A stretch of 64,000 nucleotides of DNA from contig JAUZSP010000001.1 of the NCBI GenBank assembly GCA_030949385.1, positions 62,001-126,000 on the forward strand, in the 5' to 3' direction. The stretch comes from Gammaproteobacteria bacterium (GTDB lineage Bacteria > Pseudomonadota > Gammaproteobacteria > JAUZRS01). Numbering within the stretch: position 1 is the first letter of the stretch; every line of letters starts with the position of its first letter. The notes under the pieces are model-generated. The model was not told where the DNA came from. It did no database searches and worked only from the letters and a program-made list of their open reading frames with translations. Both the position numbers and the translations under genes were made by a program. Shown here piece by piece: positions 1-64,000 of the stretch.

Positions 1-55
1 TAAAGCTTTCTTCTCCCCACCATATTCAGTTTAATCACATTGCAAGGCTCTCATT

Positions 56-1865
56 TTGAACACTTCACAGCTCAAAAAATTCGCTCAATTTTCCCGTCGT
101 AATTTGATGGAGCAGGTTTCACATACGTTGCGGCGGGTGTTGGCAAAGGAAAGTGCGGCTCGACGAGAGCAAGCGGCTGCGGTTAAAAAGCTGGAGGATC
201 AAATTGCGCTGAGCGATGAGGCGGTGGTGGTGGAGCAGGTGGCTTACGTTTGGTTTAACCGTTTTTGTGCCTTGCGTTTTATGGATTTGAATCGTTACAA
301 CCGCATTGGTCTGGTGTCGCCAGCGGAGGGCGGTACGCAGCCGGAAATTTTGGCTGAGGCGAAGATGGGACACATAGATGAGAGTGTGGTGTCTGATGAG
401 TCGATACGGGCAAACATTTTTGCTTTATTGGGCGGTACAGCGCCGAGCCAGAACCCTCAGGCTGAGGCGTATCGTTTGTTGTTGGTGGCGGCTTGTAACG
501 GCCACCATAAGGCGATGCCTTTTTTGTTTGAGCGGATTGATGATTACAGTGAGCTGTTGATGCCAGAGGATCTGCTTTCGGAGGGGTCTATTTTGGCGCA
601 GACCCGTAAGGCGATGACGGCGGAGGTCTGTGACGATGTTGAGGTGATCGGTTGGCTCTATCAGTTTTACATCTCTGAGAAGAAGGATGCGGTGTTTGAT
701 GCGCTGAAGAAGAATAAAAAAATAACTCCAGAGAACATTCCGGCAGCGACGCAGCTCTTTACCCCGCATTGGATTGTGCGTTATTTGGTGGAAAACTCCC
801 TTGGTCGTCTTTGGATGTTGAATCGTCCTGAGTCGCGTTTGGCTGAGCAGATGGCGTATTACATTCAGCCTGAAACCGTGGAAGAGGACGTTTTACAGAT
901 TGAGTCTGTGGAGGAGATTAAGGTGTGTGATCCGGCTTGTGGTTCGGGGCATATGCTCACTTATGCGTTTGATCTGCTTTATGCGATGTATGAGGAAGAG
1001 GGTTATGACGCGGCTGAGATTCCTGAGAAGATTTTGACAAAAAATCTGTTTGGGGTTGAGATTGATGGGCGAGCAGGGGCGTTAGCGGCTTTTGCTTTGA
1101 GTATGAAGGCGCGGGCGAAGCAGCGCCGTTTTTTCCGTAAGCAGGTGAGGCCGAACATTTGTGTGTTGAGTCCAGTTCGGTTTGCTGAGGATGAGTTGTC
1201 GGAGTATATGGATTTTATTGGCCGAGATTTGTTTACCGAGTCATTGCAAGCGACGTTGAGTCAGTTTGGGGAGGTGGATAATTTCGGTTCGCTGATTCGG
1301 CCTGTGCTTACGGATGTTAAGGGGGTTGTGCAGCTGCTGGAAACCAAGGATGTTTCTGATCAGTTGTTTCTCAAACCAACTCATGAAAAAGTGCTGCACG
1401 TTTTACAGCAGGCTGATTATTTAAGCCCTAAATACCATGTGGTGATTGCCAATCCGCCATACATGGGGAGCAAGGGGATGAATGGGCGGTTGGGTGAGTG
1501 GTTAAAAGAAAACTACCCTGATGTGAAGTCCGATCTATTTTCAGCTTTTATTGTGCGAAATACTGAAATGACTTTACCGAAAGGTCAGCTCGGTTTTATG
1601 TCACCTTTTGTTTGGATGTTTATTTCATCTTATGAAAAATTGCGCTGTTTTTTGATTGACCAGAAGACCATCACTTCACTGGTGCAGTTGGAATACTCTG
1701 GTTTTGATGGAGCAACGGTGCCAATTTGTACCTTTAACTGTGCAAAATAATCACAACCCATCTTATCGAGCTGGGTATGTTCGGTTGTCTGATTTTAAAG
1801 GTGCAGCACTTCAAGGGCCAAAATGTCTTGAAATAATTCAAGCCGCAAGAAAGGCCGGAAAATAG
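56..1865 (+). pseudogene. pglX: BREX adenine methyltransferase PglX, N-terminal part
   Basis: This is the front half of the BREX type 1 DNA N6-adenine methyltransferase, which marks host DNA and is needed for BREX phage restriction. A TTG start at 56 gives the family's usual beginning, MNTSQLKKFAQ. SAM-binding motif I (DPACGSGHML) is near residue 297 and catalytic motif IV (NPPYMGSKGM) near residue 470. The first frame stops at 1750, but the PglX sequence continues in another frame (NNHNPSYRAGYVRLSDFKGA) to about 1862, so one extra base lies near 1731-1737. After 1865 the match ends where a foreign remnant begins. The C-terminal half resumes at 2142. As written, no full-length protein could be made without correcting the frameshifts and removing the insert. 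Confidence 0.88.
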
Positions 1866-2141
1866 AGTATGCCTTTTCACGAGATACTTAATAAGTCCGA
1901 AAGAAAAACTCTGGAGTTTAAGCGCGACTTATCCTCACCTAAGCCCACTCTCCAAGGCCGAAATCGCTGTCGTACTGGGCAAGAAGGACTATTATCAGGC
2001 GCTCAATCAAAGCCCCCCCCCAAGTCAAAACACTGCTCTCTGCCCTGAAAATGGGGATGAGCCGCACGGAATTGATGACTCTTCCCGATAAACCTAACAG
2101 TCGGTTGCAGCGGTACCGACTGGCGCTGAAAGGAATAAAAA
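1866..2141 (+). pseudogene. Internally deleted AlbA_2/Schlafen-type gene remnant inserted in pglX
   Basis: An ATG at 1869 opens MPFHEILNKSERKTLEFKRD, the usual beginning of AlbA_2 (Schlafen-fold, ATP-binding transcription-regulator type) proteins. After about 26 codons the sequence jumps to what looks like the far C-terminal winged-helix region of the same type of protein (LSKAEIAVVLGKKDYY, then in another frame MSRTELMTLPDKPNSRLQ and YRLALKG). The middle of the gene is therefore missing. A C10 run at 2015-2024 shifts the frame. The stretch sits inside pglX and looks like a scar of a gene once present at this spot. Family assignment rests on motif memory only. Confidence 0.55.
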
Positions 2142-3874
2142 ATGAATCACGAAAAAAATGAAAGCCACGAAAAAGAGATGGAACAGTATTTCTTTCGAGC
2201 CTCGGCTGAGGATTTTAAGAAGATACCGGGGAGTCCGGTGGCGTATTGGGTGAGCCATGCACTTGCTCATTGTTTTTCGAAGGGTGCACTCATGAGTAAT
2301 ATTACCCCGCCTAAAAAAGGAATTGATACTGGAAGTAATGATGCTTTTTTAAGGTTTTGGTTTGAGCCAATAAAGTCAAACATCACATTTAAATATTCAC
2401 TTGTAGATATGGATGTATCGAGACGATGGTTTAGATACAATAAAGGAGGTGGTTTTAGGAAATGGTTTGGTAACAATTATTATGTTGTTAATTGGGAAAA
2501 CAATGGAGAATTAATAAAATCTTTTTCCAGAAGCACTATTCGGAACGAAAAATTTTTAAGGAAAAAACTCATTAACATGGTCTGATGTTACTTCTGCACG
2601 GTTTAGTGCTCGATATTCTGGAGAGGGTGCATTGCATGATAATTCTGGCCCATGTGCATTTGGAGATGATGAAAATGTAAAGATGACTCTAGGTTTTCTG
2701 TGTTCAAAACTTTCTAATCATTTTTTATCAGTCTTAAATCCAACATTGCACTACCAAATAGGTAACATAGCATCGTTGCCAATTATCAATTCAACCCAGA
2801 ATTTTTCTAGGAGGATTATTGAAACTGCTATTACATTTTCGCAGTCTGATTGGAATGCCTACGAAACCTCCTGGGACTTCACTAATATGCCGCTCCTGAA
2901 CCCCGAAAACCGACAGCCAATCCTGAAGGACACCTACCATAATCTCCGCAGCGACTGGCAAGCCACCACCCAAGAAATGCAACGCCTCGAAGAAGAAAAT
3001 AACTGCATCTTCATCGAAGCCTACGGCCTACAGGATGAACTCACTCCCGAAGTCCCGCTAAAAGAGATCACCCTGACCTGTAACCCACATTATCGTTATG
3101 GCGGCAAAAAAAACCGATGAAGAGCTGGAAGCCCTGCTATTGGCAGATACGATGAAGGAGTTTATCTCCTACGCCGTCGGCTGCATGTTTGGCCGTTATT
3201 CGCTTGATAAAGAAGGCTTAATCCTCGCCAACCAAGGCGAAACCCTCGACGACTACCTAAAGCAGATTCCCGAACCGTCCTTTGCGGTAGATGAGAATAA
3301 TGTCATCCCGATTCTCGATGGCGACTGGTTCAGCGACGACATCACCGAACGTTTTTTCAAATTCCTGCGCGTCACCTTTGGCGATGAGCACTTTGAGGAT
3401 AACCTCAAGTTCATCGAGCAGGCCATCGGCAAAGACATCCGTAAATATTTTCTTAAATCGTTCTACCCCGACCATGTGAAACGCTACAAAAAACGCCCCA
3501 TCTACTGGTTGTTCTCATCACCCAAAGGCAGCTTCAACGCGCTCATCTACATGCACCGTTATCGACCCGACACCGTCAGCGTGGTACTCAACGACTACCT
3601 GCGTGAATTCAGCACCAAACTGAGCCAGCGTAAAAACCACCTTGAAACCGTCAGCATCAGCGCCAGCGCCACCCGCAGTGAAAAAACCAAAGCACTGAAA
3701 GAGATTGAAAAACTCAACAAGACAATCCATGAACTGCAAGAGTACGAACGCGACGAACTCTATCCACTGGCCACGAAACAGTTGGAAATTGATCTCGATG
3801 ATGGGGTGAAGGTGAATTACAACAGATTTGGTAAAGCGTTGAAAAAAATCGCTGGATTGAGTGGAAAAGGTTAG
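2142..3874 (+). pseudogene. pglX: BREX methyltransferase PglX, C-terminal part (frame-broken)
   Basis: Three consecutive frames read as one PglX C-terminal half. Piece 2142-2585 has FFRASAEDFKKIPGSPVAYW and FRKWFGNNYYVVNWEN. A second piece from about 2570 to 3120 starts TWSDVTSARFSARY. Piece 3098-3874 has TMKEFISYAVGCMFGRYSL and a coiled C-terminus. The breaks coincide with an A6 run (2562-2567) and an A8 run (3106-3113), each one base too long. The segments cover the target-recognition region and the C-terminal domain. With the N-terminal piece the total is about 1,170 residues, close to a normal PglX. ptuA begins 6 bases after the stop. Confidence 0.85.
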
Positions 3875-3880
3875 TTCACT

Positions 3881-5152
3881 ATGAAAATAAAAAAACTAAA
3901 GATTCAGGGTTTTCGAGGGGCAACATCATTGAATCTCGTTTTTCATGAACGCTTGAATGTTTTAGTTGGTGTTAATGGTTCGGGTAAGTCAAGCGTATTG
4001 GATGCCACCGCATTACTGCTCTCTTGGATGACAAACCGAATTAAGGGCAAAGCGGGGAACCGAATTGAAAACGATGATATTCAAAATGGCGCATCCTACG
4101 TTGATTTGCAGCTTATTGCTCAGATTAGAGGGCATGATTTTAGTTGGAGCCGAGTGCAGGTACGAGAAGGGCACAGCAGGCAAAAGCGCATCTCAAACCT
4201 GAAGGAGATGACCGAAGTCGTTAAACAGATTCAGGAGGAGATCAGTACCAACCGTGAGCAGGTCAATCTTCCTCTGATGGCGTACTACCCCGTGAATCGT
4301 GCGGTCTTGGACATTCCTCTGCGTATTAGAGCAAAACATCGTTTTGGTTTATTGGCTGCCTACGACGACGCTTTGGCTGGGGGTGCCAGTTTCCGTCAAT
4401 TTTTTGAGTGGTTTCGTGAACGAGAAGATCTGGAAAATGAACTCCGAAGGGATCAAGAGAGCATCTGTTCTGATCCAGAAGCCGTTTTTCCTGATCGTCA
4501 ATTAGAGACGGTGCGCAGAGCGATAACGGGATTAATGCCTGAGTTTTGTAACCTTACTGTTCGGCGCAGTCCACTGCGGATGGAGGTTGAGAAAAAAGGC
4601 AAACGCCTAAGCCTCAGCCAGCTTTCTGATGGTGAGAAATGTTTAATGGCTATGGTGGGTGACTTGGCACGTCGGATGGCCATTGCCAACCCAGCCCGGG
4701 AGAAGCCACTGGAAGGTGAAGGTGTTGTGTTAATTGATGAAATTGATCTGCACCTTCATCCAAAATGGCAGAGGATGATCATGCCGCGTCTGCTTAAGGT
4801 GTTCCCCAACTGCCAATTTATCGTTTCGACTCACTCGCCTCATGTGGTGACAGCAGTGTATCCAGAAAGTCTGTTTCTTCTCTCTCAGTCAGAGCAGGGG
4901 CTGGTGGCAGAAAAAGCAGGGGAGTCTTATGGAAAAACAGTTGAGAGGGTTTTGGAGGATCTGATGGGGTTAGTGACCACTCGACCGGATGAGGTTGAGG
5001 AGCAGTTACAGCGATTGTTTGAAATGGTTGATACAGAGTGTTTTTCTGAAGCACGAGTACTTATTTCAGAACTGATTAGTGAAATTGGAACGGATCCTGA
5101 GTTGGTGAAAGCTGAGATGCTGATGCGGCGTAAAGAGATTATTGGCAAATGA
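3881..5152 (+). CDS. ptuA: PtuA-like ABC/AAA ATPase of a Septu-type defence pair
   Basis: This is a 423-residue SMC/RecF-like ATPase. Walker A is GVNGSGKSS near residue 30, the ABC signature LSDGEK near 248, Walker B VLIDEIDLHLHP near 288, and the switch histidine STHSPHVV near 320. A helical C-terminal tail of about 80 residues follows. This layout plus an overlapping TIGR02646-type HNH gene is the signature of Septu and of the PtuAB effectors of some retrons, where the ATPase controls the nuclease. It starts 6 bases after pglX and its stop overlaps the ptuB start (ATGA). No reverse transcriptase or retron RNA is visible beside it. Other RecF-like defence ATPases (Gabija or OLD types) normally carry a Toprim domain, which is absent here. 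Confidence 0.8.
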   Translation: MKIKKLKIQGFRGATSLNLVFHERLNVLVGVNGSGKSSVLDATALLLSWMTNRIKGKAGNRIENDDIQNGASYVDLQLIAQIRGHDFSWSRVQVREGHSRQKRISNLKEMTEVVKQIQEEISTNREQVNLPLMAYYPVNRAVLDIPLRIRAKHRFGLLAAYDDALAGGASFRQFFEWFREREDLENELRRDQESICSDPEAVFPDRQLETVRRAITGLMPEFCNLTVRRSPLRMEVEKKGKRLSLSQLSDGEKCLMAMVGDLARRMAIANPAREKPLEGEGVVLIDEIDLHLHPKWQRMIMPRLLKVFPNCQFIVSTHSPHVVTAVYPESLFLLSQSEQGLVAEKAGESYGKTVERVLEDLMGLVTTRPDEVEEQLQRLFEMVDTECFSEARVLISELISEIGTDPELVKAEMLMRRKEIIGK

Positions 5153-5778
5153 AGTGGGTACGAAAGCGATCAGAGCCTAAAATTTTTACCGATTGGAAAG
5201 CGTTAGTCAGTGAGGCGTGGCAACCGAGTTACGCCAACCTTGGTGGTGTGGAAAAGCAGGCAGTAAAACAGGCGTTGATTCAAGAGCAGGGAGGACTTTG
5301 CTGTTATTGTGAACGTCGCTTAAGTGAGGCTGATTCTCACATTGAACATTTTAGGCCGCAAAGCGAGCCGGATGTTGACCCACTGGATTTTGCTAATATG
5401 CTCTGCTCTTGCCAGAGTCAATTGCGACGAGGGGAACCACGTCACTGTGGAAATTCCAAAGGGGCTTGGTTTGAGGAAGGTGTTTTGGTTTCACCGTTGG
5501 AGCCGGAGTGTGAAGGTCGGTTTTCGTATCGAGGTGATGGTGGTATTAAGCCGATGACTTCCAGTGATGATGCGGCGAGTGAAACCATTTCTCATTTGGC
5601 GTTAGATATACCCAAATTAAGAGCCTTGCGAGCTGCGGTAATCGCTCCTTTTCTTGATGATTTGACGGAGAGTGAGTTCCAAAATTTTGTTACAGGTTAT
5701 TTGCAATATGATGCACAAGGGCAATATGGAGAGTTTTGGACGGTGATTAAATACCTTTTTCGGCGTACAGCAGCATGA
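5149..5778 (+). CDS. ptuB: PtuB-like HNH endonuclease (TIGR02646-type)
   Basis: This 209-residue protein has the zinc-HNH core of the TIGR02646 family. A CCYC zinc-binding motif near residue 50 is followed by SHIEHFRPQS with the HNH histidines, then NMLCSC and a later HCGNSKG motif. In Septu and retron PtuAB systems this subunit is the DNA-cleaving or tRNA-cleaving effector restrained by the ATPase. Both ends overlap neighbours by four bases (ATGA), with ptuA upstream and pglZ downstream. It is therefore translationally coupled inside the BREX operon. Substrate specificity cannot be read from the sequence. Confidence 0.8.
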   Translation: MKWVRKRSEPKIFTDWKALVSEAWQPSYANLGGVEKQAVKQALIQEQGGLCCYCERRLSEADSHIEHFRPQSEPDVDPLDFANMLCSCQSQLRRGEPRHCGNSKGAWFEEGVLVSPLEPECEGRFSYRGDGGIKPMTSSDDAASETISHLALDIPKLRALRAAVIAPFLDDLTESEFQNFVTGYLQYDAQGQYGEFWTVIKYLFRRTAA

Positions 5779-8273
5779 GTAATCGAATTGAACAGGCACT
5801 GAATAAACTCTTTCAGCGTCACCGTATTGTTTTTTGGTACGACGTTAAGCAAGAACTGCGCGTTGACTTTGAAGCACTTGAGCTGGCTGACATCACAAAA
5901 TTAGAGTTGCTTAACAATGAATTTTCGGTGAAATACCGTCTGTTACGCCAAGAGCCAAAACAGAAATTTCTGCTTTATCGTGAAGGATCTCCGCCAGCAG
6001 ATCTTGATAATTGGCTACTGGATGTGCAGCTCTCTCAAGGTGAGTTTCGTACTGATCAGGTCGGTTTATGGTTGAGTGAGTTGGAACTGGGGTTGGAGTT
6101 TTCTGAATTACTGGAGGCTCATGTTGAATTTTTTAAAGCAATTAAACGTAAAGAGAGTTTAAAACGCTTGCTGACCTCCGCTGATACTTCGGCTGTGATT
6201 CGGTTAAAGATGTTGGCGGTCTGCGCGGGTGCGGAGCCACATTTGGAGACGGTACTGGAGGTGCTGTTTGCTGAGCTGGCAGAGGGGAGAGAGGAAAAGT
6301 TTACCTTGATGGTGCGTTGTGGTTTGGATGTTTTTCTTTGGCAGCAGATGCAGCGGATTTATGGCTATCACTCCGACAGTGCTGGCATCCGCGATTTTGT
6401 TATTCAACTGTTCAAATCTTGCTATGCCATGAGCACCGAAGGGAAGGTGTTGCTGACTTCAGATGCTCTGGTGTTGCTGAAACGCTGGAAAGACAGCCGT
6501 CAATATGAAGGCTGTTTTGAATCGCTCTCCGATGAATGTGCGGATCTGTTGGCCATTCAACAGGATCTCGACAGCAGGGATTTTCGTAGCCTGATGGGGC
6601 TGGATTATTTTCGGCTGATTGATCAAAAGATAATCACTGAGTTGGTGCAGGGGGTGGCGAGCAGAACGCTGCTTCAAGGTGAGGTCACGTTGTGGGTGCG
6701 TCAGCGACGACAGGGGCATTGGTATCGAGAGTATCGTCATCTTTATGCAGCGGTGGATTACGCGGCGCAGTTCATTCACGTGTTGAATGAGGTTACGTTA
6801 CAGATGGAATCTCTGGCCGATGGCATTCAGCGGTACGCTCAAACGTGGTTTCGCCTTGATCAACTGTATCGAAAGTTTATCTGGCATGTACGCTGTTCTG
6901 ATAAGCGCTCGTTAATGGAGGAACTTAGCCAGCAGATTGAAAATTTCTATTCAAATAATTATTTGTTGACTCTCAATGATCGTTGGCAAGTGCAGCTGGA
7001 TGCTGCTCAGCACTGGAGCGCGCCACCGATTACGTTGCAAAAAGATTTTTTCAGTCGGTTTGTACAGCCTTTTCTAACCAAGGGTAAAAAAGTCTATGTG
7101 ATTATCTCCGATGCGCTGCGTTATGAAATTGCGGATGAACTGCTCAGCTTGGTACGTCAAGAGGATCGTTTTGAGGCTGATCTTGAACCCGCGCTCTCAA
7201 TGTTACCCAGTTACACCCAACTGGGTATGGCGGCTCTGTTACCGAATAAAACCTTGGAACTGATGGATAAAGGTACGGGGGAGGTGAGCGTTGATGGGCA
7301 GAGTTCGATGGGAACGGCTAATCGGCTTAAGATTCTCAGTCAGGCGCTTGAGCAGCGGGGTACGGCGCTTCGAGCCGATGAGTTTGTGGCGCTGAATCAG
7401 GGTGATTGCCGTGCTCTGGTGAGTGATCATGATGTGGTTTATCTCTATCACAATCTGATTGATAAAACGGGCGATTGCAGAGATTCGGAAGAGCGGGTGT
7501 TTGATGCGGTTGAAGAGACGCTGAACGAGCTGGTTAAGATGATTAAAAAACTGGCGAATGCCAATGCCAGTAATATTGTACTGACTGCGGATCATGGCTT
7601 TCTTTATCAGAATAAAGCGCTGGAAGAGAGTGATTTTTCCGTGGCAGAAGTGGAAGGAGAGCAGGTTCTCTATCGTAATAGACGTTTTGTTTTGGGTAGA
7701 GGCTTGCAGCGCGTGAAGGAGCTGAAAATGTTTAGCTCAGCTGAATTGGGTTTGACGGGCAGTATGGAAGTTCATCTACCCAAATCGATTAACCGCTTGC
7801 GGGTTAAAGGTGCTGGCAGCCGCTTTGTGCATGGCGGCGCTTCGTTGCAGGAAGTCGTTATTCCGGTGTTGAAAATCAATAAAAAACGTAAAAGCGATGT
7901 GTCGTTGGTGGAGGTGGATATTTTACGGGGGGACATGTCGGTGATCACCACGAATCAGGTGTCGGTGGTGTTTTATCAGCGTGAAGCGTTAACGGATAAA
8001 ATACGGCCTAGAACCTTGCGAGTGGGTCTGTATACGGCTGATGGGGTGCTGATTTCAGATTCACATGAGCTTGTTTTTGATCTGGCTTCCGCCAACTCAA
8101 GAGAGCGTGAGTTAAACGTGCGTTTTGTCTTGAGCCGAAAAGCCGATGAGGTGAACGGGCAGAGGATTACGCTGCGATTGGAAGAAAAGGTGGCAGCTAC
8201 TTCGCATTACAAAGAGTACAAATCGCTCTCTTATTTGGTGCGGCGCTCTTTTACCAGTGATTTCGATTTTTAG
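5775..8273 (+). CDS. pglZ: BREX type 1 phosphatase-like protein PglZ
   Basis: This 832-residue protein matches type A PglZ of BREX type 1 from its first residues (MSNRIEQALNKLFQRHRIVFWYD pattern). The alkaline-phosphatase-like PglZ domain is recognised by KKVYVIISDALRYEIADEL near residue 437, PSYTQLGMAALLP near 478 and the metal-binding VLTADHGFLYQ near 600. PglZ is a core BREX component required for defence and for methylation together with PglX. The start overlaps the HNH gene stop by four bases and brxL follows 12 bases downstream, so all belong to one transcript. No frame damage is seen. Confidence 0.95.
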   Translation: MSNRIEQALNKLFQRHRIVFWYDVKQELRVDFEALELADITKLELLNNEFSVKYRLLRQEPKQKFLLYREGSPPADLDNWLLDVQLSQGEFRTDQVGLWLSELELGLEFSELLEAHVEFFKAIKRKESLKRLLTSADTSAVIRLKMLAVCAGAEPHLETVLEVLFAELAEGREEKFTLMVRCGLDVFLWQQMQRIYGYHSDSAGIRDFVIQLFKSCYAMSTEGKVLLTSDALVLLKRWKDSRQYEGCFESLSDECADLLAIQQDLDSRDFRSLMGLDYFRLIDQKIITELVQGVASRTLLQGEVTLWVRQRRQGHWYREYRHLYAAVDYAAQFIHVLNEVTLQMESLADGIQRYAQTWFRLDQLYRKFIWHVRCSDKRSLMEELSQQIENFYSNNYLLTLNDRWQVQLDAAQHWSAPPITLQKDFFSRFVQPFLTKGKKVYVIISDALRYEIADELLSLVRQEDRFEADLEPALSMLPSYTQLGMAALLPNKTLELMDKGTGEVSVDGQSSMGTANRLKILSQALEQRGTALRADEFVALNQGDCRALVSDHDVVYLYHNLIDKTGDCRDSEERVFDAVEETLNELVKMIKKLANANASNIVLTADHGFLYQNKALEESDFSVAEVEGEQVLYRNRRFVLGRGLQRVKELKMFSSAELGLTGSMEVHLPKSINRLRVKGAGSRFVHGGASLQEVVIPVLKINKKRKSDVSLVEVDILRGDMSVITTNQVSVVFYQREALTDKIRPRTLRVGLYTADGVLISDSHELVFDLASANSRERELNVRFVLSRKADEVNGQRITLRLEEKVAATSHYKEYKSLSYLVRRSFTSDFDF

Positions 8274-8285
8274 GGTGGTCTGTGA

Positions 8286-10313
8286 ATGAGTCTCCTCGAT
8301 GATAAAATAAACAGATGTTTTCCTGGTTTGGTGGTGCGTAAGGATCTGGTGAAAATCGTTAAGGGCAATGCGATTGTTCCTTCCTATGTGCTTGAGTACC
8401 TTCTTGGACAGTATTGTGCGACCAACGATGAAAATTCGATTCAGTCAGGCATTGAAACCGTTAAAGAGATCCTGAGAAAGCACTACGTGCATCGCAACGA
8501 AGCCGGTCTGATTCGTTCGATAATTAAGGAGAAAGGTCACTATAAAATTATTGATAAAATCAGTGTAGCCTTAAACGAAACACTGGATGTGTATGAAGCT
8601 GCCTTCTCAAATCTTGGCATTAAAAAAGTGTTGGTTGATTCGGCAACCGTAAAATCTCATCCCAAATTATTAGTTAGCGGTGTTTGGTGTATTGCCGATA
8701 TTGATTATGAATTCACCGAAGATAAAGGCGTTACACCTTGGATGTTGGTGACGCTAAAGCCGATTCAACTCTCTCATTTTGATTATGAGGGTTATCTTGA
8801 TGCTCGTAGAAAATTCAGTATTGATGAGTGGATTGACTTGCTGGTACAAAGTATTGGCTTTAACCCTGAATTGATGGGGCGACGTAGTAAGCTCACCCAA
8901 ATTATTCGCTTGATTCCGTTTTGTGAGCGAAATTACAATTTGATGGAGCTGGGGCCTAAGGGAACGGGTAAATCCCATATTTATTCTGAGTTTTCCCCTC
9001 ATGGTATTTTGATCTCTGGGGGTGAGGTGACGGTGCCTAAATTGTTTGTTAATAATTCAACGGGGAAATTGGGGCTGGTTGGCTATTGGGATTGCGTTGC
9101 GTTTGATGAGTTTGCCGGTAAAAAGAAGCGAGCGAATAAAGCACTTGTGGATATTATGAAAAACTACATGGCCAACAAGTCATTCTCCAGAGGGGTAGAG
9201 ACTTTAGGCGCTGAGGCATCGATGGTGTTTGTTGGTAATACTCAGCACACCGTGCCTTATATGTTGAAACACAGCGATCTGTTTGATGAGTTGCCTGAGT
9301 CCTATCATGATTCTGCGTTTCTTGATCGGCTCCATTTTTATATTCCTGGTTGGGAAGTGGATATTATTCGTGGTGAGATGTTTTCTAATGGCTATGGTTT
9401 TGTTGTTGATTATCTGGCTGAGATTCTGCGCTCGCTGCGTAATCACGATTACTCAGATCGTTATCAGGATTTTTTTACTCTCTCTGCTGAAATTTCGACC
9501 CGTGATCGTGAAGGTATTCATAAGACCTTTTCGGGTTTGATGAAGATACTCTATCCTCATGGTGGTGTTACAACAGAAGAGATTGAAGAGTTATTGAAGA
9601 TAGCGATTGAGGGTCGAAAACGGGTAAAGGATCAATTGATGCGCATGGACAGCACTTATGCTGATGTGCATTTTTCTTACACCGACCGATCCGGTGGGGT
9701 GCATTTTGTGCGTACTTTGGAAGAAGAGGCGTATCCAAATTATTACCATAAGGGCGTGAGTGATGTTTCTGACCAAGCTGAGGCAGCGCCACCGATTGAG
9801 AAGCTAGAGAGGGGAGTGTCAGCAGCTCTCAAAGAGCAGCACCTCTCTTATGGAGAGAATCAGCGTGGAATTTCATACGATCTGCTTTTTGGCGCATACC
9901 TTAAAGATGCGAGTACAATTACGATCACAGATCCATATGTGCGGCTGTATTACCAAACCCGAAACCTAATGGAGTTATTGGAAACCATTGTAAAATTCAG
10001 GTCGAATGATAAAGAAGTGTTGGTGAATTTAGTCACAGTGGAAGATGAGTTTAAGGGTGCCCAGCAACAGGAATATTTTGAGATGATCAAGTCAGAGTGT
10101 GCCGACACAGGCATTCGGTTCTGTTGGAGATTTGGCCAAGGAGAAGGCATCCACGCACGTCATATCGTAACGGATCACGGTTGGAAGATACTGCTTGATC
10201 GTGGTTTGGACATTTTCCAGCATTACGAAATGAACGAGGCATTTTCATTTGGTAATCGCCTGCAACAGTGTCGGTTATGTAAGGCATTTGAAGTGACGTA
10301 TTTGAAAGCATAA
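8286..10313 (+). CDS. brxL: BREX Lon-like ATPase BrxL
   Basis: This 675-residue BrxL is the AAA+ protein that closes type 1 BREX operons. The P-loop region is MELGPKGTGKSHIYSEF near residue 220, followed by a Walker-B-like DCVAFDEFAGKKKR near 265. The C-terminal third (ISYDLLFGAYLKDASTITI onward) is the conserved MIT-associated C-terminal domain ending FEVTYLK. BrxL assembles on DNA and is needed for phage restriction in several BREX systems but not for host methylation. It is the last gene of the island, and lolA begins 42 bases later, so the right border of the defence island lies in 10314-10355. Confidence 0.95.
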   Translation: MSLLDDKINRCFPGLVVRKDLVKIVKGNAIVPSYVLEYLLGQYCATNDENSIQSGIETVKEILRKHYVHRNEAGLIRSIIKEKGHYKIIDKISVALNETLDVYEAAFSNLGIKKVLVDSATVKSHPKLLVSGVWCIADIDYEFTEDKGVTPWMLVTLKPIQLSHFDYEGYLDARRKFSIDEWIDLLVQSIGFNPELMGRRSKLTQIIRLIPFCERNYNLMELGPKGTGKSHIYSEFSPHGILISGGEVTVPKLFVNNSTGKLGLVGYWDCVAFDEFAGKKKRANKALVDIMKNYMANKSFSRGVETLGAEASMVFVGNTQHTVPYMLKHSDLFDELPESYHDSAFLDRLHFYIPGWEVDIIRGEMFSNGYGFVVDYLAEILRSLRNHDYSDRYQDFFTLSAEISTRDREGIHKTFSGLMKILYPHGGVTTEEIEELLKIAIEGRKRVKDQLMRMDSTYADVHFSYTDRSGGVHFVRTLEEEAYPNYYHKGVSDVSDQAEAAPPIEKLERGVSAALKEQHLSYGENQRGISYDLLFGAYLKDASTITITDPYVRLYYQTRNLMELLETIVKFRSNDKEVLVNLVTVEDEFKGAQQQEYFEMIKSECADTGIRFCWRFGQGEGIHARHIVTDHGWKILLDRGLDIFQHYEMNEAFSFGNRLQQCRLCKAFEVTYLKA

Positions 10314-10355
10314 GCTGGCTTTCACACTACCTATATTTTAACTGGAGCAAGGTGT

Positions 10356-10974
10356 ATGCGGTTTTTTTTTCAGGCGTTGTTGCTGTTCTCTCTGCTGCCT
10401 TTTGGCTTGCAAGCGAGTGAAGGCGAGCGCCTACAAGCGTATGTTGATAACCTTAAAACCCTGCGCGCCGAGTTTGTGCAGCGGCTTTATGACGACAAGG
10501 ATCAGCTGATCCAAGAGAGTCGTGGGCGTTTTTTATTGCAGCGCCCCGGACAGTTTCGCTGGGATTATGAAAAACCCTACGCGCAGTTGATCGTCTCTGA
10601 CGGCAAAAAAGTCTGGGTTTACGACCAAGACTTGGCACAGGTGACGGTGAAGACATTGGATATGGATCTCGGTTCTGCACCGATTTTATTGCTCAGTCAA
10701 AAACAGCCCTTGGCCGCTGCGTTTCAGATTATGGCGCTGGGGAAAAAAGACGACCTCTCTTGGTATAAATTAACACCGCATCAAGAGGAGAGTGATTTTA
10801 GCGAGATTTTTCTGGCGCTGGATCAAAAGGGGCTGAAGGTGATGGAGCTGAAAGACGGCTTTGGTCAAGCGACTCAGATCCGTTTTATGGATCTGGAGAG
10901 CAACATTGAGTTGGATAAAAAGCAGTTTCATTTCAGCCCACCGGAGGGGGGTGGATGTGATCGGGGATCTGTAG
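10356..10974 (+). CDS. lolA: Outer-membrane lipoprotein carrier protein LolA
   Basis: LolA is the periplasmic chaperone that ferries lipoproteins from LolCDE to LolB. A Sec signal peptide ([20 protein letters not shown]) is followed by the LolA fold with [25 protein letters not shown] and [16 protein letters not shown]. Near the end a G6 run (10946-10951) is one base too long. Removing one G gives the normal ending [12 protein letters not shown] with a TAG at 10972-10974. Read uncorrected, the frame runs on into rarA and creates a false LolA-RarA fusion. The gene is essential in enterics, so a real frameshift is unlikely. lolA-rarA is a conserved gammaproteobacterial pair. Confidence 0.9.
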
Positions 10975-12333
10975 TGAGCTTGGGGCGACAAGGTTCGTTG
11001 TTGGACGATGAGCAGAACGCCTATCGACCCTTGGCAGATCGTCTGCGCCCGCAAAATCTCTCGCAATTTGTAGGGCAAAGCCATCTGTTGTCGAATTCTG
11101 CGCCGCTGCGCCAAGCGATTGAAAAAGGTCATCTGCATTCGATGGTTTTTTGGGGGCCGCCAGGCAGCGGTAAAACCACCTTGGCGCGTCTGCTGGCGGC
11201 CCATTGTGATGCGCAATTTTTGAGTCTTTCGGCGGTGATGTCGGGGGTGCGGGAGATTCGTGAGGCGGTGCGCGAGGCGAAAGCGGAACGTCAAAACAGC
11301 GGTCGTCAGACGCTGCTGTTTGTGGATGAGGTGCATCGTTTTAATAAATCTCAGCAAGATGCTTTTTTGCCTCATCTGGAAGACGGCACGCTCTTTTTTT
11401 GTCGGCGCGACGACGGAAAACCCCTCCTTTGAATTGAATAACGCCCTGCTGTCTCGGCTGCGTACCTATTTGTTGAAACCACTGGAGCAAGAGGCGTTGT
11501 TGGCGGTGATCGAGCGCGCCTTGAGCGAGAAGGCCGGTTTGGCGGAGCGGTGTGTGTTGATCTCCGCTGAGCTGCGTTTGCGACTGGTGCAGGCCTCGGA
11601 CGGCGATGCGCGACGGCTGTTGAATCTGTTGGAGTTGGCTTCAGATATGGCTCAGCCGTCAGAGTCTGGGGTGCTGATTGATGCGGAAGTGGTGATGCAG
11701 GTGACGCGGGAAAGCCTGCGTCGTTTTGATAACAAAGGCGATCTTTTTTACGAGCAGATTTCGGCGCTGCACAAGGCGGTTCGCGGCTCCAGCCCCGATG
11801 GGGCGTTGTATTGGTTCTGTCGCATGTTGGATGGCGGCTGTGATCCGCTCTACATTGCGCGGCGAGTGGTACGGATGGCCTCGGAGGAGATTGGTAACGC
11901 CGATCCGCGTGCGCTGCCCTTGGCGCTGGATGCGTGGCAGGTGTACGAACGTCTGGGAAGCCCTGAAGGGGAGTTGGCCTTGGCGCAGGCGGTGGTCTAT
12001 TTGGCTTGTGCGGCGAAGAGCAACGCGGTGTATAAGGCCTTTAATGAAGCGTTGGCTGATGTCAAAACGCACGGCAGCTTGGAGGTACCGATGGCGCTGC
12101 GTAACGCGCCGACGGACTTGATGAAAGAGATGGGGTTTGCTGAAGGTTATCGTTATGCGCACGATGAGGTGGACGGTTTTGCTGCGGGTGCGTGTTATTT
12201 TCCTGATGGCTGGGATGAACAGGAGTATTATCAGCCCGTTGAACGGGGCTTGGAGATTAAAATTTCAGAAAAATTGCGCCAGTTGCGGGCTAAAAATCGT
12301 CTGTACCGGCAGCAAGAAAAGGAGTCTAAATAG
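10974..12333 (+). CDS. rarA: Replication-associated recombination protein RarA (MgsA)
   Basis: RarA is a clamp-loader-like AAA+ ATPase acting at stalled replication forks. A GTG start at 10974 overlaps the lolA stop (TAGTG). Motifs are Walker [14 protein letters not shown], Walker [19 protein letters not shown] and sensor region [18 protein letters not shown], followed by the C-terminal tetramerisation region ([27 protein letters not shown] pattern). A T7 run at 11394-11400 is one base too long and splits the reading frame into 10974-11432 and a second frame up to 12333. With six T the protein is continuous at about 452 residues. The stop again overlaps the next start as TAGTG. Confidence 0.9.
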
Positions 12334-12995
12334 TGTTGTCAGCGGAGTTATTGCCTCAATTTTTAATCTGGGGCGGTTGGTTGTTGGCTTTTTGGGTGCT
12401 GTTTGCTGTGTTGCGTGGCGGCGATTGGCGATTGATGTTGCACGTCTGTGGCAGTCATCGTTTTTTGGCGCTCTCTTTGGCTCTGGCTCTGTTGTGGGGT
12501 TTGCGGGCTAATTTTGTGCCGGGATTGAGCTTTCACTTGCTCGGCGTGACGGCACTGACCCTGATGTTGGGCTGGCGTTTTGCGCTGCTTTCGGTGGCGT
12601 TGGTGCTGGCGTTTGTAACGCTCTATTGGGGCACGGGTTGGCAGACTTATGGGGTGAACTTTTTTCTCTTGGGCTTGCTGCCGGTTTGGGTTTGTCATCG
12701 CCTCTTTGTTTTTGCGCGTCAGAGCTTGCCGCACAATTTTTTTGTCTACACCCTGTTTAACGCCTTTTTTACCGCTGCGCTCACCAGTTTGCTGGTGGTG
12801 TTGACGGCGGTGTCGTTGCTGCTGGTGGCGGACTTGGAGCAGTACAGCCGTTTGGCTTATGAGTATGTGCCCTTTACACCGATGATGCTCTTTTCTGAAG
12901 CGGTCTTTAACGGTCTGCTGATGACGTTTATGGTGATGGTAAAACCCGCCTGGGTGAGCAGTTTTAGCGATGAAGTCTATCTGCACGGTAAGTAG
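12333..12995 (+). CDS. CbiM-like energy-coupling-factor membrane protein
   Basis: This is a 220-residue integral membrane protein with about six or seven hydrophobic helices and few charged residues. The order of helices and the motifs around GVTALTLMLGWRFALLSVAL and LPHNFFVYTLFNAFF resemble CbiM/NikM-type permease (substrate-binding) components of ECF transporters, which import cobalt or nickel. The usual N-terminal metal-binding MHI motif of CbiM is absent, so substrate is uncertain. The GTG start overlaps the rarA stop. No ECF ATPase gene lies in the window. Confidence 0.55.
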   Translation: MLSAELLPQFLIWGGWLLAFWVLFAVLRGGDWRLMLHVCGSHRFLALSLALALLWGLRANFVPGLSFHLLGVTALTLMLGWRFALLSVALVLAFVTLYWGTGWQTYGVNFFLLGLLPVWVCHRLFVFARQSLPHNFFVYTLFNAFFTAALTSLLVVLTAVSLLLVADLEQYSRLAYEYVPFTPMMLFSEAVFNGLLMTFMVMVKPAWVSSFSDEVYLHGK

Positions 12996-13013
12996 AGATT
13001 TGAGAGTAAGTGT

Positions 13014-13520
13014 ATGTCTGAGTTGAAAACAGTGGATCATAAGGTGTGTGCGGAATTATTGGCTTCTGCTGCGAAGAGCCCGCGTCTGCGTAGCCATAAA
13101 AACATGCACACCCGTTTGGATGAACCGGTGCAGCGCGTGTTGATCGCGTTGCAGAGGGGGACGTATGTGCAGCCTCATCGCCACCCGCAGGCGCATAAAT
13201 GGGAGCTGATTTTGGCCGTGCAAGCGGAGACCTTGTTGTTGCTGTTTGATGATGATCGCAAGGTGACTGAACGCGTTGTGCTCTCGCCTGCCAACAGCCC
13301 TTTGGCGTTGGAGCTGCCGCCCAAGACGTGGCACACGGTGCTGCCGGTTGAGCAAAATTCGGTGATTTTGGAGGTCAAACAAGGCCCATTTGATCCTCGT
13401 GAGGGGGCTGATTTTGCTCCTTGGGCACCGCAAGAGGGTGAACCTGCGGTGGCTGATTTTTTGCTCTGGGCGCAACAAGTAAAGCTTGGGGGGCGTTATG
13501 ATTCTGGGTGGCGAGGTTGA
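13014..13520 (+). CDS. WbuC-family cupin metalloprotein
   Basis: This 168-residue protein resembles WbuC, a cupin-fold metalloprotein found in many gammaproteobacteria, sometimes beside O-antigen genes. The cupin metal motif is visible as YVQPHRHPQAHKWELI near residue 55 and WHTVLPVE near 107. The upstream RLRSHKNMHTRLDEPVQRVLIAL segment is typical of the family. The enzymatic role is not established. It lies 18 bases after the CbiM-like gene, and its end overlaps the start of the following membrane-protein gene. Confidence 0.7.
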   Translation: MSELKTVDHKVCAELLASAAKSPRLRSHKNMHTRLDEPVQRVLIALQRGTYVQPHRHPQAHKWELILAVQAETLLLLFDDDRKVTERVVLSPANSPLALELPPKTWHTVLPVEQNSVILEVKQGPFDPREGADFAPWAPQEGEPAVADFLLWAQQVKLGGRYDSGWRG

Positions 13521-14575
13521 TTTTTCGTGGTGTTGGGGGGCGTTTATGGCTTGCGCTGTTGGTTGCGGTGCTGTTGGTGTGGTGGATTAATCCTCAAGTT
13601 GAAATAGAGGGCTTTCATCAACAGCAGGTGACGGCTCAGCTAAAAGAGGAGTTGACGCCAGCGAGGCTGCAACAACGGGTTGAGCAGGCGCTGCTGGCCG
13701 AGGATCTGGATCTGGCGCAGGCGTATCTGAATTTGACGCAGGATTTAAAGCTGCCTGTTGCGCCTAAACTACAGGCTGCGATTGCAGAACAAGAGGGGTT
13801 TTTTAGCAGCGGCTATCGCAACAGCAAAGAGTTTGGCAAGGGTTTTATTTTCGGTGAAGGTGACTCCAATGCCGCTTTGGCGGGCAGTATCAGTTCTGAT
13901 TTTACTGTGGTGGGGGATTTGCGGGATCTTTCCATAGAGGTCGGACATTATTTGCACGATGAAGAGGTAGATCATTTGGTGGCCTCTCTGTCAGCGATCA
14001 GTTTGGCCTTGAGTGCGGGCACGGTGTTGTCTTTGGGCAGTGCCGCAGAGGTGACGTTGCCGAGTAAGATGGCATTGTCGTTACTCAAGTTTGCGAAAAA
14101 AAGCAGGCGTATTTCCGCTTCATTTTTGCTTTCATTGAGAAAATGGGGTGCTAAAGTGGTTAAGCTGGAGCCGATTTTTAAACACAACGCGGCGATGAAA
14201 GGGGCGGATCACCTGAGTCCTAAAGCGTGGTCTGAACTGGGGGCGGTGGTAAAACGCAGCGTTAAGTTGGAAAAAATTGAGACGTTATTGCAGCCGATGA
14301 GAACGATTCAGAAAAGCTCGGGCAGCATGAACAACAGTTTGAAGGTGATGCGGTACGCCGATTCAGTCGAGGATCTGCCGCGCTTGAGTAAACTCACGCA
14401 GGCGTTTGGTGATCGCTCTGTGGCGGTGTTGAAAATTGTCGGTAAAGGCGCGTTGAAAACCAGCAAGTGGGCGCTAAAAATGGGGCTTGCGCTCTTTGCC
14501 ATGCTGTTTTCGTCGCTCTATTTTTCCATGAGCCTAATTTTTTCTTATGCGTTGAAAAAAAGCCTCATTGGCTGA
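13508..14575 (+). CDS. Hypothetical protein with terminal membrane segments
   Basis: This 355-residue protein is not one I can assign to a family. The GTG start at 13508 overlaps the end of the cupin gene by 13 bases. A membrane segment lies at residues 12-27 (LWLALLVAVLLVWWIN) and another hydrophobic stretch near the C-terminus (LALFAMLFSSLYFSMSLIFS). Between them are a glutamine-rich helical region (30-100) and a long Lys/Ser-rich basic region (180-330), suggesting an inner-membrane protein with a large soluble loop. The last codons overlap the hairpin that terminates the convergent NUDIX gene. Confidence 0.5.
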   Translation: MARLIFRGVGGRLWLALLVAVLLVWWINPQVEIEGFHQQQVTAQLKEELTPARLQQRVEQALLAEDLDLAQAYLNLTQDLKLPVAPKLQAAIAEQEGFFSSGYRNSKEFGKGFIFGEGDSNAALAGSISSDFTVVGDLRDLSIEVGHYLHDEEVDHLVASLSAISLALSAGTVLSLGSAAEVTLPSKMALSLLKFAKKSRRISASFLLSLRKWGAKVVKLEPIFKHNAAMKGADHLSPKAWSELGAVVKRSVKLEKIETLLQPMRTIQKSSGSMNNSLKVMRYADSVEDLPRLSKLTQAFGDRSVAVLKIVGKGALKTSKWALKMGLALFAMLFSSLYFSMSLIFSYALKKSLIG

Positions 14576-14578
14576 GGC
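14562..14578 (-). terminator. Rho-independent terminator of the NUDIX gene
   Basis: On the minus strand GCCTCA and TGAGGC pair around a five-base loop and are followed by a run of T (complement of 14554-14561). It overlaps the last codons of the convergent plus-strand gene. Confidence 0.6.
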
Positions 14579-14592
14579 GTTCATCGGACGTT

Positions 14593-15156
14593 TCAGTCAT
14601 GCACGATGTGCAGGCTTTGAGCTTCATCACGCAGAATATGGCCGCTGTGAGCCGGAAAGTGGCCGCGCTTTCGATCTTTAAAATAGAGTTTTAGTGTTTC
14701 ATTGATGACCGGAAAGGCGAGTTCATCCCACGGAATCTCTTCTTCGTTAAACAGCTTCACTTCCAGACTTTCACTGCCTGCTTTGGCCTCGCCGTTTTTG
14801 AGCTGCCCCTGAAACAAAATGTAGACCTGACTGATGTGCGGCAGGCTGAACAGCGTGTAGAGCTTGAGGTTTTCGGCCTCTGCATAGGCCTCTTCGTAGG
14901 CTTCTCGGGCTGCACCTTCCGCTGCGGTTTCACGGTTTTCCATAAAACCAGCGGGCAGCGTCCAGAGGCCGTGACGGGGTTCGATGGCGCGGCGGCAGAG
15001 TAAGATTTTACCTTGCCACTCCAGCAGGCAGCCGGTGACGTTGTTGGGGTTTTGGTAGTGAACGGTGTCGCAGTGGTCGCAGATAAAACGGGGCAGGTGG
15101 TCGCCCTCGGGAATGCGTTGGCTGAGGGTTTTGCCGCAGTGGCTGCAATAGTTCAT
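14593..15156 (-). CDS. NUDIX hydrolase with N-terminal zinc ribbon
   Basis: This 187-residue NUDIX hydrolase begins with a four-cysteine zinc ribbon (CSHCGKTL then CDHCDTVHYQNP), like NudC-related and ADP-ribose pyrophosphatase-like proteins. The Nudix box is complete: GFMENRETAAEGAAREAYEE fits GX5EX7REUXEE. The substrate is probably a nucleoside diphosphate derivative but cannot be read from sequence. It is convergent with the upstream hypothetical gene and divergent from the gene at 15257. Confidence 0.85.
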   Translation of the reverse strand: MNYCSHCGKTLSQRIPEGDHLPRFICDHCDTVHYQNPNNVTGCLLEWQGKILLCRRAIEPRHGLWTLPAGFMENRETAAEGAAREAYEEAYAEAENLKLYTLFSLPHISQVYILFQGQLKNGEAKAGSESLEVKLFNEEEIPWDELAFPVINETLKLYFKDRKRGHFPAHSGHILRDEAQSLHIVHD

Positions 15157-15256
15157 GGTGGTTTAGAGGCCGGTTGAAAGTTTGAGTATAGCATTCTGTT
15201 TTTAGCCGTATAATAGCGCTTTTTGGTCGCCAAGTAAGGTTGACGGGAGTTCTGTT

Positions 15257-15643
15257 TTGTTAAAAGTAATTGTGATCGACAGCCATCATCTGCCCCGAGA
15301 TGCGGATTTTCCGCCATTGGATCTGCCTAAATACGGCTGGGAACAGTACGTCGATCTGGATCGGCAAGGCATGATTGATCAGGCGTTTCGCATGGAGGTG
15401 GTGGTCTCTGTCGCCACGGAGATTGATGTGGCGATGTTGACCGAGATGCCGCGTGTGCGTCTGTTGGTGGTAGGGGATCGAGATAAGGCGACGTTTCCAA
15501 AAGAGCTGGCGGCGGAGCGGGGCATTGTGGTGTGCGATACGGGCGATAAAACATTGAGTGCCGGTGCGGAGCCGTTTTGCAGTGAAGTGGTGACGGTGAT
15601 TGAGGCGTTTTTGGCGGAGAAAACGATTCATCAAATTGTTTAA
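15257..15643 (+). CDS. Orphan domain resembling D-2-hydroxyacid dehydrogenase substrate domain
   Basis: This 128-residue protein starts with TTG at 15257. Its pattern (VVVSVATEIDVAMLTEMPRV, then RLLVVGDRDK and AERGIVVCDTGD) resembles the substrate-binding half of D-isomer-specific 2-hydroxyacid dehydrogenases. No Rossmann NAD-binding domain follows, and a stop closes the frame cleanly. It may be a stand-alone regulatory or vestigial domain. A TATAAT at 15209-15214 could be its -10 element. Confidence 0.5.
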   Translation: MLKVIVIDSHHLPRDADFPPLDLPKYGWEQYVDLDRQGMIDQAFRMEVVVSVATEIDVAMLTEMPRVRLLVVGDRDKATFPKELAAERGIVVCDTGDKTLSAGAEPFCSEVVTVIEAFLAEKTIHQIV

Positions 15644-15678
15644 TTAATTCCACTCTCTCGTTTACTAAGGATTAAGTT

Positions 15679-16086
15679 ATGTCTTTTTTTCAAGTTCCTT
15701 TATTTGCTTACATGCTGGTGCTGTACAACGCTTTGGCGTTTATTCCTGAAACCCCTGAGGCTATTTTGAGCAGTAATGTGTTTAGTGTGAACATGCTGTC
15801 GGGGGCGCACCTGTCCATGTCCGTGAACGGGCTGTTGATTTTGATCAGTGTGTTATTGCTTTACATTGAAGTGGTGAAATCAACCCGCTCCAGTACCGCA
15901 TCGGTGATTGATCATGCGCTTTCTATGCTGGTGTTTGTGGTTTTTTTGGTGGAGTTGTTGGCGGTCAAAGCAGTCGGCAGCCAGACTTTTTTGATTTTGA
16001 CCTGCATGGCGCTGTTTGATGTGATTGCGGGGTTTACGGTGACGATTTCCACTGCGAGGCGGGACATTGCGGTGGGTGGCTTGTAA
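15679..16086 (+). CDS. Hypothetical four-helix membrane protein
   Basis: This is a 135-residue protein of unknown family. Hydrophobic segments lie at about residues 5-22, 45-65, 80-100 and 102-122, with a short basic C-terminus (STARRDIAVGGL). It has a good ribosome-binding site (AAGGA) before the ATG. It lies 35 bases after the orphan dehydrogenase-domain gene and may be co-transcribed with it. Confidence 0.55.
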   Translation: MSFFQVPLFAYMLVLYNALAFIPETPEAILSSNVFSVNMLSGAHLSMSVNGLLILISVLLLYIEVVKSTRSSTASVIDHALSMLVFVVFLVELLAVKAVGSQTFLILTCMALFDVIAGFTVTISTARRDIAVGGL

Positions 16087-16110
16087 TTGATGATCTTGAT
16101 GGATTGGTAG

Positions 16111-16138
16111 GGTGCAATAACCGTAAGGGCATTGCACC
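16111..16138. repeat. REP-like hairpin
   Basis: GGTGCAAT at 16111-16118 pairs with ATTGCACC at 16131-16138. A close relative lies in opposite orientation at 39030-39056, and a looser one at 56966-56997. All three are in gaps between genes, which fits a dispersed palindromic repeat. Confidence 0.5.
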
Positions 16139-16252
16139 GATAAAACAGAGCAAGAGCAAATTCCTCTCAATCCTCTTTTTTCAAATCAGGAAGCCAAAGA
16201 CTTAATTTCGAAGAGAACTCAAACAGCATGGGCATGAACTTATCACTTGAAT

Positions 16253-17272
16253 CTAGCCCTTGGTACTGTAATCCAGTCGCTCCATCAAATAACAGAAACA
16301 ATCTTGCCGAATCACCTTTTCATTCAGGGTCAACATGGATGGCATCATGGCGCGTTTCAGTTTCAGCTGCCCATGCTCAATTTTAAAATAACGCGCACTG
16401 ATTTCATTGCCCTTCTCATCGTAGGCCAGCAGCGGTTGTTTCAGCTCCGTTGAGACGTGACCAAACACGCTCCCAGCGGGCAGCTCCTGAAAATTGAGGT
16501 GATCCAGTTGCGGCGAGAGGTGCAGCTCGGCTGTTTCGTGGCTGATAAAACTGAACGCCACCTGCGGAGCTATTTTGACCTGCGCCACGGTGTGAAACAG
16601 ATCCATGTCGTGCGCTGCCACGTCGTGTTGAGCGATGTGATCCATGTGCAGACAGGCATCGAGAAACTCAAAGGCGTGTTGGATGCCGCGTTGCTGGCCG
16701 ACACGCCCGCACTCCAGCGTCACCGAGGGGCAGAGCTGGGAAAAAGCCTGCGACTGCACCCCGCGAGGGCGAGTGAAATAGACCACCGTGCGTGAAAACA
16801 GCGTCGCCAGTTGAAAAAAAGGCTGCTCCAGTACGTTGATGCAAGCGTAGTGCGGATTGAGGCCGGTGTTGTTGTGTAGATCGACGCTGGCAAACAGATG
16901 CTCCTCGCTCATGCGCTCGTAGACCTGTGTCATCATGTGGGTCTCTTCGCATTCTGGCTCTTCGCTGCCCGGCCAGCAGCGGTTGTAATCGGGCTGATTG
17001 GGCAGGCGCCGCAGACCTTTGTGAGCGGCCAGCACATTGCCAACAAACAGGGTCAGAGCGCGGGGCAGTTTTTTAGAGCGGTATTTTTGCAGCAGTTGCT
17101 GCATCGCCAGAAGGCCGCTGTCCTCGTTGCCGTGGAGTAAAATCGAGACAAATAGGCGCTCCGGTTTTTCGCCCTCAAGATGAATCAGAGCCGAGCCGCC
17201 GAGCAAGCCCAACAGTGTTTTGGCGGAACTCTGCTCGAAGCCTTTGGGGAGATGATGCCACTCTTTTAACAT
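16253..17272 (-). CDS. AstE/aspartoacylase-family (M14) zinc amidohydrolase
   Basis: This 339-residue protein belongs to the succinylglutamate desuccinylase/aspartoacylase family of zinc hydrolases. The metal ligands are in SILLHGNEDSG near residue 45 and VDLHNNTG near 130, and the catalytic glutamate is in SVTLECGRVG near 190. Members remove acyl groups from amino acids or cleave peptide-like amide bonds. It is the last gene of a five-gene minus-strand operon, 25 bases after a GCS2-type ligase. A role in trimming the product of that ligase is inferred. Confidence 0.8.
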   Translation of the reverse strand: MLKEWHHLPKGFEQSSAKTLLGLLGGSALIHLEGEKPERLFVSILLHGNEDSGLLAMQQLLQKYRSKKLPRALTLFVGNVLAAHKGLRRLPNQPDYNRCWPGSEEPECEETHMMTQVYERMSEEHLFASVDLHNNTGLNPHYACINVLEQPFFQLATLFSRTVVYFTRPRGVQSQAFSQLCPSVTLECGRVGQQRGIQHAFEFLDACLHMDHIAQHDVAAHDMDLFHTVAQVKIAPQVAFSFISHETAELHLSPQLDHLNFQELPAGSVFGHVSTELKQPLLAYDEKGNEISARYFKIEHGQLKLKRAMMPSMLTLNEKVIRQDCFCYLMERLDYSTKG

Positions 17273-17297
17273 GATGATGATCGCTGCATGGTGTGGT

Positions 17298-18731
17298 TTA
17301 AAGACTCCAGAGGTGAACGGGTTTGGCTTGGTTTTGCCGTGACAGACAGGCGCGGGTCAGACGCTGCATGTCGCGGCCATGACGTTGAACGTATTTTTGT
17401 TGCCAGACCGCACCGGTTTGTTGGTTTTCCACCCGCGCTTCGATGATGCCCAAGTAGTGGCTGATGTCGCGCTGATGGAGGTTGAGATCAAACAGCCCTT
17501 GGCGCGCCAGCGGCAGCAGTTCATCCAAAATTAGACGGCGCAGATTATGGCGTTTGCCATCGAGCCAAACCACCTTGGTCTGTAGACCGTTGCGCGCCGC
17601 GTGGTAAAAATTATCACGGCAGCGGGCAAATTCAAGCTGGCTTTCGGGCAGCGTCTCGTGCTGGCTGAGGTAGTGAGTCAGGCCGTAATAAAAAGCCGCG
17701 TTGGCGATGTTGTCGCAGAGGCTCGGGCCGCTGGGCAGAATGCGCTGTTCGATGCGCAAATGAGGAATGCCCTGTTGATCAAAACCGAGCAGAGGGCGAT
17801 TCCAGCGCCAGAGGGTGCCGTTGTGCAGCCTTAGGTGGGGCAGGGGCTGCGGGTCGTCTTCAAGATTCAAGGGCAGCAGCACGGGGAAGTGCTGCTGATT
17901 TTCAGTAAAACACTCCATCAAGGAGTGGTAGGCAAAACCGGAACCAAAGCCAACCCGATGCAGAGGGCCATGAGCGGCATCGGCGTAACCACCGACATTG
18001 ATCGCCTGTTCAAACAGCGGAATACGGGTCTCATGCCAGAGCTGTTTGCCAAACAGATACGGCGAATTGGCGCAGGCGGCCACCAAGGGTGCTGAGGCGA
18101 TAATAGAGGCGTTGTAATAGCGATGGGCGTGAGTCAGTGGCACTTGCAGATGGGTCTGGAAAGAGGTGGTGGCCGCTTCGAGCATGACGTTGCTCTGTTG
18201 GGTTTTCAGCCGTTCGTGACCTTGAATGTCGATCTGCAACGGTTGTTCTGCCCGAGCGTGAAAGACCTGTTCATTGAGGGCGTGGTAGCGTTTTAGGCTC
18301 GACATGTTGCGCGGGTTGAGATCAGACCGTTGCAGGTTGGGCAGGGTGCCGCTCATCAGCAGGTGGGCGTTCATGCGCCGTGCTTGCTGGTGGCACTGCT
18401 GCCAGCGGTGCTCTAATTGCTGTTCCAGTTGGGAGAGGCTGTCGTGTGTCAACGGCAGCGGTTGGCTGTTGATCTCGATGTTAAACCGCGCCAGCTCGGG
18501 GGTGATGTTGGGGTTGTTGAGCTGCTGGATAAAGGTGTCGTTGATGGCGGCGGGGGCGAGTTCGTTGTCCAGTAGCCACGCTTCCAGCTCGAAGCCGATT
18601 TTGAGCGGCTGGTTGGCCAGTGCGCCCTCTTTGAACCAGCCTTGAAGCTGTTCTGTTTCCGTTTTGAGTTTCTGCTCAAAACGGGCAAAATCTGCGTCAC
18701 TGAAGTGGCTAACGTCGATCTCTTGCCCCAT
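17298..18731 (-). CDS. GCS2-type glutamate-cysteine ligase-like carboxylate-amine ligase
   Basis: This 477-residue protein has the fold signature of glutamate-cysteine ligases. It has KIGFELEAWLLD near residue 44 and ARFNIEINSQPL near 80, whose glutamates bind ATP-Mg, then LPSGPSLCDNIANAAFYYGL near 330 and a C-terminal helical region. It could make gamma-glutamylcysteine for glutathione or ligate another amine. The context (ion channel, lipoprotein, DUF350 protein and AstE-like hydrolase in one operon) suggests a specialised amidoligase. No gshB is visible here. Confidence 0.7.
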   Translation of the reverse strand: MGQEIDVSHFSDADFARFEQKLKTETEQLQGWFKEGALANQPLKIGFELEAWLLDNELAPAAINDTFIQQLNNPNITPELARFNIEINSQPLPLTHDSLSQLEQQLEHRWQQCHQQARRMNAHLLMSGTLPNLQRSDLNPRNMSSLKRYHALNEQVFHARAEQPLQIDIQGHERLKTQQSNVMLEAATTSFQTHLQVPLTHAHRYYNASIIASAPLVAACANSPYLFGKQLWHETRIPLFEQAINVGGYADAAHGPLHRVGFGSGFAYHSLMECFTENQQHFPVLLPLNLEDDPQPLPHLRLHNGTLWRWNRPLLGFDQQGIPHLRIEQRILPSGPSLCDNIANAAFYYGLTHYLSQHETLPESQLEFARCRDNFYHAARNGLQTKVVWLDGKRHNLRRLILDELLPLARQGLFDLNLHQRDISHYLGIIEARVENQQTGAVWQQKYVQRHGRDMQRLTRACLSRQNQAKPVHLWSL

Positions 18732-18749
18732 AACGGTGTGCTCCCCGTG

Positions 18750-19640
18750 TTAACCAAATAACCCCACAAAGATCAGCCCAACGGCAATGTAGATGGCCGC
18801 TTCCAATGCGCCGATGGCGACGTTGCGCTGATCGACCACCTCTTCGGAGATGTTGATCCCCGGTAGAATAATAAAACGCGCCACCAGAGAGACGATGGTT
18901 TGAATCAAAAACATCAGCAGAGCGATGCCGCTCCATGCCAGCAGTGAGGTGGTCAAGTCACCGGCGTTGTAGACCACGATGCCAGAGCTGGCGGTGACCG
19001 CCAAGGCGACCCCGATGCGATGACCGGTGAAACGCACCGCCAGAGCGAGGTTACCGTCGGCAATCTCTTGTGCCAAGGTGCGGTCTGGGTAGTGGTGTGA
19101 GAAGACGGTGGCGCGGTAGCGGGTGGCCAGATAGAGAATGATTTGTGAGACGATGTAGCCGCCGAGCAGGGCAAGCAAGCCGATCAAGCTGTTGCCTTCT
19201 ACCCAAGACATCAGGGCGCGCAGAATAATCGCAGTAGCGATCATATTGCCTGCATCCACCAGACCGACGGCGACGTTGTCTTTGTGCAGCTGTTCTTTGA
19301 CCGAGATCTCGGGCAGGGAGATGTAATCAAACACTTGGTGGGTGAGCCACATCAGCGCCAGACCGGCAAATCCGTAGCTGAACATTAAGATGATTTCATG
19401 TACCGGATCGGTACCGGCTTCACCGGCTACTGCGCCCATGAGCATAATCGAAACGCCGATCAGTGCGCCCGCCATGGAGATGCCCATGGCGAAATTGTCT
19501 TCTTTGGAGACGGTGTCGGTCAGTGAGGTGCTGGCCAATGTGCCAGAGAAAAAGCGGATGCCGCCCAATACCATCAGAACGATGACGAGGTCGATAAAGT
19601 AGTAGAGGAATGAGGCATCGTGTAGAACAACGTAATTCAT
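18750..19640 (-). CDS. Membrane protein with two DUF350 (YjfL-type) repeats
   Basis: This is a 296-residue integral membrane protein of about eight helices arranged as two similar halves. Each half carries a DUF350-like pattern: KEDNFAMGISMAGALIGV and KDNVAVGLVDAGNMIATAI in the first, and NLALAVRFTGHRIGVALAV and QRNVAIGALEAAIYIAVGL in the second. The start at 19640 (MNYVVLHDAS) has an AGGGAG site ahead of it. A longer open frame upstream has no coding character. DUF350 proteins recur with ion channels and peptide-ligase genes. It lies between the lipoprotein and ligase genes of the operon. Confidence 0.75.
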   Translation of the reverse strand: MNYVVLHDASFLYYFIDLVIVLMVLGGIRFFSGTLASTSLTDTVSKEDNFAMGISMAGALIGVSIMLMGAVAGEAGTDPVHEIILMFSYGFAGLALMWLTHQVFDYISLPEISVKEQLHKDNVAVGLVDAGNMIATAIILRALMSWVEGNSLIGLLALLGGYIVSQIILYLATRYRATVFSHHYPDRTLAQEIADGNLALAVRFTGHRIGVALAVTASSGIVVYNAGDLTTSLLAWSGIALLMFLIQTIVSLVARFIILPGINISEEVVDQRNVAIGALEAAIYIAVGLIFVGLFG

Positions 19641-19662
19641 GATCTTAACTCCCTGAGAGATC

Positions 19663-20658
19663 TCACTTGCCACCAAAACGACTGCGAGAGCTGGAGCTTC
19701 CGCGTGTGCTGGCACCGAAAAAAGAGGACGTGCGTTTTGTGCTGCTGGTCTTACCGCTGAGTGAGACCGGTCCGCGATTGGTTTTACGAATGCTGCTGTT
19801 GCGTTTTTGCATGCTGCTGTAGGTGCTGATCCGTTGTTGACTGCTGACATTGCCGTAACGTTTTGGTTTCGGCGTTTTAATTCCCTTATTGGCCAGCTGT
19901 TGTTGACCACGATCCCAGCGTTGACGATCCCCTGCGGTACCGTAAGCGCCTCGTCCCCAGTCATTATAGTAGCTGTTATGACGGCTGCGGTTCCAGTTAT
20001 CATAACCGATTCTTTGTCGTGAGCCGAACATGCCCACCACATCGCTGAGCAGGCGGTATTGGCCGTACCACTGCCAAAAGCCACCGCCGCTGCTGTTGTT
20101 GACCCAGCTGCCGTAGTTGGGGTTGCCCACCAGTTGGCTGCCTGCGACGTTGCTGCTGGTGGCCTGTTTGGGGACATTGACCCGAGGCAGAGTGCCACCA
20201 GAGAGATCGGCCAGCGTATTGACCACATCTTGCAGGGAATCGTTGTAGACCAGTGGATCGGTGGCAGCGGTGAGAGCGTCCAGTTCTTGAGCGACGGGCA
20301 GATATTGGTTTTTGTTGTCGGGACTCTGGTTGAGTGCGGAAAGGCGCTGTTTCAAGCTTTGGAAATTAGCGCCACGGCTGGTTGCGTCTTTTTCCAGTTG
20401 AGAGACGATTTCATCCAGCTCGGGTTTTTGTTGGCGCAGTTTTTTAGCGTAGTGTTTGATTAGTAGGGCGTTGCTGAGGCTGCCTCGATCAAGCTTGTTT
20501 TCTAAGGCGTTGAGTTGAGATTTGACAAAACTGTGGCGTTTTTGAATGTCTTCGGCGTACTTATTGGAGCAACCGCTGAGCAGCAGCAAGAGAAAAATCA
20601 GCAAAAAAAGATGCATGGCAGAGCCGCCGTGTTTGGGCATGGTCTGTTTTTTAATCAT
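19663..20658 (-). CDS. Lipoprotein with Ser/Arg/Gly-rich tail (YgiB/YjfM-like context)
   Basis: This 331-residue predicted lipoprotein has a signal peptide ending in the lipobox LLSGC near residue 30. The true start may be the internal MHLFLLIF. A helical region (35-135) is followed by a glycine/tyrosine/tryptophan-rich middle and a Ser/Arg/Gly-rich C-terminus (TRGSSSSRSRFGGK). That tail style recalls the DUF1190 lipoproteins YgiB and YjfM, which neighbour ligase genes in enterics. Homology is not shown. Its start overlaps the K+ channel stop by four bases. Confidence 0.55.
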   Translation of the reverse strand: MIKKQTMPKHGGSAMHLFLLIFLLLLLSGCSNKYAEDIQKRHSFVKSQLNALENKLDRGSLSNALLIKHYAKKLRQQKPELDEIVSQLEKDATSRGANFQSLKQRLSALNQSPDNKNQYLPVAQELDALTAATDPLVYNDSLQDVVNTLADLSGGTLPRVNVPKQATSSNVAGSQLVGNPNYGSWVNNSSGGGFWQWYGQYRLLSDVVGMFGSRQRIGYDNWNRSRHNSYYNDWGRGAYGTAGDRQRWDRGQQQLANKGIKTPKPKRYGNVSSQQRISTYSSMQKRNSSIRKTNRGPVSLSGKTSSTKRTSSFFGASTRGSSSSRSRFGGK

Positions 20659-21743
20659 GGAGTGACCTTTAAAAGGTGGGTGAGCTGTGTCAGGTCGGTG
20701 CTGTGATTTTCACGCATCATCAATAACAAAGCCGAACATTCGATGGGGCTGTGAGCTGAGGGATTGCAGTGCATTGTGCCATTGAGATCAACGTACGCAA
20801 CCGCCGTACCGATGTCGTGTTGCATCAAGCGGCAGACGATCTCAGACCAGCTGAGGTGGTTGAGTTGAATGTCAAAGCGGTGGTACTGATCGCTGCTGGA
20901 GTTGAACATGTTTTCGATGATCTGCTCTGAACCGGGAGCAGCAAAACTGCGCACGATCATGCCAGGATAGGCGCGCATGGGACGAATAACAATATCGGCT
21001 CCCGCCTTTTGCAGCCGCGTCCGGTTTTGATCATCGACACATTCGGCCAGTACCGTGGCTTGGGTGCCGGTTTCGCGCAGCCGATGTAATATGTCAAAGG
21101 TGCGGCTGTCGGAGAGGCTGTCGTTTTCGGCTTTGGCCAGTACCACAATCAGTTTGGCGTGCTGAGCATTGACCGCCTGTAAACTGGCGGGATGGGTGGC
21201 GCTGCCGTGGTAGTGGGTCAGCTGTTCGATCTGCTTGATGCTGTTCGGCAGCCCCTGTCCAAATTCGCGGCTGAGAAGTTGGATCGGCAGCTGGGCAAAA
21301 ACGCTGCTTTGAAACTGCTCGATCAGGCGTTTGAAGTACTGTGCGCCGTGTGCAGCGGGAGTGTTGATAATCAAAATGTGGTTGTGCATATTCCAGATCC
21401 ATTCGCCCCGCAGTTGACGGCGGCGTTTTTCGGCTCGGTAGTCAAAATAGTCACCGGCGGTTTTGGCCAGCACAAAAATCCCGCCCATGTAGATTAACAG
21501 CGCGGTGGCACTGCGACCCCAAAAGGTCTGGGCATAGAGGTCGCCGTAACCGACGGTGGTGATGCTGGTGAGGCTGAGCCAGAGGGCATCGCCGAGGGAG
21601 AGTTGTTCAAATTGAATCATCGCTGCGCTGTGCAGCAAAATAATGAGGCTTAGGTAGCCAGCGGTACGAAACAGGGCGCTGGCCATCTGATGTTGGTCAG
21701 GCTCCGGTTTACGGTGCAACAGGTGAAACAGCCAAGTGAACAT
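20655..21743 (-). CDS. Two-helix potassium channel with TrkA-N (RCK) domain
   Basis: This is a 362-residue ion channel. A membrane helix at residues 25-45, a pore loop with the K+ selectivity filter TTVGYGD near residue 62, and a second helix near 75-95 are followed by a cytoplasmic RCK/TrkA-N domain (NHILIINTP, HAKLIVVLAKAENDSLSD, VLAECVDDQNR). The domain binds nucleotides or ions to gate the pore in relatives. It is the first gene of the minus-strand operon that continues with the lipoprotein through a four-base overlap. Confidence 0.85.
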   Translation of the reverse strand: MFTWLFHLLHRKPEPDQHQMASALFRTAGYLSLIILLHSAAMIQFEQLSLGDALWLSLTSITTVGYGDLYAQTFWGRSATALLIYMGGIFVLAKTAGDYFDYRAEKRRRQLRGEWIWNMHNHILIINTPAAHGAQYFKRLIEQFQSSVFAQLPIQLLSREFGQGLPNSIKQIEQLTHYHGSATHPASLQAVNAQHAKLIVVLAKAENDSLSDSRTFDILHRLRETGTQATVLAECVDDQNRTRLQKAGADIVIRPMRAYPGMIVRSFAAPGSEQIIENMFNSSSDQYHRFDIQLNHLSWSEIVCRLMQHDIGTAVAYVDLNGTMHCNPSAHSPIECSALLLMMRENHSTDLTQLTHLLKVTP

Positions 21744-21876
21744 GTCTGTTAAATATTCCAGCGGTGTAGTGTTGGCATAGTACCTTTCTAGGCTGAGGAT
21801 GTCCTGTTTTTGGCGGTTGAGATTGGGTGAGTTATTGATGATGTTCGGCCTATAACAAATTTATCTAAAAAAGCCA

Positions 21877-21905
21877 TTGACGCAACGGGTCGCTTTGCAT
21901 AGAAT
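21877..21905 (+). promoter_or_regulatory. Sigma-70 promoter of the tRNA cluster
   Basis: TTGACG (21877-21882) and TAGAAT (21900-21905) are spaced by 17 bases. A GC-rich discriminator follows, typical of stringently controlled stable-RNA promoters. It lies 49 bases before tRNA-Pro. Confidence 0.75.
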
Positions 21906-21953
21906 CGCAGCCCCTGAACGGGGTGCAGTAGAAAGCACTTCGGGACAGGTCGT

Positions 21954-22030
21954 CGGGGCATAGCGCAGCCTGGTAGCGCATCTGCTTTGGGAGCAGAGGG
22001 TCGGGGGTTCGATTCCCTCTGCCCCGACCA
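21954..22030 (+). tRNA. tRNA-Pro (TGG)
   Basis: A full cloverleaf of 77 bases with encoded CCA. The acceptor CGGGGCA pairs with TGCCCCG, the anticodon TGG sits in loop TTTGGGA, and the T arm carries GTTCGAT. Confidence 0.97.
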
Positions 22031-22066
22031 TTTTTTTATAGTATGCACGAATTTTGTTTCGTTTCT

Positions 22067-22143
22067 GCGCCCGTAGCTCATCTGGATAGAGCATCGGCCT
22101 TCTAAGCCGAGGGTAGCAGGTTCGAACCCTGCCGGGCGTACCA
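22067..22143 (+). tRNA. tRNA-Arg (TCT)
   Basis: A 77-base cloverleaf with encoded CCA. The anticodon is TCT in loop CTTCTAA. The acceptor GCGCCCG pairs with CGGGCGT, with a G-T pair at position 1-72. Confidence 0.97.
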
Positions 22144-22159
22144 TGTTTGACCGTTTTAT

Positions 22160-22236
22160 GGTGAGCGTAGCTCAGTTGGTAGAGCCCCGGATTGTGATTC
22201 CGGTGGTCGTGGGTTCGAGCCCCATCGTTCACCCCA
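22160..22236 (+). tRNA. tRNA-His (GTG)
   Basis: A cloverleaf with anticodon GTG and encoded CCA. An extra 5' G (22160) faces discriminator C73, the identity element of tRNA-His. Confidence 0.97.
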
Positions 22237-22245
22237 AAATTTTGC

Positions 22246-22271
22246 GGGCTGTTAGCTCAGCTGGCAGAGCA
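22246..22271 (+). pseudogene. 5' half of a tRNA (Lys-like), truncated after the D arm
   Basis: GGGCTGT as acceptor strand is followed by a normal D arm (TAGCTCAGCTGGCAGAGCA). It resembles the 5' half of tRNA-Lys. No anticodon or T arm follows, and a terminator hairpin starts at once. It lies in the tRNA cluster between His and Leu. Confidence 0.6.
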
Positions 22272-22297
22272 AAAGCCCGGCAGTGCCGGGCTTTTTT
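22271..22297 (+). terminator. Rho-independent terminator after the half tRNA
   Basis: AAAGCCCGGC and GCCGGGCTTT pair with a short loop and run into a T6 tract. It would end the Pro-Arg-His transcript before tRNA-Leu. Confidence 0.8.
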
Positions 22298-22333
22298 ATG
22301 TTGAAGATTTGTTTGAGCGGTACATTTCACTTT

Positions 22334-22418
<85 letters not shown>

Positions 22419-22466
22419 TATTTTATTCACCCACTTTTTCTCCCCATATTTTTTTAGAGGTGCCAA

Positions 22467-23798
22467 ATGCAGATTTCCGTGGAAGCTAAGGAAGGATTAG
22501 AACGCCAACTGACGGTTCAAGTCCCCGCTGAGCGCATTGATGAGACGGTGGCAAGCCGTCTTAAATCGTTGATGAAAACAGCGCGTCTGGATGGCTTCCG
22601 TCCTGGCAAGGTGCCTTTGAAGGTGGTGCAAAAACGCTTTGGTGAGCAAGTTCGTCAAGAAGTGATGGGCGATATGATTCAGACCACCTTTCAAGAGGCG
22701 TTGGATCAAGAGAAAATTCGTCCGGCGGGCATGCCACAGATTAATCCCAGCAAAATGGAGCTAAGCGAAGGTGCCGGTCTGGCGTATACGGCCACCTTTG
22801 AAGTCTACCCTGAGTTTAAAATCAGTGGAACAGAATCTATTTCTGTTGAGAAGCCTCAAGTTGAAGTGGGCGATGCTGATTTGGAAAAAATGATCGACAA
22901 CCTGCGTAAGCAGCGTTTGCAGTGGGATGCAGCGGATCGTGCAGCGGAAGACGGTGATCGTTTGACCATTGATTTTGTTGGTTTTGTTGATGGTGAGAAA
23001 TTTGAGGGTGGCAGTGCGGAGAATACACCTTTGATTCTTGGTTCCAACTCGATGATTGAGGGTTTTGAGTCACAGTTGGTCGGTGCATCCGCCGGTGATG
23101 AAAAAAGCATTGAGGTGACTTTCCCTGAAAACTATCAGGCAGAAAATCTGGCGGGTAAAGTGGCTACTTTTGAGATCAAAGTTCATAAGATTGAAGTGTC
23201 GCAGTTGCCTGAGATGAGCGAAGCGTTTGTTAAAGAGATGGGCATTGAAAGCGGTGATGTTGATGAGTTGCGCAACGGTGCAAAAGACAACATGCAGCGT
23301 GAGATGCAACAAGCGGTGAAGAAAAAAATCAAACAACAGGTGATGGACGGCCTGTTGGCGCAAAACCCCATTGATGTGCCTAAAGCGTTGGTGGAAGAAG
23401 AGATTGAAGCGCTGCGCAAGCAGATGGTTCAGCAGATGAGTGAATACGCGCCGGGTGCCGATGGCAGCAGTTTTTCCGATGATATTTTTCGTGATGAAGG
23501 CACTCGTCGTGTCAAACTAGGCCTGATTATTGCCGATGTGGTCAGTCAGGCGAAATTGAAGCCCAGCGAAGAGAAGATGCGTGAGATGATTGAATCCATC
23601 GCCGCACCTTACGAAGATCCGCAGCAAGTGGTGAATTATTACTACAGTAATAAAGAAATGTTAAACAACGTTGAAGCGGTGGTACTGGAAGAAGCGGTGG
23701 TGGATTGGGTCATGGATCAGGCGCAAGTTTCTGAAAAAGCGATGAGCTTTGATGAGATTATGAACCCCGCTAAACCGAGTGCTGCTGCTGGAGAGTAG
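22467..23798 (+). CDS. tig: Trigger factor, ribosome-associated chaperone
   Basis: This 443-residue trigger factor binds nascent chains at the ribosome exit. The N-terminal ribosome-binding domain carries the signature [17 protein letters not shown] (residues 44-60). The FKBP-type prolyl isomerase domain is near 160-245 ([22 protein letters not shown]), and a long helical C-terminal substrate-binding region follows. The ATG at 22467 begins [15 protein letters not shown]. clpP follows two bases after the stop, the usual tig-clpP-clpX-lon order. Confidence 0.97.
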
Positions 23799-23800
23799 AT

Positions 23801-24427
23801 ATGAAAAATGGACTGTTTGATTCTGCTGCAATGACACCACAGGCGCTGGGTTTGGTGCCGATGGTGGTTGAACAGACTCCCCGTGGAGAACGTTCTTACG
23901 ACATCTATTCGCGCCTGCTAAAAGAGCGGGTGATCTTTCTGGTCGGTCCGGTGGAAGATCAGATGGCCAACTTGGTGGTGGCGCAGTTGCTCTTTTTGGA
24001 GTCGGAAAATCCCGATAAAGACATCTCGCTTTACATTAATTCTCCAGGTGGTTCGGTGACTGCCGGTATGTCGATCTACGACACGATGCAATTTGTTAAA
24101 CCCAATGTTAGCACCCTCTGTATTGGTCAAGCGGCCAGTATGGGTGCGGTTTTATTGACTGCGGGCGAAGCAGGTAAACGGCATATTTTGCCCAACTCAC
24201 GGGTGATGATTCATCAGCCTTTGGGTGGTTTTCAGGGGCAGGCGTCGGATTTTGAAATCCATGCCAAAGAAATTTTGAGTGTTCGTGAGCGTTTGAATAA
24301 AATTTTGGCGGATCATTCAGGCCAATCTCTTGAGAGCATTGCGGCGGATACGGAACGCGATAATTTTATGAGCGCCGATGAAGCCGTTGCGTACGGTTTG
24401 GTCGATCAAGTGGTGAATAAACGCTAG
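23801..24427 (+). CDS. clpP: ATP-dependent Clp protease proteolytic subunit ClpP
   Basis: This 208-residue serine protease forms the tetradecameric chamber that ClpX or ClpA feeds. The catalytic serine is in [11 protein letters not shown] (about residue 111), the histidine in MIHQPLGG (about 136), and the aspartate lies further on in ERDNFM. A short N-terminal propeptide is present. The gene starts two bases after tig. The 187-base gap before clpX holds no gene I can see, so clpX may also have its own promoter. Confidence 0.98.
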
Positions 24428-24614
24428 TTAGACTGCACTTAATGTGAGTCTGTGGTTGCAATCTGCACGAGATGTGCAAGGCGTAAAGCGTAGAATATCT
24501 GACCCTACGGGATGTGAGGCCGTCGTCCACTGAATTCAATGTTGTTATCTGCTTGAAAAAAAGTGGGGTAACACCTATGGTAAGGCAAATTAGATTGGTA
24601 CTTAGGATCGTGCA

Positions 24615-25910
24615 ATGAGTAAAGATCAAGAGAAAGGTTCTGATAGCGGCAAGCTGCTGTATTGTTCGTTTTGCGGTAAAAGCCAGCACGAAGTCCGCAA
24701 ATTGATTGCAGGGCCGTCGGTGTTCATCTGTGATGAGTGTGTTGAGCTGTGTAACGACATCATTCGTGAAGAGATGGAAGAAAAATCCATCACATCTACG
24801 TCTCGCTTGCCTAAACCGCATGAGATTAATCACTCTCTTGATGAATATGTGATTGATCAACGACGGGCGAAAAAAGTCTTGGCAGTGGCGGTTTACAATC
24901 ACTACAAACGTCTTGAGTATTCTAAAGGCAATGATTCAGTTGAGTTGGCCAAGAGCAATATTTTGCTGATCGGGCCGACGGGTTCCGGTAAAACGTTATT
25001 GGCCGAAACCTTGGCGCGTCTGCTGGATGTGCCGTTTGCAATTGCCGATGCCACCACCTTAACCGAAGCCGGTTATGTGGGTGAGGATGTTGAAAACATC
25101 ATTCAGAAGTTGTTGCAAAAGTGCGATTATGACGTTGAAAAGGCTCAGACGGGCATTGTCTACATTGATGAAATTGATAAAATTTCGCGTAAATCAGACA
25201 ATCCTTCCATTACCCGCGACGTTTCGGGTGAAGGGGTGCAGCAGGCGCTGTTGAAACTGATCGAAGGCACCGTTGCTTCGGTGCCGCCGCAAGGCGGGCG
25301 TAAACATCCGCAGCAGGAGTTTTTGCAGGTGGATACCAGCAACATCCTCTTCATTGTTGGTGGTGCTTTTTCTGGTCTGGACAAGATGGTCAAAGAGCGT
25401 TCTGAGAAGGGCGGTATTGGCTTCTCTGCCGAGGTCAACAGCAAAGACGATCAGCGCAGCATTGGCGAGTTGTTGGTGGATGTGGAACCAGAAGATCTGA
25501 TTCGTTACGGTTTGATTCCTGAGTTTATCGGTCGTCTGCCGGTGATGGCAACTCTGGAAGAACTGGATGAAAAAGCGCTGGTACGCATTTTAACCGAGCC
25601 GAAAAACGCCATCAGCAAGCAGTACGCAAAACTGTTTGAGATGGAGGGCTGTGAAATTGAGCTGCGTGATGATGCCCTTGCTGCGGTAGCGCATAAAGCG
25701 ATGGAACGCAAAACCGGCGCACGTGGTTTGCGAACCATTCTGGAGCACGTTCTGTTGGACACCATGTACGATCTGCCTTCGATGGAGAACGTTAAAAAGG
25801 TGGTGGTTGATGCGGCAGTGGTGAACGGTGAGTCTGAGCCTTATCTGTTGTTGGAAGACAATGATGAGTTGATTGCAGCAAACTATAAAAAAGCGGCTTC
25901 TGATGAGTAG
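24615..25910 (+). CDS. clpX: Clp protease ATPase subunit ClpX
   Basis: This 431-residue unfoldase delivers substrates, including tmRNA-tagged proteins, to ClpP. The N-terminal zinc finger (CSFCGKS and [10 protein letters not shown]), Walker A GPTGSGKT near residue 118, Walker B VYIDEIDK, the pore loop [10 protein letters not shown] and the IGF-type ClpP-binding loop region are all present. The stop is at 25910. The tagging RNA (ssrA) and smpB are also in this window. Confidence 0.98.
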
Positions 25911-26023
25911 TTTTTTCTAAGTTGCCCCGTTTTTTTGTTAACAGAGGCGCGCAGTGAGATTGAGAGTTTTATTAGACCTTAATCACACGGCGCGTTTTTT
26001 ATTGGCCAATAAATAATTTTATG

Positions 26024-26050
26024 CTTGAAATGGCGGCTTTTGCCCCTATT
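26024..26050 (+). promoter_or_regulatory. Candidate sigma-32 (heat-shock) promoter of lon
   Basis: CTTGAAA (26024-26030) and CCCCTATT (26043-26050) match the heat-shock promoter consensus CTTGAAA and CCCCAT with a 12-base spacer. It lies 36 bases before the lon ATG, which fits the known heat-shock control of lon. Confidence 0.7.
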
Positions 26051-26085
26051 GTCTTTGCAAGCCTAATTTTAACGAGGATGCTCTA

Positions 26086-28524
26086 ATGGACAACGATAAC
26101 AGTTCGATGGTGACAGGCGGTCAGGTAACGATGCTTCCCGTACTTCCGTTGCGAGATGTGGTGGTTTATCCGCACATGGTGATTCCGCTGTTTGTGGGGC
26201 GTGAAAAATCGATTAATGCCTTGGATGCGGCGATGTCAGGCAATAAACAGGTGTTGTTGGTGGCGCAAAAAAGCGCTGAGGTAGACGACCCGAATGAATC
26301 TGAGATTCACCCCATTGGTACCTTATCGACCATTTTACAGCTACTGAAACTGCCTGATGGCACCATTAAGGTCTTGGTTGAAGGCACCCAACGGGCTGAA
26401 ATTACCGAGTTGGTGGCCGAAGAGGGCGATTATTTCAGTGCCAATATTAGTCTGATTGAAGAAGAAGTGCTTGACGACGACCGTGAAGTGGAAGTCTTGA
26501 TTCGCTCGATCATGGGTCTGTTTGATCAATATGTGAAATTGAATAAAAAAGTCCCGCCAGAGGTATTGACCTCCTTGGCGGGGATTGATGAACCTTCGCG
26601 TCTGGCGGACACCATCGCAGCGCACATGTCATTGAAGTTAGAAGAAAAACAGAAAGTATTGGAGGTGGTGAAGGCGAAGGATCGTCTGGAGCACTTGATG
26701 CGCTTGATCGAAGGCGAATTGGATCTGTTGCAGATCGAAAAGCGCATCCGTGGTCGGGTCAAACAGCAGATGGAAAAAAGCCAGCGTGAATACTATCTGA
26801 ATGAGCAGATGAAGGCCATTCAGAAAGAGATGGGCGAATTGGAAGATGCGCCTAATGAGATCGAAGATCTGGTGGCGAAGGTTAAAAAAGCCGGAATGCC
26901 CAAAGAGGCGCGGGAAAAAGCCGAGTCCGAAATTCAGAAGTTAAAAATGATGTCGGCTCAATCCGCTGAGGCAGCGGTAGTGCGCAATTACATTGACACC
27001 TTGTTGAGTGTGCCGTGGCGCAGACGCAGCAAAGTCAACAGCAGCATCTCTGCTGCCGAAGACGTTTTAGCTGAAGATCACTACGGTCTGGATAAGGTCA
27101 AAGAACGCATTCTGGAGTACCTCGCAGTACAGCAACGGGTGAAAAAACTCAAAGGGCCAATTCTTTGTCTGGTGGGGCCTCCTGGAGTGGGTAAGACCTC
27201 TCTGGGGCGTTCCATCGCTCGTGCTACAGGGCGTAAGTTTGTTCGTATGGCCTTGGGTGGCGTGCGTGATGAGGCGGAAATTCGTGGTCATCGTCGCACC
27301 TACATCGGCTCCATGCCCGGTAAGATCATCCAGAACATGATCAAGGTAGAGAAGAAAAATCCGCTGTTTTTGCTGGATGAGATCGACAAGATGTCGATGG
27401 ATTTTCGTGGTGATCCCTCTTCAGCTCTATTGGAAGTGCTTGATCCCGAGCAGAACCACACCTTTAATGATCATTATCTCGAAGTGGACTTTGATCTTTC
27501 CGATGTAATGTTTGTTGCCACCTCCAACAGTTTGGCCATTCCAGGGCCGTTGTTGGATCGGATGGAAGTGATTCGAATTCCTGGTTACACGGAAGACGAA
27601 AAGATCAACATCGCCATGCGTTATCTGGTGCCGAAACAGATAAGCAGCAACGGCTTGAAAAAAGGCGAGCTGAACATCACAGAAGAGGCGATTCAGCAGA
27701 TTGTGCGCACCTACACCCGTGAGGCGGGAGTGCGTAATTTGGAGCGTGAAATCTCCAAAATCTGTCGTAAAGTAGTGAAAGAAATTTTGCTGGAGACAAT
27801 TGACGGCGAGATGGTGGTGAAGGCCGATAATCTGGATAAATATCTGGGGGTTTATCGTTTCCGTTACGGTCGTGCTGAAGAGAGTGATCAAGTCGGTCAG
27901 GTGACCGGCTTGGCGTGGACGGAAGTCGGCGGTGAACTGCTGACCATCGAGTCGGCAGTAATGCCAGGTAAGGGTCGTTTAAGCAACACCGGCCAGTTGG
28001 GCGATGTGATGAAAGAGTCCATTCAGGCGGCCATGACCGTGGTTCGCAGTCGCGCCAAGCTTTTGGGGCTGGCAGCGGACTTCCATGAGAAGCAGGACAT
28101 TCATATTCACGTCCCAGAGGGGGCAACTCCCAAAGACGGTCCCAGTGCCGGTATTGGCATGTGTACGGCGCTGGTATCCTCATTGACGGGCATTCCGGTG
28201 CTGGCCAATGTGGCCATGACCGGTGAAATCACTCTGCGTGGCGAGGTGCTGCCCATTGGTGGTCTGAAAGAGAAGCTGCTGGCGGCACACCGTGGTGGCA
28301 TTGAGGTGATCCTGATTCCAGAGGAAAACCGCAAAGATCTGGCCGAAATCCCAGCTAATATTGTCGCCAAGCTCGACATTCGTCCTGTGCGTTGGATTGA
28401 TGAGGTGTTGGATATGGCATTGCAACACATGCCTACGCCTCTGCCCGAAGAAAAATCGGATAAGAGTGGTGATGATGCAAAGGGAAAAGAGGCTAAAAAA
28501 GCCGAACCGCTGCGCCATCATTAA
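26086..28524 (+). CDS. lon: ATP-dependent protease Lon
   Basis: This 812-residue Lon has the N-terminal substrate-recognition domain ([20 protein letters not shown]), a coiled middle region, AAA+ Walker [13 protein letters not shown] near residue 362 and Walker [11 protein letters not shown]. The C-terminal Ser-Lys protease domain has the serine in PKDGPSAG near 687 and the lysine in [10 protein letters not shown] near 730. The C-terminus ends in a charged Lys/Glu/Asp tail. It is preceded by a sigma-32-like promoter. Confidence 0.98.
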
Positions 28525-28552
28525 AATAGGCTAAAATTACGCTGGCTTCTGC

Positions 28553-28582
28553 TTGACAGCCCTTTGCTCGGCTTGGTATAAA
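28553..28582 (+). promoter_or_regulatory. Sigma-70 promoter of hupB
   Basis: TTGACA (28553-28558) and TATAAA (28577-28582) are spaced by 18 bases. They stand 95 bases before the hupB ATG, leaving a long leader. Confidence 0.7.
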
Positions 28583-28677
28583 TCCTCGCCGCGTTAGAGG
28601 AGAGGCTGAGCGGAAGCGAAGTGATTCGAGCAAGTAAAAAATTTTAAGAACCAAGAACCCACCTGAGGGAATGCGAG

Positions 28678-28950
28678 ATGAATAAAACAGAATTTATTGA
28701 AGCCGTCGCTGAGAATGCAGATGTGCCTAAAACAACCGCAGCCAAAGTCTTTGACTCTATGGTTGATGTTGTTTCCAGCAGTTTGAAAGACGGTGAACAG
28801 ATTACCTTAATTGGTTTTGGTACCTTTTTAGTGCGTCATCGTGAAGCGCGTAAAGGCCGTAACCCACGTACCGGTGCTGAGATTGAAATCAAAGCGTCCA
28901 ATGTACCGAGTTTCAAAGCTGGCAAAGCGTTAAAAGATGCAGTAAACTAG
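28678..28950 (+). CDS. hupB: DNA-binding protein HU-beta
   Basis: This 90-residue HU-family protein organises the nucleoid by bending DNA without sequence specificity. The family signature in the DNA-binding arms is GFGTFLVRHREARKGRNPRTG (residues 46-66), with intercalating proline in RNPRTG. It begins MNKTEFIEAVAE. It lies in the canonical lon-hupB-ppiD order, with two tRNA genes between hupB and ppiD. Confidence 0.97.
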   Translation: MNKTEFIEAVAENADVPKTTAAKVFDSMVDVVSSSLKDGEQITLIGFGTFLVRHREARKGRNPRTGAEIEIKASNVPSFKAGKALKDAVN

Positions 28951-28965
28951 CGCGCTTCTGATCTA

Positions 28966-29041
28966 GGGTGTTTAGCTCAGTTGGGAGAGCGTCGCCCTTA
29001 CAAGGCGAATGTCGGGGGTTCAAGTCCCTCAACACCCACCA
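28966..29041 (+). tRNA. tRNA-Val (TAC)
   Basis: A 76-base cloverleaf with encoded CCA. The acceptor GGGTGTT pairs with AACACCC, and the anticodon TAC is in loop CTTACAA. Confidence 0.97.
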
Positions 29042-29046
29042 TTTTT

Positions 29047-29123
29047 GGAGCGGTAGTTCAGTTGGTTAGAATACCGGCCTGTCACGCCGGGGGTCGCGGG
29101 TTCGAGTCCCGTCCGCTCCGCCA
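29047..29123 (+). tRNA. tRNA-Asp (GTC)
   Basis: A 77-base cloverleaf with encoded CCA. The anticodon GTC is in loop CTGTCAC, and GGAGCGG pairs with CCGCTCC. Confidence 0.97.
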
Positions 29124-29137
29124 GCATCATGAAGAAG

Positions 29138-29163
29138 GGCACCTATTAGGTGCCTTTTTTTTT
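29138..29163 (+). terminator. Rho-independent terminator after tRNA-Asp
   Basis: GGCACCT and AGGTGCC pair perfectly around a three-base loop and are followed by nine or more T. Confidence 0.85.
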
Positions 29164-29219
29164 AACTGTTGATTCAGTATAAATTTTCTTCCTACTCTTA
29201 AACGGATTGGTCTACAGCA

Positions 29220-31142
29220 ATGTTACAGTCTTTTAGCGATGGTATAAAAAACTCAAAATGGTTGGCTTACGGAATCATCGGTTTGATTATTATTCCGTTT
29301 GCTTTTTTTGGTATCAGCTCCTATTTGAGCGGTGATGGCAGCAGCTATGTGGCCTTGGTCAACGGGGCTGAAATCTCTTCGCAGGCGTTGGATCGAGAGT
29401 ACGCTGAGCAGAAAAATCGGCTGCAAAAAGCCTTCGGTGGTAAATTGCCTGCCGGTATGGGCGATGGCGGGTTTTTGAAAGCGCAAGCCTTGGAAGCGTT
29501 GATCAACCGTGAACTGTTGCGCCAAGCTGCTGATGAAGAGGGTTATCGCATTGGCGATGACCTGTTGGCTAAGCAGATTCGCTCCGAGAAGGTGTTTCAA
29601 AAAGAAGGGCGCTTTGATAGCACCACCTATGAAGCACAATTACGCTCCATCGGTTACTCCTCAGCGCAGTTTGAAGCCTCGGTGCGCCGTGCAGCCGCTT
29701 TGGATCAAATCCGTCAAGGTTTGGTGGACAGCGCCTTTGTGCTGCCCAGTGAGCAGCAGCAGATCGAACTTTTGAAGCAGCAGCAGCGTGAAGTGGCCTC
29801 CATTGCGTTGCCGTTGGCCAATTATCGTCAAGAGACCACGGTCTCTGCGGCGGAAGTCGAAGCGTATTTCAAGGAAAACCAAGCTCGTTATCAGTACCTT
29901 GAAAAAGTCAAACTGGAGTATCTGGAGCTGGATGCCGAGGTGTTGTTGCCTGAGGTGGAGATTGAAGCGGACGAGCTGCAAGCCCTTTATGCTGAGCGTA
30001 AAGCGAGTTTGACCAACACTGAAGAGCGGGTTGCAGCCCATATTTTGTTGAAACTTTCTGCCGATGCTTCCGATGAGCAGATTGAAAAACGTCAGCAGGA
30101 GTTGTTGGCGATCAAGGCTCGTTTGGCAGCAGGTGAATCCTTTGCGGATGTTGCTAAAGCCGTTTCGGAAGACCTCGGTTCTGCCAAACAGGGCGGCGAT
30201 CTGGGCAGCGTTGCAAAAGGCATGATGGTTAAAGCCTTTGAAGAGGCGCTGTTTGCCCTGCAAGCGGGTGAGATCAGTGAGCCGGTGCAGAGCCAATTTG
30301 GCCTGCATCTGATTCAGCTTAAAGAGATTAAAGCGGAAAGCATTAAGCCGTTTGCCGAGGTTTCCGCTGAGTTGGAAGTGGAACTGAGACAGAAAAAGGT
30401 GGAAGAGTCGATCTTTTACGACCGCTCTGAACTGCTCGGTAATGAAAGTTACGAAAACGTTGACTCCCTCTCGCCAGCAGCAGAGGCCACTGGACTGAAG
30501 GTGCAGGTTTCTGACTGGATTGAACGTGGCAGTGTGAAAGGCATCGCCCAGTACCCACAAGTGCGCCAAGCCGCCTTTAGCGAAGAGGTATTGCAAGAGG
30601 GGCGCAACAGTGCCGTGTTGGAGTTGGCAGACAATCATCAGTTGGTGATTCGTTTGAAAGAGCATCAGCCTGCTCGGGTCAAACCCTTGGCTGAGGTCAG
30701 CGATGAGATCAAAACTGTGTTGCTGGATCGCAAAGCCCGTCTTGCGCAGCAAGCAGCGGCGGATAAGCTGTTAACGGCGCTGAAAGCTGGTGACTCTGTG
30801 CAAGCCTTGGTGGATGAGGCTAAATTGAACTACAACGAAGCAACGTGGGTCGGGCGCAATGAAACAGCGCAAGAACCCGCGTTGTTGAAGCAGTTGTTCA
30901 AAATGGCCAAACCGGCAGCAGGCAAACGCAATTTTGATCTGGTGCGCCTGCCTTCGGGGGATCAGACGGTGCTGATTCTGAGTGGGGTTAAAGCGGAGGA
31001 TAAGACGTCGGATGCGGATAAAAGTAAAACGGCTCCGGCGAACAATGATCGTCTGGCTCAATCCCGTGGTTTGGCAGAATACAGCGCGTGGCTTGAGGTG
31101 TTGAAGTCAAAAGCGGAGATCGTTCGTCGCGCTGATCTGTAA
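29220..31142 (+). CDS. ppiD: Periplasmic folding chaperone PpiD
   Basis: This 640-residue PpiD is anchored by one N-terminal membrane helix (WLAYGIIGLIIIPFAFFGIS, residues 14-33) and acts at the periplasmic exit of the Sec translocon. A SurA-like chaperone domain follows, with VNGAEISSQALDREY near residue 43. One parvulin domain at about 270-365 is marked by AAHILLKLS, GGDLGSVAKGMMVKAFEEAL and QFGLHLIQL. Parvulin domains of PpiD are often catalytically weak. The gene ends before a bidirectional terminator shared with fabI. Confidence 0.95.
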   Translation: MLQSFSDGIKNSKWLAYGIIGLIIIPFAFFGISSYLSGDGSSYVALVNGAEISSQALDREYAEQKNRLQKAFGGKLPAGMGDGGFLKAQALEALINRELLRQAADEEGYRIGDDLLAKQIRSEKVFQKEGRFDSTTYEAQLRSIGYSSAQFEASVRRAAALDQIRQGLVDSAFVLPSEQQQIELLKQQQREVASIALPLANYRQETTVSAAEVEAYFKENQARYQYLEKVKLEYLELDAEVLLPEVEIEADELQALYAERKASLTNTEERVAAHILLKLSADASDEQIEKRQQELLAIKARLAAGESFADVAKAVSEDLGSAKQGGDLGSVAKGMMVKAFEEALFALQAGEISEPVQSQFGLHLIQLKEIKAESIKPFAEVSAELEVELRQKKVEESIFYDRSELLGNESYENVDSLSPAAEATGLKVQVSDWIERGSVKGIAQYPQVRQAAFSEEVLQEGRNSAVLELADNHQLVIRLKEHQPARVKPLAEVSDEIKTVLLDRKARLAQQAAADKLLTALKAGDSVQALVDEAKLNYNEATWVGRNETAQEPALLKQLFKMAKPAAGKRNFDLVRLPSGDQTVLILSGVKAEDKTSDADKSKTAPANNDRLAQSRGLAEYSAWLEVLKSKAEIVRRADL

Positions 31143-31192
31143 CATGAGCTTTTAAGTTCCTCTGCTTCCGCGTGGGAAATAAACAGAGACAA

Positions 31193-31221
31193 AAAAGCCC
31201 GACCTAGGTCGGGCTTTTTTT
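31193..31221. terminator. Bidirectional terminator between ppiD and fabI
   Basis: AAAGCCCGACC pairs with GGTCGGGCTTT, with A and T runs on both sides, so it can end transcription from either convergent gene. Confidence 0.85.
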
Positions 31222-31243
31222 ATGCCGCTGACAAAATGATAAA

Positions 31244-32032
31244 TCAGATGTAAGGGTTGGGCATCGCCGAGATATTAAAGCCACCGTCCACGTACATCAC
31301 TTCACCGGTGACGCCACTGGCCAGATCTGAACAAAGAAAGGCGGCGGAATTGCCGATCTCATCAATGGTGACGTTGCGGCGCAGCGGAGAGCAATCGGCG
31401 GCGTAATCGAGCAATTTACGAAAATCACCGATGCCCGCAGCGGCCAAGGTGCGCACAGGCCCCGCCGAAATGGCGTTAACACGGATGCCTTTTGGGCCAA
31501 GAGAGTAGGCCAGATAGCGCATATTGGCTTCCAAGCTCGCCTTGGCAACGCCCATGACGTTGTAGTTGGGCATCGCCATTTCAGCGCCGATGAAGCTCAA
31601 AGCCAGCAGCGAACCGTTACGGCCTTCCATCATTTCACGCCCCGCTTTGGCCAGTGCGCCGAAGCTGTAGGAGCTGATGTCGTGTGCCAGCTTGAAGCCT
31701 TCACGATCGACCTGAGCGGTGTAATCACCTTCCAGTTGTTCCTTGGGGGCAAAGGCGACGGAATGGACAATGATGTCCAGACCATCCCAATGTTTACCCA
31801 GTTCGGTGAAGACCGCTTCGATCTGATCGTCACTGGCGACATCGCACGGCATGACGATCTCAGAATCGCAGTCGGCGGCGAATTGTGTCACGCGTTCTTT
31901 TAGACGCTCGTTTTGGTAGGTGAGCGCAATCTCAGCACCTTCACGATGCAGGGCTTGAGCAATACCCCAAGCAATGGATTTTTTACTGGCGACCCCAACG
32001 ATGAGAGCGCGTTTTCCTTGAAGGAAGCCCAT
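31244..32032 (-). CDS. fabI: Enoyl-[acyl-carrier-protein] reductase FabI
   Basis: This 262-residue NADH-dependent reductase performs the last step of fatty acid elongation. The start at 32032 ([20 protein letters not shown]) has a GGAG site. A longer frame upstream is not coding. The cofactor motif [27 protein letters not shown] and the Y-X6-K catalytic motif in [20 protein letters not shown] are present. It is convergent with ppiD and divergent from yejA. Confidence 0.96.
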
Positions 32033-32129
32033 GAATAACTCCGGTTGTTTTTTTGTGTGCTGAATAATAGTCTGTATCGCGCGGTAAGATACCCTAGAAT
32101 TGTCTTTTTTTCTAGCAAAGGAATCGTTG

Positions 32130-33944
32130 ATGCTCAAAATTACTCCTCTGAGTCGGTTGTTTTTTGGCTCTGTTGCTCTTCTGCTCTCTCTGTTGCCTTC
32201 TCTGCTGCTGGCTCAAGCGTCGATGGGCTTGGGTTATAGCCCAAAATACGCCGCTGGATTTGATCATTTTGATTACAGTAATCCCAACGCGCCTCAAGGC
32301 GGTGAGTTGGTCTTGGCCGGTTTTGGTACCTTTGAGACCTTAAACCCTTATCTATTAAAAGGCCTTTCTGCTGAGGGTTTGAATGGTCTGGTGTTTGAGA
32401 CCTTGCTGGAAAAAAGCTTGGATGAGCCCTTTAGTATGTACGGCCTGTTGGCCGAAGACATTGAGCTGGCGGCTGATGGTCTGTCGGTGCAGTTTCGTCT
32501 CAATGCCGAAGCGCGTTTTTCCAATGGCGATCCGGTGACCAGTGCAGATGTGAAATTTTCCTTTGATACCTTGCGCAGCGATCAAGCGCATCCGCAATTT
32601 CGTATTTACTGGGCTGACATCAAGCACGCGGTGGTCTTGGATAAACGTAACATTCGTTTTGACTTCGCGCGTAAAAACCCAGAGCTGCATCTGATCTTGG
32701 GTGAGTTGCCGGTCTTTTCTCGCGCTTGGGTGGGGGATAAGGCGTTTGACAAGGTGGTGAGTAAAACCCCCATTGGCAGTGGCCCGTATCGAGTGGCTAA
32801 ATTTGAGACCGGCAAGTACATCCGTTATGAAAAGAACCCCGATTATTGGGCAAAAGAGTTGAACAGTCGGCGCGGTTTTTATAATTTTGATTCGGTGACG
32901 TTTAAATATTACAAAGACATGACCGTGGCGCTGGAGGCCTTCAAAGCCGGTGAGTTTGATTTTCAGCTGGAGAATCACTCCAAGCGTTGGGCGCGTGATT
33001 ATGATGGCAGTAAATTTAAGCAGGGTTTGATCAAAAAAGAGACGGTCTCGCACAGCAACAACGCCGGAATGCAGGGATTTGTGTTTAACAGTCGGCGTGA
33101 GGTGTTTCAAGATCGACGGGTGCGGCGTGCCTTGACTCTGGCCTTTGATTTTGATTGGTCGAATAAAAGCCTGTTTTACGGTCAATACGTGCGCTGTGAC
33201 AGCTATTTTAGCAACACCGAGTTGGCCGCCGATGCGGGTAAACCCGTTGGTGCGGAATTGGCGCTGTTAAATGAATTCCGTGATCAACTGCCTGTGGCGG
33301 TGTTTGCAGAAAAAAGCCGTCCACCTGTGAGCAGCAATCGTCGCCAGTTGCGTCACAATTTACGCCAAGCGAAAAAATTACTGACCGCTGCCGGTTGGCA
33401 GATCAAGCAGGGTCAGTTGGTGAATGCAAACGGCAAGGTGTTTGAATTTGAGTTTTTATTGGCGCAAAAAGGCTTTGAGCGCATTTTGGCTCCCTTTGCG
33501 AGCAACTTAAAAAAGTTGGGAATACAGATGAACTACCGCACCGTTGATACCTCGCTCTATCAACGCCGCGCCGACACCTTTGACTTTGACATGATGGTGG
33601 TCAGCTACGGTCAATCTCAATCGCCTGGTAATGAGCTGAAAGCCATGTTTCATTCTGATTCTGCGGATCAAAACGGTTCGCGTAACTACATGGGTTTGAA
33701 AGATCCGGTGGTGGATGCGTTGCTGGATAACATAATTTACGCCAAAAATCGCGCCGAGCTGAAAGTGGCGGCGCAAGCGTTGGATCGGGTTTTGATGCAG
33801 GGGGAATACCTGCTGCCCAATTGGTACATCGACACACACCGCATCGCCTATTGGAATAAATTTGCCTACCCAAAAACCTTACCACTCTATTTTTCAGCCA
33901 CCGATTGGATGCTGAAAACCTGGTGGTCTACCGAGAAGCCTTAA
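32130..33944 (+). CDS. yejA: Peptide ABC transporter substrate-binding protein (YejA type)
   Basis: This extracellular solute-binding protein (family 5) has a Sec signal peptide ([21 protein letters not shown]) after the ATG at 32130, chosen because AAAGGA precedes it. Features typical of the YejA branch are [40 protein letters not shown] and [19 protein letters not shown]. YejABEF imports oligopeptides and microcin C in enterics. yejB and yejE follow, but no yejF ATPase is in this locus, so the ATPase must be supplied from elsewhere. Confidence 0.9.
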
Positions 33945-33945
33945 T

Positions 33946-34995
33946 GTGTTGACCTATATTTTAAAACGTCTGCTGCTGATGATTCCGACCCTGTTTGGTA
34001 TTATGTTGATCACCTTTTTGGTGACTCAGTTTGTCCCAGGAGGGCCGGTGGAACAGATGGTCAATCAGCTGTCCGGTAAAGGCGGGGTGGCGGAAGCCAG
34101 CTCTGGATCAGAGAGTCTTTATCGCGGTCAACAGGGGCTGGACCCTGAAATTATTGCCAAAATTCGCAGCCAATACGGCTTTGATAAACCGGCCTATGAA
34201 CGTTTTGTGATCATGATGGGCAACTACCTGCGTTTTGATTTTGGTGACAGTTATTTTCACCATAAATCGGTGATGGAGTTGGTGGTGGATAAATTGCCGG
34301 TCTCCATTAGCTTGGGGATTTGGACCTTTTTAATCACTTATTTGGTTTCGATTCCATTGGGGATTAAAAAAGCGATTCGAGACGGCTCGCGTTTTGATGC
34401 TTGGACGAGCACCTTGATTTTAATCGGCTACGCCATTCCGGGGTTTGTTTTGGGCATCACGTTGCTGGTTCTGCTGGGAGGGGGCAGTTTTTGGGATCTG
34501 TTCCCGCTGCGAGGCTTGGTCTCGGACAACTGGGATCAATTGCCGTGGTGGAGCCAAGTGACGGATTATCTATGGCATATGGTGTTGCCGATCACAGCCA
34601 TGTCCGTTGGCAGTTTGGCGGTGATGACCTTATTAACCAAAAACAGTTTTGTCGAAGAGATTCGCAAACAGTATGTGATCACCGCGCGCGCCAAGGGTTT
34701 ATCGGAAAATGCGGTGATGTATCGGCATGTGTTTCGTAACGCGATGATTCCGCTGGTGACGGGCTTTCCGGCAGCCTTTGTGGGTGCTTTTTTTACCGGC
34801 AGTCTGTTGATTGAGCAGATTTTTTCTCTGGATGGTTTGGGTCTGCTGGCCTATGAGTCGGTGTTGCAGCGCGATTATCCGGTGGTTTTGGGGACGTTGT
34901 ATATGTTCAGTATTTTGGCCTTGATTGCAAAACTGTTGTCGGATCTGAGTTACGTTTTGATTGATCCTCGGATTCAATTTGAGTCGGCTTCATGA
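33946..34995 (+). CDS. yejB: Peptide ABC transporter permease YejB
   Basis: This 349-residue inner-membrane permease of the DppB/OppB family begins with GTG (MLTYILKRLLLMIPTLFGIM). Six membrane helices are expected. The cytoplasmic EAA loop that docks the ATPase is ITARAKGLSENAVMYRHVFR near residue 245. It lies one base after yejA, and its stop overlaps yejE by four bases (ATGA). Confidence 0.93.
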   Translation: MLTYILKRLLLMIPTLFGIMLITFLVTQFVPGGPVEQMVNQLSGKGGVAEASSGSESLYRGQQGLDPEIIAKIRSQYGFDKPAYERFVIMMGNYLRFDFGDSYFHHKSVMELVVDKLPVSISLGIWTFLITYLVSIPLGIKKAIRDGSRFDAWTSTLILIGYAIPGFVLGITLLVLLGGGSFWDLFPLRGLVSDNWDQLPWWSQVTDYLWHMVLPITAMSVGSLAVMTLLTKNSFVEEIRKQYVITARAKGLSENAVMYRHVFRNAMIPLVTGFPAAFVGAFFTGSLLIEQIFSLDGLGLLAYESVLQRDYPVVLGTLYMFSILALIAKLLSDLSYVLIDPRIQFESAS

Positions 34996-36032
34996 GCGGC
35001 GTGAAGGCGGTGCAGGCACTTTCGCCAGCGGCGCGGGCGTGGCGGCGTTACAAAGCCAATCGACGCGGTTATTACAGCCTGTGGATTTTTTCGTTGCTGT
35101 TTGTTTTGAGCCTGTTTGCTGAGGTGTTGAGCAACGACAAACCGCTGCTGCTCAGTTATCAAGGTGAGCTGTATGTGCCGCTGTTGTTGAGTTACCCCGA
35201 GACCACTTTCGGCGGTGATTTTGAGACCGAAGCGGATTACAACGACCCGTTTATTCGCGAGCAGCTTGAGGGCGGTGAAAACTGGGCTATTTTTCCTCTG
35301 AATCAGTACAGTTACAACAGCATCAATTTTGAAACCGAGCACCCCAACCCTGCACCGCCTTCGGCGGATAATCTGTTGGGCACCGATGATCGGGGTCGGG
35401 ATGTGCTGGCGCGGTTGATTTACGGTTTTCGTATTTCGGTGCTGTTTGCCTTGGCGTTGACCGTGGTGGGGACGTTGATCGGTATTTTAGCCGGAGCGTT
35501 GCAAGGTTATTTAGGGGGGCGGTTTGATCTCTTTATGCAGCGTTTTATCGAGGTCTGGGGTTCGATGCCGGAGCTTTATTTGCTGATTATTTTCTCGTCT
35601 ATTTTCCAGCCGAGCATTTGGCTGCTGATTATTTTGCTGTCGCTGTTTGGCTGGATGGGGTTGGCGGATTACGTTCGTGCTGAATTTCTGCGCGGGCGTA
35701 ATATGGATTATGTGCGCGCCGCGCACGCGCTGGGGGTCGGAAATCGGCAGATTATGTGGCGGCATCTGTTGCCCAACAGCATGACCCCGGTGATTACCTT
35801 TCTGCCCTTTCGCATCAGCGGCTCTATTTTGGCGCTGACCAGCCTCGATTTTCTCGGTTTGGGCGTGCCGCCCTCAACACCAAGTTTGGGTGAATTGCTG
35901 TCACAGGGCAAAGAGAACATTGATGCGTGGTGGCTCTCCATGAGCACCTTTGGGGTGCTGGTGGGGACGTTGGTGTTGCTGATTTTTATTGGTGATGCGC
36001 TGCGTGAGGCGATGGATATTCGGCGGGGGTGA
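34992..36032 (+). CDS. yejE: Peptide ABC transporter permease YejE
   Basis: This 346-residue permease is the YejE partner of YejB. A basic N-terminus (RAWRRYKANRRGYYSLWIF) leads into the first helix. A long periplasmic segment containing DYNDPFIREQLE is a YejE hallmark. The motif LLGTDDRGRDVLARLIYGFR and the EAA loop VRAAHALGVGNRQIMWRHLL follow. It is the last gene of yejABE. Confidence 0.93.
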   Translation: MSGVKAVQALSPAARAWRRYKANRRGYYSLWIFSLLFVLSLFAEVLSNDKPLLLSYQGELYVPLLLSYPETTFGGDFETEADYNDPFIREQLEGGENWAIFPLNQYSYNSINFETEHPNPAPPSADNLLGTDDRGRDVLARLIYGFRISVLFALALTVVGTLIGILAGALQGYLGGRFDLFMQRFIEVWGSMPELYLLIIFSSIFQPSIWLLIILLSLFGWMGLADYVRAEFLRGRNMDYVRAAHALGVGNRQIMWRHLLPNSMTPVITFLPFRISGSILALTSLDFLGLGVPPSTPSLGELLSQGKENIDAWWLSMSTFGVLVGTLVLLIFIGDALREAMDIRRG

Positions 36033-36067
36033 GGTGTGTTTAAGATCAATCACAGAGGAGTTAGAAC

Positions 36068-36985
36068 ATGCAAGGCGAATTCAAACGAGTGACTTCCCAA
36101 TTTAGAAATTGGGTGACCGTCGATGGTGAGGCGGGAGCCAGTGGTGAGGGCGGTTTTAAAGCGGAAGCGGGGCGTTATCATCTGTACATCTCCCATGCTT
36201 GCCCGTGGGCACATCGGGCGTTGATTTTTCGTGCCTTGAAAGGCTTGGAAGAGGTGATTTCTCTCTCGGTGGTGCATCCGTTGATGCCTGTTGAGAGTTG
36301 GCGTTTTGGTGCTTATCCGGGTTCGACGGGGGATCATCTCTACGGGTTTGAGTATCTGCATCAGCTCTACGCCAAAGCCGGTGCCGATGCGGATCAACTG
36401 GTGACGGTGCCGGTGTTGTGGGACAAACAGCGCGAGACGATTGTAAACAACGAATCCTCTGAGATCATTCGCATGTTTAATTCGGCCTTTGATGCGTATG
36501 GTGAGGCTGATTTGGATTTTTATCCTGAAGCGTTGCGCGGGGAGATAGATGCTATTAATGCAGTGATTTATGAGCGGGTGAATAACGGCGTTTATCGTGC
36601 TGGTTTTGCCACCTCACAAACCGCCTATGAAACAGCCTTTGATCTGTTATTCCAGACTCTGGATGAGCTGGAGTTGCGCTTATCAACGGGGCGTTATTTG
36701 GTTGGTGAGCAGATCACAGAAGCGGATTGGCGCTTGTTTACCACACTGTTGCGCTTTGATTCGGTCTATTACGGCCATTTTAAGTGCAATAAAAAACAGC
36801 TACGGCAGTACCCTAATCTTTGGGCGTATACGCGAGAGTTGTATCAATACCCTGAGGTGGCGCAGACGGCGAACATGCAGCAGATTAAATACCATTATTA
36901 CGCCAGTCACCACAGCGTAAATCCGACCGGTATTGTGCCGAAAGGGCCAGAGTTGGATTTTCTTTTTCCGCATGGGAGAGATTAA
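36068..36985 (+). CDS. yqjG: Glutathionyl-hydroquinone reductase (xi-class GST, YqjG)
   Basis: This 305-residue xi-class glutathione transferase reduces glutathionyl-hydroquinones. The catalytic cysteine is in SHACPWAHRALIFRALKGL near residue 44. The family's NNESSEIIRMFNSAF near 145 and the C-terminal helical domain with EQITEADWRLFTTLLRFDSV are present. An AGGAG ribosome site precedes the ATG. It is downstream of yejE but probably unrelated to it. Confidence 0.93.
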   Translation: MQGEFKRVTSQFRNWVTVDGEAGASGEGGFKAEAGRYHLYISHACPWAHRALIFRALKGLEEVISLSVVHPLMPVESWRFGAYPGSTGDHLYGFEYLHQLYAKAGADADQLVTVPVLWDKQRETIVNNESSEIIRMFNSAFDAYGEADLDFYPEALRGEIDAINAVIYERVNNGVYRAGFATSQTAYETAFDLLFQTLDELELRLSTGRYLVGEQITEADWRLFTTLLRFDSVYYGHFKCNKKQLRQYPNLWAYTRELYQYPEVAQTANMQQIKYHYYASHHSVNPTGIVPKGPELDFLFPHGRD

Positions 36986-37022
36986 AAAACAGCTCTCGAA
37001 TGAGAGCCGAAGAGGAGAGTAA

Positions 37023-38864
37023 CTATTTTGAAACGATGATGCGTTCACCGCTGCTTAAATTGATCGCCACCAAGGCGTTGAGGTTGGCATCGGTGACCAA
37101 CGCCCGATCACGATAACTGTCCAGCGCAATGCCGACGGGATCGCTAAAGTCGGGGCCCGAGCTGGTGTGGTTGTCGGAGAGTACGCTGCGATCACCGCTC
37201 TTCAGATCAATGGCGATTAAGGCTTTGAGATACGCATCCACCACCAAAACTCGATTTTTGGCGGCATCTAGGGTGATGCCTTGCGGCAGTTTGAGATTGG
37301 GGCCGTTGCCGGTTTGCTGATCGGAAATCACGGTGCGTTCACCGCTCTCCAGATCAATGGAGATCAGAGCATCCAGATAAGAATCCACCATCAAGGCACG
37401 GTTGCCTGCGTTATCCATGACGATGTTGGCCGGTGAGCTGACATTGGGGCCACTGCCCATGCCACCTTCAAACAGCATCGTGCGGTCACCGGTTTCTAAA
37501 TCCACCGCCAGAAGCGCGTCTTGATACTCATCCACGATTAAAATACGCCGATTGTTTTTATCCAATACGGTGTTATTGGGGTTGATCATCGCCGGACCTG
37601 CTCCGATGACCTTGCCGCCGGAGAGAATGCGTCGTTCGCCGCTGAGCAGATTGATGCTCACGAGGGCGGAGAGGTTGCTGTCGATCACCAAGGCCAAACC
37701 GCTGTTGTGATTGAGGCTCAGATCAATGGGGGTCAGCAGTTGTGGGCCGCTGCCAATCTCGCTGCTGCTGAGGATCTGGCGTTGGCCGCTGCTCAGGTCG
37801 ATGGCCAACAACCCTTTTAGGAGTGAGTCCAGCACCAAAATACGGTCATTGGCGGGATCAAATACCACGCTTTCAGGAAAACCCATAATCGCATCGGTGT
37901 TGTTTGAGGTAGAGGAAACCCGCTGACGCAGACCGCTGTTGAGGTCGATGGCGATCAGCGCATCTTGGTAGGTGTCCACCACAAAGGCGCGTTGTTGATT
38001 GGCATCCAGCGCCAGCCCCACCGGCCAAGTGAGTACGGTGCTGCCTTCGCTCTGGTTGTCTGACAGAATGTGTCGATTGCCGCTCTCCAAATCAACGGCA
38101 AACAGGGCTTTTAGGTAGGAGTCGAGCACCAAGGCGCGGTTGTTGATCGGGTCAAGTACTACGCTGTCAGGCCAAGAGAACGGTGGTCCGTTGCCTCTTT
38201 GATTGCCAGAGAATCGTTGTCGCTGGCCGCTGTTGAGGTCAATGCTCATGACGCCTTTGGGATCGACGACCAAGAGCCGTTGGTGGACGGCATCCAGCAC
38301 CATGCTGTGGGTTTTATTCAGTGGCAGGGTTTTGCTGCTGGTGGAGAGAATTTTACGCAGGCCGGAGGCAAGGTTGATGCTGATGAGCAGGTCTTGGCCG
38401 CTGTCGATCAGCAGGGCGTGTTGTTGGCGCGCGTCTAAGGTGAGGCTGGCCGGTGAGCCGAGAAAGACCGCTTGGCGTTTGATCAGGCTTTTGGCCGCCG
38501 TGCGGTTGCGGTTGCCGTGGCTGTCGAGGGTCTCCACCACGATGCGGTTGTCGCCTTCTCGCAGAGGGATGATGGCGCTCCAGTGGGCGAATTGATCACT
38601 GCTTTGCGCTTGCACGCCGTTGACCCAAATGCCTTGTATGGGGTCGCTGTCGCGGGCGCTGCCACTGACCTGTAATTGCGGGCTGTTGGTTAGGGCGATG
38701 GCGGTGGGGAAGTGGATTTCGGCAAGGGGGGCGATGCCGTTGTCGTTGTTGGGTTGTGTCTCTACTTGTGGGTTGCTGTTGTTTTTATTTGCAACACAGG
38801 CGCTGAGCGTCATCACAAGCGTGAATATAAAATGTGCTTTTTTCACGCGCGTTATCCTCGTCAA
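37023..38864 (-). CDS. Lipoprotein with Ig-like domain and ten-repeat beta-propeller
   Basis: This 613-residue exported lipoprotein has a signal peptide ending in lipobox TLSAC (residues 19-23). A short linker leads to an Ig-like module at about 55-135 (LQVSGSARDSDPIQGIWVNG, EGDNRIVVETLD). Ten tandem repeats of about 49 residues then fill 140-613, with the pattern P..V.LD...NRALV.DS...AL.AIDL.SG.R.ILS. This is an NHL/YncE-type propeller arrangement. Ten repeats exceed the six to eight blades of a single propeller. Its function and partner are unknown. Confidence 0.75.
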   Translation of the reverse strand: MTRITRVKKAHFIFTLVMTLSACVANKNNSNPQVETQPNNDNGIAPLAEIHFPTAIALTNSPQLQVSGSARDSDPIQGIWVNGVQAQSSDQFAHWSAIIPLREGDNRIVVETLDSHGNRNRTAAKSLIKRQAVFLGSPASLTLDARQQHALLIDSGQDLLISINLASGLRKILSTSSKTLPLNKTHSMVLDAVHQRLLVVDPKGVMSIDLNSGQRQRFSGNQRGNGPPFSWPDSVVLDPINNRALVLDSYLKALFAVDLESGNRHILSDNQSEGSTVLTWPVGLALDANQQRAFVVDTYQDALIAIDLNSGLRQRVSSTSNNTDAIMGFPESVVFDPANDRILVLDSLLKGLLAIDLSSGQRQILSSSEIGSGPQLLTPIDLSLNHNSGLALVIDSNLSALVSINLLSGERRILSGGKVIGAGPAMINPNNTVLDKNNRRILIVDEYQDALLAVDLETGDRTMLFEGGMGSGPNVSSPANIVMDNAGNRALMVDSYLDALISIDLESGERTVISDQQTGNGPNLKLPQGITLDAAKNRVLVVDAYLKALIAIDLKSGDRSVLSDNHTSSGPDFSDPVGIALDSYRDRALVTDANLNALVAINLSSGERIIVSK

Positions 38865-39029
38865 ATGGGGAGTTCCTTTGAAGCGGCGGAGTATAAGAGC
38901 TGTTTTTTTGCCTGTAATGGTTTAGAAGATCGGCGGTTTTTTTTGCCTGATTGGCTGAAAAATGGGGAAGAAAAAGAAGATAGGCGGCGGCTTATGCAAG
39001 GAGGGTGTTGGCTCTTTTTTGTTTTTATT

Positions 39030-39056
39030 GGCGCATTGCCCTTTGGTTAATGCGCC
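39030..39056. repeat. REP-like hairpin
   Basis: GGCGCATT (39030-39037) pairs with AATGCGCC (39049-39056). Read on the minus strand it closely resembles the hairpin at 16111-16138, including the AGGGC loop sequence. Confidence 0.5.
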
Positions 39057-39081
39057 CTACGGTGGGGTGGTTTTAGGATTG

Positions 39082-39942
39082 TTATTTAGAGGGATTGTGT
39101 GGCCAACTGCGTCGATTGAGAACGTAACCGCCGACTTTTTGAGAAAAAGGGATCAGCAACAGACGGTGTAAACGTGAGCACTGGTTCACACTTTCAAACC
39201 CGTGAAGGCCAATGTTCATCTTCTGCTGACCTTGGCGAGGTTGAGCGCGGTAGGTGCCAAAGAGGCGATCCCACCACGGCAGATTAAAACCAAAATTGCT
39301 GTTGGTTTCGTCCTCTTCTACGGAGTGGTGAATTCGGTGCATGTCGGGGGTGACCAGAACCCAGCGCAGCACCCGATCCAGTTTGGGCGGCAGGCTGATG
39401 TTGCTGTGGTTGAACATCGCCGCGCCGTTGAGAATCACTTCGAAGATCAACACCGCTACCGCTGCGGGCCCGAGCAGAATGATGGCGGCAAATTTAACCG
39501 TCATGGAGAAGAGAATTTCCAGCGGATGGAAGCGTAGGCCGGTGGTGACATCAAAATCGAGGTCGCTGTGGTGGACGCGGTGCAGCCGCCACAACATGGG
39601 CAGAGCGTGTACCAGAACGTGCTGAAAATAGATCACCAAGTCGAGCAGGATCACCGCTAACAGCACCGCCAGCCCCTCGGGCAGGGAGAAATAGTTGAGC
39701 AGCCCCCACTGTTGTTGTTCGGCAAAGGTGGCCATGCCGATGGCAGCGGTGGGGAAGATCAGTCGTAGGACGATGCTGTTGAGCACCACCAGTGCGAGGT
39801 TGTTGAGCCAGCGTTTGGGTTTGCTCACCAGAAGAGTGCGGCAGGGTTTGAGGCTCTCCCACAGTGCCATCAGCAGGAATACGCCAATGAAAAAGCTCAG
39901 GCGCACGGTGGTTTCGTTTTCCAGCAGAGTGGTGAGGGTCAT
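39082..39942 (-). CDS. Sterol desaturase/fatty acid hydroxylase superfamily protein
   Basis: This 286-residue di-iron membrane enzyme has four or five hydrophobic helices. The histidine clusters of the superfamily are HVLVH near residue 107, HRVHHSD near 121, then FNHSN and HRIHHSVEEDE near 205. The substrate is unknown but is probably a lipid. It lies seven bases downstream of hflD on the same strand and may be co-transcribed with it. Confidence 0.88.
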   Translation of the reverse strand: MTLTTLLENETTVRLSFFIGVFLLMALWESLKPCRTLLVSKPKRWLNNLALVVLNSIVLRLIFPTAAIGMATFAEQQQWGLLNYFSLPEGLAVLLAVILLDLVIYFQHVLVHALPMLWRLHRVHHSDLDFDVTTGLRFHPLEILFSMTVKFAAIILLGPAAVAVLIFEVILNGAAMFNHSNISLPPKLDRVLRWVLVTPDMHRIHHSVEEDETNSNFGFNLPWWDRLFGTYRAQPRQGQQKMNIGLHGFESVNQCSRLHRLLLIPFSQKVGGYVLNRRSWPHNPSK

Positions 39943-39949
39943 GGGGGTC

Positions 39950-40579
39950 TCAGTGGGTGGTCACGCGCAATAAATGATCAACACAAGCGACCATTTTGCT
40001 GCGTTTGAACAGCAACTGCCAGCGACTGCCTCCGCACTGTCGCCACAACACGGCAGCCCGAATGCCCGCCAGCAGCAGGACTCGGATGCGGGCGGCGGTG
40101 TCGTTGTTTTGCAGGTGGTTGTTGTTGCCGTTGACCATGATGCGAGGGCGCAGGGTGCTGATGGTGTCGCCGTACAGCCCCGCCAGCCGTGCGATCATGT
40201 TTTCGTGCAGGGGGCCGAAATGCTCCAGCTGCTCCTGTGCCGCCTGAATGCCTCGTTGAATGCGGTTCAGCATTGCGGTGTCTTTGATCAGTTTGCGTTC
40301 TAGGTGCATCAAGGTCATGACGTAGCGGGTCAGATCCACATCCCGTTTGTCTTCTCCGCCTTGCAGTTGGTCGCGCAGCACGATCAGGCCGCCGCGTAGG
40401 GGAACCTGTCCGCCGTAAATGTCCTCTACGTCGCTGGCTTCCAGTTTAAACAAGCTTTGTAACAGTGGCTCAAAAGCGTCGTTGTCACCTTTGCCGTGGT
40501 AGGCGAAGGCTTTGACTTGATGGGTGGCTTGGAAGAGCGCGGCTAGGGCGATCATTTGATCTTCGAGGGTGTGGGACAT
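39950..40579 (-). CDS. hflD: High-frequency-lysogenization protein HflD homologue
   Basis: This 209-residue helical HflD-family protein is peripheral to the inner membrane; in E. coli it binds lambda CII. The family pattern is clear: QMIALAALFQATHQVKAFA, RGGLIVLRDQL, RYVMTLMHLERKL and a C-terminal RIRVLLLAGIRAAVLWRQCGG. In many gammaproteobacteria it follows mnmA. Here the region upstream of its start holds the cassette array instead, so the array may have entered between mnmA and hflD. Confidence 0.92.
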   Translation of the reverse strand: MSHTLEDQMIALAALFQATHQVKAFAYHGKGDNDAFEPLLQSLFKLEASDVEDIYGGQVPLRGGLIVLRDQLQGGEDKRDVDLTRYVMTLMHLERKLIKDTAMLNRIQRGIQAAQEQLEHFGPLHENMIARLAGLYGDTISTLRPRIMVNGNNNHLQNNDTAARIRVLLLAGIRAAVLWRQCGGSRWQLLFKRSKMVACVDHLLRVTTH

Positions 40580-40795
40580 GGGGTGTTTTTATCTTGCTTG
40601 CGGTTGTGATTAAGAATTTGGATTATAAGGTGCTTTGAGCGTATTGCAATCATGTTGCGCTGGGGTGTTGGGTTTGGGGGCTTGCTTTAAGAGGTGCTTT
40701 GGGTTATAAATTCTTTTTACGCCGTTTTTTTCTGTGATGGCGTTGGGGGTTTTTATTTAACTGTTTGAAAATACTGGTTTTATTGTGTGTTTTAA

Positions 40796-40981
40796 TTCCT
40801 AACGGGTTTGATAAATGGCCTAAATGATTGGGGTTTGACTGATAACACGGCCTGTGGCCGTACTTTTTTTGCCAATATTGTGTTGGTTTTTATGTAAGTT
40901 GTTGGTTTTTAACGAGATAGAAAGACTTTAAGAATTGGCCGTGTTCACTAAATAAACGGCCACTGGCCGTTTATTACAGAG
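40796..40981 (+). other. Possible degenerate attC site at the left end of the array
   Basis: CCTAAC at 40797-40802 could be a left core box. TTTGATAAATGGCC just after it is an imperfect partner of GGCCGTTTATTACAGA just before the first 150-base element. Two strong hairpins built on GGCC lie between. No matching GTTAGG cassette start is seen upstream. The 40580-40980 gap otherwise holds no gene. Confidence 0.3.
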
Positions 40982-41130
40982 ATGCAGCAGGCGCTCCGCG
41001 CCTACTGCATCGGTTCTGCGGATGTCCATCCCCTTGCTGGCCGACGCTGCGCGCAGTCCATCAAGCGCCTGAACCGGACGAGCCTTATGAAAATAAATTT
41101 TCAACGGCGCGCCGGTTATCCGCAGAACCG
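40981..41130 (+). repeat. 150-base ORF-less cassette element, copy 1
   Basis: This is the first of three near-identical copies (others at 41946 and 44771). It opens with a hairpin in which GATGCAG pairs with CTGCATC and AGGCGC with GCGCCT. It then carries CTGCATCGGTTCTGCGGAT and ends ATCCGCAGAACCG. If the element closed on itself, the end plus the start would read ATCCGCAGAACCGATGCAG, the exact reverse complement of that internal 19-mer. It has no reading frame. Its right edge is the first base of a canonical GTTAGGT core. Confidence 0.75.
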
Positions 41131-41198
41131 TTAGGTGCTCAATATGCCCAGCGTCTAACTTGTTTTACTTTTTAGGGTGAAAAACTCGGAGAAATGTC

Positions 41199-41447
41199 AT
41201 GAGTGATGAAAATGATGGAATTAAAGCAGCAGGAGCTGGTGCAGCAACAGGAGCAGCTGGATCTGTTGCCGCAGTTTCCAGTGCGGGTGTGGTAACTGGT
41301 TTGGGAGCTACGGGTATAACCTCTGGGCTTTCAGCTATTGGAGCTGTAGCTGGTGGAGGTATGGCTACTGGACTTGCTATTACCGCAGCCGCACCTTTGG
41401 CAGTAGGTGCTATTGGTTATGGATTGTATAAGTGGTTAAAAGACTAA
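41199..41447 (+). CDS. Small glycine-zipper membrane protein, cassette A
   Basis: This 82-residue protein belongs to no family I recognise. After a short acidic N-terminus almost the whole chain is Gly/Ala-rich and hydrophobic, with small-residue spacing typical of glycine zippers. It ends in YGLYKWLKD. This composition resembles membrane-inserting or pore-forming peptides such as bacteriocin precursors and holin-like proteins. GGAG lies a few bases before the ATG. It is the first gene of the cassette and probably pairs with the next gene. Confidence 0.6.
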   Translation: MSDENDGIKAAGAGAATGAAGSVAAVSSAGVVTGLGATGITSGLSAIGAVAGGGMATGLAITAAAPLAVGAIGYGLYKWLKD

Positions 41448-41518
41448 ATTCTATTTAGTAATAAAGCCAACTATCGTTGGTTTAATTTTTGAATTCAGGT
41501 TTTAAAAATTAGGATATT

Positions 41519-41851
41519 ATGAAGATTAATTATGACGACTTAGAAGATAAACAACTTGCGGAATTAATAAAAGGAGAAAAAACATTCGAGCTTATAGGAC
41601 TAAGCGGAAGAATAAGTGATGCAGTTTTAGTTGTTGAAACTGCAATAGAGATTCAGGGTTTTAGTTGTCGTATATACACTTATGGAAGAGTTGCTGCCTC
41701 TGGAGGCACCTTATTCGGTGGAATAACAGGAGTGCTTGGGTTGGCATCAGTTGTAGGTATAGCTGCTCACAACTTGGCTACATTAAATCCAGATTATGAA
41801 ATTTCAAAGCACCTTGTAGATAATTCGATATTAATAAAATACTGCAAATAG
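41519..41851 (+). CDS. Small protein with C-terminal membrane segment, cassette A
   Basis: This 110-residue protein is not recognised. The first 60 residues are soluble and acidic (DYDDLEDKQL-like start), followed by YTYGRVAASGGTLFGGITGV and a hydrophobic stretch to about residue 90 (LGLASVVGIAAHNLATLNPD), then a short charged tail. The Gly-rich membrane segment is similar in character to that of the upstream protein. The stop lies immediately before the attC of the cassette. Confidence 0.6.
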   Translation: MKINYDDLEDKQLAELIKGEKTFELIGLSGRISDAVLVVETAIEIQGFSCRIYTYGRVAASGGTLFGGITGVLGLASVVGIAAHNLATLNPDYEISKHLVDNSILIKYCK

Positions 41852-41852
41852 C

Positions 41853-41946
41853 ACCTAACAAAAAAATCCAGCGGACAGCTTAAAGCGTCACGGTTTTTGC
41901 TATTCGCAAAAAGCCGCGCCACTTTAATCTGCCGCTGATTTTGGCG
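41853..41946 (+). other. attC recombination site of cassette A
   Basis: The left box ACCTAAC (41853-41859) is followed by an imperfect 94-base palindrome. ATCCAGCGG pairs with CCGCTGAT with one extrahelical C, and TTTTTGC pairs with GCAAAAA in the centre. The site ends ...TTTTGGCG. These are the structural marks of an integron attC site, including the unpaired base that sets strand choice. Confidence 0.75.
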
Positions 41947-42095
41947 ATGCAGCAGGCGCTCCGCGCCTACTGCATCGGTTCTGCGGATGTCCATCCCCTT
42001 GCTGGCCGTCGCTGCGCGCAGTCCATCAAGCGCCTGAACCGGACGAACCTTATGAAAATAAATTTTCAACGGAGCGCTGGTTATCCGCAGAACCG
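41946..42095 (+). repeat. 150-base ORF-less cassette element, copy 2
   Basis: It is 150 bases, differing from copy 1 at only a few positions. It lies exactly between the last G of the cassette A attC and the TTAGGGC start of cassette B, so both edges coincide with integron crossover points. Confidence 0.75.
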
Positions 42096-42183
42096 TTAGG
42101 GCTCTCAAATAAATTCATCGAGATCTGCAAGTTGAATAATGAGATAATTCATATAATTTCTGAGAAGCAGTTAAGGTATTAAA

Positions 42184-43146
42184 GTGGCAGTAAATAGAAA
42201 CAAAGTAGATTTATGGAAGGCTGACGTTGCTAAGTCAGTTGATTTTTATAATAAATGGTTTATGACATTCGCTCCAAAAGCATTTAGGGATACTCGCATT
42301 GAGACCACCAAACAAGTGGAAGAAGCCCTTACTTGGACTGAAAACTTGACGAATATACTTCCTGAAACGCTTATAAGTCATCCTTCAGTTTTGTCAATGC
42401 TCAGAATGACGACTTGCCCACCCATTGCTCGAGATCGCCTAATAGGGCTTGCTGGTGTAACCCCTAATTTAGTGAAAAGCATGGAGAAAGACGCTCGTGT
42501 TCCTCCAAAGATGAAGCAGCCTAAACTAATTACAGAACTTAAAATGATCGGTGTGATTATTGAGAAAATGGCAGACCCTGATATATTTGTCTGGAAAGAT
42601 CGTGGGGATAAGGGTTCTAAAGAAGAAGTTCGTCGTGCATCAACTATCGTTGCTGATCGGCTATGCGGTGCTGTCGCTGACCCAATTATTCGTAATGCTC
42701 AAGAACAACGGCAACTTGCGGCCATGAAGGTATGGTTTGAAGCCCGTGGGTATCGTGAGCTTAAATCAGGTGAAGCTGAAGATTGGCTTTCTATGCCTAA
42801 CGGCACTTTTTCATTTCGGTTCAATGTGCAAGTGAATCAAGGCGACGAAGGTAAGCAGGTTAATATCCCAGTTGATGCTGTAATCATGCGTAAGGACGCA
42901 AAGAAAGGTGATTTCCCAGCATTGTTTGAAGCAAAGTCTGCTGGCGATTTTACCAACACAAACAAACGCCGTAAAGAAGAAGCCATCAAAATTCAACAAC
43001 TTCGCCACACATACGGCGAAAAAGTCACTTTTGACCTGTTTTTATGTGGTTATTTTGATTCTGGTTACCTTGGCTATGAAGCGGCTGAAGGTATTGACTG
43101 GGTTTGGGAACACCGTATTGACGATTTAGCACGGTTTGGATTTTAA
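42184..43146 (+). CDS. XamI-like type II restriction endonuclease
   Basis: This 320-residue protein with a GTG start resembles the XamI family of type II endonucleases, known to cut GTCGAC. It has the N-terminal KVDLWKADVAKSVDFYNKWF and FAPKAFRDTRIETTKQVE, the helical CPPIARDRLIGLAG, and a PD-(D/E)XK-like core PVDAVIMRKDAKKGDFPALFEAKSAGDF near residues 222-250. The methyltransferase follows two bases later, which supports an R-M pair. Recognition specificity is inferred from family only. The A+T-rich base use differs from the flanking core genes, consistent with transfer. Confidence 0.75.
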   Translation: MAVNRNKVDLWKADVAKSVDFYNKWFMTFAPKAFRDTRIETTKQVEEALTWTENLTNILPETLISHPSVLSMLRMTTCPPIARDRLIGLAGVTPNLVKSMEKDARVPPKMKQPKLITELKMIGVIIEKMADPDIFVWKDRGDKGSKEEVRRASTIVADRLCGAVADPIIRNAQEQRQLAAMKVWFEARGYRELKSGEAEDWLSMPNGTFSFRFNVQVNQGDEGKQVNIPVDAVIMRKDAKKGDFPALFEAKSAGDFTNTNKRRKEEAIKIQQLRHTYGEKVTFDLFLCGYFDSGYLGYEAAEGIDWVWEHRIDDLARFGF

Positions 43147-43148
43147 AA

Positions 43149-44684
43149 ATGAAAGTTGATCAGCTTGAAAACCAGCGTCAGACGTTACAGGCGAAACTTG
43201 ACAGGCAAAAGACCCAAAAAGAACGTAATATCATGGGGCAATTTTCAACGCCTAATATGTTGGCAAATGATGTTTTAATCCATGCAAAAAATATTCTCCC
43301 TAAGCGTAGCAAAGTTCGTTTTCTTGATCCAGCGTTTGGTACAGGTTCATTTTACAGTGCGTTGAATAGCGTGTTCCCTGAATCCCGTATTGAAGCTGCG
43401 ACTGGATTTGAAATTGACGAACATTATGGACAACCAGCTTTAAAGCTATGGGAAGAAACTGACCTTAATTATCAACTTGCAGACTTCACAAAGCAACCAC
43501 CACCAAGTGAAGATGAAAAATATAATTTAATCATTTGTAATCCGCCTTATGTGCGCCACCATCATATAAACGGACAAAAAGAACGACTTCAAGCTAAAGC
43601 ACTTGAAGCTGCTAACATGAAGTTGTCTGGCTTGGCTGGTCTGTACTGCCACTTTTTGGCACTTGCACACCCGTGGATGAAGAAAAATGGTATCGCTGGG
43701 TGGCTAATACCAAGTGAATTCATGGATGTTAATTATGGTCAAGCTGTTAAAAACTACTTGTTGAATGAAGTAACTCTTTTTCAGATTCATCGGTTTGACC
43801 CTAGCGATGTTCAATTTGATGATGCTCTTGTTTCATCTGCTGTTGTTTGGTTTAAAAACAAAAAGCCTAGCAAAACTCATAAGGTAAAATTCACGTATGG
43901 CGGCACAATCGATAAACCAACACATGAAAAAGACGTTAGCCTTCCCGTGTTAGCAAAAGAAAAAAAATGGACGCGCTTTCCGCTTTCTAGCGAACGCAAA
44001 GAAAACAATGATCCAAGATTGAATGATTTCTTTTCGGTGAAGCGTGGTATTGCAACTGGTGACAATAAGTTTTTTGTGCTTACTCGCGAACAAATTAAAA
44101 ATCGGGGTCTCGCACTTGAACAATTTCGCCCTATCTTACCAAGTCCGCGCTACCTTAATGTGACTGAAGTTAAATCTGATGAAAACGGTTATCCAGAAAT
44201 TGAAAATCAATTGTTCGTTCTGGACTGCAAACTTCCACTTGATGAAGTAAAACGCAATTATCCTAAACTTTACGACTACCTTGAAAGCGGTGTTCAGTCA
44301 GGCGTATCTGAACGGTATTTGTGTAAAAATCGTAAGATTTGGTATTCACAAGAAAATCGCGCTGAAAGCCGCTTTTATTGCACGTATATAGGTCGTTCAG
44401 ATAAGGAAGGGAAAAAACCTTTCCGTTTTGTTCTGAATAGGTCAAAAGCGATTGTGGCTAATTCATATTTGATACTTTACCCCAAGCCCCATCTGGAAAA
44501 AGAAATTGAACTGAATCCAGACTTGAATGAACAGCTACTTGAAGCGTTGAACAAAATTACCGGTAAAGCCATGCTTGATGAAGGTCGCGTGTATGGTGGT
44601 GGAATGTATAAAATGGAACCAAAAGAACTGGCAAATGTTTCTGCTGTAGAAATCGGTGAATTGTTACATGCTGCCGTGCCCTAA
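43149..44684 (+). CDS. N6-adenine DNA methyltransferase of the cassette R-M system
   Basis: This 511-residue class I (gamma-type) adenine methyltransferase is related to the TaqI/Eco57I group. Motif X region MGQFSTPNMLANDVLIHAKN precedes motif I FLDPAFGTGSFYSAL near residue 58, and catalytic motif IV is NPPYVRHHH near 130. The target-recognition domain occupies roughly 270-480. It protects host sites from the neighbouring XamI-like nuclease. The stop lies inside the left box of the cassette's attC (GCCCTAAC). Confidence 0.85.
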   Translation: MKVDQLENQRQTLQAKLDRQKTQKERNIMGQFSTPNMLANDVLIHAKNILPKRSKVRFLDPAFGTGSFYSALNSVFPESRIEAATGFEIDEHYGQPALKLWEETDLNYQLADFTKQPPPSEDEKYNLIICNPPYVRHHHINGQKERLQAKALEAANMKLSGLAGLYCHFLALAHPWMKKNGIAGWLIPSEFMDVNYGQAVKNYLLNEVTLFQIHRFDPSDVQFDDALVSSAVVWFKNKKPSKTHKVKFTYGGTIDKPTHEKDVSLPVLAKEKKWTRFPLSSERKENNDPRLNDFFSVKRGIATGDNKFFVLTREQIKNRGLALEQFRPILPSPRYLNVTEVKSDENGYPEIENQLFVLDCKLPLDEVKRNYPKLYDYLESGVQSGVSERYLCKNRKIWYSQENRAESRFYCTYIGRSDKEGKKPFRFVLNRSKAIVANSYLILYPKPHLEKEIELNPDLNEQLLEALNKITGKAMLDEGRVYGGGMYKMEPKELANVSAVEIGELLHAAVP

Positions 44685-44771
44685 CAAGTTTGTCCAGCTG
44701 ATAGCCAAAAGTTTCACGCTTTTTGCTTTCGCAAAAAGACGCGCCACTTTTGTCTACAGCTGACAAAAGCG
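44679..44771 (+). other. attC recombination site of cassette B
   Basis: CCCTAAC is followed by a long imperfect palindrome. TTTGTCCAGCTG pairs with CAGCTGACAAA with one extrahelical C, CCAAAAGT pairs with ACTTTTGT, and CTTTTTGC pairs with GCAAAAAG at the tip. The site ends ...ACAAAAGCG. Confidence 0.75.
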
Positions 44772-44919
44772 ATGCAGCAGGCGCTCCGCGCCTACTGCAT
44801 CGGTTCTGCGGATGTCCATCCCCTTGCTGGCCGTCGCTGCGCGCAGTCCATCAGCGCCTGAACCGGACGAACCTTATGAAAATAAATTTTCAACGGAGCG
44901 CCGGTTATCCGCAGCACCG
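44771..44919 (+). repeat. 150-base ORF-less cassette element, copy 3
   Basis: It is 149 bases, with one base lost in the middle and GCAGCACCG instead of GCAGAACCG at the end. It follows the cassette B attC directly. The right edge reads GTCATATT, not GTTAGG, so this is where the recognisable array stops. Confidence 0.75.
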
Positions 44920-45039
44920 TCATATTCTTAAAAAATAAATTCAGTAAACCTATAAAACAAACGAAAAAGAGAAAAATACAGTGCTGATCTGGTGGTGCTG
45001 TACAATAAGTCTTCATTTTAAATTTACAAGGGAGGATTA

Positions 45040-45354
45040 ATGGATAACTCAGAATATCTACAATGTATAGATGATATATTGAATAAAATTGATGAGACTC
45101 TAGAAGAGCTCGATTTGGATATTGAGCTTGAAATAAGTGACGGCAAGTTAGTCATTGTCTTTGATGATAATCAACAATATATTCTCAATAGCCAAAGTGT
45201 GAACCAACAACTTTGGTTGGCAGAGCCAGGTGGTGGTTGGCATTATGATTTTAAAGATGGTCAGTTTATCTGTGATAAACGTGGTCTGGACATTCTTAAG
45301 ACCCTTGAACTATTGATGTCTGAAAAACTCTCTCAGAAAATAGTGCTGAAATAG
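45040..45354 (+). CDS. cyaY: Frataxin-like iron donor CyaY
   Basis: This 104-residue bacterial frataxin is an iron-binding regulator of Fe-S cluster assembly. The N-terminal acidic helix (NSEYLQCIDDILNKIDETLE) and the sheet motifs KLVIVFDDNQQYILNSQ, QQLWLAEPGGGWHYDF and GQFICDKRG match CyaY. A strong GGGAGGA ribosome site precedes the ATG. It is a core gene, so it probably marks the chromosomal right flank of the cassette array and is not itself a cassette. Confidence 0.9.
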   Translation: MDNSEYLQCIDDILNKIDETLEELDLDIELEISDGKLVIVFDDNQQYILNSQSVNQQLWLAEPGGGWHYDFKDGQFICDKRGLDILKTLELLMSEKLSQKIVLK

Positions 45355-45474
45355 CAATCCAACAGCTTAAATTCATCCCAGATTGAAAAATAGGACCATT
45401 AAAAAGCCTGATTAATTACGGCGGGGGCAAGGTGGTGGAAGCTGTGGGCTGATGGTGGTTATTTAAAAGTGGAT

Positions 45475-45527
45475 TTGGGGTGAAAAAATTGGGATGGTGC
45501 TGTTTTCTGTTGGGATTTTCACCCCAA
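45475..45527. repeat. 12-base perfect inverted repeat
   Basis: TTGGGGTGAAAA at 45475-45486 is repeated inverted at 45516-45527 with a 29-base spacer. It lies in the 203-base gap between cyaY and the homing endonuclease fragment, which otherwise shows no gene. Confidence 0.5.
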
Positions 45528-45557
45528 TTTACGATGAGTCTGTGTTTCTACTTTCAA

Positions 45558-45756
45558 CTAAAAAATGGCTTTGGTCGTCAAAAATTTCTTCACAAACCGT
45601 TGCCGTGCTTCGAACATTTCATCTGTATACCGCCCGTTTCTGGGTGTGAGTCGGATGTAATCCTTTAAGACTAATTCCGCCCGCTTTTTCTTGTAAGTCA
45701 GAAGGTAAGGGGTGATCTGTTCAAGCAAATCGAGAGCCTGCCTATTGCTAACAGAG
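45558..45756 (-). pseudogene. LAGLIDADG homing endonuclease, C-terminal part
   Basis: The minus strand reads SNRQALDLLEQITPYLLTYK, KRAELVLKDYIRLTPRNGRY and TDEMFEARQRFVKKFL, a typical C-terminus of small LAGLIDADG proteins. The N-terminal part is at 48253-48498. The IS630-family element sits between them. Removing it with one copy of the flanking AGAG restores a continuous frame reading SLTYSVSNRQAL. Confidence 0.8.
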
Positions 45757-46829
45757 TGTAGTGTCCTGAATATACCGATCATTTGCCTAGTGCTGCTCTA
45801 GCACGACCCACTTTTTCCAGAATATGCTCAGCACTTTTAGTCCAGACAAAAGGTTTTGGTTCCTTATTATGATGATCAATAAATTGTCGAATCTTTTCCT
45901 CTAGGTCATTGACTGAAGTAAAAATACCACGCTTTAATTGTTTTTGCGTGAGCAACCCAAAAAACGTTCCACTAAATTAAGCCATGAGGAACTGGTTGGA
46001 ATAAAATGCAAAGCAACTCTCTTATTACGCGCTAACCATTTCCTTACCTTTTCGTGCTTATGAGTCCCATAATTATCAACAATGATATGCAAATCCAACT
46101 CTTGCTCCACTTGTTTCTCAACGGTTTTTAAAAATGACAAAAACTCTTGATGGCGGTGTCGTGACTTGCACTCTCCAATCACTTTTCCACTGGCAACATC
46201 TAATGCGGCAAATAAAGTACTGGTACCATGACGTTTATAATCATGAGTCATGGTTCCAGCCCGTCCCTTTTTCAGGGGTAAACCAGGTTGAGTACGATCT
46301 AATGCTTGTATAGAGGACTTTTCATCAACACAAAAAACCACCGCATTCTCAGGGGGCGATAAATAGAGACCCACAACATCAACCAATTTCTCTTCAAATT
46401 TTGGATCATTACTGACTTTAAAACCCTTTGTAAGATGGGGTTTCAGTCCACTCTCTTGCCATACACGATTCACAAAACTGTGCGTGGTTTTCAATACTTT
46501 AGCCAAGGTGCGTGTTGACCAGTGTGTCGCTCCCTCTGGTTTTAATTGTGTGGTCATACGAATAATCTCTGAACGTAATTTTGCTTGCTCCTCTGTTTTT
46601 TTCCTCCATGATTACCTCCACGAGGGCGTTCTTTTGCTATTCCAATATATCCAAATTTGGCATAACGATTTCTCCAACGGCCAACCGTATGAGCACCGAC
46701 ATCAAGATGTTTAGAAATTTCAATATTAGAAAAACCCTCTGCTGACAGGAGGATGATTTTTGATCGCTCTGCTAGCCGAACGGCTGTTTTTCGTCCTCGA
46801 ATATTCTTTTCAAGAGCGACTTTTTCTTC

Positions 46830-48146
46830 CAATACTTCGGACAGTTTTAGAGAGAAAAAGATAGGAACCACAGGCGGATTCTGAGAAAATAGAGTTCTCA
46901 AAAAACGACAATCAAAGAAGGCCGCCCGTGGAATCCATAGTAGAATCGGTTTTACTCTCCATGTCCAGTGTTAAAAAACCACAACGTCTTTTTCTCTCAG
47001 CTCTGTTTTCCGCATTGATGGTTTTTCAAGGGAAAGCCACTTTTCGTAATTTGAGTCGTTACAGTTCGTTGCATGAAAAACGTCTGTCGCGTTGGTTTCG
47101 ACGTTCATTTGATTTTGCACAATTCAACAGACGCCTACTTCAAAAAGAGCTGCCACAAAAGCACGATCAAATTGCCGCCATTGATGCCAGCTTTATGAAA
47201 AAAGTGGTCAGAAAACAGCAGGGTTGGGTTGGTTTTACAACGGCGCTTTGGGGCAAGCCATGGTGGGATTGGAGTTGTCGTTGGTTTGCCGAATTGATCT
47301 TCAAAGTCGAACCGCTTACGCGCTGGAGGCTCGCCAAACGTTGGACTCGGAACAGAAAGAGGGTGAGAGCCGAGTGGACTGCTACGCGAAACAGGTTTGT
47401 GACCTTGCCTGTGATCTTCAAGCGCAAGGCATTCGCTACCTTACCGCAGACGCCTACTACAGCAAGGTGAAGTTTGTCGATGCGGTCTGTTCAGATGACT
47501 TACACCTGATTGGAAAGCTGCGTTCAGATGCCAACCTAAGCTGGTATTTTGAGGGCGAATACGGTGGCAAAGGACGTCCTAAAACGTACGATGGTAAAGT
47601 CAATTTCCAAACGGAGCTGTCCCGTTTTGATGCGTGTGGCGTAATGGATAAGGGGGTATCGATTTACAGCGCCGTGGTTCACTCGTGTTGTTTCAAACGG
47701 AAAATCCGTGTGGTGCTGCTGCGATGGGAGCAGAAGACAAAAGTCCGTTCGGCTCTGCTGTTTTCTACGGATTCGGAGTTGGCTCCAGAAAAGATTGTCG
47801 AATATTACACCGCTCGTTTTCAGATTGAATTTTTGTTTCGTGAAGCCAAGCAACATACGGGTTTAATGGATTGCCAAGCGCGTTGCCCAGAGGCCATTCA
47901 AACTCATATTAATGCCTCGTTCACCGCACTGAATTTATTGAAGCTGGAAGACCGTAAGGACAAAAACAACCCTGAGCCTTCGGTGATTTCGATTGCCTCG
48001 TGGCGACGCAAGAAATTCAATCAATATTTGATGAAAATACTTTTTGACAAGTTAGGTTTGGAGAGATCTTGTCAAAAAGTCGAGGCGGTTTACCATGAGC
48101 TGAGTGAGTATGGGGCTATTCAGGTTTAAAACTGTCCGAAGTATTG
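46830..48146 (+). mobile_element. IS4-family insertion sequence nested in the IS630 element
   Basis: Perfect 20-base terminal inverted repeats (CAATACTTCGGACAGTTTTA) lie at 46830-46849 and 48127-48146. A six-base TTCTTC duplication flanks it (46824-46829 and 48147-48152). It lies within codons 12-14 of the IS630 transposase. Confidence 0.88.
46928..48129 (+). pseudogene. IS4-family transposase with one frameshift
   Basis: Two frames, 46928-47210 and about 47200-48129, read together as one DDE transposase of about 400 residues. The first has AIDASFMKK and the second GWFYNGALGQAMVGLELSLV. The IS4 YREK signature is present as YTARFQIEFLFREAKQHTG near the end. The break lies at an A6 run (47198-47203) that would need seven A. 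Whether this is decay, a sequencing error or slippage cannot be told here. Confidence 0.8.
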
Positions 48147-48252
48147 TTCTTCAGCAGTAAGCTGAATGGTGATGGCTGAATTCATTGTTAACCCCCTGAA
48201 ACCTAGTAGAATAGAGCTTATCATAAATGATCGGTATATTCAGGACACTACA

Positions 48253-48498
48253 AGAGTAGGTAAGACTGGGAGTGTGATGCTGTTTAGCGGTACGTTTATT
48301 GGTGATTTTACCTGTGCCAATTTTTTCTAGACAGAAGGTTAAAGCTGGTTTTTCAGTATTGCTGACGCTGACCATCAGATGACGGTTTTCATTGCTGTGT
48401 CGGTGGGAGAGGGTAATGGTGCCTTCGCCATCAATCAGACCGGCAATATAAGCGGCATCTTCTGAAGAGAGTTGATTGGTTTTTTTGTAATGGGTCAT
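48253..48498 (-). pseudogene. LAGLIDADG homing endonuclease, N-terminal part
   Basis: The minus strand from 48498 reads MTHYKKTNQLSSEDAAYIAG followed by LIDGEGTITLSH, carrying the LAGLIDADG-type helix, then KPALTFCLEKIGTGKI. The product of the joined halves would be about 150 residues, the single-motif size that works as a dimer. The start is 37 bases beyond the ssrA terminator on the same strand, outside the intron. Confidence 0.82.
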
Positions 48499-48534
48499 AT
48501 CTCAAGTATAGGTTTTTCTGCTCAATTTTTGGGC

Positions 48535-48573
48535 AAAAAAAAATCCCGACTGGGTTAAAAACCGAGTCGGGAT
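48535..48573 (-). terminator. Rho-independent terminator of ssrA
   Basis: On the minus strand ATCCCGACTCGG pairs with CCCAGTCGGGAT around an AT-rich loop and runs into nine T. Confidence 0.85.
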
Positions 48574-48579
48574 CCTATC

Positions 48580-49229
48580 TGGTGGAGACGGCGGGACAGT
48601 GAATCCACTACTTTCGTAGCGGTCTGGACTATGCCTTCACCCATCCTCTTGCTTACGCTTGAGTGATGGGGCGGAGCGTATTATTAACTGGCTAGTTTTC
48701 CAGTTAATCCTAGTGCTCGCTCACTCATAAAAATGAGATCAGCGAGTCTATAAGTCTCTACAGGGCAGGCCTGAGGTTAGCCCTCTTCCTACCCCTCGGC
48801 GTTGCCATGACATCTGTTGATGCCGACAGGTTTCTCCGATGTGAGCCCCGTTTTCACTTTAATCTTACGACTAAAGGCGACCCTTTATTGATCGAACCCG
48901 CGTCCGCAAATCCTCTGCCTTTGGTCCTACATGCTTAGTCACGTCTTTAGGTTTAGTCGTTTAATGGCCGACGGACAGGCCAAAAATTGACGATTCTCTT
49001 AAGGTTTTAATGGATCGGCCCGAGACGTGCTTCTCCACGAGCTTGTGAGCTGTGCTCTGGGACACGCCGCACAAGCATGGCAGTCCCAGATAAGCATGCT
49101 TAAATTAAGCTGCTAGTGCGTAGTTGTCGTCGTTGGCAACTATATAATGTGCGATTGGATTTACGAGGTGATTCGCTCCTCGACATGCACCTCCGGTTTT
49201 GTAACCCACGTCGAAGCCAGGTCGTCCCC
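48580..49229 (-). ncRNA. ssrA: tmRNA (ssrA), split by a group I intron
   Basis: The minus strand begins GGGGACGACC and ends CGTCTCCACCA. The ends pair as an alanine acceptor stem with the G3-U70 identity pair. The tag frame at about 49095-49125 encodes ANDDNYALAA followed by TAA. The T arm is interrupted: exon 1 ends GGGTTCGAT at 48891, and exon 2 is TCCCGCCGTCTCCACCA (48580-48596). Joined they give the standard T arm GCGGGTTCGATTCCCGC. Mature length is about 356 bases. tmRNA with SmpB rescues stalled ribosomes and tags products for ClpXP, which are encoded in this window too. Confidence 0.95.
48597..48890 (-). other. Group I intron in the T loop of ssrA
   Basis: This is a 294-base ORF-less insertion. 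Exon 1 ends in T and the intron ends in G, as group I splicing requires. GTCG near the intron start can pair with exon CGAT to form P1 with a terminal G-U pair. AAGGCATAGTCC near the 3' end and AGAGACTTATAG upstream match the conserved S and R segments that form P7. The T-loop position agrees with known tmRNA introns. Confidence 0.88.
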
Positions 49230-49256
49230 AAAACAGGAAGAACCATTCTAGTCCAC

Positions 49257-50213
49257 TTAGGGTGTAGATACCAGCTTTGAAGCCAACTCTTTTTGCAGCG
49301 GAACGACGGTGTTTCGGCCTTGGCGCTTGGCTTGGTAGAGCGCTTCGTCTGCACGGCAAAAGGCGCTGTCGAGGCTGTCATCGGGCTGGATTTCGGTCAA
49401 GCCAATGCTGACACTGATGTTGATCTCCATGCCTTTGAAGTTGAAGGGCGTTGTGGCGATGCCTTGTTGAATGCGCGTGGCGACAATGTTCGCGCCCTTT
49501 TGGTCGGTGTTGTTGAGGGCGATGACAAATTCATCGCCACCGTAACGGAAAATAAGATCGGTTTTTCTTAAATAACGTCTAAATACCGTGGTTAATTCAC
49601 AGAGCAGCGCATCGCCTGCTTGATGGCCGAGTGTGTCGTTGACCCGTTTAAACCGATCCAGATCAACAATGAGCAGAGAGATGGGCGTTTGGTGGCGTTG
49701 CGCCAGTTGAATCTCTCTGGGCAGCATCTGATCCATGCCCAAACGGTTGTGGGTTCCGGTGAGGGCATCATAAAAAGCGTATTGCAACGCTTGTCGGTAG
49801 AGAACGGCGTTGCGCAGAGGGAAGAGCAGCTGATCAAGAGAGGCTTCGATCTGTTCAATCTCTGTGGCGAAAAAGGTTTTTTTGCGGCTGATGCCGATAC
49901 AGCCCAGATCGTTGCCATCAATATGGAGCTTAAATTCTTGGTGATGCGCTGCACTTTTTCCAAAAATCAGATCCAGCTTTAGTGTGCTGTTTTGATAGCG
50001 AAGGGCGCTGTGAGGCACCTTCTGTTGGATTGTTTTAGAAAAAATAGTCAGTTGAGCTTCAATGTCCAACGTTTTAAACAGTTGCTGATTTAGATTAGAG
50101 GTGAGCCCCTTTTGTGTCGAAACAAGGCGGGCGGGCGGTAACGGTGTATTGATCAGCAAAGGGCTGTTTTTTTTGAAAACAGAAGGTTCTTGTCGTTTGT
50201 TGTGTGAGTTCAT
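49257..50213 (-). CDS. GGDEF diguanylate cyclase
   Basis: This 318-residue cytosolic signalling protein makes cyclic di-GMP. The N-terminal half (about 45-135) is a small sensor-like domain without a clear family. The C-terminal GGDEF domain runs from about 150 to 310 (DALTGTHNRLGMDQML, VDLDRFKRVNDTLGHQAGD). The active-site loop RYGGDEFV is intact, so it is probably catalytically active. No membrane segment is seen. The gene ends 27 bases upstream of the tmRNA 5' end, so the ssrA promoter overlaps this region. Confidence 0.92.
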   Translation of the reverse strand: MNSHNKRQEPSVFKKNSPLLINTPLPPARLVSTQKGLTSNLNQQLFKTLDIEAQLTIFSKTIQQKVPHSALRYQNSTLKLDLIFGKSAAHHQEFKLHIDGNDLGCIGISRKKTFFATEIEQIEASLDQLLFPLRNAVLYRQALQYAFYDALTGTHNRLGMDQMLPREIQLAQRHQTPISLLIVDLDRFKRVNDTLGHQAGDALLCELTTVFRRYLRKTDLIFRYGGDEFVIALNNTDQKGANIVATRIQQGIATTPFNFKGMEINISVSIGLTEIQPDDSLDSAFCRADEALYQAKRQGRNTVVPLQKELASKLVSTP

Positions 50214-50368
50214 AACCTCAGGCTCAGTAATATTAGGTTTAGTTTTAAGTTAAGCGAGAGGTATGCCAATACTCTGTTTTTTCTTGTTGCTTGTAAATCA
50301 AGAGGATGGCGTGGGTTTTTTACTGAAGCGCATTCTGAGTCAAAAAACGGCCACCGTGATTTGTTGTT

Positions 50369-51028
50369 TTAGGGGTTGGGAATGAGCCGCTCAAGGTGAG
50401 CTAAAAAAGCATTGCGAGAAATATTAATCGCGCCAAGGGTGTGCAGATGCGGAGAGGAGACTTGACCGTCGATCAGATCCACGCCGTGGTTTTGCGCCAA
50501 ATCAACCAAGGCGACTTTGGAGGCGTTGGCAACGCGGCTGAACATGGATTCACCAAAAAAAACAGCGCCGAGTTGAATGCCGTAGAGACCGCCGACCAAT
50601 TTGCCCTCTTGCCAGCATTCGATGGATTGGGCGTAACCCAACTGGTGCATTTTAAGGTAAGCGGCTTTCATATCGGCGCTGATCCAAGTGCCTGGTTCAT
50701 CAAGGCGAGGTTCGGAGCAGGCCTGCATCACCTCGGCAAAGGCGCTGTTTTTACGCAGTTCAAAGGGCTGTTTTTTCAGCAGTTTTAGCAGACTGCGTGA
50801 GATGTGGATGTGCTCAGGCCAGAGTACGCAGCGTGGATCGGGCGACCACCAGAGAATTGGCTCTCCTGGGTTGTACCAAGGAAAAATGCCGTTGCGATAG
50901 GCCATTAACAGCCGCTTTGGGGTCAGTTGAGCACCAAATGCCAACAGACCATTGGGGTCGTCCAAGGCCCAATCGCTGGCCGGAAAGGGGGTGTTTTCAT
51001 CGTCGGGGTGGATGGGGAAGATGTTCAT
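50369..51028 (-). CDS. aat: Leucyl/phenylalanyl-tRNA-protein transferase
   Basis: This 219-residue Aat attaches Leu or Phe to N-terminal Arg/Lys of proteins, creating N-degrons for ClpAP. Signature segments are YRNGIFPWYNPGEPILWWSP near residue 45, FGESMFSR near 155 and DGQVSSPHLHTLGA near 188. In many gammaproteobacteria aat is followed by ate. Here the next gene on the same strand is the GGDEF gene, 155 bases downstream. Confidence 0.96.
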   Translation of the reverse strand: MNIFPIHPDDENTPFPASDWALDDPNGLLAFGAQLTPKRLLMAYRNGIFPWYNPGEPILWWSPDPRCVLWPEHIHISRSLLKLLKKQPFELRKNSAFAEVMQACSEPRLDEPGTWISADMKAAYLKMHQLGYAQSIECWQEGKLVGGLYGIQLGAVFFGESMFSRVANASKVALVDLAQNHGVDLIDGQVSSPHLHTLGAINISRNAFLAHLERLIPNP

Positions 51029-51120
51029 GGCGCTAGGGTATTGGCTACGCCCTCACAGGGGGAGAGGCTCAAGAGAAATTGTCGTTATATAAAAATTCAT
51101 TAAGAGCCTATTCTACATAC

Positions 51121-51157
51121 AAAAAAGGCCTAGCTGAAAGAATCAGCTAAGCCTTTG
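51121..51157 (-). terminator. Terminator downstream of tRNA-Asn
   Basis: On the minus strand AAAGGC-TTAGCTGA pairs with TCAGCTA-GGCCTTT and is followed by T6. Confidence 0.8.
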
Positions 51158-51164
51158 ATTTATT

Positions 51165-51240
51165 TGGCTCCCTGGGACGGGCTCGAACCGCCGACCTAAT
51201 GATTAACAGTCATCCGCTCTACCAACTGAGCTACCAGGGA
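51165..51240 (-). tRNA. tRNA-Asn (GTT)
   Basis: A 76-base cloverleaf on the minus strand with encoded CCA. TCCCTGG pairs with CCAGGGA, and the anticodon is GTT in loop CTGTTAA. Confidence 0.97.
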
Positions 51241-51264
51241 ATGCGTCTTGCGTTGGAGGCGCGA

Positions 51265-51293
51265 ATCTTAATAGCGTCATGGGGGTGTGTCAA
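51265..51293 (-). promoter_or_regulatory. Sigma-70 promoter of tRNA-Asn
   Basis: On the minus strand TTGACA (51288-51293) and TAAGAT (51265-51270) are separated by 17 bases. They lie about 25 bases before the tRNA. Confidence 0.75.
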
Positions 51294-51302
51294 TAGCTTA
51301 TT

Positions 51303-51317
51303 TGAAAATCATTTTCA
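51303..51317. promoter_or_regulatory. Candidate Fur box
   Basis: TGAAAATCATTTTCA is a perfect 7-1-7 palindrome matching the Fur consensus TGATAATNATTATCA at 12 of 14 positions. It lies between the divergent tRNA-Asn promoter and the promoter of the small gene at 51444. Confidence 0.45.
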
Positions 51318-51361
51318 TTTGAGTTTGATCCGTTTCTGCTGGAGATATTTTGTCAGAGTAT

Positions 51362-51390
51362 TTGACAGATTTGCTGGACAAATCTACTAT
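51362..51390 (+). promoter_or_regulatory. Sigma-70 promoter of the small DUF3149-like gene
   Basis: TTGACA (51362-51367) and TACTAT (51385-51390) have a 17-base spacer. The ATG is at 51444. Confidence 0.7.
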
Positions 51391-51443
51391 TCCCTGTGTG
51401 GACTTTTTATTAATCGTTAAAGTTTTAATTTGAGGAAATAGAA

Positions 51444-51563
51444 ATGACAGATCTTTTTTTTGGTAGTGTTACTGGCATTATGGTGATTTTCACCGTGGCG
51501 TTTTCCGTGGTTTTTTTAGCTTGGTTGGTGACTCGTTTCGCTAAGTTGTCTAAACCGCAGTAG
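51444..51563 (+). CDS. DUF3149-like small single-pass membrane protein
   Basis: This 39-residue protein starts MTDLFFGSVTGIMVIFTVAF and ends RFAKLSKPQ. One hydrophobic helix (about residues 10-29) is followed by a short basic tail, so the C-terminus should face the cytoplasm. Size, the LFFG start and layout fit the DUF3149 family of tiny membrane proteins, whose function is unknown. GAGGAA lies before the ATG. It has its own promoter and terminator and a possible Fur site upstream. Confidence 0.65.
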   Translation: MTDLFFGSVTGIMVIFTVAFSVVFLAWLVTRFAKLSKPQ

Positions 51564-51583
51564 ATGTTTGCTCTCTGAGCTGT

Positions 51584-51621
51584 AAACCACGTTGTGAGCT
51601 TGGCTCGGACGTGGTTTTTTT
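51584..51621 (+). terminator. Terminator of the small DUF3149-like gene
   Basis: AAACCACG (51584-51591) pairs with CGTGGTTT (51610-51617) and is followed by T. Confidence 0.75.
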
Positions 51622-51695
51622 GTGCCTGTAATCTGGGCTCGCTTTGCTTTATTATTCCTACTATTTTGCGTCATTCTATCCGCTAGAGGATCACC

Positions 51696-54600
51696 ATGCT
51701 CTGTTTACACGGCTCTGCCGCCTTGTCTCAATTCCGTCTGCAACAGTTGTTGGCCGAAGTTCAAACCCGTTTGCCTGCTGTTATGGCACTTGATGTACAT
51801 TTTGTTCATTTGGCTGAAGTGGTCGGTGCATTTTCCGCTGAGGATCGCCAACGTCTGAATCAACTGCTCGATTACGGTGAAGTTTCTGAGCAGCCTTCAG
51901 AGGAAGAAGGCGGTAGCTTGTTGCTGGTCACACCTCGCCAAGGCACCATCTCGCCTTGGTCATCAAAAGCGACGGACATTGTGCATAACTGTGGTTTAAA
52001 GACGATTCAGCGCATTGAGCGCGGCGTGGTTTATCGCTTTTCTAGTGGTGATGAGCCACTCACTGCTGAGGAGCTCGGTGAGCTACACAGCCTGTTACAC
52101 GACCGCATGACGGAGCAGGTGTGGCCGAGTTTGGATGCAGCAGAGCAGCTGTTTGAACACGCCACTCCAGCGCCATTGAACCGCATTAATATTTTGTCCT
52201 CTGGGCGTGGTGCGTTAGAGCAAGCCAATCGCTTGCTGGGTTTGGCGTTGTCAGACGATGAAATAGATTACTTGTTGGTGAACTTTCAGGCCATGCAGCG
52301 CAACCCCACGGATGTGGAGTTGATGATGTTTGCCCAAGCCAACTCGGAACATTGTCGGCATAAGATCTTCAATGCCGATTGGGTGGTGGATGGTGAAGTG
52401 CAAGAAAAAACCCTGTTTTCCATGATTCGCAACACCCACAAACACGCGCCTGAAGGTGTCTTGTCGGCTTACAAAGACAACGCAGCAGTGATTCGTGGTA
52501 ACTGGGGTAAGCGGTTTTTCCCACAAGACGATGACGGTGGGCTGTACGCGGCGGTTGAAGAGGCGATGCCGATTCAGATCAAGGTTGAAACCCACAATCA
52601 CCCCACGGCAATCTCACCTTTTGCTGGAGCGGCTACCGGTTCAGGTGGCGAGATCCGCGATGAAGGGGCAACGGGCATCGGCTCAAAACCCAAAGCAGGT
52701 CTGTGTGGTTTTTCTGTTTCTAATTTGCGTATTCCTGATTTTGAACAGCCTTGGGAGAAAGACCACGGCAAACCAGAACGCATTGTCTCCTCATTGGAGG
52801 TGATGCTGGAGGGGCCTTTGGGCGCAGCGGCGTTTAACAACGAGTTTGGTCGCCCGAACTTGACCGGTTATTTTCGTACTTTTGAAGAGAAAGTGCCTGC
52901 CGGTGAAAACGGCGAAGAGGAGCTGCGTGGTTACCATAAGCCGATCATGATTGCCGGTGGTTTGGGTGGCATTCGTCCTAATCATGTGGAAAAAGGCGAT
53001 ATTCCACCCAGAGCCAACATCATTGTGTTGGGTGGTCCGGCAATGCTGATCGGTCTGGGGGGGGGCGCGGCGTCCAGTATGGACAGCGGTGCCAGTGCCG
53101 AGGATCTGGACTTTGCCTCGGTGCAGCGCGGCAACCCTGAAATGGAACGTCGTTGCCAAGAGGTGATTGATCGTTGCACTGCCCAAGGGGAAAATAACCC
53201 CATTATTTCCATTCATGACATCGGTGCTGGCGGGCTTTCCAACGCCGTGCCTGAATTGGTTAATGACGCGGGGCGTGGGGGGACGTTCGAGTTGCGTAAA
53301 GTGCCAAACGATGAACCGGGCATGTCGCCAATGGCCATCTGGTGCAATGAATCCCAAGAGCGTTATGTGATGGCGGTCAGCGATCAGCGTCTAGCTTCTT
53401 TTGTTGAACTGTGTGAGCGAGAACGCTGCCCGTATGCGGTGTTGGGGCGCGCTACTCAAGAACAGCAGTTGGTGGTGAAAGACCGTCACTTTGGCAATAA
53501 CGCGGTTGATATTCCCATGGAGGTGCTGCTGGGAAAAGCACCGAAGATGACCCGTAACGTGGTACATCGAGTGGTGAAACACACCGCCTTTGATACCAGT
53601 AAGATCGATCTGAGTGATGCGGTGCAGCGGGTGTTGCGTCTGCCCGCTGTGGCGAGTAAGTCTTTTTTGATCACCATTGGGGATCGTTCCATTACTGGCA
53701 TGGTTTGCCGCGATCAAATGGTTGGCCCGTGGCAGGTGCCGGTGGCGGATGTCGCCGTGACTTGCAATGATTATGAAGGCTATTACGGTGAGGCGATGGC
53801 GATGGGAGAGCGTTCCCCTCTGGCGTTGATCAACCCAGCCGCCTCCGGTCGCATGGCCATCGCTGAGGCGTTGAGCAATTTGGCCGCCAGTTCCATTGAG
53901 TCCTTGGGTGACGTTAAATTGTCGGCCAACTGGATGGCCGCAGCGGGTCATGCTGGTGAAGATGCGGCTCTGTTTGATACGGTTAAAGCGGTGGGTGAGG
54001 AGCTGTGTCCCGAGCTGGGCATCGCCATTCCGGTGGGCAAAGATTCACTCTCGATGAAAACCGTTTGGCAGCACGAGGGGGAAGATCGGGCTGTGATAGG
54101 TCCGCTCTCTTTGGTGATCACGGCTTTTGCTCCAGTAGAAGACGTGCGTGTCACCTTGACGCCGCAATTGCAGCGTGAGGCGGTGGAGAGCGAACTTATT
54201 TTATTGGATCTTGGGCTGGGTAAAAGCCGTTTGGGCGGTTCAGCCTTGGCGCAGGTGTATAAACAGGTGGGCGATGAAACGCCCGATTTGGAAAGCGCCA
54301 AACAATTCAAAGCCTTTTTTGCCCTGATCCAACGGTTGAACCGCAATGGCCTGTTGTTGGCTTATCATGATCGTTCGGATGGGGGTCTGTTTGTGACCTT
54401 ATGTGAAATGGCGTTTGCTGGTCATACGGGATTGGATGTGGATGTTTCCATGTTGGGCAAAGACGTTTTGGCCAGCCTGTTTAATGAAGAACTGGGGGCG
54501 GTTCTTCAAGTAGCGGAGCACAACGTTGCACGGGTCATGGAGCTGATTGGCGAGGCCGGTTTGCAGGCGTGTGTGCACTCCATTGGCACTCTGAATGAGT

Positions 54601-55589
54601 GTGATGAGATCCGTTTGCTCAATGCTCAAGAGACCCTGTTCCATGCTAAACGTGCCGAGTTGCAGTCCATCTGGTCAGAGACCAGTTATCAGATGCAGTT
54701 GCTGCGTGACAACCCTGATTGCGCTAAAGAGGCTTTTTCCGAGCAGTCTACTGAAGATGTTGGCCAGTCGGTGCGTTTGAGCTTTGATCCACGTCAAGAT
54801 GTGACGGCAGCCTATTTGAGCGGTGCTCGTCCTCGGGTGGCGATTTTGCGCGAGCAGGGGGTTAATGGTCAGGTTGAGATGGCGGCGGCCTTTGATCGTG
54901 CTGGTTTTGATGCCATTGATGTGCATATGAGCGATTTGATTGAAGGTCGTGTCTCGCTGGTGGACGTTAATGGCTTGGTGGCGTGCGGTGGTTTCTCTTA
55001 TGGCGATGTACTGGGCGCAGGGGGCGGTTGGGCGAAATCGGTGCTCTTTAATGAGCGGGCGCGTGAGCAGTTTGAGCGCTTTTTCCAACGCCATGATAGT
55101 TTTTCTTTGGGGGTCTGTAACGGCTGTCAGATGTTGTCGCAGCTGAAAAGTTTGATCCCAGGGGCGCAGCATTGGCCGCGTTTTGTCCGCAACCGTTCTG
55201 AGCAGTTTGAAGCGCGGTTCAGTCGGGTGGAGATTTTGGAATCGCCGTCGCTGTTTTTGCAGGGCATGGCCGGTTCGCAGCTCTCCATTGCGGTGGCGCA
55301 CGGTGAGGGTCGGGCGCTGTTTGACAGCGAGACGGATAAAAACGCCGCGCAGTTGGCGCTGCGTTATCTGGACAACCAAGGCAATCCGGCCTCGAGTTAT
55401 CCGGCTAACCCCAACGGCTCTCCTGAGGGCATTACCGGCCTGACCAGCGACGACGGTCGTGTGACCATTATGATGCCGCACCCTGAGCGGGTATTCCGTA
55501 CGGTGCAGCATTCGTGGCACCCAAAAGAGTGGGGTGAAGAGGGGCCGTGGTTGCGCATGTTCCGCAACGCTCGGCGTTGGGTGAATTAG
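51696..55589 (+). CDS. purL: Phosphoribosylformylglycinamidine synthase PurL (large type)
   Basis: This 1,297-residue single-chain FGAM synthase catalyses the fourth step of purine synthesis. It has the N-terminal PurS-like domain, the linker, and two FGAM synthase halves ([52 protein letters not shown]). The C-terminal glutaminase domain has [20 protein letters not shown], the catalytic cysteine in [10 protein letters not shown], and the partner histidine/glutamate in MPHPERVFR. The frame is intact. nfo begins at the base after the stop. Confidence 0.98.
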
Positions 55590-56441
55590 ATGCATTACAT
55601 CGGAGCGCACGTCAGTGCGGCAGGCGGGGTGCAAAATGCACCTCTGAACGCCAAAAAAATCGGTGCCAAGGCCTTTGCTCTGTTCACCAAAAATCAGCGT
55701 CAATGGCGCGCTAAGCCACTGACGGATGAGGCCATTGCCGAGTTTAAACAGAATTTAACCTTGGCTGACATCCAGCCCAATCAGGTGTTGCCTCACGACA
55801 GTTATTTGATTAATTTGGGGCATCCAGAACAAGAGCCATTGGAAAAATCCCGTGCCGCCTTTCTGGATGAGATGCAGCGTTGTGAACAGTTGGGTCTGTC
55901 ATTGCTTAATTTTCACCCGGGTTCTCATTTGCGTAAGATCAGCGCGGAAGAGAGTTTGGATAAGGTGGCCGAGTCGATCAACATCACGTTGCAGTGGAGC
56001 CAAGGGGTGACGGCGGTGATTGAAAATACCGCTGGGCAGGGCAGCAACTTAGGTTATCGTTTTGAACATTTGGCACACATCATCGACAAAGTGGAAGATA
56101 AGAGTCGCGTAGGGGTGTGTTTGGATACCTGTCACACCTTTACCGCCGGTTACGATCTGCGCACAGAGGAAAATTGTGAAGCCACTTTTGCCGAGTTTGA
56201 GCGTTTGGTGGGTTTTGAGTATCTGCGCGGTATGCATTTGAACGGCTCCAAACCCGATTTGGGTTCAAGAGTGGATCGCCATGATTCATTGGAGAGCGGT
56301 AAATTGGGTTTAGAGGTGTTTCGTTACATTATGAATGACGCTCGTTTTGCTGATATTCCGATGGTTTTGGAGACCGTTGATGATACGATTTGGGCGCAAG
56401 AGATTGAATTGCTTTACGGAATGCAGCAGATTACGGATTAA
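55590..56441 (+). CDS. nfo: Endonuclease IV (AP endonuclease Nfo)
   Basis: This 283-residue zinc-dependent TIM-barrel AP endonuclease works in base excision repair. The metal-ligand motifs are present: [10 protein letters not shown] near residue 108, [14 protein letters not shown] near 143, [15 protein letters not shown] near 172, and [19 protein letters not shown] near 215. The ATG directly abuts the purL TAG, so the two are probably co-transcribed. Confidence 0.96.
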
Positions 56442-56470
56442 TGGTATTTAACCTCAACTGGAGTCAATAA

Positions 56471-56965
56471 ATGAAAAATATTGTGCAGAAACAGAGTTTA
56501 ACGACCTTATTGGTTGCGTTTGTTTTGGGTTTGATCAGCTCGGTTTTTCTGGCCAAAGCATTTTTACCTATGTTGTTGGTGAATGAATTTAAAAGCCCGT
56601 TGCCCTTTGAACGTACCTTGTCGATGATTGAGGCGAACGCCATTGAAGCGGGTTTGGATGTGCCGAAAGAGTGGCAAGCGGATCGCCGTCAGCAGTATAA
56701 AATGCTGACGGGCATTGATATTGGGGCTAACGGTCTATTGACGGCCTGTGACCCTAAGTTGGGCGCAGCGTTGCTAAAAGAGGATCGTTATAAAGTGCTG
56801 TCGGTGTTGTTGCCTTGCTCGATTGCGGTCTATCGCAAAAAAGACGGACGCACGTATGTGGCGACTTTGAATGTGGAGTTTTTGAGTTTTGCCTTTGGTG
56901 GCAAAGCTGGCGAGAGCTTGAAAGAGTTTGCTCCGTTGCTGGAGAGGATTACGCATTTAAAGTAG
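56471..56965 (+). CDS. DUF302 family protein with membrane anchor
   Basis: This 164-residue protein has an N-terminal hydrophobic segment (LLVAFVLGLISSVFLAKAF, about 14-32), acting as signal anchor or signal peptide. A DUF302-like domain follows, recognised by a CDP..GAALLKEDRYKVLSVLLP core and the closing CSIAVYRKKDGRTYVATLN. The function of DUF302 proteins is not established. It lies 29 bases after nfo. Confidence 0.7.
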   Translation: MKNIVQKQSLTTLLVAFVLGLISSVFLAKAFLPMLLVNEFKSPLPFERTLSMIEANAIEAGLDVPKEWQADRRQQYKMLTGIDIGANGLLTACDPKLGAALLKEDRYKVLSVLLPCSIAVYRKKDGRTYVATLNVEFLSFAFGGKAGESLKEFAPLLERITHLK

Positions 56966-56997
56966 GTTGGGTTTTAGCCCATAGGGCGTAACCCAAC
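56966..56997. repeat. REP-like hairpin downstream of the DUF302 gene
   Basis: GTTGGGTT (56966-56973) pairs with AACCCAAC (56990-56997), with an AGGGCG loop. It is similar in layout to the hairpins at 16111 and 39030. Confidence 0.45.
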
Positions 56998-57040
56998 ATC
57001 GGGAAGAGGGGCATCAATCGGAATCGGTTTTATTGGATTG

Positions 57041-60000
57041 TTACGAAGCTTGTTTTTTCCTCTTCCCAAAGCCACCCCCACCGGGGGTTGCCAAAATCAA
57101 ACAATCCCCGGCCTTCAGATCAACCTGATCTTGGCTGCTCAAATCAACTCGTGTTCCATCCGCACGTTCTACCCACGTTTCCCCCACCTCGCCATTGCCC
57201 CCACCGGCCAAACCGTAAGGCGCTTCGATGCGCCGATTGGCTAAAATGGCGACGCTCATCGGCTCTAAAAAGCGCAGTTGTCGCACCACACCGTTGCCGC
57301 CTCGGTGCTCGCCTTGGCCGCCCGAGTTGGGGCGAATTTCAAAGCGTTCTAAGCGCACGGGGTAGCGCGATTCCAGCACTTCGGGATCGGTGAGGCGGGA
57401 GTTGGTCATGTGGGTCTGCACCGCATCGCAGCCGTCAAAATTGGGGCCTGCACCGCTGCCACCGCAGAGGGTTTCGTAATATTGGTATTTTTGGTTGCCG
57501 AAGGTGAGGTTGTTCATCGTGCCTTGCGAGGCCGCCACGACCCCCAGCGCGCCAAACAGGGCATCCACAATCGCCTGCGAGGTCTCCACATTGCCCGCCA
57601 CTACTGCCGCTGGGTAGCGGGGATTGAGTAGGCAGTCGTCGGGGATTAAAATTTCCAGCGGTTTAAGGCACCCGGCGTTGAGCGGGATCGGCTCTTTGAC
57701 CAGACAGCGAAAGACGTAGAGCACCGCAGCGGTGGTGATGGCCGTGGGGGCGTTCATATTGCCCGGGTGCTGGGGGCTGCTGCCGCTGAAGTCGATCTGC
57801 GCGCTGCGCTCTGTTTTGTTGAGCCGAAGGGTCACTTGGATTTTTGTGCCGTCATCCAGTTTTTGGCAAAAGTGGCCTTCGTGCAGTATGTCCAGTACCC
57901 GCCGTACCGACTCTTCGGCGTTGTCTTGCACATGCTGCATGTAGGCTTGCACGGTTTCTAGGCCAAACTGCTCACTCATCTTTAACAGCTCGTGCTGGCC
58001 TTTTTCACAGGCGGCAATTTGCGCCTGAAAATCGGCTAAGTTTTGTTCAATGTTGCGCGCAGGGTGTTTATCTGCGCTGAGCAGCTCGCGCAGTGTCTTT
58101 TCCTGAAAGGTACCCTCAGAGACCGCTTTGATGTTATCGAGCAAAATGCCCTCTTGATCTAAATGTTGGCTGTTGGGCGGCATGGAACCAGGGCTGATGC
58201 CGCCGATGTCGGCGTGATGGCCACGAGCGGCGACGTAAAACAGCGGCTCTGTGGCAGCGGGCAGAAAGACCGGTTTTACCAAGGTGATGTCGGGCAGATG
58301 AGTACCGCCGTTGTAGGGGTTATTGAGCAGGTAGCTGTCACCTGCGCGCATCGTTCCGGCGTTGTCACGCATCACACAACGGATGCTTTCGCTCATAGAG
58401 CCAAGATGTACCGGCACATGGGGGGGCGTTGGCGATTAGTTCGCCTTGCTGGTCAAACAGCGCGCAGGAAAAATCAAGCCGTTCTTTGATGTTGACCGAG
58501 TGGGCGGTTTTTTCCAGCACCGAACCCATCTGTTCGGCGATGGCCATAAAAAGGTTATTAAAAATTTCTAACATGACCGGATTGACCTGAGTGCCAATGG
58601 CGTGGCGTTTGGGCCGTGCTTTGACACGCTTTAAAATCAGATCGTTCTGGTCGGTACGGCTGGCGTGCCAGTCGGGTTCCAGTACGGTGGTGGCTCCTTG
58701 CTCCAGAATCAGTGCGGGGGCCATTGAATGGGCTTTTTAGAGAGAGTTGCTCACGTTGTAAAATCGGTGTGTTGTGACGGTGCTCGACAAAGTGCACTTT
58801 GGCATTGCGTTGGTTTTTTATTGGCTCGGGTTCGCTGACCTTAGATGGTTGCGTGCGGGTCTCATTGATTAGGATCAGTTCCAACTGGATGGCTTCCACC
58901 ACCAAGGGTTTGTTAGGGTTGATAAAGCCGAACTGCTGCTGGTGCTGCTGCTCAAATGTGTGCTGTAACGTCGCCAAATTATCCAGCGGCAGCAGTAGGC
59001 GAGTGTCGGAGCCTTGGTAGTGCAGATGAAGTTGACGACGCTCTTGCAGCGGGGCGTTGGGTTTGGGTTTTAACTCATCAAACGCTGCTTGGCGCAGTTG
59101 GGAAAAATTTTCGTTGAGGTTGCCAAGTAAATTTTCTGAGAGCGGTTGTTCAATCGCTTTTTGGCGCATCTGGCGCTGTTCTGCCAATCCCATGCCGTAG
59201 GCGGAGAGCATTCCAGCAAAGGGGTGCAGATAGATGCGTTTGATCCCCAGCGCATCGGCAACCAAACAGGCGTGCTGCCCTCCAGCGCCACCAAAACAGC
59301 AGAGGGTGTAGTCGCTTAGATCGTAACCGCGTTGTACGGAGATTTTTTTGATCGCGTTGGCCATGTTCTCCACCGCGATGGCAAGAAAGCCCTTGGCCAG
59401 TTCGATGGGGGTAAAGTGGCTGCCACTTTGGGTTTCGATTTGCTGGCTCAGTTGTTGGAATTTATTGTGTACGATTTCCAAATCAAGGGCTTGGTTCTGC
59501 TCGGCTCCAAAGATCTGCGGGAAAAACTCGGCTTGCAGTTTGCCCAGCAGCAAATTGCAGTCGGTGATGGTCAACGGCCCGCCGTTGCGATAGGCCGCAG
59601 GCCCTGGGTTGGCTCCGGCGGAGTCGGGGCCGACGCGCAGCCGTGCGCCATCAAAGTGCACTATCGACCCCCCTCCTGCGGCCACGGTGTGGATCTGCAT
59701 CATTGGCGCGCGCAATCGAACGCCCGCCACTTCGGTCTCAAACGCGCGTTCCAGCTCGCCGTGGTAGTGACAGACATCGGTGGAGGTGCCGCCCATATCA
59801 AAGCCGATCAATTTTTTAAAACCGGCTTTGTGGGCGGTCTGGATCATGCCGATTACGCCACCCGCAGGGCCGGAGAGCAGCGCGTCTTTACCCTGAAAAC
59901 GGTGCGCTTCTGTCAGACCGCCGTTGGACTGCATAAAGAGCAGTTGGGTCTGTTTCAATGCGTTTTCAATGCGACGGACATAACGGCGCAAAATGGGAGA

Positions 60001-60660
60001 CAGATAGGCATCCACCACGGTGGTATCACCACGGCTGACCAATTTGATCAGCGGGCTGGCTTGGTGGCTGAGGGAAATCTGAGTGAAACCGATCTCTTTG
60101 GCCATTTCGCCCAAGATCTGTTCCTGTTCGGGGTAGCGGTAAGCAAACATCAAGACGATGGCCACGGAACGCAGGCCGTGAGCAAAGGCCGCTTGCAACT
60201 GCTGACGGCTTTGCTGGAGGTCAAGCGGTGTGACCAGAGCTCCGTCGGTGGCACGGCGTTCACTGATTTCAATCACCTCGGAGTAGAGCATTTCAGGGCG
60301 CTGGATGTTGAGCGCAAACAGATCGGGGCGCGATTGATAGGAGATTTTCAGCGCGTCTCGAAAGCCGACGGTGATGGCCAGCAGCGTTGGCTCTCCTTTG
60401 CGCTCCAACAGGGCGTTGGTGGCCACGGTGGTGCCCATTTTGACCGCTTCGATCTGCTCGGTGGGCAGGGGGGTGTTGTCACCCAACTGCATCAGTTGGC
60501 GAATGCCGTGCAGGGCAGCATCCTCGTAGGCTTTGGGGTTTTCCGACAGCAGTTTGTGGCTGATTAGCTCGCCCTGTGGGGTTTGGGCGATGATGTCCGT
60601 AAAGGTGCCGCCACGATCAATCCAGAATTGCCAATATTTTTTTAAAGGGTTTTCATGCAT
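57041..60660 (-). CDS. 5-oxoprolinase-like HyuA-HyuB fusion (frame-broken)
   Basis: Three minus-strand frames (60660-58558, 58724-58365, 58417-57041) read as one hydantoinase/oxoprolinase of about 1,205 residues. The HyuA half has [20 protein letters not shown] at its start, GPAGGVIGM and [15 protein letters not shown]. The HyuB half has [55 protein letters not shown] and GGGFGKR near the end. Breaks fall at G5 (58716-58720) and G7 (58420-58426) on the plus strand, each one base too long. ATP-dependent 5-oxoprolinase converts pyroglutamate to glutamate; the substrate here is inferred. The start overlaps the hisC end by 19 bases. Confidence 0.85.
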
Positions 60661-61697
60661 GCAATTAACTGTTCACACTCTTGTTGTGTACCAACGGTGA
60701 TGCGCAGATATTGGCTGATCTCAGCGGGTTGTTTGAAGTGGCGCACAATGATGCTTTGTTCGCGTAGGCTTTGGCTGATCTGCTCAGCGTCTTTCTCGGG
60801 GTGGCTGACAAAGAGAAAGTTAGCACTCGATGGCAGCACGTTAAACCCTAGATCTTCCAATTGTTGTTGCAGCCATTGGCGAGAGTCGATTATTTTCTGG
60901 CAGCTCTGTTCAAAGTAACGTTGATCGTGCAGAGCGGCTACTGCACCCGCTTGAGCGAAACGATCCAGTGGGTAGGAGTTGAAGCTGTTTTTAACCCGCT
61001 CCAGTCCGTTGACCAGATCCCGATGACCCAAGGCAAAACCGACCCGTAGACCGGCCAGTGAGCGAGATTTGGAGAAGGTCTGAATCACCAATAAATTAGG
61101 GTAGTCATTGACCAAGCTGGCGGCGGATTGGCCACCGAAGTCGATGTAGGCTTCATCAACCACCACCACGGAATTGCGGTTGAACTCCAGCAGTTGGCGA
61201 ATCTGATCCAGCGGCAACAGTTGACCGGTGGGGGCGTTGGGATTGGGGAAAATAATACCGCCGTTGTCGATGCGGTAGTCTTCTAGGTCAATCTCCAACT
61301 TGTCATTCAGCGGTATTTTTTCCGCATTGACTTCATAAAGACCGCAGTAAACGGGATAAAAACTGTAACTGATCTCGGGATAGAGCAGCGGTTTGTCTTG
61401 TTTTAATAGAGCTTGAAAGGTGTGCGCCAGCACCTCATCGGAACCGTTGCCAACAAACACCTGATCTGGGGAAAGCTGGTGGTAGTCAGCCAAGGTCTGT
61501 TTTAGGGCATCGGCGTTGGGGTCGGGGTAGAGGCGCAGTTGTTCGCTGGCCTCTTGTGTCAGTGCCGCCAGCACCTTGGGCGAGGGCGGATAGGGGTTTT
61601 CATTGGTGTTGAGTTTGATCAGCTGTTCGGTTTTGGGCTGCTCACCCGGTACGTAGGGGGTGAGCTTGGAGACGATTTGGCTCCAAAAACGGCTCAT
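60642..61697 (-). CDS. hisC: Histidinol-phosphate aminotransferase
   Basis: This 351-residue class I/II PLP aminotransferase of histidine synthesis has the typical start [34 protein letters not shown] near residue 30 and [18 protein letters not shown] near 82. It also has the PLP-binding FPNPNAPTG and [11 protein letters not shown], and the Schiff-base lysine in [15 protein letters not shown] near 210. The ATG overlaps the smpB stop (ATGA). In some bacteria HisC-like enzymes also act on aromatic amino acids. Confidence 0.95.
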
Positions 61698-62177
61698 CCT
61701 CGATCTCGCATCAGGCGTTGTTTGTCCCGTTGCCAGTCTCGATCTTTGATCAGCGCCCGTTTGTCGTGGTCTTTGCGACCTTTGGCCAAGCCGATCTCCA
61801 GCTTGGCGCGACCGTGTTTCCAGTAGAGCGCCAAAGGCACGACGGTAAAGCCCTTGCGATCCACGGCGCTGCTGAGTTTATTGATCTCAGAGCGATTCAG
61901 CAGCAGTTTACGCGCGCGCATCGGTGCGGGGTGGATGTGGGTGGAGGCGGAGAGCAGGGGTGAGATGTGGCAGCCGATGAGCGAGACCTCACCGTCGCGC
62001 ACAAAGACGTAACTTTCACTCAGTTGCACGCGCCCATCACGCAGGCTTTTGACCTCCCAGCCTTGCAGGGAGAGTCCCGCCTCGTAACGGTCTTCGATAA
62101 AGTAGTCATGCGTCGCCTTCTTGTTGAGGGCGATGGTGCTACCGCTGGATCTGGGTTTCTTTTTTTTGTCTGGCCAT
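61694..62177 (-). CDS. smpB: SsrA-binding protein SmpB (one frameshift)
   Basis: SmpB binds tmRNA and is essential for trans-translation. The start at 62177 (MARQKK) is followed, after an A8 run on the minus strand (complement of 62160-62167) that is one base too long, by [40 protein letters not shown] and [20 protein letters not shown]. The C-terminal tail ends [15 protein letters not shown]. With seven A the protein is continuous at about 160 residues. Its RNA partner ssrA is about 12 kb away in this window. Confidence 0.9.
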
Positions 62178-62254
62178 AGGGGAGTATTATAAGCCGTTTG
62201 GTCTGTTTTGTCCTAAATTGATATGGGTTTGCACTTGTTCTTGTGCTTATTATT

Positions 62255-62645
62255 TTAAGGCAACTCAACCTTGAGCGGAGCAACCCAATCCTCAGCACGA
62301 TGTTCAACCACCACATCGGTATTGATGCCGCCACGGATATTAAACTTACCGGTTAAACGCATAAAAGACGGCTGACAGGCTTTGACCAGATCATCCAGAA
62401 TGCGATTGGTAACGTCTTCGTGGAAATGCCCCTCTTCGCGGAACGTCCAGAGATAGAGTTTGAGGGATTTCAGCTCAACGCACTCTTTAGCAGGAACGTA
62501 TTCCAGCAAAAAAGGTCGCAAAATCCGGTTGGCCGGTTTTGGGACAGACGCAGGTGAACTCAGGAATGTTCATGCGAATGGTGTAGTCGCGTTCGCCTCT
62601 TGGGTTGGGAAAGGTTTCCAATGAATGAGTGGGCTGAGTGGACAT
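62255..62645 (-). CDS. queF: NADPH-dependent 7-cyano-7-deazaguanine reductase QueF (one frameshift)
   Basis: QueF reduces preQ0 to preQ1 in queuosine synthesis. The start at 62645 gives [20 protein letters not shown], then [13 protein letters not shown] with the catalytic cysteine. After an extra T (complement of the A6 run 62508-62513) it continues [36 protein letters not shown] and [17 protein letters not shown]. This is the short unimodular type of about 129 residues. Only the portion from 62521 downward is open as written. Confidence 0.9.
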
Positions 62646-62845
62646 GATGGTCGGCTCCTGCTGTAAAAAACCGGCGAGTATAGCACCCTTCGATGGGGCT
62701 ATTTAGGCAGGGTTGTCAGTTGAGTCTCGTGTTAGGGAGGCTGATTTGGGAAAAAGGGTTTGATTCCACTGGAAATTTCTCAACAGCTTGGTTAGGCTGC
62801 GCGACACGATCTAAGCATTCTTCTGAGTAGCCATCGAACCATAAT

Positions 62846-64000
62846 ATGCGTCTGAGTAAAATCAAATTAGCGGGCTTCAAATCTTTTGTTGATCCGACCA
62901 CCATTCACATCCCCAGTAACTTGATTGGCATTGTCGGCCCCAATGGCTGTGGTAAATCCAATGTCATTGATGCGGTGCGTTGGGTGATGGGAGAGTCTTC
63001 AGCCAAACATTTGCGTGGCGCGTCGATGGACGATGTGATCTTCACCGGCTCCTCGGCGCGTAAGCCGGTGGGGCAAGCTTCGGTGGAGCTGGTGTTTGAT
63101 AACAGCGACGGCACCTTAGGGGGCGAGTACGCCAGTTACAGTGAAATTGCTTTGAAACGGCGCATCACTCGCGAAGGCCAATCGCAATATTTTCTCAATA
63201 ACAGCCGTTGTCGTCGCCGTGACATCACCGATATTTTTCTCGGTACCGGTCTGGGACCGCGCAGCTACGCCATTATCGAGCAGGGGATGGTGAATCGTCT
63301 GATTGAAGCCAAACCGGAAGAGCTGCGAGTTTATCTGGAAGAGGCCGCAGGCATTTCCAAATACAAAGAACGCCGCCGTGAAACAGAAAACCGCATTCGC
63401 CACACCCGTGAAAATCTAGAGCGTCTTGACGATCTACGCGAAGAATTGGAGAAACAGCTCGAACGTCTGAAACGCCAAGCGGCCACGGCCCGTCGCTTTA
63501 AAACCTTAAAAGAGGAAGAGCGTCGTCTCAAAGCGGAGTTGTTGGCGCTGCGTTATCGCGATCTAAATCAGGAGTTGGAACAGAAGCAGGGTCGTCAGTC
63601 GGCTTTAGAGACCGAACTGGAAGCGAGCATTGCCCAGCAGCGTTCCATTGAACGTCATATTGAAGCGGATCGGCAGCGTTACAGCGAAGCCAACGATGCG
63701 TTTAATGCCATTCAGGCTAAATTTTATCAGCTCGGTGGTGAGATCAGCCGAGTTGAACAGAGCATTCAACATCTGCGTGAGAGTCGTTCTAAGGCGGAAC
63801 GTGAACTTCAGCAGGTTTTGGGTCTGTGGCAAGAGCTTGAAGAGCACATCGCCAGCGAGCAGATGCAGTTGGAACAACTGAACGAGCAGCGCTTGCAAGA
63901 TGAACCGGCGCAAGAAGAGCTGTTGATGCAGCAAGAGATGCAGGCAGATCAGTTGCAGACGGCGGAAGAAGCGATGGAGGCGTGGCAGCAGCAGTGGCAC
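62846..64000 (+). CDS. smc: Chromosome partition protein SMC (N-terminal part, runs off the window)
   Basis: The ATG at 62846 opens MRLSKIKLAGFKSFVDPTTI with Walker A GIVGPNGCGKSNVIDAVRWV near residue 30. The R-loop region (LRGASMDDVIFTGSSARKP) and Q-loop region follow, and from about residue 165 a long coiled coil rich in Glu, Gln and Arg. The frame stays open to the end of the window, 385 codons. SMC with ScpAB condenses and segregates chromosomes. It is divergent from queF; the 200 bases between them hold no recognised gene. Confidence 0.95.
   Translation, partial: MRLSKIKLAGFKSFVDPTTIHIPSNLIGIVGPNGCGKSNVIDAVRWVMGESSAKHLRGASMDDVIFTGSSARKPVGQASVELVFDNSDGTLGGEYASYSEIALKRRITREGQSQYFLNNSRCRRRDITDIFLGTGLGPRSYAIIEQGMVNRLIEAKPEELRVYLEEAAGISKYKERRRETENRIRHTRENLERLDDLREELEKQLERLKRQAATARRFKTLKEEERRLKAELLALRYRDLNQELEQKQGRQSALETELEASIAQQRSIERHIEADRQRYSEANDAFNAIQAKFYQLGGEISRVEQSIQHLRESRSKAERELQQVLGLWQELEEHIASEQMQLEQLNEQRLQDEPAQEELLMQQEMQADQLQTAEEAMEAWQQQWH

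Follow-up and report, generated by a model that had tools for sequence, protein, structure and literature searches.

A multi-copy, gene-less element at integron crossover points is probably a mini-cassette of 149 bp

The window analyzed here, a stretch of 64,000 nucleotides from a gammaproteobacterial genome (contig JAUZSP010000001.1, positions 62,001 to 126,000), contains three copies of a 149- to 150-bp unit, each situated exactly at a G|TT crossover point, one in an attI-like leader and two in canonical attC sites. This arrangement raises the question whether the unit is itself an integron cassette and, if so, how it recombines. The original prediction that three near-identical copies have edges exactly on integron crossovers was confirmed. 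The array and its flanks are organized as follows.

39950 to 40579, minus strand: DUF489 (HflD-like) gene, chromosomal left flank of the array (Pfam PF04356, E = 4.5e-75); the sister species has the same neighbor
40847 to 40980, plus strand: leader type 1 (attI-like), with an intrinsic terminator (terminator-like site) at its start and the palindrome AATAAACGGCCACTGGCCGTTTATT inside, ending in ACAGAG|
40981 to 41130, plus strand: element copy 1, from repeat and junction reading; its first G is common to the leader, and the crossover points lie before 40982 and after 41130
41131 to 41946, plus strand: cassette 1, starting with TTAGGTGC, with two ORFs (41199 to 41447 and 41519 to 41851), ending with attC ... 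GGCG (sequence and attC model)
41851 to 41859, plus strand: R'' of cassette 1, GCACCTAAC (sequence, attC model)
41946 to 42095, plus strand: element copy 2, its first G common to the attC of cassette 1
42096 to 44771, plus strand: cassette 2, XamI-type restriction endonuclease plus DNA methyltransferase, with attC to AGCG (Pfam, PADLOC, attC model)
42184 to 43146, plus strand: XamI-type restriction endonuclease (Pfam RE_XamI, E = 4.5e-110)
43149 to 44684, plus strand: DNA methyltransferase (Pfam Eco57I and N6_Mtase)
44678 to 44685, plus strand: R'' of cassette 2, GCCCTAAC (sequence, attC model)
44771 to 44919, plus strand: element copy 3, one base shorter, located after the last attC and terminating the array, with right edge CCG|TCATATTC
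45040 to 45354, plus strand: cyaY (frataxin-like), chromosomal right flank (Pfam PF01491, Frataxin_Cyay, E = 4.6e-22)

The left edge of every full copy lies directly 3' of a G, and the right edge reads CCG|TTA in all full copies but one, the exception being window copy 3 (CCG|TCA). The attC sites upstream of copies 2 and 3 are canonical, as their R'' boxes GCACCTAAC and GCCCTAAC complement the R' belonging to their own cassette, a box located past the element. Full copies in the window's genome and in its sister species are all co-oriented with the cassettes. Like a cassette, the element has its two edges at the IntI crossover (G|TT) of attI or attC sites and keeps a uniform orientation across an array; unlike one, it does not start with TTRRRY, the copies of both genomes beginning with ATGCAG. 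When the end of the element is joined to its own start, the resulting ATCCGCAGAACCG+ATGCAG is the perfect complement of an internal 19-mer, as had been proposed; none of 5,000 shuffles gave a pairing longer than 13 nt (perfect match, 0/5000).

About 13 copies, one of them truncated and one a relic, are distributed over five arrays of the window's genome, and four copies are present in the sister species; both are marine bacteria. Homologues of leader type 1 occur in four further arrays of the window's genome (one strongly diverged) and in one of the sister species. The element follows leader 1 in 6/6 arrays, is absent at leader-2 sites, and is limited to leader-type-1 arrays (0 at 6 other sites; p about 0.002). 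No platform that combines leader 1 with IntI is known. Window copy 1, which follows a leader, and copy C7_2, which lies on a different contig and follows an attC, do not differ at any of 150 positions, and identical copies were found in unrelated flanks. Between two leaders there are 13 differences over 122 positions, whereas the elements next to them differ at 1 of 150 (p = 2e-4). At most filled sites, the attC ahead of the element is intact. The element is optional at its sites, because the same BrnT-like toxin-antitoxin cassette carries it in the sister species (...GCGGCG|element|TTAGCTAC) and lacks it in the window's genome (...AAAGCG|TTAGCTAC, i.e., AAAGCG|TTAGC); the empty site directly follows an attC that has 95.5% identity with a filled one. 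The expectation that the element stands ahead of each cassette was abandoned, as copy 3 ends the array before the chromosomal cyaY and some attC sites outside the window's array are without it. A unit composed of element, gene, and attC, with the element as the 5' part of the cassette, was rejected on account of copy 3 and the element-free BrnT-like cassette. Of the cassettes read in these arrays, the majority encode defence-like proteins, which places the element where phage-defence genes are exchanged.

A full-length covariance-model match was obtained in G048, a genome of another family (E = 3.4e-6 in the genome search, 2.7e-8 in the locus), together with a second copy of 77 bp (E = 2.9e-5). 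Upstream of both is an intact IntI, which scores 405 bits against TIGR02249 (cut-off, 265). G048_1, the first copy, is placed between attC2 and the following cassette of the IntI integron, starts with TTAAT, i.e., cassette-like and near the TTRRRY rule, and possesses a near-canonical attC with the R'' box GGGCTAAC and an L stem featuring two extra-helical bases on the L'' arm; such a box and such bases are features of attC sites (PMC2727003). Adjacency to attC in other genomes, the check suggested at the outset, was thus found for G048_1, beside an attC of an IntI integron, and not for the second copy, which adjoins a truncated lysE-like gene. BLAST-level searches of 369 genomes of the class gave no match outside the genus, G048 being reached by the structure model only; the covariance model found no further copies on 20 stretches from IntI-bearing genomes, and plasmid, phage, and viral collections contained no homologue of the element. 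A 21-bp match in another genome belongs to the rpsB gene and was dismissed as chance.

The internal structure of the element, given here for copy 1, is richer than the short hairpin originally described as its body.

40981 to 41011 (element positions 1 to 31), plus strand: hairpin A, GATGCAG-C-AGGCGC-TCC-GCGCCT-A-CTGCATC, including the left core GATGCAG (fold and pair counts)
41012 to 41023, plus strand: left arm of stem B, GGTTCTGCGGAT, with compensatory changes at 3/12 pairs relative to the G048 copies
41056 to 41062, plus strand: proposed R'' box GTCCATC of the element's own attC, which would pair with GATGCAG via GATG/CATC
41072 to 41117, plus strand: L''...L' hairpin of the internal attC-like site, AACCGG-A-CG ... 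CG-CCGGTT, with the AT-rich tip CTTATGAAAATAAATTTTCAACG (fold; tip conserved in the G048 copies)
41118 to 41129, plus strand: right arm of stem B, ATCCGCAGAACC, followed by G|TTAGG

Stem B (12 bp, positions 32 to 43 with 138 to 149) encloses the second, attC-like hairpin, and this end inverted repeat has been kept across lineages by compensatory changes at three pairs; among the 13 copies, no covariation was found. As to which strand folds, wobble pairs point both ways, to the bottom strand for hairpin A and to the top strand for stem B. The L stem is present in the window element, and the R'' box GTCCATC, which is invariant among full copies and occupies the same position as GGGCTAAC in G048_1, is degenerate, departing from RYYYAAC. 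The R''/R' pairing is present in the bottom-strand fold, with only 5/7 pairs between the proposed boxes. That the joined ends represent a circle with an attC-like site was upheld insofar as the junction pairing is real and the 12-bp arms are conserved; the GATGCAG/CTGCATC hairpin, however, is probably not the attC, because hairpin A is missing in the IntI-bearing G048 relative, and the internal box GTCCATC is the more likely partner of the left core GATGCAG. Nor is the element strictly ORF-less: a frame of 49 codons opens with the ATG at its first base and often stops at the TAG of the next R'. One copy is frameshifted, another contains a stop, and the changes amount to approximately 8 synonymous to 14 non-synonymous (by reading), so that a coding role was rejected for want of visible constraint. 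No promoter-like site was detected in the element, and Rfam scans at loose thresholds yielded nothing credible.

Possible movers were sought in both genomes. The integron integrase is absent from the window's genome and from the sister species; only a truncated 5' intI-type fragment survives. The tyrosine recombinases present are XerC/XerD-like proteins and three phage-type integrases and, being of these types, were rejected as IntI. An IS110/IS1111 transposase (PF02371) is likewise absent from both genomes, and elements of this family were discarded as movers. IntI insertion at the AAC inside stem B was also rejected by reading, since the edges would fall 3 nt off.

The element (149 bp, ATGCAG...AACCG) is, in our view, probably a multi-copy integron mini-cassette without a gene, with an attC in its right half and the core GAT/ATC. 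The right half would serve as the element's own attC-like site, consisting of the degenerate R'' GTCCATC, the L''/L' hairpin with its AT-rich tip, and CCG|, while the left edge G|ATGCAG would provide the matching R' box, the core boxes having shifted on both sides from GTT/AAC to GAT/ATC. Stem B connects both ends, and the present copies additionally carry hairpin A at the left end. The element would have been inserted as a circle, most probably by the integron integrase, at the G|TT crossover of attC sites and attI-like leaders, in one orientation like any cassette. Both genomes have since lost the integrase; for this reason the copies in the window's genome and the sister species are probably stranded, or mobile in trans only. 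The action of IntI, the excised circle, the choice of the hairpin that serves as recombination substrate, and the lack of a host function are inferred. Among the three options originally proposed, the minimal parasitic cassette has become the best supported, given multiple optional copies in one orientation, identical copies in unrelated flanks, and the homologue in an IntI integron. Against the mini-cassette stand, in the window's lineage, the start other than TTRRRY and the R'' off RYYYAAC, and further the 5/7 R'/R'' pairs and the missing integrase in either many-copy genome. Restriction to leader-type-1 arrays, which an independent cassette would not need, also counts against it, as does the second G048 copy, which adjoins the truncated lysE-like gene instead of an attC. 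Pairing of the stem B type is not part of a normal attC. Its conservation nevertheless suggests that the junction palindrome may be the true substrate; the element would then belong to a self-spreading mini-cassette family (77 to 150 bp, inverted repeat at both ends) whose integrase substrate is the circle-junction palindrome and not a classical attC, a version we regard as tentative and rather doubtful.

A non-autonomous, MITE-like transposon aimed at the R' crossover of attC and attI and moved by an unseen transposase would account for the exact target, the absence of coding, and the conserved 12-bp inverted repeat near both ends, and insertion sequences of the IS1111 type are known to target one attC end (PMC11187229). 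Yet neither genome has an IS110/IS1111 transposase, the left end of the window-genome form extends 31 bp beyond its repeat arm, a clear duplication of the target was not found, attI-like leaders and attC are both used exactly at the IntI crossover, and the relative sits inside an IntI integron, which makes this explanation unlikely. The element opens all six leader-1 arrays and no leader-2 site, as if it were a constant portion of the leader-type-1 attI that had reached its places behind attC sites through recombination at a secondary crossover and then travelled with each cassette; class 1 and 2 integrons are known to contain Delta-attI cassettes, one of which includes 244 nt of attI2 (PMC12901181). 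In those cassettes, however, the attC is replaced, whereas the attC preceding the element is intact; moreover, the elements have diverged less than the adjoining leaders, a copy behind a leader equals one behind an attC in sequence, and the G048 homologue follows an attC and not an attI. We judge such an origin quite unlikely.

A regulatory device, i.e., a promoter, a structured RNA leader, or a short leader peptide from the crossover ATG like ORF-11 in attI1, would fit the position 5' of most cassette genes, the 49-codon frame often ending in the next R' TAG as in ORF-11 (PMC8876359), and the promoter activity frequent in gene-less Vibrio cassettes (PMC11014356). This proposal, which revives the structural device originally placed before each cassette gene, was weakened by the position of copy 3 before cyaY and by the lack of a promoter-like site, an Rfam family, and covariation among the 13 copies; with the substitution ratio, frameshift, and stop described above, and with the exact crossover edges left unexplained, it appears highly improbable.

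If the mini-cassette reading is correct, a non-coding cassette with a compensated core change (GTT/AAC to GAT/ATC) has multiplied in a genome, meaning that integrons can host parasites consisting of recombination signals only and offering a natural test of tolerated core drift. If instead the junction palindrome is the substrate, it would constitute a further kind of integron recombination site that colonizes attI and attC crossovers, pacing or locking cassette arrays.

The gene-less cassettes known so far are single units, and some of them act as promoters. Among known systems, group IIC-attC introns are likewise folded non-host elements tied to attC sites (PMC8876359, PMC7923331), but the element lacks the group II ribozyme core (no Rfam match) and a reverse transcriptase and is located at the R' crossover. 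IS1111-attC insertion sequences (ISKpn4, ISPst6; PMC11187229) resemble it in repeated insertion at one fixed attC point in one orientation, whereas the element is only 149 bp long, encodes no transposase, has no IS110/IS1111 relative in the genomes, and also occupies attI-like leaders. Delta-attI-type cassettes (PMC12901181) similarly bring extra recombination-site DNA to cassette junctions beside attI-like leaders; in them an attI piece replaces attC, while the element follows an intact attC and has a homologue away from attI. The sRNA-Xcc1 cassettes of Xanthomonas (PMC12444791) exemplify widespread non-coding content in integron cassettes; they differ in their association with symE and antisense orientation, and the element has no Rfam match. 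ORF-less integron cassettes (Vibrio superintegrons, PMC11014356; Treponema, PMC6557892) differ from the element in that it is a single sequence whose copies, about 13, come close to alternating with gene cassettes, carries an end inverted repeat, a GAT/ATC-type core, and the extra hairpin A, has no promoter that we found, and resides in many-copy genomes without an integrase. Like these cassettes, it is non-coding, crossover-bounded, in cassette orientation, and beside gene cassettes, and its G048 copy starts with TT and has an attC-like 3' end.

The window holds three copies of the element, each 149 to 150 bp long (40981-41130, 41946-42095, and 44771-44919), in the order DUF489 gene, leader, copy 1, cassette 1 (two small ORFs), attC, copy 2, cassette 2 (a XamI-type endonuclease and a methyltransferase), attC, copy 3, and cyaY. 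The attC sites are canonical, and the R″ box of each cassette pairs with the R′ box lying after the element upstream of the same cassette (10 and 8 bases). The element therefore interrupts the crossover precisely after its G and before its TT (G|element|TT), which bears out the original prediction that its edges coincide with integron crossover points. The prediction that a copy stands before every cassette needs a small correction, as copy 3 forms the array end before the chromosomal gene cyaY. The predicted self-complementarity was likewise recovered: joined end to end, the unit reads ATCCGCAGAACCGATGCAG, the complement of an internal 19-mer, and the best equivalent match in 5,000 shuffles was 13. 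The same pairing can be drawn as two adjacent stems that together cover the whole unit, A (bases 1 to 31) and B (bases 32 to 149). Downstream of cyaY (window 45934-48129), there are IS-like transposase ORFs: the minus strand has an IS630-like pair, recognized by eye, and the plus strand an IS4-like ORF.

The window's genome has a size of 2.87 Mb and is 98% complete; five of its arrays carry the element: three copies in the window, four on contig C7, two on C3 (one truncated), two at the end of C1, and one plus a relic on C8. Four more copies are present in the sister species, a gammaproteobacterial MAG of the same genus from Arctic ridge vents (record JAUZRS01). All full copies share a single orientation, and neither genome yielded a complete integron integrase. 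Three diverged partial relics of approximately 35 to 44 bp and 89% identity (L043:4567-4601, L017:10251-10286, and L044:6542-6585) suggest that the family is old; two of them lie at array ends and one outside any obvious array. Most cassettes read (window 42184-44684 and loci L015, L018, L042, and L101) look defence-like, encoding XamI-type and cytosine-methylase restriction-modification systems, DUF262-like proteins (PADLOC HEC-05), GTPase pairs, an AAA ATPase, and toxin-antitoxin pairs.

The element-bearing arrays open with a related leader of approximately 130 bp ending in AGAG| (window 40847-40980, L015, L016, L017, and L042; dispersed loci, 82 to 98% identity), which has an intrinsic terminator at its start and the perfect palindrome AATAAACGGCCASTGGCCGTTTATT inside. 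Two more arrays, both on contig C2 of the window's genome (G000), open with another leader of 575 bp, ending in CACTTG|TTAG, whose copies are 97% identical:

L101:1-577 (G000 C2:1-577), leader-2 copy, integron platform remnant
L102:7355-7930 (C2:41354-41929), leader-2 copy, integron platform remnant

Leader-2 comprises the 5′ part of a truncated intI-type gene and an attI; the encoded protein resembles a segment just upstream of IntI in genome G033, whose attI has a similar end (AACTTG|TTAGG). Two unrelated attI-like leader types thus occur together in one genome without an integrase. The cassettes following leader-2 lack the element; leader-1 arrays have 16 filled and 5 empty sites, and elsewhere 0 of 6 sites are filled (p about 0.002).

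For each side of the junction, a version with the element and one without it are known. A BrnT-like toxin-antitoxin pair, the cassette that closes the C7 array, is common to both species; in the sister species the attC in front of it is followed by the element and then TTAGCTAC, and in the window's genome the attC is joined directly to TTAGCTAC. The empty-site attC of the latter is 95.5% identical to an attC filled in the sister species. In addition, window copy 1 matches an internal copy of the C7 array, on another contig, without a difference over 150 bp, one lying after a leader and the other after an attC. Between the two leaders, 13 of 122 positions differ, against 1 of 150 for the elements beside them. 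These comparisons argue that exchange takes place at both edges; the alternative would be gene conversion confined to precisely this segment.

When 369 genomes of the class were scanned with a covariance model of the element, only one match lay outside the genus, on contig 11 of genome G048, which also encodes an intact integron integrase (TIGR02249, 405 bits). Independent homologues are thus few (one genus and one genome). The order there is intI, attI, cassette 1, attC1, cassette 2, attC2, unit, and cassette 3; the unit spans approximately 118 bp (TTAATGGGACTGCGAAT...TTATCCGCAGTCCCG), and cassette 3 starts with TTATATTTC. A second copy, only 77 bp long, lies after a truncated lysE-like gene. 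The unit shares with the window element the left part (CTGCGaATtgTcATCCaCTTG), the AT-rich tip (CTTATRAAAATAMATTTTYAAYG), and the right end. Hairpin A is absent, and at the circle junction the stem B arms are separated by GTTAAT or GTTAAC. The arms differ in sequence but remain complementary (T-A to G-C and T-A to A-T, with a third change, G-C to A-T, in the short copy). The right part of the longer copy, GGGCTAAC-AA-GCGGATtAAACgGACAGTC...GACTGTCGCTTATCCGC-AGTCCC-G|TT, corresponds to R″, an L″ arm with two extra-helical bases, L′, and the crossover. Because these are attC features (PMC2727003, PMC12901181), the G048 unit reads as a gene-less cassette.

By extension, the window element would also be a cassette without a gene, one whose core boxes have drifted in a mutually compensating way; the integrase that spread it would either have been lost since or act in trans. 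In this lineage the unit starts G|ATGCAG and its right part reads GTCCATC-AA...CCG|. R′ has changed from GTT to GAT and R″ from AAC to ATC, and with this double change GATG/CATC pairing is retained in the predicted bottom-strand fold of the circle. Excision of cassettes between identical sites exceeds 97% (PMC12901181), so tandem copies should be short-lived, which may be why there is one element per site. A normal attC does not explain the conservation of stem B. Either the junction palindrome itself would be the substrate, or stem B would take the element out of the way by folding and leave the sites beside it able to pair; the latter is suggested by the modelled bottom-strand fold of attC plus element, in which the host R″/R′ stays paired.

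The element also contains a 49-codon open frame (window 40982-41130) whose ATG lies exactly at the left crossover and for which the TAG in the R′ of the following cassette is often the stop codon, as in ORF-11 of attI1; no constraint on this frame was seen. In its working, the window-lineage element would resemble the ORF-less cassettes, but it lacks two usual hallmarks of a cassette, a TTRRRY start and an integrase in the genome, and we therefore class it as a probable variant with that mode of action rather than as a canonical member.
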